Of a stretch of 32,778 nt of DNA, positions 1-32,778 are shown piece by piece; the first letter of the stretch is position 1; each line of letters begins with the position of its first letter. Made by a program: the position numbers and the translations under genes. The stretch is from a virus. The stretch lies in the IMG/VR virus record IMGVR_UViG_3300043436_000110, positions 1 through 32,778 of that record; one strand, 5' to 3'. Below the pieces are notes generated by a model that worked only from the letters and a program-made list of their open reading frames with translations, was not told where the DNA came from and searched no databases.

Positions 1-127
1 ACAGGCTACACGGCCTCTGGTGCTACTGGAACAACAAGCACAAACTTAGTATTTTCTACAAGCCCATCAATTACAACACCGACATTGGTGGGTGATGTAA
101 CACTAAGCACAGGCAACTTAGTTGTTG
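1..127. repeat. Terminal direct repeat, left copy
   Basis: These 127 bases are identical to 32652-32778. The reading frame of the fibre gene at the right end continues exactly through the repeat into the gene at the left end, so the contig closes into a circle of 32,651 bp. A length of 127 is also a common largest k-mer of short-read assemblers. The repeat is therefore more likely assembly overlap of a circular or circularly permuted genome than a true phage terminal repeat. Confidence 0.95.
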
Positions 128-597
128 GCACATCAGGAAAAGGCATTGACTTTTCTGCCACACCAGGCACAGGCACAAGCGAGCTGTTGGCTGACTATGA
201 AGAAGGTACTTGGACACCTGAGTATGAACCAGATTCAGGGGCGTTTACATCAATTACTTATGGTTTCAACTCTGGTAAATATATAAAAGTAGGTAACTTG
301 GTTTATGTTACTTGGTTTATGCGAACATCATCTTTAGTTCCTGGACTTGCTAGTGGTAATGTTTACATCAAAAATCTTCCATTCACAATTGCTAACGCAA
401 GCCCAAATCCTTACTTTGCTTTTGGCATTGGCAATGACTTTGGAGTCAATAATGCTAGGGCTGGAGGGTTTTTGGGAAACACTACAAGAATTTTGTTAAA
501 ACAAGCATTTAACAATGTTTCAATTAATGTGACCGATTTGGGTTTAGGTGGTGCAGATAACTTTACCGCTGGTTTTGGTTGTTATTATGTTTCTTAA
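1..597 (+). CDS. Tail fibre / receptor-binding protein, C-terminal part (continues from the right end)
   Basis: This is the 3' part of the gene that starts at 32235. Joined across the repeat, it encodes about 337 aa. Base 1 is a codon start, and the frame is open from base 1 to the TAA at 595-597; an internal ATG at 85 is not the true start. The sequence is rich in Thr, Ser and Gly with a beta-structured look. It contains the motif DYEEGTWTPEYEP, followed by ITYGFNSGKYIKVGNLVYVTW. That kind of C-terminal domain is common on phage fibres and likely forms the tip that contacts the host surface. It is followed closely by the tailspike gene. Function is inferred from family resemblance and context. 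Confidence 0.85.
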   Translation, partial: TGYTASGATGTTSTNLVFSTSPSITTPTLVGDVTLSTGNLVVGTSGKGIDFSATPGTGTSELLADYEEGTWTPEYEPDSGAFTSITYGFNSGKYIKVGNLVYVTWFMRTSSLVPGLASGNVYIKNLPFTIANASPNPYFAFGIGNDFGVNNARAGGFLGNTTRILLKQAFNNVSINVTDLGLGGADNFTAGFGCYYVS

Positions 598-620
598 ATT
601 TAACATTCACTGGAAAAAAC

Positions 621-2495
621 ATGGCACTCACTAAAGTAACCTATTCAATGATTGAGGATGCTGCTGTCAATGTCCAAGATTATGGGGCTTCATCTTCAGC
701 AAGTGCAGCGGCAAACTTGGCTGCATTTAAACTAGCTGTCATTGCTACACCAGTTGGCGGCACTTTGTTTGTGCCAACAGACACCGCAGAATATGTCATT
801 GACACAAATGGCGGTGAATCAGCCGCAATCCCAATCAACAAACGCATGACTGTTTGGATTGAAGGCACTGTCAAATCCAATTTTGGTGCGATCCAAGCAA
901 ATCCACCAACCATCTTTTTGGTATCTGGTGATGAAGTTTTGTTTACTGGTAACGGGATTGTTGAAGGCGATGGAGTAACCAATCAAGTAAATACTGGTTC
1001 GGCAGCAACATCACCAAGTCTGATTAAAGTCACGGGCAATTCATTTACCATGACTGATTTGACTATTCGCAAGCCGCACAAATACGGCTTAAATTTGTAT
1101 AACGCCAAATACGCCAAGATCACAAATTGCAACTTTACTGGTGGCCCAACAGAATACAGGGACACTGCTTATTTTGCTATCAATTCTTACTATGGTGAAA
1201 AACATATCATAAGTAACAACCAGTTTTATCCGACTAGCGATGGCGGTATGTGTGTGCAATGTATCTTTGTGAATAGCACAAACAATATGTCTATTCAGGG
1301 CAACATTGCTGAAAAACCATATGAAAAATTGGCGTATGTTGTTAGTAGTGACAACATCATTTCAGGAAACATAGTTGTTGGAAACACTGACTTTATTCCT
1401 GGCACAAACGCCAAGGGAACTGTTGGCGCTCCAATTCGCAATGATGGCATCAACAGCAAGGTAACTAATAACTTTATTTACTTCTGCGGTGGCGGTATTT
1501 CTGCAATTGGTGGTGGCAGCTTAGACATTTCCAACAACACCATGTATTTGGTTGGTCAAGGTGGTATTGCTGTATTTAGCGGTAGCGTTGATTTTGACTA
1601 TTTGTCGATCCGAAACAACACAATGGTATGCGGCAATCTATCTGGAATTACTGTTACCAACGGAATTCTTGTTAGACCAAATGTAGGCTCAAACTATTAT
1701 TTGGATGTTTCGAACAACCAAGTGATTGGTTTTGCGCCACCTGACACAATTGGTAACATTGCGGCATGGACTGCAAACACAGTTACTCCATACTATTCAC
1801 TTATTAAACCTACTACACCAAACGGATATACTTATTCAACTGTAGGCGGTGGTACTACAGGAAGCACTGAACCAATATTTCCTACAAGTTCAGGCGCAAC
1901 TGTTGTAGATGGAACAGTCACATGGACAGCCATTCCAGTAGATAGCACATCAAGTGCTGCCATCAAGTTTGAATCACCAAATTCGACTGCGTTTGAAAAG
2001 ACTTTGATTTCTTACAACAACATTAATGGTTCAGACCAGCAATCATGTCGAATTGGTATTTGGACTCAATACTTGCAAAACTCGATTGTTTCAAACAACA
2101 TCATGGCGACAAGTACTTATGGCATCCGAGAAGAAAACGGCTCTGGCGTTCAGTATTTGTTCAACTATCTTGACACAACACCAGGCGCAAGTGTTGGAAT
2201 ATTTGGTTTATCTGCCAACAGTTTTGGTCAAGGAAACAACTATAGCATTGGAACACCTTTAACGGCTACAGTTACATTGCTTGTAGGTGTTTCAACTATG
2301 ACAATTTCTACAGCAGTTTTGGTTGCATCGTCTAACGCTAAAGTGATTATTTCAGCAGTAAATGCTTCAGCGGCTTTGTATCTTGCAACCAATGGTTTGT
2401 ATGGAACTGTCAGTTCTCCAAATGTGGTTCTTACATCTGGTAATGCAACCAACTTTGCTGGAACAGAACAATTTAACGTGCAAATTATTCAATAA
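621..2495 (+). CDS. Tailspike-like protein with right-handed beta-helix fold
   Basis: This 624-aa protein starts MALTKVTYSMIEDAAVNVQD and then has YGAS. That N-terminus is typical of phage tailspikes with a pectate-lyase-like parallel beta-helix. From about residue 60 to 520 it is full of short strands ending in Asn ladders (NNQF, GNIV, SNNTM, IRNNT), as expected for stacked helix coils. Such proteins bind and often cleave host surface polysaccharide; no catalytic residues can be assigned by eye. A start at 579 is possible in frame but would overlap the fibre gene; the ATG at 621 lies after GGAAAA and matches the family N-terminus. Confidence 0.85.
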   Translation: MALTKVTYSMIEDAAVNVQDYGASSSASAAANLAAFKLAVIATPVGGTLFVPTDTAEYVIDTNGGESAAIPINKRMTVWIEGTVKSNFGAIQANPPTIFLVSGDEVLFTGNGIVEGDGVTNQVNTGSAATSPSLIKVTGNSFTMTDLTIRKPHKYGLNLYNAKYAKITNCNFTGGPTEYRDTAYFAINSYYGEKHIISNNQFYPTSDGGMCVQCIFVNSTNNMSIQGNIAEKPYEKLAYVVSSDNIISGNIVVGNTDFIPGTNAKGTVGAPIRNDGINSKVTNNFIYFCGGGISAIGGGSLDISNNTMYLVGQGGIAVFSGSVDFDYLSIRNNTMVCGNLSGITVTNGILVRPNVGSNYYLDVSNNQVIGFAPPDTIGNIAAWTANTVTPYYSLIKPTTPNGYTYSTVGGGTTGSTEPIFPTSSGATVVDGTVTWTAIPVDSTSSAAIKFESPNSTAFEKTLISYNNINGSDQQSCRIGIWTQYLQNSIVSNNIMATSTYGIREENGSGVQYLFNYLDTTPGASVGIFGLSANSFGQGNNYSIGTPLTATVTLLVGVSTMTISTAVLVASSNAKVIISAVNASAALYLATNGLYGTVSSPNVVLTSGNATNFAGTEQFNVQIIQ

Positions 2496-2566
2496 CCCGT
2501 ACCAGTTCGGACAACTGGAAGCCTTAATGTTTGACTGGATGGTCAAGCTGGAAACAAGGAAATGTG

Positions 2567-2818
2567 ATGTTAGAAAAAGTTATTGCTGTTGATCTGATTG
2601 AAGTTGTGGAAAACGGCTCAATCCAAGTTCGCACCAAGACCGCTATCAAAGAAGATGGCGTGGAAATCAGTAGCAAGTTTCACCGCCATGTAGTTGTGCC
2701 AGGCGCTGACTACAGTGCTGAAGATGCTAAAGTGCAAGCCATTGCATCTGTTGTTCACACCCCTGAAGTGATTGCCGCCTACCAAGCCTCCCAAGAAGCC
2801 GCTAGACTGTCAGCATAA
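2567..2818 (+). CDS. Small protein of the tail module, unknown function
   Basis: An 83-aa protein, mostly beta-strand in the first half (IAVDLIEVVENGSIQVRTKT) with an Ala-rich helical C-terminus. The ATG at 2567 has AAGGA upstream (2556-2560), which favours it over a TTG at 2531. It lies between the tailspike gene and the gp4-like gene, nine bases before the latter, so it is probably expressed with the tail genes. Its role is not known; a virion or assembly role is only inferred from position. Confidence 0.7.
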   Translation: MLEKVIAVDLIEVVENGSIQVRTKTAIKEDGVEISSKFHRHVVVPGADYSAEDAKVQAIASVVHTPEVIAAYQASQEAARLSA

Positions 2819-2827
2819 GGACACAAA

Positions 2828-3802
2828 ATGACTCAGCCAATTGACATTATCACCAGAGCCATGAAAGACATTGGCGCAATTGCCGCTGGTGAAGTGCCAA
2901 CGGCTGATGAGGCGCAAGATGGTCTGGATATGCTCAACGACATGATCGCCCAATGGTCGAATGAAAACATGATGGTTTTCTATCGATCAGAGATTATTTT
3001 CCAAACTACCCAAAACCAAGTTCAGTACACCATTGGCCCAAGCGGTCAAATGGGCGCTACCTTTACAGGCTCAATTGCGGGTACTGTTTTGACAGTCCCC
3101 GCTAATGGCGTGACTGCGGGTGGCATCAACATCGGGATGACGCTGAGTGGCACAGGCATTACCCCAGGCACTCGCATTGTGGCTTTCCAAACGGGCGCTG
3201 GTGGCAATGTGAACGAGGGTGGCACATACACTGTCAGTCCAAGCCAAACAGCCTCTAGCACAACGATTACAGCCTATTACGAGCGCCCTTTGACAATTGA
3301 ATCAGGCTTTGTTCGTGTGGCAACCATGCAAGGCGGCTCAAACATTGCGGGTGGTTACTTAGACTACCCTTTGACTGTGTTTAGCCTTGAAGAATACGAA
3401 TCCATTGGCATCAAGCAATTGAACGGCCCTTGGGCAAAAGGCATTTACTATCAGCCCTCAGAGTTGTTGGGAACAATCTATGTTTACCCCAACCCATCTC
3501 AGGGCGAGTTGCACTTGTTCACTCAAACAATCTTCAGGGAATTTAACAGCCTGAACGACACCATCCAACTGCCACAGGGTTACAACATGGCTTTGCGGTG
3601 GTGTTTGGCTGAAAGACTGTTGCCGATGTTTGGCAAGGTGAACCAAGTATCTATTGGCCTGATCAACGCCTATGCTGCACAGGGTAAGGCAACAATCAAG
3701 CGCACCAATATGCGCCCTGTACAGATTGCACGATACCCTGACAGCTTGATGGTGGGTCGTGCTAAAGACGCTGGCTTCATCATGGATGGAGGCTTTAGAT
3801 AA
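2828..3802 (+). CDS. P22 gp4-like tail accessory / head completion protein with an inserted domain
   Basis: A 324-aa protein. The N-terminus ([20 protein letters not shown], then [20 protein letters not shown]) is the characteristic helical start of P22 gp4-type proteins, which bind under the portal and begin the tail. P22 gp4 has 166 residues, so this one is nearly twice as long. Residues about 77-149 form an extra Gly/Thr-rich beta domain ([10 protein letters not shown] ... [10 protein letters not shown]) that interrupts the gp4-like sequence. The stop overlaps the start of the gp10-like gene (TAATG). The family call is firm; the function of the insert is unknown. Confidence 0.85.
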
Positions 3803-5280
3803 TGGCAGACTTTGGCTTTGTCGGCACATCCTACACCGCCCCATCAATCTACCAAGACGATCAGGAGTGCATCAATTTCTTTGCTGAGATTGATCCTACC
3901 AAGCAACAGGGTGAGCGTGGCATTGTGGCGTTGTACCCAACGCCAGGTCTTACCCTGCAAACCCAATTAGCTAATGCTCAAGTGCGTGGTCTGCACACTA
4001 TGTCGGGTGGGCAAATCCTGATTGCGGTGGCGGGAAACATTGTTTACCAAGTCAACCTTTTAATGGTGGCAACCCAAATCGGCACTTTGACCACTTCATC
4101 AGGTCAAGTCTCCATTTCTGACAACATCACCAATGCAGATGGTTTGATTGCCTACATTGTGGATGGCCCAAATCGTTACACATGGGTTGTTTCCACAAAC
4201 ACATTTACACAACTGCCAAGCACTGATGGCCCGTGGCAAGGTGCTACTGTGGTGGATGTGATTGACAACTACAACATCTATAACGAGCCAAACTCACAGA
4301 ATTGGGCTTGTACTGATCTAGGCTCACAATACTCCACACAGGCGCTTTACGGCACTTCTGATGGCTCATCAGACCTATTGGTGACGCTGATTGCAGACCG
4401 CAGACAAGTTTATTTGATGGGCGAGACCACCACCGAGGTTTGGACAGATGTGGGCAATGTGATTGCTGGCATCACCACTTTCCCATTCCAACGAGTGCCT
4501 GGCACGTTTAGCCAAACAGGATGTGGTGCTAAATACTCTGTTGCTAGGTTTGCCGACTCTTTTGTGATCGTGGCAAAAGACACAAGGGGTAACTCAACCA
4601 TCGAGATGATGCAAGGCTATGCTTGGGTGAGGATTTCCACCCATGCTGTTGAACAGTCTTTGCTTAACCAAGTGGTGTCGGATGCCGTGGCTTACACCTA
4701 TCAAATTGAAGGTCACGAAATGTATGTGGTGACTTTCCCATCAGTGGGCGAATATGGCCTGACATGGGTTTATGACTTATCCACAAAGTCATGGCACAAA
4801 TGGCTTTATTGGGATTCTGCCAATGCTGTTTATAAGCGCCATCGTTCCAACTGCGGTGCTTACTTTGCCAATATGTACATCGTAGGCGACTACGAGAACG
4901 GCAAACTATACAGCTTAGAGAATGAGGTTTACACCGATGATGGTGCGACCATTAGGCGTTTGCGTAGAGCAAAGCACCTGACTACTGACTTACAAAGACA
5001 GTATTTTGAAGAATTCCAAATCCAATTTCAGCCTGGCGTTGGTTTGAATGTTGGTCAAGGCCAAGACCCTCAAGCCATGCTTAGATGGTCAAACGATGGC
5101 GGCTCTACATTTTCAAACGAGCATTGGGTGACTATTGGCAAGATTGGTCAATACTTAAACCGAGCCATTTGGAGGCGTTTAGGATGGTCTAGGGACAGAA
5201 TCTTTGAGGTGGTGCTGACTGACCCCATCAAGGCTGTCATTGTGTCTGCAAATCTGAAATCAAGCGCAGGGGATAACTAA
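3802..5280 (+). CDS. P22 gp10-like packaged-DNA stabilisation protein (tail hub)
   Basis: A 492-aa protein. The N-terminal pattern (SYTAPSIYQDDQECINFFAE, then VALYPTPGL and GLHTMSGGQI) matches the phage stabilisation family of P22 gp10. Repeated four-stranded blades follow, consistent with a beta-propeller-like fold (LMGETTTEVWTDVGN; TWVYDLSTKSWHKW). In P22 this protein binds gp4 and holds the tail needle and spikes, closing the channel after packaging. Start and stop both use TAATG overlaps with the neighbouring genes, so the three genes are translationally coupled. Confidence 0.88.
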   Translation: MADFGFVGTSYTAPSIYQDDQECINFFAEIDPTKQQGERGIVALYPTPGLTLQTQLANAQVRGLHTMSGGQILIAVAGNIVYQVNLLMVATQIGTLTTSSGQVSISDNITNADGLIAYIVDGPNRYTWVVSTNTFTQLPSTDGPWQGATVVDVIDNYNIYNEPNSQNWACTDLGSQYSTQALYGTSDGSSDLLVTLIADRRQVYLMGETTTEVWTDVGNVIAGITTFPFQRVPGTFSQTGCGAKYSVARFADSFVIVAKDTRGNSTIEMMQGYAWVRISTHAVEQSLLNQVVSDAVAYTYQIEGHEMYVVTFPSVGEYGLTWVYDLSTKSWHKWLYWDSANAVYKRHRSNCGAYFANMYIVGDYENGKLYSLENEVYTDDGATIRRLRRAKHLTTDLQRQYFEEFQIQFQPGVGLNVGQGQDPQAMLRWSNDGGSTFSNEHWVTIGKIGQYLNRAIWRRLGWSRDRIFEVVLTDPIKAVIVSANLKSSAGDN

Positions 5281-5543
5281 TGGCTACGGCACTTCCAAAT
5301 GCCAACATTAACATCCCGTATTCGCCTTTTTTAGATGAGAACACGGGTCGCCCATCTCAGGCTTGGTTGCAGTGGTTAATGAATCCCAATGTGATCAGTC
5401 AGACTATAAACAGCACAATTATTAAGGGTGGCACGATTGATAATGTCGTGATCAACAATTCCACCATTGGATTGACTACCCCCGCAGCGGGTAAATTCAC
5501 CGATTTCACCGCCCTAAACGGGGTTAAGGGAGGCACATTTTGA
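5280..5543 (+). CDS. Small fibre-like virion protein
   Basis: An 87-aa protein. The first half (NIPYSPFLDENTGRPSQAWL) looks like a short docking segment. The second half (GGTIDNVVINNSTIGLTTPA) is a short beta-repeat like one in the 695-aa fibre protein at 29357-31444 (GTIDNTTIGATTASTGKF). Both proteins end in GGTF. It sits directly after the gp10-like gene and just before the cupin gene, where P22 encodes its tail needle. There is no needle-like coiled coil, so it is not gp26. It could be an adaptor for a fibre; this is inference. Confidence 0.7.
   Translation: MATALPNANINIPYSPFLDENTGRPSQAWLQWLMNPNVISQTINSTIIKGGTIDNVVINNSTIGLTTPAAGKFTDFTALNGVKGGTF
5527..5542 (+). promoter_or_regulatory. Shine-Dalgarno that decides a TTG start
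   Basis: AGGGAGG at 5527-5533 stands six bases before TTG 5540. No in-frame ATG near the conserved N-terminus has such a site. The ribosome site is encoded within the last codons (Gly-Gly-Thr-Phe) of the preceding gene. Confidence 0.75.
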
Positions 5544-5983
5544 ACGACTTAGAATTGCCAAACCATGTTTCCCGTGAGCAAGTTGAGCGCCTCCAAGCGG
5601 AAATGGCGACCATGCCACAGGCTGAACTAACGACAGAACACCAGTTCAGCCCAGGTATGTATTTGAGGAAAGTCTTTCGACCCGCTGGCACTTTAATTGT
5701 TGGCAAAGTTCATAAAGAACCCCACTTTTTTTTATGTGCAAAAGGCGAGATAATCGCATGGACAGAAAGCGGAATGAAAAGGCTTCAGGCAGGGGATGTT
5801 GTTGAATCCAAGCCTGGCACGAAACGGGTGACTTTGGCTGTGACAGATGCGATTGGCATCACCATTCACAGAACTGACAAAACCGATCTTGATGAAATTG
5901 AAGCTGAATTGATTGAGCCAGATACAACCGCACTTTTTGATGCCAATAATGACATTAAAAAATTAAGAATCGAAGGGGAATAA
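5540..5983 (+). CDS. Cupin-like protein in the tail/ejection gene cluster
   Basis: A 147-aa protein with one cupin-like barrel. Residues about 50-75 (GTLIVGKVHKEPHFFLCAKG) resemble cupin motif 1, and LQAGDVVESKPGTKRVTLAV resembles motif 2. Only some of the usual metal-binding His/Glu residues are present, so enzymatic activity is doubtful; it may be a small binding barrel. The start is TTG at 5540, overlapping the previous stop (TTGA), with a strong Shine-Dalgarno AGGGAGG at 5527-5533 inside the previous gene. Role unknown. Confidence 0.75.
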   Translation: MNDLELPNHVSREQVERLQAEMATMPQAELTTEHQFSPGMYLRKVFRPAGTLIVGKVHKEPHFFLCAKGEIIAWTESGMKRLQAGDVVESKPGTKRVTLAVTDAIGITIHRTDKTDLDEIEAELIEPDTTALFDANNDIKKLRIEGE

Positions 5984-5984
5984 T

Positions 5985-6728
5985 ATGACTTGGGTAGCAG
6001 TAGCAATTGGTGGATCAGCCCTTTTAGGGTATGTCGGGGCTAAGAAACAAGCTGGCGCAGCCGAAAGCGCTTCCCAAATGCAGTATCAAGCAACTCAAGA
6101 CGCTGCCAAACAACAGCGTGAGATGTTTGACATTCTCAATGCACAACAAGCCCCTTATCGTCAAGCTGGTTATGGCGCATTGAATCAAATCAATACGATG
6201 TTGCCTCAGTTTACTAAGGAATTTACATCTGCCGATTTGATTAAAAACCTAGACCCAAGCTACCAATTCATGCTTCAACAGGGTTTGGGCGCTACTGGTC
6301 AAGCCATGAATGTTGGCGGTGGTGGCTCAAATGTAGATTTGGCAAGACAAAGGTTTGCTCAAGAATACGCTAAAACAGGCGCACAACAGGCTTTTACCAA
6401 TTACCAAAACCAACAGTCCAACATTTACAACCGATTGGCAAGCCTTGCGGGTATCGGTCAAACGGCACAATCTCAAACAAATACTTTGGGATCAAACACA
6501 GCAAACGCATTGAGCCAATTAGGTATTGGTGGCGCTTCTGCTTTGGGTGCGGGTCAAGTGGGTGCGGCAAACGCAATGGCTGGCGCTTATGGCGGCATTG
6601 GAAATGCTCTAACATTGTCGAGTTTATTAACCCCACAAGGTGGCGGTGGCATAACGCCAGGCGGTGCGACAGCCATGAACCCTGCATTAAGCCCTTATTT
6701 CACACCTACACCACCCCCAATAGGTTGA
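5985..6728 (+). CDS. Ejection (DNA transfer) protein, gp7-like position
   Basis: A 247-aa protein. It starts with a hydrophobic segment (VAVAIGGSALLGYVGAKKQA). A Gln/Ala-rich helical part follows, with NAQQAPYRQAGYGALNQI, a motif common in small phage internal virion proteins that are ejected with the DNA. The second half is Gly/Ala-rich with further weakly hydrophobic helices. It is the first of three consecutive genes in the place where P22 has ejection genes 7, 20 and 16. The family match is by pattern; assignment to gp7 rests on gene order. Confidence 0.75.
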   Translation: MTWVAVAIGGSALLGYVGAKKQAGAAESASQMQYQATQDAAKQQREMFDILNAQQAPYRQAGYGALNQINTMLPQFTKEFTSADLIKNLDPSYQFMLQQGLGATGQAMNVGGGGSNVDLARQRFAQEYAKTGAQQAFTNYQNQQSNIYNRLASLAGIGQTAQSQTNTLGSNTANALSQLGIGGASALGAGQVGAANAMAGAYGGIGNALTLSSLLTPQGGGGITPGGATAMNPALSPYFTPTPPPIG

Positions 6729-6739
6729 TTGGATAAAAA

Positions 6740-8197
6740 ATGGCAGATTTAAGCGTTTCTCCAGTTGCAGCACAGATCAGACCTGTGCCAGGCATGAGCC
6801 TTGGTGACATGATAAATGTCGCCCGTGGCGCACAACAGTATCAACAAGCGGCTCAGATCAATCCTTTGGCGCTTCAGCAACAACAACAAGTTACTCGCAC
6901 AGGCGAGATTGCTTTGGGTGTTGAAGAACAAAAAGATAAAGAACGCAATAACTTGCAGACTTTCTTTTCTGATCCTAATAACTTTCAGACTGATGGAAGA
7001 ATTGACATTGACAAGATCAATGCCGTTGTTCCAAAGATTGCCCCGTTGACGGGCGCTGATGCTATTAGCAAGTTCAGCACATTAGGCAAAGCCCAAACTG
7101 AAGCGATCAGTGCAAAGCAGAATCTAACTCAAGACCAACGCAACATGATTGGTTCAAGATTTGCAATTCTTGGTCGCTTGGGTGTGCAAGACAAAAATGC
7201 TTATATTGCTGAAATGAATTTGCTGAAACAAGAAAATCCCGACAATAAAGATTTGGCACGATTGATTGATGCTTATAAGGTCACATGGAATGAAATGCCA
7301 TCTGGCCCTGATTTGCCAGGCAAAGCGATTGCTGGCGCACAGACCTTGTTAAGCCCCGCACAACAACAGACTTCATTTTCTCAACAAGTTGGCACTCTTA
7401 GCACTGGTGAGCAAATCTTCCCAACTGTCACAACCCCTGCGGTTGGCGGTATGTTGCCCCGAATCCAAATGGGAACACAGCCTTTGGCAGACATCGGATT
7501 GCCACCAACAACAGAAGTCATTGACCCTTTAACAGGCGAAAAGCGTTTGCTTGGCCCTGCTTCTCAGCGTGGTAAAACGCCCCTCACTACAAATGTTAGC
7601 CCCGCCCAAGCAGCCCTTTTGAGTGCTGGTGGTGCAACCATTTCCGCAGACTTTGCAACAACTGTCAAAGATGCCGCTGAAGCACCAAGCCGTGTCGCCA
7701 TCTTCCAAAACATTAAGAAGTTTGCACCCGATGCTTTCACAGGCGTTGGCGGTCAGCGCAAAGAATTGGCTGCGGGTATTCTTAACGCCATTGGAATCCC
7801 TGCTTACGAAGCCGAAAAAATCAGCACCGAGCAATTGGCAAAGAACTCTGCTTTGTTGACTTTGGCGGGTGGTAATACTGATGCGGCAAGGGCTTTGGCT
7901 GAAGTTGCCACTCCCAATAAAAAGCTAGATGAGAAAGCCATTCTTGCCATTGCTGATCAGATGATCGGCATTGAGAACATGAAAATTGCAAGGGCTAATT
8001 ATTTGACCCCTGTTCAGAATGATGCGACTCAATATGGTCAGCGTAAATTGCAGTTTGATCAGATTGCCGACCCCCGCCTTTTCCAAGAAATGACTGCCCA
8101 AGATGTTGCCAAATTAAAGGCTTCCATGTCTGCGGCAGAACAGGCAGAATTGACCCGTAAGATTCGTTTGGCACGACAAATGGGGATTATTCGATAA
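6740..8197 (+). CDS. Putative ejection protein (gp20-like position)
   Basis: A 485-aa, mostly helical, Ala/Gln-rich protein. It starts with a disordered segment (PVAAQIRPVPGMSLGDMINV), then a Gln tract at about residues 45-51. The C-terminal part is helical and charged (AEQAELTRKIRLARQMGI). No catalytic motif is seen. It lies between the other two ejection-protein candidates and its stop overlaps the next start (TAATG). The role as an internal virion protein is inferred from composition and P22-like order. Confidence 0.65.
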   Translation: MADLSVSPVAAQIRPVPGMSLGDMINVARGAQQYQQAAQINPLALQQQQQVTRTGEIALGVEEQKDKERNNLQTFFSDPNNFQTDGRIDIDKINAVVPKIAPLTGADAISKFSTLGKAQTEAISAKQNLTQDQRNMIGSRFAILGRLGVQDKNAYIAEMNLLKQENPDNKDLARLIDAYKVTWNEMPSGPDLPGKAIAGAQTLLSPAQQQTSFSQQVGTLSTGEQIFPTVTTPAVGGMLPRIQMGTQPLADIGLPPTTEVIDPLTGEKRLLGPASQRGKTPLTTNVSPAQAALLSAGGATISADFATTVKDAAEAPSRVAIFQNIKKFAPDAFTGVGGQRKELAAGILNAIGIPAYEAEKISTEQLAKNSALLTLAGGNTDAARALAEVATPNKKLDEKAILAIADQMIGIENMKIARANYLTPVQNDATQYGQRKLQFDQIADPRLFQEMTAQDVAKLKASMSAAEQAELTRKIRLARQMGIIR

Positions 8198-10446
8198 TGG
8201 CAACACTTGCTGAACTGTGGGAAGCGGAAGCCCCAGCGCCAGTTAAAAGCGCAAAAGTTCCATCTCAAGATCAAGCAATGCGTGAAAAAAGCCGAATGGA
8301 TATTCTCCAAGCGGAGATGAAAAGCGCCCAAGAAAGACTTGCTAGAGGCGATGCTAGAGCGCAAAGAGACATTGAGGCTTTGACCCGTGAGATGGGTGGC
8401 AAGGTTGCCCGTACACCAGCCCCCTCTGCTACACCTACTGCCACACCAAGTGCCGCCCCCGCTACAAGTGGCACATTGGCTGATCTGTGGGAATCAACCC
8501 CTGCGGCTGGTCAGCCAGGCGCACCTAAAGAACAACCCAAAGAAGAAAAGCCCAAAGAAGGTGGCACTGCCGTGGGTCGCAAGGCGGCTGAGTTGCTTGG
8601 GTCAGCACAGAAAGCTAAACAAGAGTTTGGTGCAAGCGTTGCATCGTTGGCTGATGTGACTGTGGGCGGGATTATCCCAGGCATTACAGGCCCTGTGACT
8701 TACGCTGGCGCACGATTTATTGGCAAGACACCAGAGCAAGCCGCAGCCCTTGAGCAAAAGGTTGTTGGCGCTACTGAGAAGCCGTTTGGTAAATTATTGG
8801 GCGTGACCGAGACTCAAGCCTACAAAGGCGAAGCAAGCCGACAGTTGATGGACTTCATTGGTCAAAACATCAACAAAGGTGCTGAATGGATTTCTCAAAA
8901 AACAGGCGTTCCTGTTAATGATGTGCAGAACATGATTGGCACTGCGACTGTGGCGGCAGCCCCCGCAGTTAGCAAAGCGGCAACCACCACTGCAAAAGTT
9001 ATTCAAGAGACCGCCCCTGTTGTGGGTAAGAAATTAGGTGTTGGCGAATTACAAGTTCAACCCGCTGCCCCGACTGCCCCATCTGGCGGCATGGTGAGTG
9101 CTGGCGCTGCGGTCGTTCCCGATGCCACCACAATCAAGCAAGCCTTGTCTGTGGCGACTCCTGAACTGCAACAAGCGATTTCCTCAATCCCTGTTGACAA
9201 GGTAAACATCCCAACTTTGCAACGGCACATTGAGGCTGACACATTGCCTGTCCCCGTTCGTTTGACAGAAGGCCAAGCCACTGGTGATGTGGTTAAGTTG
9301 TCCAACGAGCAAAACAGGCGTGGCAAAGACCCCGTGTTGGCTCAACGATTCAATGAACAGAATGGTCAGCTAATTGAGAATCTTAGTTTGATTCGTGACA
9401 AAGCCGCACCTGGCGTGTACGGCACTAAAAAGATTGAGAACAGCCAAGGCATTATTGATGCCTATAAAGAGTTGGACACCAATCTAAACAAAGGGATTGA
9501 TGCAGACTACCAAGCCTTGCGTGATGCGGCTGGTGGTCAGTTCCCTGTTGACGCACCTAGATTGCTTCAGAATATAGAAGCAAAACTCAAAAAAGAATTG
9601 CTTTCTAATGAAGCGCCAAAAGGTCAGTTTAGCGAATTGCAAAGATTGGCAAAAGATAAAAACATGACCTTTGAAGACTATTTGTCTTTGAGGCGCAATC
9701 TTGGCGCTATTGCAAGAACAAGCCAAGATGGAAACACTCGCAAAGCCGCCAGTTACATGATTGAAGAATTGGAAAAGTTGCCACTTCAGAAAGAAGCCGC
9801 AGCCCTCAAGCCTTTGGCTGACAAAGCACGAGCATCTGCAAGAGCAAGATTCCAAATGCTTGAAAAAGACCCCGCCATGAAAGCGGCTGTGGATGATACT
9901 GTTCCCGCAGATAAGTTTATTGACAAGTTTGTGGTCAATGGCGTAAACAAGAACATCAACACAATGGTTGAGCATTTGGGCAGAGACTCACCCGCCCATC
10001 AGCACATGGCTGCGGGAACTATCAATTGGCTTTCAGATAAATCGGGCATCGTTGATGGAAACGGCAATTTTAGCCAAGCGGGTTACAACAGAGCGCTTAA
10101 ACAATTAGACGATGTTCAAAATGTAAATGCCATCTTTAACCAAGAAGCGGCATCTAAACTCAAGACTTTGGGAAATGTGGCACGATATACCCAAGCACAG
10201 CCCCGTGGTGCGTTTGTAAACAATTCCAATACATTGGTGGGTGCGCTTGCTGAAAAAGCGTCTAAAGGCGTTGCTATGGGCGTGGAAAGCGGTTTGAACT
10301 TGGCAGTGCCAGGCTTGCAGCTTGGAACTTCTGTGATGGAAATGAGAGCAAGACGAGCCGCAGAAGCACAAACCGAAAAAGCACTTGAAACGGGCGCTGG
10401 CATTAAGCAAACTGGCAAAAACAAAGTTCAAGATTTGGGGAAATAA
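8197..10446 (+). CDS. Large putative ejection protein (gp16-like position)
   Basis: A 749-aa helical protein. Residues about 70-115 form a Pro/Ala/Thr-rich linker, flanked by two copies of a short motif: ATLAELWE at 2-9 and GTLADLWE at 92-99. Helices with weak hydrophobic character follow at about 140-180 (ASVADVTVGGIIPGITGP is in this part), then a long charged helical body. There is another Gly/Ala-rich amphipathic stretch near 680-720. P22 gp16 (609 aa) occupies this position and helps DNA across the inner membrane. No lytic or protease motif is visible. Role inferred. Confidence 0.68.
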   Translation: MATLAELWEAEAPAPVKSAKVPSQDQAMREKSRMDILQAEMKSAQERLARGDARAQRDIEALTREMGGKVARTPAPSATPTATPSAAPATSGTLADLWESTPAAGQPGAPKEQPKEEKPKEGGTAVGRKAAELLGSAQKAKQEFGASVASLADVTVGGIIPGITGPVTYAGARFIGKTPEQAAALEQKVVGATEKPFGKLLGVTETQAYKGEASRQLMDFIGQNINKGAEWISQKTGVPVNDVQNMIGTATVAAAPAVSKAATTTAKVIQETAPVVGKKLGVGELQVQPAAPTAPSGGMVSAGAAVVPDATTIKQALSVATPELQQAISSIPVDKVNIPTLQRHIEADTLPVPVRLTEGQATGDVVKLSNEQNRRGKDPVLAQRFNEQNGQLIENLSLIRDKAAPGVYGTKKIENSQGIIDAYKELDTNLNKGIDADYQALRDAAGGQFPVDAPRLLQNIEAKLKKELLSNEAPKGQFSELQRLAKDKNMTFEDYLSLRRNLGAIARTSQDGNTRKAASYMIEELEKLPLQKEAAALKPLADKARASARARFQMLEKDPAMKAAVDDTVPADKFIDKFVVNGVNKNINTMVEHLGRDSPAHQHMAAGTINWLSDKSGIVDGNGNFSQAGYNRALKQLDDVQNVNAIFNQEAASKLKTLGNVARYTQAQPRGAFVNNSNTLVGALAEKASKGVAMGVESGLNLAVPGLQLGTSVMEMRARRAAEAQTEKALETGAGIKQTGKNKVQDLGK

Positions 10447-10649
10447 TGTCTGATATTGATTTGGTCAAATATGGCGTTCTTTGGCAAAAGGTCGAATCTA
10501 TGGAGGCCAAGATCGACAAGCTAGAAGCCAACATGGAAATCTTGATTGCTTTGGCTAACAAAGGTCGTGGCGGCTTTTGGATGGGCATGGCACTTGTTTC
10601 AGGCGTTTCTACTGTTATGGGGTACTTCAGTAGTTATTGGACAAAATGA
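10446..10649 (+). CDS. Small membrane protein, XhlA/holin-like architecture
   Basis: A 67-aa protein. Residues 8-40 form a coiled coil (LWQKVESMEAKIDKLEANME), followed by one membrane segment at about 45-63 (GFWMGMALVSGVSTVMGYF) and a short charged tail. A coiled coil followed by one TM is the layout of hemolysin XhlA-like proteins linked to phage lysis. It starts with TAATG overlap after the ejection gene and opens the run of small membrane genes before the lysozyme. A lysis role is inferred. Confidence 0.65.
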   Translation: MSDIDLVKYGVLWQKVESMEAKIDKLEANMEILIALANKGRGGFWMGMALVSGVSTVMGYFSSYWTK

Positions 10650-11140
10650 TTGATCCAATTACAGCTTTAGCGGGGCTACAGACTGCAATCAGCGTAGTCA
10701 AAAAAGCCAGTAAGGTTGCAAATGATCTTGCTGGTTTAGCCCCATCTATCGCCAAGATGTTTGACGCTAAGAGCGTTGCAACTAGGGCAATGGTAGAAGC
10801 CAAACGATCTGGCAATAAATCAAACTTAGGTGCTGCGTTACAAATCGAGATGGCTTTGGATGAGGCAAAGCGTTTTGAGGCCGAATTGATGCTGTTATTT
10901 CAGGCTACAGGCCGTGCAGACGTATGGCAAAAGATCAAAGAACGCCAACAACAAATGGACATTGAAGATGCCCACTTAGCTAGACAAGCCAAAGCAGAAG
11001 AAAAGAAAAGAAAAGAAGAAGAAGAAGAATATATGGCTTGGGCGGTCGGGGTTGTCGTGATCGTAATGCTCTTAGGCGCAGTTGGTTGGGGCATTGCTGA
11101 GATACAAGATCACTGTGCCAAAACAAGGTGTGGTCGGTGA
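10646..11140 (+). CDS. Membrane-anchored coiled-coil protein in the lysis region
   Basis: A 164-aa protein. Helical N-terminal part (ITALAGLQTAISVVKKASKV), a charged Lys/Glu-rich coiled coil at about 105-130, and one strong membrane segment near 135-155 (VVVIVMLLGAVGWGIAEI), then a short tail with two Cys. ATG 10646 overlaps the previous stop (ATGA) and is preferred to the in-frame TTG at 10637. Its place beside holin and lysozyme genes suggests a role in lysis or the envelope; it could also be an i-spanin-like protein, but no partner o-spanin is seen. Confidence 0.6.
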   Translation: MIDPITALAGLQTAISVVKKASKVANDLAGLAPSIAKMFDAKSVATRAMVEAKRSGNKSNLGAALQIEMALDEAKRFEAELMLLFQATGRADVWQKIKERQQQMDIEDAHLARQAKAEEKKRKEEEEEYMAWAVGVVVIVMLLGAVGWGIAEIQDHCAKTRCGR

Positions 11141-11286
11141 ATGAGTACCAAAAGCAATTTGACCTATTCCTCAAAGTCTTTGTCAGGCTTTGCATTGCTT
11201 GGTGGGTGCTTGGCCTACTCCCCTACCTACCTGATGAGTTGGCTTCAAAAATCGTAGATAAACTTCTTGGAATGATTGGACTTTAA
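11137..11286 (+). CDS. Small single-pass membrane protein (49 aa)
   Basis: A short gene starting with GTG 11137, overlapping the previous stop (GTGA), and ending directly before the next ATG. The product has one hydrophobic segment (FVRLCIAWWVLGLLPYLP) and an amphipathic C-terminus (ELASKIVDKLLGMIGL). Tight packing on both sides supports it as a real gene. It may act with the adjacent holin. A competing frame from ATG 11141 encodes 38 aa and fits the spacing less well. Confidence 0.6.
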   Translation: MNEYQKQFDLFLKVFVRLCIAWWVLGLLPYLPDELASKIVDKLLGMIGL

Positions 11287-11802
11287 ATGCTGACACTACT
11301 CTCAACCCTAATCAGTTTCTTGATGGGCGGCTTGCCAAAACTCTTGGATTTTTTCCAAGATAGGGCAGATAAAAAGCATGAACTAGACTTAGCCCAGATG
11401 CAGATTACCCGTGAGTTAGAACTGCGTAAAGCGGGGTTTGAAGCACAGGAAAGAATTGAACACATCAAGTCTGAGCAACTGGCTACCGAGAGCGCAGCCA
11501 ACACCACCCAAGTTCTGATTGGCGCACAACAAGCTGAAATGCAAGCCATCTATGCCCATGACACAAGTTTGAATGAAGGCACTAGCGAGTGGATGAAGAA
11601 CCTTAGAGCAAGTGTGCGCCCTGTCATTACTTACGGCTTCTTTTTCCTGTTGCTGTTTGTGGATGTTGGCTTGTTTGCTTATGGTTGGAATCGTGGTGTG
11701 CCATTCACCGAGTTGGCTGAAATGCTTTGGGACTCTGACACCCAAGCCCTATTTGCCTCAATCATTGCTTTCCACTTTGGTGGTCGGGCTTTTGGCAAAT
11801 GA
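11287..11802 (+). CDS. Holin, GTA-type three-TM family
   Basis: A 171-aa protein with an N-terminal hydrophobic helix (LLSTLISFLMGGLPKLLDFF), a charged coiled-coil middle (residues about 27-75), then RASVRPVITYGFFFLLLFVD and a last hydrophobic segment (ALFASIIAFHFGGRAFGK). The segment EWMKNLRASVRP before the second TM is typical of the three-TM holin family first named from gene transfer agents. It would make membrane lesions that release the lysozyme encoded next, which overlaps by ATGA. Confidence 0.8.
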   Translation: MLTLLSTLISFLMGGLPKLLDFFQDRADKKHELDLAQMQITRELELRKAGFEAQERIEHIKSEQLATESAANTTQVLIGAQQAEMQAIYAHDTSLNEGTSEWMKNLRASVRPVITYGFFFLLLFVDVGLFAYGWNRGVPFTELAEMLWDSDTQALFASIIAFHFGGRAFGK

Positions 11803-12275
11803 ACATCTCAGACAAGTGCTTGCACATGATTCGCCATCACGAGGGCGTGAGGCAGAATCCCTATAAATGCCCCGCAAAGCTGTGGACTGTAGGGGTTGGT
11901 CATGTGATGTTTCCAGAGCAAGGCAAACTCAAGATAGATCAGCGGGATGCCTTTGTGCCACCGCCAGAGGCTATGCGTAAACATTCAATGGAGGAAGTTG
12001 ATGCAATACTTAGGACAGACCTTGCTCGCTTTGAGAAAGGCGTGGCTACTTATTGTCCTGTGCCTCTTACTCAAGGACAGTTTGACGCACTGGTTTCATT
12101 TTCTTTCAATGTAGGACTTGGCACACTCCAGAGGTCAACCCTGCGCCAAAAGGTACTTAGGGGTGACATGGAGGGCGCTGCCGAGGAACTTCTAAAGTAC
12201 TGCATGGCTGGCGGCAAAGTTCTCAAGGGTTTACAAAAGCGCAGAATTGACGAACGAGCCTTATTTTTGAGTTGA
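11799..12275 (+). CDS. Endolysin, GH24 lysozyme
   Basis: A 158-aa protein of the T4/P22 lysozyme family that cuts the N-acetylmuramic acid-GlcNAc bond of peptidoglycan. The catalytic motif is E15, C24, T30 (E-8 aa-C-5 aa-T) in HHEGVRQNPYKCPAKLWTVG; Cys in place of Asp is a known variant. FDALVSFSFNVGLGTL and RRIDERALFL are conserved later family segments. There is no signal peptide or SAR-like N-terminus, so it should need the adjacent holin. Its 3' end overlaps the convergent gene on the other strand by 15 bases. Confidence 0.93.
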   Translation: MNISDKCLHMIRHHEGVRQNPYKCPAKLWTVGVGHVMFPEQGKLKIDQRDAFVPPPEAMRKHSMEEVDAILRTDLARFEKGVATYCPVPLTQGQFDALVSFSFNVGLGTLQRSTLRQKVLRGDMEGAAEELLKYCMAGGKVLKGLQKRRIDERALFLS

Positions 12276-12446
12276 GTTCTCTCGCAAATGTTTGCCTGTC
12301 AAACGCATGATCCAACAAATTTGGCAAATCCATTTGTGTCCCATATCAACCCCTCCCTCTGGCGGCTTAGTTACATCACATTTATTACAAGTTCGTAATC
12401 TGTGAACAGGCTGATTGCCGCCTAATTCGATTGGGTACATTGCCAC
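12261..12446 (-). CDS. Small zinc-finger-like protein
   Basis: A 61-aa protein with two CxxC pairs: CNKC near residue 20 and CQIC near residue 42, spaced as in a zinc ribbon. The start overlaps the end of the upstream winged-helix gene by 25 bases, and the stop converges on the lysozyme gene. It is the last gene of the leftward operon. Function unknown; nucleic-acid binding is plausible. Confidence 0.65.
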   Translation of the reverse strand: MAMYPIELGGNQPVHRLRTCNKCDVTKPPEGGVDMGHKWICQICWIMRLTGKHLRENSTQK

Positions 12447-12748
12447 TCTCTTTCGCTTCTGCCTGAATTTGATTTGACTGTGTTGCCTGTCAGTTCAATC
12501 AAGCCCATTATTTTCATTTCGTTAAGCCGCCTGGCAACCTGATTGCTGTCCAAGTTGGTACAAGCTGAGATGCCATCTTTGCCTAATGGCCCGTGTGTTT
12601 GGAGGCACTCCAAGATTGTCTGATGGTGTTGGGTAGCGGCTTCCTTGATGGAATCTGCCGCTTGAAACGATGTTAGGGGATCATTTGCCCTGACTCTTGG
12701 GAATTCGGGCATGGCGAAAATTCTCTTAAATGCGTCTTTATAGTCCAT
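12422..12748 (-). CDS. Winged-helix DNA-binding protein
   Basis: A 108-aa protein. Residues about 40-100 read as a winged helix-turn-helix: HQTILECLQTHGPLGKDGIS, then LDSNQVARRLNEMKIMGLIE as turn and recognition helix, then a wing-like NTVKSNSGRSEREWQ. The first part (NDPLTSFQAADSIKE) is common in phage proteins of this class. It may regulate phage genes or bind DNA during recombination; it is encoded at the end of the leftward operon after the SSB-like gene. Confidence 0.7.
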   Translation of the reverse strand: MDYKDAFKRIFAMPEFPRVRANDPLTSFQAADSIKEAATQHHQTILECLQTHGPLGKDGISACTNLDSNQVARRLNEMKIMGLIELTGNTVKSNSGRSEREWQCTQSN

Positions 12749-12840
12749 GATATTTCCTAAATGGGTGGGGTACTCGCTGCACTGTGTTCAATCGCAAGCT
12801 AAGATTAAACTTTGCCACAGCATCCGCTTTCCCCCGTTAA

Positions 12841-13077
12841 TCAAAAATCGATGTCATCATCCTTTGGCAAGCCTTTGTAATCGTCTTTAGGCTTTGGTTC
12901 ATTCATGTATGCCCAACCATTCCATCCACCATCTATAAGCGGAATCATGTCAAGTTTGAGCATCGGGCCGTTCTTGGTCTCAATGACTGAGCCGATGTTT
13001 TGATAGCGGGATTTTTCCACACCATCTTTGTTTTTGTATTTACCTGAAACAATGGTAATTTCGTAAAGTTTAGACAT
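12841..13077 (-). CDS. SSB-like protein with acidic C-terminal tip
   Basis: A 78-aa protein with short beta strands (LYEITIVSGKYKNKDGVEKS, IGSVIETKNGPMLKLDMIPL) and the end PKDDDIDF. Bacterial SSB ends in a similar acidic tip (DDDIPF in E. coli) that recruits partner enzymes. It overlaps the exonuclease stop and follows the annealing protein and exonuclease, as expected for an ssDNA-binding partner. A small OB-like fold is likely but not proven. GGAAAT lies before the ATG. Confidence 0.65.
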   Translation of the reverse strand: MSKLYEITIVSGKYKNKDGVEKSRYQNIGSVIETKNGPMLKLDMIPLIDGGWNGWAYMNEPKPKDDYKGLPKDDDIDF

Positions 13078-13696
13078 TTTTTATTTCCATAAGTTGAGCA
13101 ATTTTGATGTCAAGTTCATTCAAGAATTTGACAATTTCTTCTTCCATTAGTCTGATATACATATTGTCCCTTGGGACACGTTTAACAAACAATTGAAGTT
13201 CCTCTGGCAGACGATTGTCAAAGCTGACGAAATCGCAATATTGCCGCCCTGTGCAAGCCATTTGAAATTGCATTTGGGTGTTGTACTTGCCTGGCACTGA
13301 TTGACTGAGCAAAGTCTCAATGTGCGTGGCTGTGTTGGGGCATTTGATCTCAATCAGACCATCCTCACCCACCAAGCCATCAGGAGAAGCGCCAGCCATG
13401 ATTATTGAGGGATGGGGTACAAACCCCACTTCATCAACTAAAACGTCTTTAAGCGCCTCATAAGCGGCTCTGGCAAGGGGTTCTGTCTCTGTGCCATGTT
13501 GCATGGCAGCGTTCGTGAAATTCTCACCCTTTTGACCTGTGAGGCGTTCACACACCAACTGAGCCATGTAGTTGTCACGGGTTGCTGAATAGCCCGTCTT
13601 TGTCTTGGCAAGAACGTCAGCTACACGAGATGCGGTGACTTTGCCAATCCGAATGGTGAACCATTCCTCTGACCCTTGATCCATCATTTCAATCAT
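13070..13696 (-). CDS. Lambda-type (YqaJ) 5'-3' exonuclease
   Basis: A 208-aa protein. Motifs of the YqaJ/lambda exonuclease family are in order: GSEEWFTIRIGKVTASR (residues 8-24), GTETEPLARAAYE, then D106 in SPDG and E116-x-K118 in LIEIKCP as the metal-binding PD-(D/E)xK core, then YNTQMQFQMACTG. It would resect double-stranded ends to give 3' single strands for the annealing protein encoded upstream. The start overlaps the previous stop (ATGA). Confidence 0.92.
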   Translation of the reverse strand: MIEMMDQGSEEWFTIRIGKVTASRVADVLAKTKTGYSATRDNYMAQLVCERLTGQKGENFTNAAMQHGTETEPLARAAYEALKDVLVDEVGFVPHPSIIMAGASPDGLVGEDGLIEIKCPNTATHIETLLSQSVPGKYNTQMQFQMACTGRQYCDFVSFDNRLPEELQLFVKRVPRDNMYIRLMEEEIVKFLNELDIKIAQLMEIKNV

Positions 13697-13902
13697 GATT
13701 TCATACCCCTTATGTATGCTGTAAAACTGCCGATTGTGTCTTTGCCAAACGCTGTCATTTTTTCTATTTCTTTTGCCACTTCCTCAAGCACTTGATTGCG
13801 TTGTGAGGGAGACACAAAAACATCCCAATGGTATGGCTGACCACTTTTCATTTCCGCTTCATGGGCGATGCGGTCGAATTCGTCATCTTCATCTGTTTTC
13901 AT
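13693..13902 (-). CDS. Hypothetical acidic protein of the recombination operon
   Basis: A 69-aa helical protein, acidic at the start (KTDEDDEFDRIAHEAEM) with a second helix EVAKEIEKMTAF. It lies between the annealing protein and the exonuclease, joined to both by ATGA overlaps, so it is made together with them. No family is recognised. Confidence 0.65.
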   Translation of the reverse strand: MKTDEDDEFDRIAHEAEMKSGQPYHWDVFVSPSQRNQVLEEVAKEIEKMTAFGKDTIGSFTAYIRGMKS

Positions 13903-14453
13903 AGTTTGGCCTTTGCTTTATCTTTTGCTGCAATCACTTTGATCTGCCAAGCTTTGTCACCATCACAAGCCGCATACGCTACTTTATAGGCAACCTTGAG
14001 TTCGTCTTGAGTGGTGGCGTTCTCAATAGCCGCAAACAAGTCTGTCATAGTGTCAGGCTCAATTGTGGATTCAGGCTCTATGAAAGAGGGCAGATCATCC
14101 CCGTTATAGATGTATAGACCGAGGCCATGCAAGCTGAGTGCCTTGGTCATGCAACGCATGATGGCTGTGTTCACTTGGAAAGCATCTGGGTTCACGATGG
14201 CTTTGTTGCGGTGATCCATCACGGGAAGCTGGCAAGTCATTGGCTTGTCAAACATGGTGACTGTGACCCACACCATTGCTGTGCCATTAATGTCCATGAA
14301 GCACTTGTCACCAAACATCTCAACCTTGAACGAGGCTTTAGGGTCGGCCTTGAGTGCTTCAGCCCATGCCCAAGCCCATGACAGATAAGTCAGATTGGCT
14401 TTTTTCTCAGTGTGTTCGTTGACATTTAAAGTCAGTAAATTAGCGATTGACAT
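13899..14453 (-). CDS. Single-strand annealing protein, Sak3-like (DUF1071)
   Basis: A 184-aa protein with LTYLSWAWAWAEALK near the N-terminus, LPVMDHRNKAIVNPDAFQVN, then AIMRCMTKALSLHGLGLYIY followed by GDDLP, the signature of the DUF1071/Sak3 recombinases. These anneal complementary single strands in phage recombination. The C-terminal 50 residues form a small helical domain ending in a Lys-rich tail. It is the first of the linked SSAP-exonuclease-SSB-like set. Confidence 0.9.
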   Translation of the reverse strand: MSIANLLTLNVNEHTEKKANLTYLSWAWAWAEALKADPKASFKVEMFGDKCFMDINGTAMVWVTVTMFDKPMTCQLPVMDHRNKAIVNPDAFQVNTAIMRCMTKALSLHGLGLYIYNGDDLPSFIEPESTIEPDTMTDLFAAIENATTQDELKVAYKVAYAACDGDKAWQIKVIAAKDKAKAKL

Positions 14454-14461
14454 GATGATCC

Positions 14462-14734
14462 TTAGAATTTGTATTTAGGGCCACAAGACACTTCAATCAC
14501 TGTCTCAACTGTGTAGCCACCAACCTTGCGTTTTGCGTACAAGGGAATGGCACGAAGCCCTGATGACTCGCACTGGCGCACAGCATCGATCACTTCATTG
14601 CGACCCATCGGCTGCACTTGCTTGTCAACAATCAGGTCTTGATTGGGGGGTGATGGCACATGGCCTGGCATCATTGAGCATCCAGTTGTAACGATGCCGA
14701 GAGTGCATAAAAGGGTGAATGTAAACATTTTCAT
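14462..14734 (-). CDS. Small predicted lipoprotein
   Basis: A 90-aa protein with a signal peptide (MKMFTFTLLCTLGIVTTGC); Cys19 after TTG is a plausible, not ideal, lipobox. The mature part is short, with two further Cys (ECSSG is not present; VRQCES and EVSCGP are) that could form a disulphide. Expression from the leftward early operon suggests an envelope role such as superinfection exclusion, but this is inference. Confidence 0.7.
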   Translation of the reverse strand: MKMFTFTLLCTLGIVTTGCSMMPGHVPSPPNQDLIVDKQVQPMGRNEVIDAVRQCESSGLRAIPLYAKRKVGGYTVETVIEVSCGPKYKF

Positions 14735-14916
14735 GATTCGTCTTTCAAGTAAGTTGTTAAGCGTTTGATTCGGTCTTGGTGATACTCACCCATGCGTTTT
14801 GCATATTCTTGTGCGCTGAGAGCCTCTAACAGCTTGCGTTGTGCCATTTCAAGTTCTTTAGCAGCCAACTCTTTTGGTGATGGCAAGCGGAAATAATCTT
14901 TGAGTTTGTCAATCAT
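14731..14916 (-). CDS. Hypothetical helical protein
   Basis: A 61-aa charged, helical protein (LAAKELEMAQRKLLEALSAQ; MGEYHQDRIKRLTTYLK). ATG 14916 is chosen because GGAGAGG stands six bases before it; an in-frame upstream ATG at 14979 lacks this and would cover another small gene. It overlaps the lipoprotein start by four bases. Function unknown. Confidence 0.6.
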   Translation of the reverse strand: MIDKLKDYFRLPSPKELAAKELEMAQRKLLEALSAQEYAKRMGEYHQDRIKRLTTYLKDES

Positions 14917-14918
14917 GA

Positions 14919-15011
14919 TTAGCCTCTCCATGCGAGCATTACGCCCCAACCACCAAAGATGATGATCGCCAATGTCCATTCGACAATTGTTGTGATGATC
15001 TTAGATTTCAT
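14919..15011 (-). CDS. Tiny single-pass membrane protein (30 aa)
   Basis: The product is 30 aa with a hydrophobic core (WTLAIIIFGGWGVMLAW) flanked by Lys at the N-terminus and Arg-Gly at the end. AAAGGA stands just before the ATG, and it fits tightly: an 11-base overlap with the upstream gene and a two-base gap to the next. This supports a real gene. Function unknown. Confidence 0.55.
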   Translation of the reverse strand: MKSKIITTIVEWTLAIIIFGGWGVMLAWRG

Positions 15012-15273
15012 TTTGTTCCTTTAGCATACGAGCGTGGTGAATCTTGGCCTCAGACACAATGCGTTCAAATTCGGATGAGGACAGATCGCAAGAAATGTCA
15101 TCACCCTTTTCGCTAAAGACAAACACATCGTAGATTTCTGCTGAGTTGTGATCATGGGGCAGATTAAATTCTTCTGGGTAGTAGTCATAACCGACCTTGA
15201 CTTTCTCAAGCGTGTTGCCATCGTCATAAGTGACGAATTCATCAAAGTGGTATTGGAGTTTGTAGTCAATCAT
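15001..15273 (-). CDS. Hypothetical acidic protein of the leftward operon
   Basis: A 90-aa acidic protein (DYYPEEFNLPHDHNSAEIYD; SEKGDDISCDLSSSEFERIV) with a helical C-terminus. AAGGAAAC precedes the ATG. A small hairpin (AGGGC-AGAA-GCCCT, 15287-15300) lies just upstream. No family is recognised; small acidic early phage proteins are sometimes inhibitors of host enzymes, which is only a possibility here. Confidence 0.65.
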   Translation of the reverse strand: MIDYKLQYHFDEFVTYDDGNTLEKVKVGYDYYPEEFNLPHDHNSAEIYDVFVFSEKGDDISCDLSSSEFERIVSEAKIHHARMLKEQNEI

Positions 15274-15305
15274 TTTGTTTCCTTAAAGGGCAGAAGCCCT
15301 GTTAA

Positions 15306-15440
15306 TTAAGAGTATTGAACTCTGCCATCAACATACACAACTGCGTTTTTGCCGCTTGGCAAATGCACATTGCAAGAAACTGCGCCAGTTTCAGCTTTAA
15401 GGTAACGAATCACAGAAGCGATAACTTGAGAATCGGTCAT
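15306..15440 (-). CDS. Hypothetical small protein, first gene of the leftward operon
   Basis: A 44-aa product: a short helix (DSQVIASVIRYLKAETG) followed by beta strands (NAVVYVDGRVQYS). TAGGAGT stands seven bases before ATG 15440. It is the first gene after the leftward promoter and so among the earliest expressed. Function unknown. Confidence 0.55.
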   Translation of the reverse strand: MTDSQVIASVIRYLKAETGAVSCNVHLPSGKNAVVYVDGRVQYS

Positions 15441-15488
15441 TTCTGACTCCTAAAAAGACCCCATGCGAAGTGCTAGGGCATGAACGCT

Positions 15489-15516
15489 ATTGTATAGATT
15501 GGTGTACGGCAATCAA
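15489..15516 (-). promoter_or_regulatory. Leftward early promoter (PL-like)
   Basis: Read leftward, the -35 is TTGATT (15516-15511), the spacer 16 bases and the -10 TACAAT (15494-15489), giving a start near 15482. It would drive the recombination operon. The repeat TGCTAGGG occurs at 15471-15478 and 15535-15542, one on each side, and could be part of operators. Confidence 0.55.
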
Positions 15517-15534
15517 GCCCTTTTTAAAAATAAT

Positions 15535-15550
15535 TGCTAGGGATTTCCCT
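15535..15550. promoter_or_regulatory. Candidate operator in the divergent control region
   Basis: AGGGATTTCCCT at 15539-15550 is an inverted repeat (AGGGA-TT-TCCCT). It overlaps TGCTAGGG, which recurs at 15471. The site lies between the leftward and rightward promoters, where Cro would be expected to bind. Confidence 0.35.
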
Positions 15551-15588
15551 TAGTTGTTGCTTTTTTACAAATAACGTTTTGTCTATTT

Positions 15589-15604
15589 TGATATACTTCA
15601 AAAA
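15589..15604 (+). promoter_or_regulatory. Extended -10 promoter of the cro-like gene (leaderless)
   Basis: TGATATACT at 15589-15597 is an extended -10 element; no good -35 is seen at the usual distance. The last base of the -10 is six bases before ATG 15604, so transcription should start at or within a base or two of the start codon. No Shine-Dalgarno precedes the ATG. Confidence 0.55.
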
Positions 15605-15762
15605 TGGATAAACAAAAGGCTATCACCCTTGCTGGCTCACAGAGTGAGCTTGCCCGTATCTTGGGCATCACTAGAGCCGCAGTTCACAATTGGAAGATGA
15701 TTCCTACGGGGCGTTTGTATCAATTGATGATTCTCAAGCCAGAATGGTTTGACAACAAATAA
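15604..15762 (+). CDS. cro: Cro-like HTH repressor
   Basis: A 52-aa protein, typical Cro size. SQSELARILGITRAAVHNWK is a clear helix-turn-helix, and the C-terminal LKPEWFDNK is usual in Cro proteins of this type. It is transcribed away from the leftward operon, in the cro position of a lambdoid switch. No CI gene lies opposite; only about 160 bases separate the two divergent operons. It likely turns down early transcription by binding the control region. Confidence 0.8.
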   Translation: MDKQKAITLAGSQSELARILGITRAAVHNWKMIPTGRLYQLMILKPEWFDNK

Positions 15763-15778
15763 AAAATGTGCTTATAAT
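15749..15778 (+). promoter_or_regulatory. Consensus sigma70 promoter at the end of cro
   Basis: TTGACA at 15749-15754, 18-base spacer, TATAAT at 15773-15778: perfect hexamers. Transcription would start near 15785. The -35 lies inside the last codons of cro. It drives the structured RNA at 15785-15885 and, by read-through, the replication genes. Confidence 0.75.
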
Positions 15779-15784
15779 TAAATC

Positions 15785-15885
15785 GTTGCCGTAGGAAGCA
15801 ATAAATTGAAGCCGTTTACTCATGCTCTCGCCCTTGGTTTTTACTTTAGGGTTCCTACCGAGGGCAGTAGTAAACGGCTTTTTTT
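15785..15885 (+). ncRNA. Putative small RNA ending in a long bulged terminator hairpin
   Basis: About 101 nt from the expected start of the consensus promoter to a run of seven T. AAGCCGTTTACT (15809-15820) pairs perfectly with AGTAAACGGCTT (15869-15880). Inside it GCCCTTGGT (15830-15838) pairs with ACCGAGGGC (15857-15865), with one G-U pair and an 18-nt loop. A competing pairing is GTAGGAA (15791-15797) with TTCCTAC (15852-15858), which would open the inner stem. So it may be a free small RNA, or a switchable attenuator in front of the replication genes. No RNA family is recognised. Confidence 0.6.
15809..15885 (+). terminator. Rho-independent terminator with extended stem
   Basis: A 12-bp outer stem (15809-15820 with 15869-15880), a nested 9-bp stem and a T-tract at 15879-15885. 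It would stop most transcription entering from cro unless antitermination occurs. Confidence 0.7.
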
Positions 15886-16116
15886 ATGTCCTCTTTTCGT
15901 GCAGCCGTACTCCACACGACAGCAGCGCATTTGCATGGATGGCTTGGAAGAAAACACCGACAACAGGACACACCCCCTGACTTGCCGACCAGCGTTGGTT
16001 AAGCGACTGGTAAAGGATTGGGTACAAAGGTGGAACAAGGCCCAATCTATAAGTGAATTGACCCGTCAAGCGCACTTGGTCGCTTTTGTTTTTAGTTAGC
16101 TAAATTAAGATGAATT
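15886..16116 (+). other. Region without a convincing gene; second foldable block
   Basis: Small frames exist (for example 38 aa from ATG 15886 to 16002) but have no Shine-Dalgarno and no recognisable sequence. The DNA can fold: GATTGGG (16016-16022) pairs with CCCAATC (16041-16047), again around an 18-nt loop, and AAGCGAC (16001-16007) can pair with GTCGCTT (16079-16085), followed by TTGTTTTT. The layout echoes the RNA just upstream. It may be leader RNA of the replication genes or a second small RNA. Confidence 0.4.
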
Positions 16117-16167
16117 ATGGAAAACAGATCGATGGAGAAAGGTGGTATATCCACCCTTGGAGAACCT

Positions 16168-16533
16168 ATGCCTGAATTATTTGAATCAGGGTTTGAGAGA
16201 TTCTGGAAAGCATGGCCCGCATCAACAAGAAAGGGTGCGAAGTCCGAATGTAAAAAGAAATGGGAGAAGCATTATTGCGAAACCCAAACCGACCAGATCA
16301 TCAAACACATTGAATGGTTAAAGACCACAGAGCAATGGCTTAAAGGCAATGGTGCTTTTATTCCCGCCCCCTTGGTTTATCTCAACCAACAACGATGGGA
16401 TGGCGCAGAAGTGCCTGAAATGAAGCCCAAACCCACAATAGACCCCGCCTTGGCAAAGATTGAAGCTGACCGCAAAAAGGCTGCACCGATGCCAGATCAC
16501 ATCCGAGCAAAACTAGCAGAATTAAGGAGATAA
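16168..16533 (+). CDS. O-like replication protein, C-terminal domain only
   Basis: A 121-aa product from ATG 16168, which has GGAGA at 16159-16163; in-frame ATGs at 16117 (138 aa) and 16132 lack a good site. FERFWKAWPASTRKGAKSEC with GAFIPAPLVYLNQQRWDGAE is the C-terminal pattern of phage replisome organisers of the lambda O / DnaT-like type, which recruit host helicase machinery. The usual N-terminal DNA-binding winged helix is missing, so origin recognition must come from elsewhere or not be needed. It heads the rightward replication genes. Confidence 0.7.
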   Translation: MPELFESGFERFWKAWPASTRKGAKSECKKKWEKHYCETQTDQIIKHIEWLKTTEQWLKGNGAFIPAPLVYLNQQRWDGAEVPEMKPKPTIDPALAKIEADRKKAAPMPDHIRAKLAELRR

Positions 16534-16535
16534 AA

Positions 16536-16727
16536 ATGCCAATTTATTTACCCGCAGAATATGAAACAACAGTTGCTGGAACAGGCGATGGTTTTGTAAG
16601 TTTCACGCAAAAAAGATTAGATGGTGAAGAAATGGTTATGTTCTTGTCACTCCATCAATTTGAAACAATTTTCAATCATGAAAAAACAATTGTGAGAGAG
16701 GCTGTGACTCGTGATGACACACCATGA
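16536..16727 (+). CDS. Hypothetical small protein
   Basis: A 63-aa protein, beta-rich at the start (EYETTVAGTGDGFVSFTQKR) with SLHQFETIFNHEKTIV later. AAGGAGAT precedes ATG 16536. Its 3' end overlaps the next small gene by 17 bases. Function unknown. Confidence 0.65.
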   Translation: MPIYLPAEYETTVAGTGDGFVSFTQKRLDGEEMVMFLSLHQFETIFNHEKTIVREAVTRDDTP

Positions 16728-16950
16728 AGCAACAGCCATCCTTAACAGGGTCAGAGAAGGCCAACAATTTAGCGAATTTGTCATCACAAGAGCGCTTGAA
16801 CTTACAGGAGACTATGAGGAACACAGAAGCCCAAGAATGGATCAGGCGTTACCGCAAGAAAGTAATGGAGGAGGGCAGGGGAGAAGCCCAATACTGGTGG
16901 CAGCAGACCCTGTTGGACATTGCCAAGAGGCGAGGCCAAGCGGCTGCTGA
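16711..16950 (+). CDS. Hypothetical protein, start GTG, long overlap with the next gene
   Basis: A 79-aa frame. The first 35 residues (THHEATAILNRVREGQQFSE, then FVITRALELTGDY) form two regular helices and look like a real small phage protein. After residue 35 the frame lies over the next gene and looks like its shadow. GAGAGAGG at 16694-16701 suits GTG 16711. The 137-base overlap is unusual; a lost stop codon may have extended the protein. Confidence 0.5.
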   Translation: MMTHHEATAILNRVREGQQFSEFVITRALELTGDYEEHRSPRMDQALPQESNGGGQGRSPILVAADPVGHCQEARPSGC

Positions 16951-16993
16951 CGATCTAAAAAAACGCATGAATGAACAGAAAGACAAAAAATGA
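16814..16993 (+). CDS. Conserved small phage protein of the replication region
   Basis: A 59-aa, charged, helical protein (RNTEAQEWIRRYRKKVMEEG; YWWQQTLLDIAKRRGQAA). ATG 16814 has AGGAGA just before it and matches the usual start of related phage proteins. An upstream in-frame ATG at 16724 (89 aa) has no ribosome site, though it forms an ATGA overlap with the gene before. Its end overlaps the RusA start by ATGA. Function unknown. Confidence 0.7.
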   Translation: MRNTEAQEWIRRYRKKVMEEGRGEAQYWWQQTLLDIAKRRGQAAADDLKKRMNEQKDKK

Positions 16994-17409
16994 TGCAGAT
17001 CATGTTCACGATTTATGGCGAGCCTGTACCAAAGGGCAGACCAAGGTTTTCTACACGAGGCAAATTCCCTGTTGCCTACACACCTGAAAAGACCAAAAAC
17101 TATGAATCCGATGTCAAGATGATGGCAAAGGCGGCTATGGGTGCATCAGAACCGCTTGAAGGGGCATTGGAGGCGTTTATTTATGTCACCTTTCCTGTTC
17201 CTGCCTCTTACTCAAAAAAACGCACTGAGGCTTGTTTAAGCGATTCTGAAAAACACACCAAAAAGCCTGATTTGGACAACGTGATCAAGAGCGTGATCGA
17301 TGGCATGGACAAAATCGTGTTTGAGAACGACTCCCAAATCACATCAATCCACAGCACCAAGGTCTATGGCGAAGTGGCAAAGGTTGAAGTTGTAGTGAGG
17401 CAAGCATGA
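16990..17409 (+). CDS. rusA: RusA-like Holliday junction resolvase
   Basis: A 139-aa protein. FTIYGEPVPKGRPRFSTRG at the start and KKPDLDNVIKSVIDGMDKIV with FENDSQI are RusA motifs; D94, D96 and D114 (with K100) correspond to the catalytic acidic cluster. RusA cuts four-way junctions as a dimer and helps resolve phage DNA before packaging. It is tied by ATGA overlaps to the genes before and after (NinB), a common pairing in lambdoid nin regions. Confidence 0.92.
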   Translation: MMQIMFTIYGEPVPKGRPRFSTRGKFPVAYTPEKTKNYESDVKMMAKAAMGASEPLEGALEAFIYVTFPVPASYSKKRTEACLSDSEKHTKKPDLDNVIKSVIDGMDKIVFENDSQITSIHSTKVYGEVAKVEVVVRQA

Positions 17410-17807
17410 TTGTTAATTTGCACAACCCACAACAAGGATATGCAGTCCTGAAAGACCTATGGCCCAAGATTAAAGAAACCTTACAGGCGGGGAAACAGTT
17501 GCGCTTAGAGGTCAAGAAAGCCACCCGAAGCACAGATCAGAACGATATGTTCCATGCCCTGATTGACATGGTTGCCAAACAAATGAAGAACGCTGGCAGT
17601 GCTTGGTCATCAGATGATTGGAAAAGGCTCTTAATCGACCAATGGGCGCATGAAACAGGGCGCAAGGTTGGCAAGGTTGCCCCTAGCCTAGACGGGGAAC
17701 GAGTTGTTCAATTAGGGCTACAAAGCCACAAATTCACAAAAGAAGAAGGCTCAGAGTTCATTGAATGGCTCTTGGCATGGATGGCAGACAAGGGGATTGA
17801 GACATGA
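17406..17807 (+). CDS. ninB: NinB-like recombination protein
   Basis: A 133-aa protein. LRLEVKKATRSTDQNDMFHA, SSDDWKRLLIDQWAHETGRK and FTKEEGSEFIEWLLAWMADK follow the NinB/Orf family. In lambda, NinB (Orf) is an ssDNA-binding mediator that helps RecFOR-like loading in phage recombination. It overlaps RusA (ATGA) and the following gene, forming one operon. Confidence 0.88.
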   Translation: MIVNLHNPQQGYAVLKDLWPKIKETLQAGKQLRLEVKKATRSTDQNDMFHALIDMVAKQMKNAGSAWSSDDWKRLLIDQWAHETGRKVGKVAPSLDGERVVQLGLQSHKFTKEEGSEFIEWLLAWMADKGIET

Positions 17808-18436
17808 GTTACATAATTGCATCATTGCCACCCATGAAATGTTTTATAAAACGTGAGTTTTTATACAACGATCAAAAAGGTCATGGCGAATTAGAGCCAG
17901 CGATTTGGGTCAGCTTGAAAGCCTTGCGTGGTCAAGTTTTCCGCATTGAATCATTGTTACCCGCTTATGGCGCTTTGTATGACAAACTGCCAATCCATGC
18001 TTATGTGTGGCACACAGAGGCGGGTAACTTGCCAATTGACACTCTCCAATTGTGGGATTGCATGGGTTATAGATTCACAATTGTAGAAAAAATTGGCTTG
18101 CGTAACTTAGGCGTTAAATTTTTGGGAAAAGACAAAGAATGGCATTTTGGTCGCTATTTGTTCACAGTTGACTTTTGCGCTGACGGGATGGATGTTGATA
18201 CAGGCTTTACAGAACAAGCTGAAGAACACAAGAGTTTTAACTTTATTGCGTTAGACAACGGGCAATTTGCTTGTCAACCGAACAATCGATGCCTTTGGTA
18301 CGACCAGAGCCTTATTCCCACCGAAACAAAATTTCCAGACTTTCAAGCTGCAAAAAGACTTTGGACAGTGGATGGCACTCGCAAATGGTCAGCGGGTGAC
18401 GATTGGTTTTATGACATAAAGGAAAAAAACTCATGA
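17804..18436 (+). CDS. Conserved phage protein of unknown function
   Basis: A 210-aa protein with mixed alpha/beta composition and many aromatic residues (HAYVWHTEAGNLPIDTLQLW; KEWHFGRYLFTVDFCADG; LWYDQSLIPTE). No catalytic motif, signal or TM segment is seen. It is coupled by overlaps to NinB and to the zinc-ribbon gene, so it belongs to the nin-like operon. Confidence 0.65.
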   Translation: MSYIIASLPPMKCFIKREFLYNDQKGHGELEPAIWVSLKALRGQVFRIESLLPAYGALYDKLPIHAYVWHTEAGNLPIDTLQLWDCMGYRFTIVEKIGLRNLGVKFLGKDKEWHFGRYLFTVDFCADGMDVDTGFTEQAEEHKSFNFIALDNGQFACQPNNRCLWYDQSLIPTETKFPDFQAAKRLWTVDGTRKWSAGDDWFYDIKEKNS

Positions 18437-18663
18437 TGTGTCCCCGCTGTGGCTCTGAAACCCTCAAAGTTTTAGACACCCGATCAAACCCCGAATTCGT
18501 CAGCCGAAAGCGCCAATGCGAAAACAATCACAAGTTTTACACCAAAGAATATGCAATATCCGAAACACCAATATGTGAGAAGCCAGAAACTCCTAAAGCT
18601 AGTGGCGGGTCTCTCTTGTCAAAGTTGTGGCATGGACAATGGCGTTCAGGCGGCTCACAGTAA
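18433..18663 (+). CDS. NrdR-like zinc-ribbon protein
   Basis: A 76-aa protein. CPRCGSETLKVLDTRSNPEF, then RKRQCENNHKFYTKE, matches the zinc ribbon of NrdR-type regulators, with Cys3, Cys6, Cys29 and His33 as likely ligands. The ATP-cone of true NrdR is absent, so it is only the DNA-binding part. Its last 113 bases overlap the nuclease gene in another frame, so its own C-terminus (residues 40-76) is low-complexity and Ser/Gly-rich. Confidence 0.72.
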   Translation: MMCPRCGSETLKVLDTRSNPEFVSRKRQCENNHKFYTKEYAISETPICEKPETPKASGGSLLSKLWHGQWRSGGSQ

Positions 18664-18883
18664 TTGGGGCGGTGGTAAGGGGCGGGGTATCAAGGCCGAT
18701 GACAACTTGGTTGCTGCTTTATGCCAAACTTGCCATTACGAAATTGACCAAGGCAAAAATCTTACCAAGGAAGAACGCCAAAGAAAGTGGGCAGAGGCTC
18801 ACATTGGCACAGTTTTGTTGCTTTGCAAACAAGGGAGATGGCCTGTAGAAGTTCCACTGCCTTTTGTGGCAGAATTTGAATAG
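18551..18883 (+). CDS. YbcO-like HNH nuclease (DUF1364)
   Basis: A 110-aa protein. CQSC at 23-26, AAHSNWGGGKGRGIKADDN from residue 34 and LCQTCHYEID at 57-66 give the metal-binding Cys pairs and the His/Asn of an HNH-type nuclease of the YbcO (DUF1364) family, often found in lambdoid nin regions near RusA. It is the last gene before the tandem terminator. Confidence 0.8.
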   Translation: MQYPKHQYVRSQKLLKLVAGLSCQSCGMDNGVQAAHSNWGGGKGRGIKADDNLVAALCQTCHYEIDQGKNLTKEERQRKWAEAHIGTVLLLCKQGRWPVEVPLPFVAEFE

Positions 18884-18927
18884 GCATTGCAGTTGCCTTT
18901 TTGGGGGTTGATTCCCCCGCTTTTTTT
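18882..18927 (+). terminator. Tandem rho-independent terminators
   Basis: First hairpin AGGCA-ttgcagt-TGCCT (18882-18898) followed by T5; second hairpin GGGGG-ttgatt-CCCCC (18903-18918), then GC and T7 (18921-18927). It closes the replication/nin-like operon. The loop of the second hairpin carries the -35 of the next promoter. Confidence 0.8.
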
Positions 18928-18942
18928 GGTATAGTGCAAATA
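18908..18942 (+). promoter_or_regulatory. Promoter of the second rightward operon (leaderless)
   Basis: TTGATT at 18908-18913, 16-base spacer, TATAGT at 18930-18935. Six bases later comes ATG 18942 without any Shine-Dalgarno, so the mRNA should begin at or next to the start codon. Confidence 0.6.
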
Positions 18943-19310
18943 TGGAAAAAAATGCCGAAGTTGCTGAGTTCGTGGCTACTCTGTTTCACAGTGGCACGAT
19001 TACCCATTTTCAGCATTTGCAGACACGGGAATATGCTATTCACAAGGCTTTGGGCAAGTTCTACCCCAAGATTGTTGACTTGGCAGACCAGTTAGCTGAG
19101 AGTTATCAAGGTCGCTACAACACCCGAATGACAAAGTTCCCTGATGAGTTGCATCAGCCACAGGAAACCCCAATTGAGTACTTGACACAACTGAAAAAGT
19201 TTGTCGAGGAAGCCCGTGAAGAAATCCCGCAAGATTCAGAACTGCAAAACATCGTTGATGAAATTGCCGATCTGATCAATTCCACCCTGTACTTACTAAC
19301 CCTTAAATAA
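18942..19310 (+). CDS. DUF5856-like protein, Dps/ferritin-like helices
   Basis: A 122-aa all-helical protein. ATLFHSGTITHFQHLQTREY, then AIHKALGKFYPKIVDLADQL and AESYQGRYNT, are typical of the DUF5856 family in phages, which recalls the helix layout of Dps-like proteins (His and Glu/Asp spread along helices). Metal or DNA binding is possible but unproven. It is the first gene after a terminator and has a leaderless start. Confidence 0.75.
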   Translation: MEKNAEVAEFVATLFHSGTITHFQHLQTREYAIHKALGKFYPKIVDLADQLAESYQGRYNTRMTKFPDELHQPQETPIEYLTQLKKFVEEAREEIPQDSELQNIVDEIADLINSTLYLLTLK

Positions 19311-19319
19311 GGAATCATC

Positions 19320-19526
19320 ATGATGAACAAGAACGAACCCAAAGGCTACGGCTACGGCAACAGCGCAAAGATGGCTGGCAACCCTGCCCCCGAAATGAAG
19401 CCTAATGGCAGCGTAAAAAACCGCATCCCCGATGCCATGACCAACAAGGTCGGCAAAGATTCTAAGTTTGAAGGTGGCAAGTCCTCTGGCGTTTGCTACA
19501 CTCACGACCGCAAGTCTTATCAGTAA
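19320..19526 (+). CDS. Small basic Gly/Asn/Lys-rich protein
   Basis: A 68-aa disordered-looking protein (KNEPKGYGYGNSAKMAGNPA; GKDSKFEGGKSSGVCYTHD). AAGGAA precedes the ATG. It belongs to a run of small basic proteins between here and the terminase genes. Function unknown. Confidence 0.65.
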   Translation: MMNKNEPKGYGYGNSAKMAGNPAPEMKPNGSVKNRIPDAMTNKVGKDSKFEGGKSSGVCYTHDRKSYQ

Positions 19527-19533
19527 AGCGAAA

Positions 19534-19561
19534 CGCCCCGCAGACGGAGAATCTGGGGGCG
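19534..19561 (+). other. Stable intergenic hairpin
   Basis: CGCCCC-G-CAGA pairs with TCTG-GGGGCG around a 7-base loop, with one bulged G. No T-run follows, so it is not a typical terminator; it may be an mRNA processing or stability element between two genes. Confidence 0.6.
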
Positions 19562-19591
19562 CTTCTAACCAAGCAATAAAAGAGGTATTGA

Positions 19592-19828
19592 ATGGCTGAA
19601 TCAGATTCTAATTGTGGAAACTGCCGATTCTTCAGGAATCAGCAAATCATGGGCATCTGTCGCCAAAGCCCGCAACAGCAGAACAAGCACCAGAACGATT
19701 GGTGCGGTCAACACGAACCCATGCAAGTTGAGGTCGTGAAACTTCCCGTGTACGACATCATGACTGACGAGACCAAAGAGGTCTCTGTTCCTGTCAAGAA
19801 AAAGCCTGGGAGACCTAAGAAATGCTGA
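19592..19828 (+). CDS. Four-Cys metal-binding protein with C-terminal AT-hook
   Basis: A 78-aa protein. CGNCRFF (residues 8-14), ICRQSP and DWCGQH give four Cys and nearby His in a small metal-binding knuckle common in phage proteins. The end KKKPGRPKK contains the GRP core of an AT-hook, which binds the minor groove of AT-rich DNA. So it is probably a DNA-associated protein. Its stop overlaps the GroES-like start. Confidence 0.72.
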   Translation: MAESDSNCGNCRFFRNQQIMGICRQSPQQQNKHQNDWCGQHEPMQVEVVKLPVYDIMTDETKEVSVPVKKKPGRPKKC

Positions 19829-20079
19829 CACCATTGCGTGATCGTGTTGTGGTAAAACCACAAGTGCGAAATTTATCCGACATCATTTATGTGAACAATA
19901 AGGAAGCCTTTAACGAGGGGACTATTGTCGCCATTGGCCCAAAGGTTTACGATGTTAAGGTGGGTGACTTCATCAAGTATGGGAACGGGGATTATCTTAA
20001 TTGGCCCACCCAAAAGATTGATGGTCAAGATTACCAAATCATTCAAGAAGCCGACATTTGTGCGGTTGTGGAGGAATAA
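19822..20079 (+). CDS. GroES-like co-chaperonin (Cpn10)
   Basis: An 85-aa protein. It starts with TPLRDRVVVKP (like the RPL-DRV of GroES), has GTIVAIGP and VKVGDFIKYGNGDY, and ends EADICAVVEE, like the GroES C-terminus. Residues 16-30 take the place of the mobile loop (IIYV for the IVL contact). The roof hairpin of E. coli GroES (97 aa) is nearly absent. It probably caps host GroEL to fold a phage protein, as gp31 does in T4. Confidence 0.85.
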   Translation: MLTPLRDRVVVKPQVRNLSDIIYVNNKEAFNEGTIVAIGPKVYDVKVGDFIKYGNGDYLNWPTQKIDGQDYQIIQEADICAVVEE

Positions 20080-20081
20080 TC

Positions 20082-20249
20082 ATGGCAACTAAACCTGGGC
20101 TTTATGCCAATATCGCAGCAAAGAGAGAGCGCATAGAGCGTCAAAAAGATGCGGGTAAGACTCCCGAGCGCATGAGATCGCCAGGCGCAAAGGGCGCACC
20201 CACTGCCGAGGCTTTCAAACAATCTGCAAAGACTGCAAAAAAGAAATAA
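20082..20249 (+). CDS. Small Lys/Arg-rich protein
   Basis: A 55-aa protein: KPGLYANIAAKRERIERQKD, then a basic, Ala-rich tail. GAGGAAT precedes ATG 20082. This short basic type is frequent in phage genomes near packaging genes. It could bind DNA or RNA; no function is known. Confidence 0.65.
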   Translation: MATKPGLYANIAAKRERIERQKDAGKTPERMRSPGAKGAPTAEAFKQSAKTAKKK

Positions 20250-20251
20250 TC

Positions 20252-20524
20252 ATGGCAAAGCACGACAAGCCGATTCCCCACAAGACCACAGGCAAGGGGA
20301 AAACCTACAACCCGACTGAAAAAGGTGCGGGAATGACCGCTAAAGGTCGTGCTGAATACAATGCCAAGAACAACGCAAATTTGAAACCACCCGCCCCAAA
20401 TCCAAAGACAAAAGCCGATGCTGGTCGCAAAGCATCATTTTGCGCTAGGATGGAGGGGGTAGTTAAAAACGCCAAAGGCCCAGCGGAACGGGCCAAGGCA
20501 TCCCTCAAAAACTGGAACTGTTAA
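20252..20524 (+). CDS. DUF6321-like basic protein
   Basis: A 90-aa protein: NPTEKGAGMTAKGRAEYNAK, NLKPPAPNPKTKADAGRKAS and FCARMEGVV, a pattern known from phage proteins of the DUF6321 kind. It is strongly basic. It is separated by two bases from the previous gene. Function unknown; nucleic-acid binding is likely by charge. Confidence 0.72.
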   Translation: MAKHDKPIPHKTTGKGKTYNPTEKGAGMTAKGRAEYNAKNNANLKPPAPNPKTKADAGRKASFCARMEGVVKNAKGPAERAKASLKNWNC

Positions 20525-20534
20525 AGGAAACATC

Positions 20535-20750
20535 ATGACAAACTCAATTGCAACTGGCGTGGCATACGCTGACCCATTGGTTACTTTGGTTGAATTTCAA
20601 GCCTACACTGTGGCTACTGTCCCAACAGCCTCACCCGCTGGTCAAATGATTTATGTGTCTAATGGCGCTGCTGGTCAGCCCATCATGGCCTTTTCAAATG
20701 GCTCAAGCTGGTTGCGTGTTGACACCCGTGGTGCAATTGCCGCTTCCTGA
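20535..20750 (+). CDS. Small beta-rich protein, possibly virion-associated
   Basis: A 71-aa protein: TVATVPTASPAGQMIYVSNG, then GQPIMAFSNGSSWLRVDT. The pattern resembles a short beta-hairpin domain seen at the ends of phage fibre and structural proteins. It lies among basic proteins well before the head genes. Its role is unknown. TGATG joins it to the next gene. Confidence 0.62.
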   Translation: MTNSIATGVAYADPLVTLVEFQAYTVATVPTASPAGQMIYVSNGAAGQPIMAFSNGSSWLRVDTRGAIAAS

Positions 20751-20923
20751 TGAACGCTGAGAAAATAGCCAACCGCATCGAGGAACTCAGAAGCACTGCC
20801 AAACAACATGAAGCGGTGTTAATGCAGATCAGCGGTGCGGTGCAAGAACTCACCAACTTATTGGCTGAACTGTCAAAGGAACAAAATGCCTCTAATAGCA
20901 TCGATGACCCCCAAGGCACTTAG
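20750..20923 (+). CDS. Small coiled-coil protein (57 aa)
   Basis: The product has heptad-like helices (KIANRIEELRSTAKQHEAVL; AVQELTNLLAELSKEQ). The start overlaps the previous stop (TGATG) and its end overlaps the next gene by 38 bases. The coupling and the regular heptads support it. Function unknown. Confidence 0.6.
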   Translation: MNAEKIANRIEELRSTAKQHEAVLMQISGAVQELTNLLAELSKEQNASNSIDDPQGT

Positions 20924-21047
20924 AGCCAATATCAAGGAAGAAATAGAAGCTGGCAAGCCACCCAAGCAAGCGGTGGCAATTGCCTATTCGGTTCAGCGTG
21001 AAGCGCAAAAAGATGCGGGTAAAAAGCCCAAGAAGCCTAAAAAGTAA
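20886..21047 (+). CDS. Small basic protein of a widespread phage type
   Basis: A 53-aa protein: TPKALRANIKEEIEAGKPPK, then QAVAIAYSVQREAQKDA and a Lys/Pro tail. The AGKP-QAVAIAYS core is common in small phage proteins near terminase genes. AAAGGA precedes ATG 20886. Function unknown. Confidence 0.68.
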   Translation: MPLIASMTPKALRANIKEEIEAGKPPKQAVAIAYSVQREAQKDAGKKPKKPKK

Positions 21048-22072
21048 TGCCAACCCTAGCAGACATCTACAGCGCCATTGACTCCGCAAAGCGGAAAGGG
21101 GCTGATATTGTCCGCAACCCAAGCGCAAGCCTACAGCAGATGTTGGGTAATGCCAATGATCGGGCAAGAGCGTTAAATGAGTTGACATACCAAGCAGCCG
21201 AAGAAGGCGCAGGGTTTGGGCCTAAAACCCGTCAGTTGGGTAAAACCTTGGCTGAATCCTATAATCCCACAGGCATATTCATTGGCCCTAATGCCGCATC
21301 TTTTAACAAGATTATGGCAACCAAAGCCTTGGAATTAGAAAAGGCGGGTAAAAGTGCCGAGGAAATCTGGGAGAAAACTGGCACATTTAGAGGCCCTGAC
21401 AAACAGTGGCGACAAGAAATCAGCGATAAGAATCTACAGATTCAAGACTATCGCAACACTGGTGGCGCAATCGTCATCAAGCACCCAGAATTGCAAGCCT
21501 CTTACGAGCAACTGCCAAGAGGTGTCAAAGTCAAGCCATCCTCACAAATGGAAGGCATGGCGGCTTATGAAGCGCCTAAAAGAGACTTTGATTGGAAGAT
21601 GGGTGAGGGTGGAACAATTCATGTGCCATCTAGTCAAGTCATGCCTAAAGATATTTATGCCCATGAATTACAACACGCTGTCCAAGCCAAAGAAGGTTTT
21701 GCCAGTGGTGGTAGCCCTAGTTCAATGGTGCTGATACTTGAAAAACTTGCCAAGCAAAAAAGAGAAGAAGCGCAGAACCAATTTAGGCTTTCAAGCGCAA
21801 ATGACCCGCTTGATCCATTGAGGATTGTTAAGCCTGGCGCAAGAAAAAAGGGACTCCAATTAGAAAAGGAAGCCCGAGAAATTGAAGATAAAGCACTTGC
21901 CGCATATAGAAGCGAACAAACTAAATTTGATCTGTACCAAAAATTAGCTGGTGAAGCAGAAGCAAGAGCAACAGAAAAGCGTTTGAACTTGTCTGATGAG
22001 GAAAGAAGAAAACTATTTCCTTACAAATCTTACGATGTTCCGATCAAAGATTTGATATTAAGATATAAATAA
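21047..22072 (+). CDS. Putative HExxH metallopeptidase-like phage protein
   Basis: A 341-aa protein. HELQH at 206-210, followed by AVQAKEGFASGG, is an HExxH zinc site; GEAEARATEKR near residue 305 may hold the third (Glu) ligand. This arrangement is seen in large polyvalent phage proteins that are thought to be injected into the host. The N-terminus TLADIYSAIDSAKRKG resembles the motif TLAELWE/TLADLWE of the 749-aa ejection protein. It lies just before the terminase genes and starts by TAATG overlap. Confidence 0.7.
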   Translation: MPTLADIYSAIDSAKRKGADIVRNPSASLQQMLGNANDRARALNELTYQAAEEGAGFGPKTRQLGKTLAESYNPTGIFIGPNAASFNKIMATKALELEKAGKSAEEIWEKTGTFRGPDKQWRQEISDKNLQIQDYRNTGGAIVIKHPELQASYEQLPRGVKVKPSSQMEGMAAYEAPKRDFDWKMGEGGTIHVPSSQVMPKDIYAHELQHAVQAKEGFASGGSPSSMVLILEKLAKQKREEAQNQFRLSSANDPLDPLRIVKPGARKKGLQLEKEAREIEDKALAAYRSEQTKFDLYQKLAGEAEARATEKRLNLSDEERRKLFPYKSYDVPIKDLILRYK

Positions 22073-22121
22073 GCAAACTATACAAAACGCAATTTTTACA
22101 AATACTTAGGAATCGAATCGA

Positions 22122-22394
22122 ATGGCTGAAAGAGGTGGACAAGTTGGCAACCAGAACGCTGCAAAGAGCAGACTGTTCTATGACAAACTGCGCCTTGTCT
22201 TGGTTCAAGAGCCACACCGCCTAAGAAGCATTGCCGAGCAACTGGTGACTCAGGCTGAAGCGGGTGAGCCTTGGGCAATCAAAGAGATTATCGACCGAGT
22301 GGATGGCAAAGCTATTCAGGCGACAACGATTGAGAACGCAGATGGAACACCCCTTTTGGGTGGGATTCAAGTCACATTCATTAAGCCCGAATGA
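22122..22394 (+). CDS. Terminase small subunit (putative)
   Basis: A 90-aa protein, helical: GNQNAAKSRLFYDKLRLVLV, then EPHRLRSIAEQLVTQAEAGE and PWAIKEIIDRVDGKAIQ, a pattern common in small terminase or terminase-associated phage proteins. It overlaps the large terminase by four bases. It should recognise the packaging site and load TerL. No site can be pinned down by eye. Confidence 0.75.
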   Translation: MAERGGQVGNQNAAKSRLFYDKLRLVLVQEPHRLRSIAEQLVTQAEAGEPWAIKEIIDRVDGKAIQATTIENADGTPLLGGIQVTFIKPE

Positions 22395-23665
22395 GCGATG
22401 TAACCGATGCCATTGCCAAGGCAGAGTTTCCCGTTAAGTTGGAAGGTCTGTTTAAAAAGAGCCGTTACAAGGTTCTTTATGGTGGAAGGGGTGGGGCAAA
22501 GAGTTGGGGAATTGCCAGAGCCTTACTGATCAAAGGCGCAAAAGACCCAATCCGCATACTGTGCGCCCGTGAGTTTCAGACATCCATCAAAGATTCGGTT
22601 CACAAGTTACTGTGCGACCAGATCGAGAGCCTTGGCTTACTCAGCTTCTACGAGATCACCCAGACAAGCATCAGAGGCAGAAACGGCACAGAGTTCAGCT
22701 TTGTTGGCTTGAAGAACAATGTCTCAAACATCAAGTCCTATGAGGGCGTTGACATTTGTTGGGTTGAGGAAGCGCAGACCACCAGCCGCTTATCGTGGAA
22801 CATCCTGATTCCAACCATCCGAAAGGAAGGCTCTGAGATATGGATCAGCTTTAACCCTGAGTTGGAGACAGACGAGACTTATCAAAGGTTTGTGGCAAAC
22901 CCACCCGCAGATTGCATCACCATGAAGGTGAATTGGTACGACAACCCTTGGTTTCCCGACACCCTTAGACTTGAGAAAGATGCCCTCAAAGCAAGGGATG
23001 AGGAAGCCTATAACCAAGTGTGGGAAGGCTTATGCCGACAGACTGTGGATGGGGCGATCTTTGCCAAAGAGATGCAACAAGCCGAGAAGGATGGGCGCAT
23101 TTGCCGTGTGCCTTATGACGCTACAAAGCCAGTTCACGCAATCTTTGACTTGGGATGGTCAGACAGCACAGCCATTTGGTTCTTGCAGTTTGTGGGCATG
23201 GAGACCCGCCTCATTCGGTACATTGAGGACAGCCAAAAGACCATCAGTTATTATTTGGCGACCATGCAGACCTATGGTTATGTGTACGACAAGATTTGGC
23301 TTCCCCATGACGCAGAGAACAAGACCTTGGCAGCAGCGGGTCGGTCAATTGATGACATCGTGAGAGCCGCAGGGTACAAGACCGAGATCATGCCAAGAGT
23401 GCCAATCCTAGACTCAATCAATGCCGCAAGGACAATCTTCCCTAATTGCTACTTTGACAGGGAACACACGGCAGATGGTTTGGCTTGCCTCAGACACTAT
23501 CGGTATGAGGTTGACCCTGAGACAGGGCAGTTCAGCCGTAACCCGCTACACGATCACTACTCACACGGGGCAGACGCATTTCGTTACATTGCCCTTATGA
23601 TTAAAGAGCCGCCTAAACGCAAAAAGTCAGCGCAGATTGCAATGGCAAGCGGATGGATGGGATAA
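22391..23665 (+). CDS. terL: Terminase large subunit
   Basis: A 424-aa protein that cuts and pumps DNA into the head. Walker A is GGRGGAKSW (31-39); Walker B is VDICWVEEA (120-128) with catalytic E126. The C-terminal nuclease has D253 and D258 (FDLGWSDST), H306-D307 (LPHDAENKT) and D395 (SHGADAFRY), the RNase H-like metal site. It resembles PBSX/P22-type terminases, so headful packaging is expected, which would also explain a circularly permuted assembly. Confidence 0.95.
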   Translation: MSDVTDAIAKAEFPVKLEGLFKKSRYKVLYGGRGGAKSWGIARALLIKGAKDPIRILCAREFQTSIKDSVHKLLCDQIESLGLLSFYEITQTSIRGRNGTEFSFVGLKNNVSNIKSYEGVDICWVEEAQTTSRLSWNILIPTIRKEGSEIWISFNPELETDETYQRFVANPPADCITMKVNWYDNPWFPDTLRLEKDALKARDEEAYNQVWEGLCRQTVDGAIFAKEMQQAEKDGRICRVPYDATKPVHAIFDLGWSDSTAIWFLQFVGMETRLIRYIEDSQKTISYYLATMQTYGYVYDKIWLPHDAENKTLAAAGRSIDDIVRAAGYKTEIMPRVPILDSINAARTIFPNCYFDREHTADGLACLRHYRYEVDPETGQFSRNPLHDHYSHGADAFRYIALMIKEPPKRKKSAQIAMASGWMG

Positions 23666-23689
23666 TTAGGCATCAATAAAGGGCTGAAT

Positions 23690-25807
23690 ATGGCTTACCA
23701 AGACGAATCAGGAAACAACAACAAGATTAACGAGGTGATCAAGTTCTGGCGCTTGGTCAACGATGCCGACTCCACCAACCGAGCAGAAGCGTTGATGGAT
23801 GTGAAGTTTGCCGCTGGCGACCAATGGCCTATCGAGATTCAAAACTCACGCAACCTTGAATCTCGCCCTTGTCTGACGATCAACAAGATTGACGCATACA
23901 TTCGTCAAGTGACCAATCAGCAAAGGATGCAACGCCCTCGCATCAAAGTTCACCCTGTGAATAACTTGGCAGACTACAAGATCGCCCAAGTGATTGAGGG
24001 CATCACCCGTCACATCGAGGTGAACTCCAACGCAGACACAGCCTATGACACAGCGTTTGATTACGCAGTTCGCATGGGATGGGGCTATTGGCGCATCAAC
24101 ACAAAGTATGTGAGCGAGACTTCCTTTGATCAGGAAATCTACATTGACACGATTGATAACCCGTTCACAGTCTATTTCGACCCTAACTCAATCCTCCCTG
24201 ATGGCTCAGACGCAGAGCGTTGCTTGATTACCACAGTGATGGACAAGAAGATATTTAGGGAGAATTACCCAGGCGCTGATGACGGGGCAAACTTTCAGCA
24301 GCGTTCCACAGGCGATGACACAGCCTCATGGCTCACCAAAGAGGACATTCGGGTTGCCGAATACTTCTACATTGAGCGTGAGAGAGCCAAACTGTATTTG
24401 CTTAGTGATGGCACATCAGGCTTTGCCGACTCAGACAACTTCTTTGCCCGTGTAGAGGCATCGGGTCTGACTGTAGTTGATGAGCGTGACAGCTTCCGCA
24501 AAGCAGTCAAGTGGATGAAATGCACCGCAATGGAAATCCTTGAGGAAAAGACATGGGCGGGTAAATACATCCCTGTTGTCCCCTGTTATGGCGCACAAGT
24601 GATCATTGATGACAAGCGCAAGAAATACGGCTTGGTGAGGTTTGCTAAAGACCCACAGCGGATGTACAACTTCTGGCGCACATCCATGACCGAAAGTGTC
24701 GCCCTCGCACCAAAGGCTAAGTGGCTGCTTGCCGAGGGTCAAGACGAGGGGCATGAGAACGAATGGGCAATGGCTAACATTAAGTCAACCCCTGTTTTGC
24801 GCTATAAACAGAAAGACATTGAGGGCGTTCCCGCACCCGCACCAACCCGACTTCAACCTGAACCACCACCAACAGGCATCATGGAGGCGGCTGGCGCTAT
24901 TTCCGCAGATTTGCAGATGGTTTTGGGCGTTCTTGACCCCAACCAACTGCCAAGCGGAAACATCTCAGGCAAGGCTTTACAGGGTCAACAGAACCAAGTT
25001 GATCTGTCAAACTTCCACTTCTACGACAATATGACCCGTTCAATTCGTCAGACGGGCAAAATCATCTTGGATTTGATCCCCAAGATTTACGACACCGAGC
25101 GAGTGATGCGAATCATTGGCTCAGATGGTCAGCCCGATATGACCACCATCAACCAAGCCAACGCCATCGGTGAAGTGCTGAACGATGTGACTGTGGGTGA
25201 ATACGATGTGGTGATGGACACAGGGCCTGGCTTCCAAACCAAGCGCCAACAAGCCGTTGAAAGCATGATGCCGTTGCTCACAGGCAATGCAGAACTGTTC
25301 AACATTGCGGGTGACTTGGTGTTCAGGAACATGGACTTCCCAGGCGCTGATGTGATCGCAGATCGCCTTGCCGCCATGAACCCATTGGCTCAGATTGACG
25401 AGAAATCAGACGTTCCACCTGAAATTCAGATGCAATTGGCTCAGTCTAAGCAGATGATTGAGCAGTTACAACAACAATTGCAAGCAGCGGGTCTTGAGAT
25501 CAACAATCGGATGCAAGTGGCTCAGATCAAAGAGCAAGGCGCTACCCAGCGCAAACTCATGGATGTCACCGCAAGAGCGCACAACACTGAGACCATTAAC
25601 GAAGCAAAAGTTAATCAAACCAATGTCAAAGCAGTTACTGAGCAGAATAAGACTGAGATTGATGCGTTGGTCAAAATGCTTATTGCAAGGATGTCTCCCA
25701 ATCAATTGTTGGCTGAGATTGACCGCTTGAACGCTGAACAACAGCAATATGCGATGGGTGCGGCAATGGACATTGATCACGAACAAAATCCATTTATGCA
25801 GCAATAA
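23690..25807 (+). CDS. Portal protein, P22 gp1-like
   Basis: A 705-aa protein, close to the 725 aa of P22 gp1. The N-terminal KFWRLVNDADSTNRAEALMD, DQWP and RPCLTINKIDAYIRQVTNQQ are typical of P22-type portals. GNISGKALQGQQNQ lies in the wing/stem region. Residues about 580-670 are a long Gln-rich coiled coil (LAQSKQMIEQLQQQLQAAGL), the place of the C-terminal barrel of P22 portal. It forms the dodecameric DNA channel that TerL docks on. Confidence 0.93.
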   Translation: MAYQDESGNNNKINEVIKFWRLVNDADSTNRAEALMDVKFAAGDQWPIEIQNSRNLESRPCLTINKIDAYIRQVTNQQRMQRPRIKVHPVNNLADYKIAQVIEGITRHIEVNSNADTAYDTAFDYAVRMGWGYWRINTKYVSETSFDQEIYIDTIDNPFTVYFDPNSILPDGSDAERCLITTVMDKKIFRENYPGADDGANFQQRSTGDDTASWLTKEDIRVAEYFYIERERAKLYLLSDGTSGFADSDNFFARVEASGLTVVDERDSFRKAVKWMKCTAMEILEEKTWAGKYIPVVPCYGAQVIIDDKRKKYGLVRFAKDPQRMYNFWRTSMTESVALAPKAKWLLAEGQDEGHENEWAMANIKSTPVLRYKQKDIEGVPAPAPTRLQPEPPPTGIMEAAGAISADLQMVLGVLDPNQLPSGNISGKALQGQQNQVDLSNFHFYDNMTRSIRQTGKIILDLIPKIYDTERVMRIIGSDGQPDMTTINQANAIGEVLNDVTVGEYDVVMDTGPGFQTKRQQAVESMMPLLTGNAELFNIAGDLVFRNMDFPGADVIADRLAAMNPLAQIDEKSDVPPEIQMQLAQSKQMIEQLQQQLQAAGLEINNRMQVAQIKEQGATQRKLMDVTARAHNTETINEAKVNQTNVKAVTEQNKTEIDALVKMLIARMSPNQLLAEIDRLNAEQQQYAMGAAMDIDHEQNPFMQQ

Positions 25808-25836
25808 TTGACAGATAATGAATTAGGGTAAATAAT
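25808..25836 (+). promoter_or_regulatory. Candidate promoter before the scaffold and coat genes
   Basis: TTGACA at 25808-25813, 17-base spacer, AATAAT at 25831-25836. It lies in an 81-base gap, which is large for this genome, just before the two most highly needed head genes. Confidence 0.45.
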
Positions 25837-25849
25837 TACTCAAACCTTA

Positions 25850-25866
25850 CCAGTGAGGCTCACTGG
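25850..25866 (+). other. Short perfect hairpin in the scaffold leader
   Basis: CCAGTGA-GGC-TCACTGG, a 7-bp stem with a 3-base loop, lies between the candidate promoter and the scaffold start. No T-run follows. It could stabilise the mRNA 5' end or serve as a protein site. Confidence 0.5.
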
Positions 25867-25888
25867 GAAAATTCTTTGAGGAAACTCA

Positions 25889-26809
25889 ATGTCAGAAGTT
25901 CAGGAAGTGCAAATTGCACAACCAAAGGTCTCCACTACTGTGGTGACAAGTGAAAATTTAGCTGAATTTAACGCTAAGAGAATGGGTTTAGCTGATTCAA
26001 CGCCTAGCGAGGCTGCACCAGTTGCAGAGCCGCCAGAGGTCGATAATGGGCAGAGTGAACCAGTTGAAGCGTCAGAGGAAGCGACAGCAACAGAGGATCG
26101 AAAACGAAATCCTAAGTTGGAAATTCGGTTTGAGAAGATAACCAAGCAACGTGAAGAAGCAAGGGCAGAAGCCCAGCGGGAACGTGAAGCAAGGGAATCT
26201 TTAGAAGCCAAGGTCAGGGAATTGGAAGGTAGGTCAAAGCCTGAGAAGGTTGAAGCCTCTGAAGAACCCCGACCAGAGCAGTTCACAGATATGTATGAAT
26301 ATGCGAAAGCATTGACAGACTATAAAGTGGATCAGCGGTTAGCGGAAGAAAAGCAAAAGGAAGCACAGGCTAAAGTAGAGGCTCAAAGGCAACAAGTGAT
26401 CAACACTTGGGCAAAGAGAGTTGAATCTGCCAAAGCTGAGATGCCTGATTTTGAGGCAATGGTTGGGTCTGCCGATGTTGTTGTGAGCAACGAAGTGCGT
26501 GATGCAATCTTTGAATCAGATGTTGGCCCTCAAGTGCTATATCACTTGGCTGAGAATCCCGAAATTGCCGAAAAACTGCAAGGCATGACAGTCACATCCG
26601 CATTGAGAACTATTGGGAGATTGGAGGCTCAGTTTGAAAAGGCAGAGCCTCAGACAAAGACTGTTGTTGGGAAAAGTAAAGCGCCAGCACCGATCAACCC
26701 GATCAGGTCTGCGGCTAATGGGCGTGATGTGAATCTGACTTCCGATGGGAATTTTCATGGTTCGTATCAGGCTTGGAAAGCGGCTAGACTTGCAGGGCGA
26801 ATCCGCTGA
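25889..26809 (+). CDS. Scaffolding protein (putative, P22 gp8-like position)
   Basis: A 306-aa acidic, helical protein (P22 gp8 has 303). An acidic disordered stretch (EPPEVDNGQSEPVEASEEAT), then a coiled coil (QREEARAEAQREREARESLE), further helices and a basic C-terminus (QAWKAARLAGRIR), the usual place where scaffold binds coat protein. It lies between portal and coat genes as in P22. TTGAGGAAAC precedes the ATG. Confidence 0.85.
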   Translation: MSEVQEVQIAQPKVSTTVVTSENLAEFNAKRMGLADSTPSEAAPVAEPPEVDNGQSEPVEASEEATATEDRKRNPKLEIRFEKITKQREEARAEAQREREARESLEAKVRELEGRSKPEKVEASEEPRPEQFTDMYEYAKALTDYKVDQRLAEEKQKEAQAKVEAQRQQVINTWAKRVESAKAEMPDFEAMVGSADVVVSNEVRDAIFESDVGPQVLYHLAENPEIAEKLQGMTVTSALRTIGRLEAQFEKAEPQTKTVVGKSKAPAPINPIRSAANGRDVNLTSDGNFHGSYQAWKAARLAGRIR

Positions 26810-26837
26810 CATAAACCCATTCTTTTAAGGAAATAAA

Positions 26838-28085
26838 ATGAGCAATAATCTGCTTACTATCTCCATGATCACCAACGAAGCGTTGATGGTCTTGGAAAAC
26901 GAGTTGACTTTCTCTAGCGAAGTTGACCGCAACTATGATGATCAATTCGCTGTTTCAGGCGCAAAGATCGGTAACACACTGAACGTTCGCAGACCAGGCC
27001 GTTTCATCGGTACATCTGGCCCTGCATTGAACGTTGAGGACTTTAACGAGACTTCTGTTCCCGTTACTTTGTCCACTCAGTTTCACGTTGACACACAGTT
27101 CACCACACAAGATTTGGCTTTGAGCCTTGATCAGTTCTCTGATCGTGTGTTGAAACCCGCTGTCGCAGCCGTAGCCAACAAGATTGACTTTGATGGTCTG
27201 ACAATGGCTAAGAACAGCACCGCCAACATCGTTGGTACTGCTGGCACTCCTCCTACATCCTTGCTCACCTACTTGACCGCTGGTGCTTACTTGGACTCAG
27301 AGGGCGCACCCCGTGATGGTCGTAGGTCTTGCATCGTTGAGCCTTTTACAGGCGCTACCATTGTGGACAGCTTGAAGGGTTTGTTTGTTCCATCCGATGT
27401 GATTGGCAAGCAATACCAAAAAGGCATGATGGGTCGTGACTCTGCTGGTATGAACTGGAAGATGGATCAGAACGTTGTGAACCAAACATTTGGTTCATAC
27501 TCCGACACCCTCTCCACCAACACCACCACTTTCACTGGTTCACTGACTTCTGGTTGGGCGCAAACTTCTACGATCACTTTGGTGTCGTCTGCTGGTACTG
27601 CTACCCTCAATCAGGGTGACGTTATCCAGATCGCTGGCGTGTACGCTGTTAACCCACAGAATCGTTCTGCTTACGGATCTGGCAAACTGCGTAATTTCGT
27701 TGTGACTGCTCAAACGACTGTTGCTTCTGGTGGCGGCACTTCTGTTACTGTTTCTCCTGCGATCATCACAGGCGGTCAGTTCCAAAACGTGACTATCATC
27801 GGTTCAACAAGCACCACTGCTGTTGTGACTCCATTCAACAAAGCTGGTACTGTGTCCCCACAGAACTTGGTGATGCACAAAAATGCTTTCACCTTGGCTA
27901 CTGCTGACTTGGAATTGCCTGATGGCGTTGTGTTTGCTGGTCGTGCTTCCGATAAGGAACTTGGCTTGTCAATGCGTGTTGTTCGTCAATACACCATCAA
28001 TAACGACTCTATCCCCACCCGTGTGGATGTGTTGTATGGTTGGGCTCCCCTGTACCCTGAACTCGCTTGCCGAGTTGCAGCTTAA
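26838..28085 (+). CDS. Major capsid protein, P22 coat-like
   Basis: A 415-aa HK97-fold coat protein (P22 gp5 has 430). The N-terminal ISMITNEALMVLENELTFSS and VDRNYDDQF, then VRRPGRFIGTSGPALNVEDF, match P22-type coats. Residues about 225-320 look like the inserted beta-barrel (I-domain) of that family (NQGDVIQIAGVYAVNPQN). AAGGAAAT gives a strong ribosome site. Confidence 0.93.
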   Translation: MSNNLLTISMITNEALMVLENELTFSSEVDRNYDDQFAVSGAKIGNTLNVRRPGRFIGTSGPALNVEDFNETSVPVTLSTQFHVDTQFTTQDLALSLDQFSDRVLKPAVAAVANKIDFDGLTMAKNSTANIVGTAGTPPTSLLTYLTAGAYLDSEGAPRDGRRSCIVEPFTGATIVDSLKGLFVPSDVIGKQYQKGMMGRDSAGMNWKMDQNVVNQTFGSYSDTLSTNTTTFTGSLTSGWAQTSTITLVSSAGTATLNQGDVIQIAGVYAVNPQNRSAYGSGKLRNFVVTAQTTVASGGGTSVTVSPAIITGGQFQNVTIIGSTSTTAVVTPFNKAGTVSPQNLVMHKNAFTLATADLELPDGVVFAGRASDKELGLSMRVVRQYTINNDSIPTRVDVLYGWAPLYPELACRVAA

Positions 28086-28107
28086 TTAACTAGGAAGGAA
28101 ACGCATC

Positions 28108-28341
28108 ATGGCTAATCCAGGCGCAGCAAGTACGCAAACAGTCAACTACCTAATGAATGGTAGTGCTTCCGATGGTGTCCAATTGGGCGCTGTTAGCGGC
28201 AAAGTCGGTTTTTATGGCATTACCCCCGTTGTTCGTGCTGGTGCTATCACCGCATTGACAGCCACTCCCTCAACTGCTGAAACAGTTGCGGCAGTGAACG
28301 CCATCATCACCGCTATCAAGAACATTGGCATTACGTCTTAA
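28108..28341 (+). CDS. Small head-associated protein (putative decoration)
   Basis: A 77-aa protein, Ala/Thr/Gly-rich: QLGAVSGKVGFYGITPVVRA forms strands, then a C-terminal helix (AETVAAVNAIITAIKNIG). It follows the coat gene directly and precedes a terminator, so it is made at high level with coat. A decoration or head-stabilising role is inferred. Confidence 0.7.
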   Translation: MANPGAASTQTVNYLMNGSASDGVQLGAVSGKVGFYGITPVVRAGAITALTATPSTAETVAAVNAIITAIKNIGITS

Positions 28342-28356
28342 TGTGAATTGATGGAT

Positions 28357-28390
28357 AAGGCCACTCTCCACATCGGGGGGTGGCTTTTTT
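28357..28390 (+). terminator. Rho-independent terminator after the head genes
   Basis: GCCAC (28360-28364) pairs with GTGGC (28380-28384) and an inner CTCC with GGGG, loop of about five bases, followed by T6 (28385-28390). It separates the head genes from the glycosyltransferase and fibre genes. Confidence 0.8.
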
Positions 28391-28403
28391 ATTTGGAGAA
28401 CAA

Positions 28404-29066
28404 ATGCACATAATGATTGCAATGCCAGCCTATACAGGCGTGGTTCACATGGGAACAATGAGATGTCTGTTCACAGACCTGACAACACTCATTAAACGGG
28501 GCGACACCTACACCTTTGTGGATGACATTGGCAACGCTTTAATTGCAGACTCCCGCAGTATCACAGCGACCAAGTTCTTTGAAGAATCTGACTGTGATCA
28601 ACTGATATTTATTGACAATGACGTTTCGTGGGAAGCTGGCGCATTGCTCAAACTGATCGATGCCCCTGAAGATTTGGTGGCGGGTATTTACCCAAGACGT
28701 AAAGACCCCATCGAATACGCTGTTCATTACTTAGAAAAAGAAGAATTGTGGGCAAATCCTGAGACAGGATTGTTGGAGGTCAAAGCCGTTCCAACGGGCT
28801 TTTTAAAGATTTCAAGAAACTGCATTGCCAAACTGATTGAGGCTTTTCCTGAGAGCCACAGATATGAGGCAGACAGTGAGAAGCGTTTTTATCCTCTTTT
28901 TGACCATATTTTTGAGGATGACTACAAGTGGGGAGAGGACTACAGTTTTTGCATCCGCTGGCGCAAAATAGGGGGGAAAGTGTGGATTGACCCTGAAATG
29001 CACATGGGACACACTGGACACAAAATGTTCCAAGGACATCTTGGAAATTGGCTCAAAAATCGTTAA
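28404..29066 (+). CDS. Glycosyltransferase-like protein
   Basis: A 220-aa protein. It begins MHIMIAMPAYTGVVHMGTMR, with a Rossmann-like strand; CDQLIFIDNDVSWEAGALLK contains a DND (71-73) as the DxD metal/nucleotide-sugar site; AGIYPRRKD and VWIDPEMHMGHTGHKMF are further family segments of GT-A phage glycosyltransferases. TTGGAGAA precedes ATG 28404. It lies between coat and fibre genes, so it may modify virion proteins; modifying host glycans is the alternative. Confidence 0.82.
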   Translation: MHIMIAMPAYTGVVHMGTMRCLFTDLTTLIKRGDTYTFVDDIGNALIADSRSITATKFFEESDCDQLIFIDNDVSWEAGALLKLIDAPEDLVAGIYPRRKDPIEYAVHYLEKEELWANPETGLLEVKAVPTGFLKISRNCIAKLIEAFPESHRYEADSEKRFYPLFDHIFEDDYKWGEDYSFCIRWRKIGGKVWIDPEMHMGHTGHKMFQGHLGNWLKNR

Positions 29067-29093
29067 ACTTAATCACCTTTGCAAAGGATCATC

Positions 29094-29357
29094 ATGTCCA
29101 ACTATTCACAGATTTCCGCTACCACTTTGGTGAAGAATCAGCCTGGCAAACTAAAAGGCATTTTTTGCAGTAGCGTGACCAGTTCCCCAACAATTACTGT
29201 GTACGATGCCCAAACCCCAGGCACAGATGTCAAGATCATTGACACTTACACCCTGACAGCGGCAACGAACATGAACTTCTATGATGGCATCAACTGTGAA
29301 AATGGTCTGTATGTTGTCATTAGCGGCACAGCAAGCGTAACTGTCTATTTTGAATAA
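29094..29357 (+). CDS. Small beta-rich virion protein
   Basis: An 87-aa protein: QISATTLVKNQPGKLKGIFC, then a beta-sandwich-like stretch (TITVYDAQTPGTDVKIIDTY; LYVVISGTASVTVYFE). ATG 29094 has AAAGGA in front, which lies in a 12-base perfect palindrome (CCTTTGCAAAGG, 29076-29087). It overlaps the start of the large fibre gene (TAATG). Probably a structural protein. Confidence 0.7.
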   Translation: MSNYSQISATTLVKNQPGKLKGIFCSSVTSSPTITVYDAQTPGTDVKIIDTYTLTAATNMNFYDGINCENGLYVVISGTASVTVYFE

Positions 29358-31444
29358 TGGCTAACAATACGGCTGTCACTCAGACAACCAACATTGTCCC
29401 CGTTCAGGGCGTTTTTGCCCCTGAACCATCGTTTGCCCTCCAATACTTTGTTGGGCCAGCGGGAACGCCCTTTTATGGCCCTGAGAACGCAACCTTTACA
29501 AACATTGCGACCATCACAGGCACGATTGCAACCACTCCTGTTGGCGACACAGACATTGCCAACAAGGGCTATGTGGATTCGGTCGCACAAGGTCTTGATG
29601 TCAAGGCTTCATGCGTCTATTCCACAACTGCTGACATTACTTTGTCGGGCTTGGCGGTTCAGGCGGGTGGTGATTGGACATCAACACTGACAACGGGTGA
29701 TCGGATTCTTGTCAAGAATCAGGCAAGCAGCCAATTCAACGGCATTTATGTTGCGTCTAGCACCGCTTGGGCAAGATCAGCCGACATGAACACATGGGCT
29801 GAAGTGCCATCTGCGTTCACTTTTATTGAATCAGGGACAACCCTAGCTGACACAGGATGGGTTTCAACTGCCAATCAAGGCGGCACAATCAATGTGACCC
29901 CAATGCCTTGGTCGCAGTTTTCGGGTGCGGGTTCTTACCTTGCGGGAACAGGACTGACGCTGACAGGCAACACTTTCAGCATCACAAACACAGCGGTCAC
30001 AGCGGCTGCTTATGGTTCATCATCACAAGTTGCCACTTTCACTGTAAATGCTCAAGGTCAATTGACTTTGGCGGCAAGCACAAGCATTTCAATTGCGGCA
30101 ACGCAAGTCACAAGTGGCACGATTGACAGTGCCAGGCTTTCAGGAAGTTACTCAGGCATCACAGGGCTTGGGACTCTTGGCGATCTGACTGTGACCAACA
30201 CGATCTCAGGATCAATTTCAGGCAATGCGGGAACGGCAACCACAGCGACCAAATCCACAAATTTGGCGGGTGGTGCGGCTGGCTCAGTTGCTTACCAAAG
30301 CGCAACCGACACAACAGCTTTCTTGGCTGCGGGGTCAAATGGTCAAGTTTTAACCTTGGCAAGCGGTATTCCCTCATGGGCAACCCCTGCATCGGGGACA
30401 GTAACATCGGTTAGCGGTACAGGCACAGTCTCAGGGATTTCCCTAAGTGGCACAGTGACCACCACAGGAAGTTTGACATTGGGCGGCACATTGGATTTGT
30501 CTAGTCCCCCAACAATTGGCAACACAACTCCAAACACAGGTAGATTCACAACCTTGACTGTGAATGACAACACTACTCTTGGCACTAGCAACAGCGACAC
30601 AATCAATTTTGTCGGGCGCATAAATTCCGACTTTGATCCCGCAACTGATAACACTTACGATTTGGGCCGTGTTGGACATGAATGGCGAAATTTGTACATT
30701 GATGGAACAGCCAACATTGACAGCTTGATTGCTGATACGGCTGACATCAACGCTGGAACTATTGACAACACAACCATCGGTGCAACCACAGCATCAACGG
30801 GTAAATTCACCACAATAGATTTCAGCAGCACTTTGGCTGTGTCGGGTGCAACGGGTTCAGCGGGTCAAGTTTTGACTTCAAATGGCGCAAGCGCACCCAC
30901 TTGGACAACTCCTGTGGCTTATGCGACTGTGACCGATGACACCACCACAAATGCGGTGCGTTATCCCCTGTTTGCTGATCAAACCACAGGCAATCTTGCG
31001 ACCACTTTGGTCAGTTCTACCAAGTACAACTACAACCCAAGTTCAGGATTGCTCACGGCAACGGGCTTTAGCGGCTCTGGGGCGAATTTAACAAGCCTCC
31101 CTGCGGGGCAACTATCGGGAACAATTCCAAGCGGTGTATTGGGCAATTCAAGCCTTTACATTGGCACGACTGCTATTGCCCTGAATCGGTCAAGCAGCGC
31201 ACAGTCTTTGACAGGCGTGAACATTGATGGTTCTGCGGGGTCGGCAACGACTGCGGGAACGGCAACAAATGCCAATAATGTGGCAATTACTGATGACACC
31301 ACAACGGCATCAGATATGTATCTTTCTTGGGTAACTTCCACTACAGGAAATTTGCCAATCAAGGTATCATCCACTAAACTGAAATTTAATCCATCCACAG
31401 GCGTTTTGACCGCAACTGGTGGCGTTCTTGGAGGCACATTCTGA
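29357..31444 (+). CDS. Large fibre-like virion protein
   Basis: A 695-aa protein rich in Thr, Ser, Gly and Asn. Residues about 70-190 form a domain (DIANKGYVDSVAQGLDVKAS; WTSTLTTGDRILVKNQASSQ) common at the start of phage fibres. The rest consists of short beta-repeats (TIGNTTPNTGRFTTL; GTIDNTTIGATTASTGKFTT; SAGQVLTSNGASAPTWTTP). FVGRINSDFDPATDNTYDLG with EWRNLYIDGT is a typical fibre module. It ends in GGTF like the 87-aa protein at 5280. It likely builds a shaft. Confidence 0.82.
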   Translation: MANNTAVTQTTNIVPVQGVFAPEPSFALQYFVGPAGTPFYGPENATFTNIATITGTIATTPVGDTDIANKGYVDSVAQGLDVKASCVYSTTADITLSGLAVQAGGDWTSTLTTGDRILVKNQASSQFNGIYVASSTAWARSADMNTWAEVPSAFTFIESGTTLADTGWVSTANQGGTINVTPMPWSQFSGAGSYLAGTGLTLTGNTFSITNTAVTAAAYGSSSQVATFTVNAQGQLTLAASTSISIAATQVTSGTIDSARLSGSYSGITGLGTLGDLTVTNTISGSISGNAGTATTATKSTNLAGGAAGSVAYQSATDTTAFLAAGSNGQVLTLASGIPSWATPASGTVTSVSGTGTVSGISLSGTVTTTGSLTLGGTLDLSSPPTIGNTTPNTGRFTTLTVNDNTTLGTSNSDTINFVGRINSDFDPATDNTYDLGRVGHEWRNLYIDGTANIDSLIADTADINAGTIDNTTIGATTASTGKFTTIDFSSTLAVSGATGSAGQVLTSNGASAPTWTTPVAYATVTDDTTTNAVRYPLFADQTTGNLATTLVSSTKYNYNPSSGLLTATGFSGSGANLTSLPAGQLSGTIPSGVLGNSSLYIGTTAIALNRSSSAQSLTGVNIDGSAGSATTAGTATNANNVAITDDTTTASDMYLSWVTSTTGNLPIKVSSTKLKFNPSTGVLTATGGVLGGTF

Positions 31445-31719
31445 TGTGGAAAATACTAGAAATTCAAGCCGATGGCGATCTGATCACAGGCGCTAGGTAT
31501 TTCTGCGCTAAAAACGGGGTTGAAACAGAGGGATGGTGGAATTTTGCCGAGCCTGTTTTGACTATTCCATTTGCCGATGTGACCGAGGAAATAGTTATTG
31601 CTTGGGTTACAAGGGACATCGGTTCACAAGTTCAGGCAAGGCTTGATGAACAAGCGGCAACAGCGGCAAGAACTGTGGTTGCCCCTTGGTTGCCCCAAGT
31701 CTTTACACCGAGCATTTAA
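31444..31719 (+). CDS. Small protein in the fibre cluster
   Basis: A 91-aa protein: MWKILEIQADGDLITGARYF, with YFCAKNGVETEGWWNF, then a helix ending in a hydrophobic PWLPQVF. The pattern is common in small proteins next to phage fibre genes. TGATG overlap with the fibre gene; the ribosome site (GGAGG) is inside the last codons of that gene. Possibly a fibre chaperone or adaptor; unproven. Confidence 0.7.
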   Translation: MWKILEIQADGDLITGARYFCAKNGVETEGWWNFAEPVLTIPFADVTEEIVIAWVTRDIGSQVQARLDEQAATAARTVVAPWLPQVFTPSI

Positions 31720-31728
31720 GGAAAGAAC

Positions 31729-32226
31729 ATGGCTGTTTATTTATCCCCTATTGGTGGCGCAGGGTGGCAATTCTTTAATAACGATGGCACAGTTTTGGCG
31801 GGTGGAAAACTTAACACCTACATTGCTGGCTCATCTACACCAAAAACAACCTACACAACTTCTGCGGGAAATATTGCTCATGCTAATCCAATCATTTTGG
31901 ATTCAGCGGGGCGAGTGCCAGGTGGGGAAATTTGGCTCACAGCGGGTATTTATAAGTTTGTCATAACAACATCTACAAATGTTTTAATTGGCACTTATGA
32001 CAACATTAGTGGCATTGGCGCATCTGAATTCCAAGTTCAGAATTTCACAGGCACAGGGTCACAAACAGTATTTACATTAAGTGCTTCATCGTTTGGTGAA
32101 AATTACACTTTTGTATATATCAATGGTGTTTATCAAAACAAAAACACATATACAGTCAGCGGCACAACACTGACATTCTCTGAAGCGCCTCCTCTTACTT
32201 CAGTCATTGAAGTCATGTTTAATTAA
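31729..32226 (+). CDS. Fibre adaptor protein with P22 tailspike-type head-binding domain
   Basis: A 165-aa protein. Residues about 1-90 (GAGWQFFNNDGTVLAGGKLN; PIILDSAGRVPGGEIWL) resemble the head-binding domain of P22-like tailspikes. Residues about 100-165 (FTGTGSQTVFTLSASSFGEN; FVYINGVYQNKNTYTVSGTT) are a small beta domain often repeated in fibres. There is no receptor-binding part, so this protein probably links the virion to the fibre encoded next. Confidence 0.78.
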   Translation: MAVYLSPIGGAGWQFFNNDGTVLAGGKLNTYIAGSSTPKTTYTTSAGNIAHANPIILDSAGRVPGGEIWLTAGIYKFVITTSTNVLIGTYDNISGIGASEFQVQNFTGTGSQTVFTLSASSFGENYTFVYINGVYQNKNTYTVSGTTLTFSEAPPLTSVIEVMFN

Positions 32227-32234
32227 GGTAAAAC

Positions 32235-32778
32235 ATGGCACAAACAGGCTTTACCCCAATTCAACTGTATTTCAGCAGTACAACCACCAATGTTCCTTTG
32301 GCGGCTAATCTTGCTTCTGGCGAGTTGGCAATCAACATTACTGATGGCAAGCTGTTCTACAAAGACAACGCAAATGCTGTCCAAGTAATTGGTTGGAAAG
32401 TTGTCCCTGCGACTGCGGGTGGTACGGGTCAAACATCTTATGCCGTGGGTGATCTGCTTTATGCCGACACCACAACCACATTGGCTAAACTTCCCGATGT
32501 GGCAACAGGCAATGCGTTGATCTCTGGTGGCGTAAACACAGCGCCAGCATGGGGCAAGATTGGCCTCACAACCCATGTTTCAGGTGTTTTGCCTGTTGCT
32601 AATGGTGGAACAAACGCATCTTCTGCAAGCATTACAGCGTTTAACAACATTACAGGCTACACGGCCTCTGGTGCTACTGGAACAACAAGCACAAACTTAG
32701 TATTTTCTACAAGCCCATCAATTACAACACCGACATTGGTGGGTGATGTAACACTAAGCACAGGCAACTTAGTTGTTG
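32235..32778 (+). CDS. Tail fibre protein, N-terminal part (continues at base 1)
   Basis: The gene runs off the right end in frame with 1-597; the true length is about 337 aa. The N-terminal part (TPIQLYFSSTTTNVPLAANL; ASGELAINITDGKLFYKDN) is the widespread start of phage fibres that follows their attachment site; repeats such as GGTGQTSYAVGDLLYA and LPVANGGTNASS follow. AAGGTAAA precedes the ATG. Bases 32652-32778 are the terminal repeat. Confidence 0.88.
   Translation, partial: MAQTGFTPIQLYFSSTTTNVPLAANLASGELAINITDGKLFYKDNANAVQVIGWKVVPATAGGTGQTSYAVGDLLYADTTTTLAKLPDVATGNALISGGVNTAPAWGKIGLTTHVSGVLPVANGGTNASSASITAFNNITGYTASGATGTTSTNLVFSTSPSITTPTLVGDVTLSTGNLVV
32652..32778. repeat. Terminal direct repeat, right copy
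   Basis: This copy is identical to bases 1-127. It lies wholly within the fibre coding sequence, with the same reading frame in both copies. Confidence 0.95.

Follow-up and report, generated by a model that had tools for sequence, protein, structure and literature searches.

What could be the role of an apparently untranslated unit of about 100 nt, preceded by a promoter and closed by a terminator-like hairpin, between a cro-like gene and the replication genes of a phage? The question is raised by a viral DNA of 32,778 nt (IMG/VR record IMGVR_UViG_3300043436_000110), hereafter the window, to which all positions refer unless another locus is named. An earlier note on this DNA wavered between a free small RNA, a switchable attenuator and a processing or antitermination element similar in place to the put sites of phage HK022. 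The feature is stronger than that note held, and three points described below go beyond it: a hypervariable code that matches itself, the behavior of the unit as a cassette, and a further structured RNA downstream (RNA2).

Location of the Unit

The end of the upstream cro-like gene (15604–15762, plus strand; Pfam P22_Cro, 6.8e-9; YdaS, 1.3e-9) is overlapped by the −35 hexamer of a promoter (15749–15778, plus strand) in which TTGACA (15749–15754) and TATAAT (15773–15778) are separated by 18 nt and match the sigma-70 consensus at 12/12 positions, exactly as the earlier note had it. The position of this promoter is kept in relatives: a scan for sigma-70-like promoters (score threshold ≥8/12) in 130 distinct members placed the end of the −10 hexamer exactly 6 or 7 nt 5′ of the first hairpin of the RNA (hairpin 1) in 95 of them, as compared with 3% for the same spacing at random positions. 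Because this spacing is kept, the RNA very probably begins at hairpin 1, i.e., near position 15785, and the whole unit of approximately 101 nt (the RNA1 cassette; 15785–15885, plus strand), supported by matches to our model R1 and by its replacement with another RNA in relatives, would end at the terminator.

Downstream lies a replication initiation gene (16168–16533, plus strand; PHROG 9474, E 2.1e-14), the start of which is probably 16168 and not 16117: many relatives' alignments begin only at residue 11–21, and in those relatives the sequence through GAACCTATG is conserved leader located upstream of the gene. At 16140–16170, CTTGGAGAACCTATG comes directly after a short stem-loop (GGTGG-TATAT-CCACC). 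The stretch CCACCCTTGGAGAACCTATG is also kept 5′ of the replication gene; its conservation points to 16168 as the start and possibly to control of translation.

The window bears out the proposed place of the unit, after cro and before the replication genes, but some relatives do not. While the unit precedes replication genes in most loci examined, it lies 5′ of the major head protein gene in L133 and 5′ of the terminase genes in L115; these contexts imply that it is not tied to replication genes and is not always a replication attenuator. In L133 (2627–3186), the element and a stretch of some 470 nt devoid of any plus-strand gene stand just before the major head protein gene.

Anatomy and Predicted Folds of the RNA

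The RNA is predicted to open with hairpin 1 (15785–15802, plus strand; stem 15785–15789 with 15798–15802), the stem pairs of which are formed at 96.8% in 68 sequences and the loop of which contains a heptamer, A (GTAGGAA, GUAGGAA in the RNA; 15791–15797). After a linker of 6 nt comes a long bulged hairpin with a T7 run, an intrinsic terminator by prediction (15809–15885, plus strand), composed of a 12-bp lower stem (15809–15820 with 15869–15880), a CA/GY mismatch, an 8-bp upper stem and an apical stem, the T7 run occupying 15879–15885. Its 3′ arm bears a second heptamer, B (TTCCTAC, UUCCUAC in the RNA; 15852–15858, plus strand), which is unpaired in the minimum free energy (MFE) structure, co-changes with A and is its exact complement over 7 bp. 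The predicted fold reaches −41.5 kcal/mol (z = −4.85), none of 200 shuffles being equally stable, and the hairpin with T7 described earlier is confirmed. The competing 7-bp pairing of the earlier note likewise proved exact and is the most strongly selected feature of the RNA; to its description can be added that its 5′ side forms the loop of hairpin 1, a small structure distinct from the terminator hairpin, and its 3′ side precisely the 7-nt single-stranded bulge of the latter. The terminator is predicted in all 130 distinct members, each with its stem and 4–8 U, so that the predicted folds combine a stable stem, a U run directly following it and a mutually exclusive alternative pairing, as in intrinsic terminators and attenuators.

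Nascent folds, taken as the MFE structures of RNA prefixes with kinetics ignored, contained the A:B pairing in 119/130 cases when the RNA ended at B, whereas predicted full-length folds contained it in 0/130 and the terminator in 130/130. When A was replaced by another natural heptamer, A:B appeared in only 2/130 predicted folds. The A:B pairing is thus predicted to be an early one that the finished terminator must displace.

A Widespread RNA Family in Phages

A search with the 17-mer AAGCCGTTTACTCATGC matched 118 viral contigs, nearly all with the same anatomy, and a looser two-arm pattern brought in further loci among the matches listed. The combined sets amount to 191 loci analysed (among the matches listed), including 130 distinct ones with a perfect A:B match. 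One locus, L088, has the 17-mer but lacks the hairpin and was rejected as coincidental; L124 is truncated at the end of its contig, and rearrangement has affected L146. Model R1 found the element in 40 of 41 phage records searched whole, in one copy each. Its minus-strand matches were considered as a second element and discarded, the near-palindromic hairpin being merely read backwards. MW202484.1, a circular and complete genome that carries the element, is the sole named record recovered by blastn with a longer leader, and blastn of the element alone against named phages and plasmids returned nothing credible. Among approximately 85,000 species genomes, the element was found in only two, both betaproteobacterial metagenome-assembled genomes (L203 and L204), and the L204 contig (Comamonadaceae) is clearly of phage origin and a near relative of the window phage. 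The RNA family is common in freshwater phages, the window phage included.

This family is absent from Rfam. The element matched none of the 4227 families of Rfam 15, either at the gathering cut-off or at E ≤ 10, and covariance models recovered neither C4 antisense RNA nor any other Rfam family. The search against RNA family models that the earlier note had advised places the element outside the Rfam families, and literature searches turned up no account of this RNA.

No PF00589 integrase and no PF00717 (S24) repressor was detected in 25 carrier records including MW202484.1 (0/25), most of which are linear contigs in which genes may be missed. The carriers look non-lysogenic, and classical prophage immunity would hence be inapplicable to them. 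Two carrier contigs contain tRNA genes (L090, 4513–4584; L093, 1689–1760), the latter some 60 nt upstream of the element.

Coordinated Change of A and B

Several lines of sequence comparison give good support to the views that A:B complementarity is under strong selection and that A and B diversify in coordination. The two heptamers are complementary over their full 7 nt in 189 of the 191 loci analysed (among the matches listed), the exceptions, L196 and L269, matching at 6/7 nt, and this exactness is preserved across 30 distinct heptamers (among the matches listed). Fit of A to the hairpin of another type was encountered in 6 of 3928 comparisons in the first set of loci. The mean duplex energy is −8.3 kcal/mol for matched A:B and −1.8 for mismatched, and G.U pairs, which make up 6–24% of the lower, upper, apical and hairpin 1 stems, are entirely missing from A:B (0). 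The remainder of the structure also covaries, as in the lower stem of L054, where AAGCCACTTAATTCTAC faces GTAGAGCTAAGTGGCTT. In alignment A1, 94.1% of cells are paired and 208 show changes on both sides, the values for shuffles being 85.3% and 57, respectively; these counts understate A:B because the bulge is misaligned by MAFFT in some of the rows. The structure covariation across related phages that had been proposed as a check is therefore present, and this covariation, along with the complementarity in relatives, supports the earlier suggestion of a non-coding RNA with a terminator end and a switchable attenuator.

The code can change between phages that are otherwise nearly indistinguishable. 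L084 and L120 have the same element throughout except for a single base of A and its compensating partner in B; L240 and L254 are 100% identical over the next 250 nt and carry GTCGTAG and GTAGTGG, respectively, each with its matching B; and the L213/L220/L233/L247/L248 group possesses three heptamers. Such joint switching of A and B is as expected of a recognition code. Among pairs whose downstream sequences are 97% identical or more, per-site divergence was 0.099 in A, 0.099 in B, 0.012 in the terminator arms, 0.013 downstream and 0.116 in the apical region; site for site, the rate of change in A and B is therefore approximately eight times that in the terminator arms. We read this pattern as the trace of selection for changing yet exact recognition. 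Fast variation is also seen in the apical loop, linker and upper stem, recombination among existing codes contributes (e.g., L208/L134), and relaxed constraint together with recombination could account for part of the turnover of A and B. Since metagenomic contigs share ancestry, the counts overstate the number of independent events, several independent switches still being visible.

Interchangeable RNAs in the Leader

L007 and the window are 93.7% identical in cro and 99.6% identical in the downstream leader; between the two, the L007 slot holds a 167-nt RNA sharing 44% identity with the window RNA, which is the level of unrelated sequence. By this comparison, the unit of about 101 nt is a cassette. 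The alternative occupant, the type II RNA, is found in at least 120 viral contigs, had no Rfam match at gathering cut-offs and displays a comparable logic: its hypervariable 5′ segment is complementary to the interior of the terminator hairpin on the same RNA over a mean of 9.4 nt, versus 5.5 nt for swapped partners, with 70 distinct segments (among the matches listed). This RNA of approximately 167 nt (L007, ~2620–2790; also L005–L011, L017, L021, and L023) has a 5′ hairpin with AGUGGCAU and the terminator CCCCGCA..UGCGGGG-U5.

The next slot of the window is occupied by a second structured non-coding leader RNA, RNA2 (15905–16079, plus strand), with compensatory changes in 20 of 33 predicted pairs (15 sequences) and no match in Rfam. 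Its alternative first stems, CCGTACTCC and CCGTCAGGG, are swapped between phages. The slot downstream of the element also holds varied structured RNAs; in six phage loci, Betaproteobacteria-1 RNA (RF02932), distinct from the ~101-nt RNA, lies there directly 3′ of the element (L165, 6665–6784, minus strand; L087, L122, L142, L194, and L200), which places RF02932 in phage leaders.

A Candidate Self-Specific Attenuator and its Alternatives

The RNA unit, its A:B pairing and its diversification are well supported by the comparisons above, while action in trans and a role between phages are inferred. The best explanation in our opinion, with a probability of roughly one half, is a self-specific attenuator RNA with feedback in trans by the released RNA. 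Transcription from about 15785 would produce hairpin 1, with A in its loop, and then the long terminator hairpin with its bulge B. When polymerase is at B, A would pair with B, and the completed terminator hairpin would displace this pairing, as folding predicts. Nascent A:B may delay the terminator, allowing some transcription to reach RNA2 and the replication genes. The terminated RNA of about 100 nt, with A and B exposed, could then bind A or B of nascent transcripts bearing the same heptamer and favor their termination, a negative feedback based on a 7-base self-recognition code. Where no protein repressor is detectable, such a circuit might determine when or how much replication takes place, and it might further hamper phages of the same type that enter the same cell. 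Speaking against this explanation are the missing downstream copy of the target (seqC, see below), the head and terminase contexts in L133 and L115, the fast variation of the apical loop, linker and upper stem, and the non-lysogenic look of the carriers.

A purely cis-acting switch, in which A:B controls its own terminator or folding (as attenuator or kinetic folding aid) with no role in trans, is to our mind a possible though rather doubtful reading. It accords with A and B residing on one RNA and with A:B being the predicted transient nascent fold; linker length tracking hairpin geometry, the expected sign of a cis pseudoknot, amounted to only a weak correlation between linker length and the length after B (rho 0.18, p 0.04, uncorrected for ancestry). 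What it leaves unexplained is a code that outpaces the other paired parts and a logic shared by two unrelated RNAs; indeed, recognition is favored over simple folding by the speed of code change and by the sharing of one logic between two dissimilar RNAs of the slot.

We regard as unlikely a free-standing RNA acting in trans and unrelated to the downstream operon, for instance a multimer assembled through A and B. The packaging RNA of phi29 multimerizes through interlocking loops, and a complementary loop and bulge do exist here. Possession of its own promoter and terminator, a single copy per phage and varied genomic positions would suit such an RNA, as would the difficulty, judged from helix lengths and a linker of 4–9 nt, of A and B both staying exposed and pairing in one finished hairpin. 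Nevertheless, a structured leader RNA always comes next in the loci read through, Rfam gave no match to phage packaging RNA, and phi29 pRNA is not known to end in such a terminator.

An HK022 put-like antiterminator or processing element, suggested earlier from the early-leader position and from the fact that no N gene is seen, appears very improbable. The put RNA is about 70 nt long, consists of two stem-loops, suppresses termination and lacks a terminator (PMC9378689). Both are structured RNAs of an early phage leader; the present unit, rather than forming two stem-loops of ~35 nt, keeps a 12-bp stem followed by 4–8 U in every member and ends in a conserved intrinsic terminator, contrary to that proposal. 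As the distance from its start site to putR is ~270 nt in the downstream direction (PMC9378689), RNA2 would be a better candidate than the ~101-nt unit for a put-like role.

Finally, the reading as a short coding frame or as a hairpin arisen by chance can practically be dismissed: an ORF of 97 aa can be drawn from TTG 15806, but, as the earlier note had judged, no frame is convincing, for it has no Pfam match and a best PHROG E of 0.17, covariation, apical-loop and linker indels and cassette replacement all oppose a conserved frame, and the z of −4.85 speaks against chance. The protein-coding reading is thus refuted in substance, no protein families having been found.

Comparison with Known RNA Regulators

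By analogy, the most similar known system is the CI RNA of the satellite phage P4, which is made by processing and pairs with the leader sites seqA and seqC, terminating transcription of the replication genes (PMC4825925). Like this CI (SeqA) RNA, the unit is a small RNA from a replication-operon leader with complementarity to a site in that very leader, and a similar control of transcription termination is proposed. A leader-encoded RNA with its own upstream promoter is found in the window and most relatives, with L133 and L115 departing from this context, and an internal segment complementary to an upstream leader site, the equivalent of seqB facing seqA, occurs in 189 of the 191 loci analysed. 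However, besides the upstream target seqA, P4 has a second, downstream one, seqC, and no seqC was recognized here: within 600 nt, a copy of A was present in 3/63 loci (1.6 expected) and a complement of A in 1/63 (1.4 expected). Membership in the P4 CI group was considered and, since seqC is absent, the unit is not filed there. It also differs in ending in its own intrinsic terminator instead of being processed, in its 30 codes (among the matches listed), and in that P4 is lysogenic whereas no integrase was found in the 25 carrier records.

IsrK of Gifsy-1, for which P4 SeqA RNA has been named as the structural homologue by its authors, acts on translation of an antirepressor operon (PMC4825925). 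The present unit, a phage leader RNA with proposed short and readthrough forms, resembles both IsrK and the C4 RNA of P1/P7, and differs from them in having no Rfam match. C4 antisense RNA likewise acts on translation of an antirepressor operon. In plasmids pT181 and pIP501, the rep genes are subject to antisense-induced attenuation, the specificity of which defines incompatibility. There, too, a terminator in the replication leader is governed by RNA–RNA pairing, as is proposed here, but those plasmids transcribe their antisense RNA from the opposite strand, whereas the prematurely ended sense RNA itself is the proposed agent in the present case.

Implications for Phage Biology

Beyond this unit, a tentative generalization would be that RNA-based self/non-self recognition is widespread in phages without detectable integrase or repressor, each phage carrying one terminator-ended RNA with a hypervariable code and its complement, the leaders of homotypic co-infecting genomes being silenced by the released RNA and at least two unrelated cassettes of one slot following this logic; we consider it possible, at rather less than even odds. 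The coevolution of the two 7-base segments is unusually clean, and the 30 natural codes (among the matches listed) make specificity directly testable. The finding would help explain conserved non-coding leaders upstream of phage replication genes. If the trans reading is true, an RNA code would allow these phages, in which no protein repressor is detectable, to interfere with superinfection or to control the dosage of replication, in a manner comparable to plasmid incompatibility or P4 immunity.
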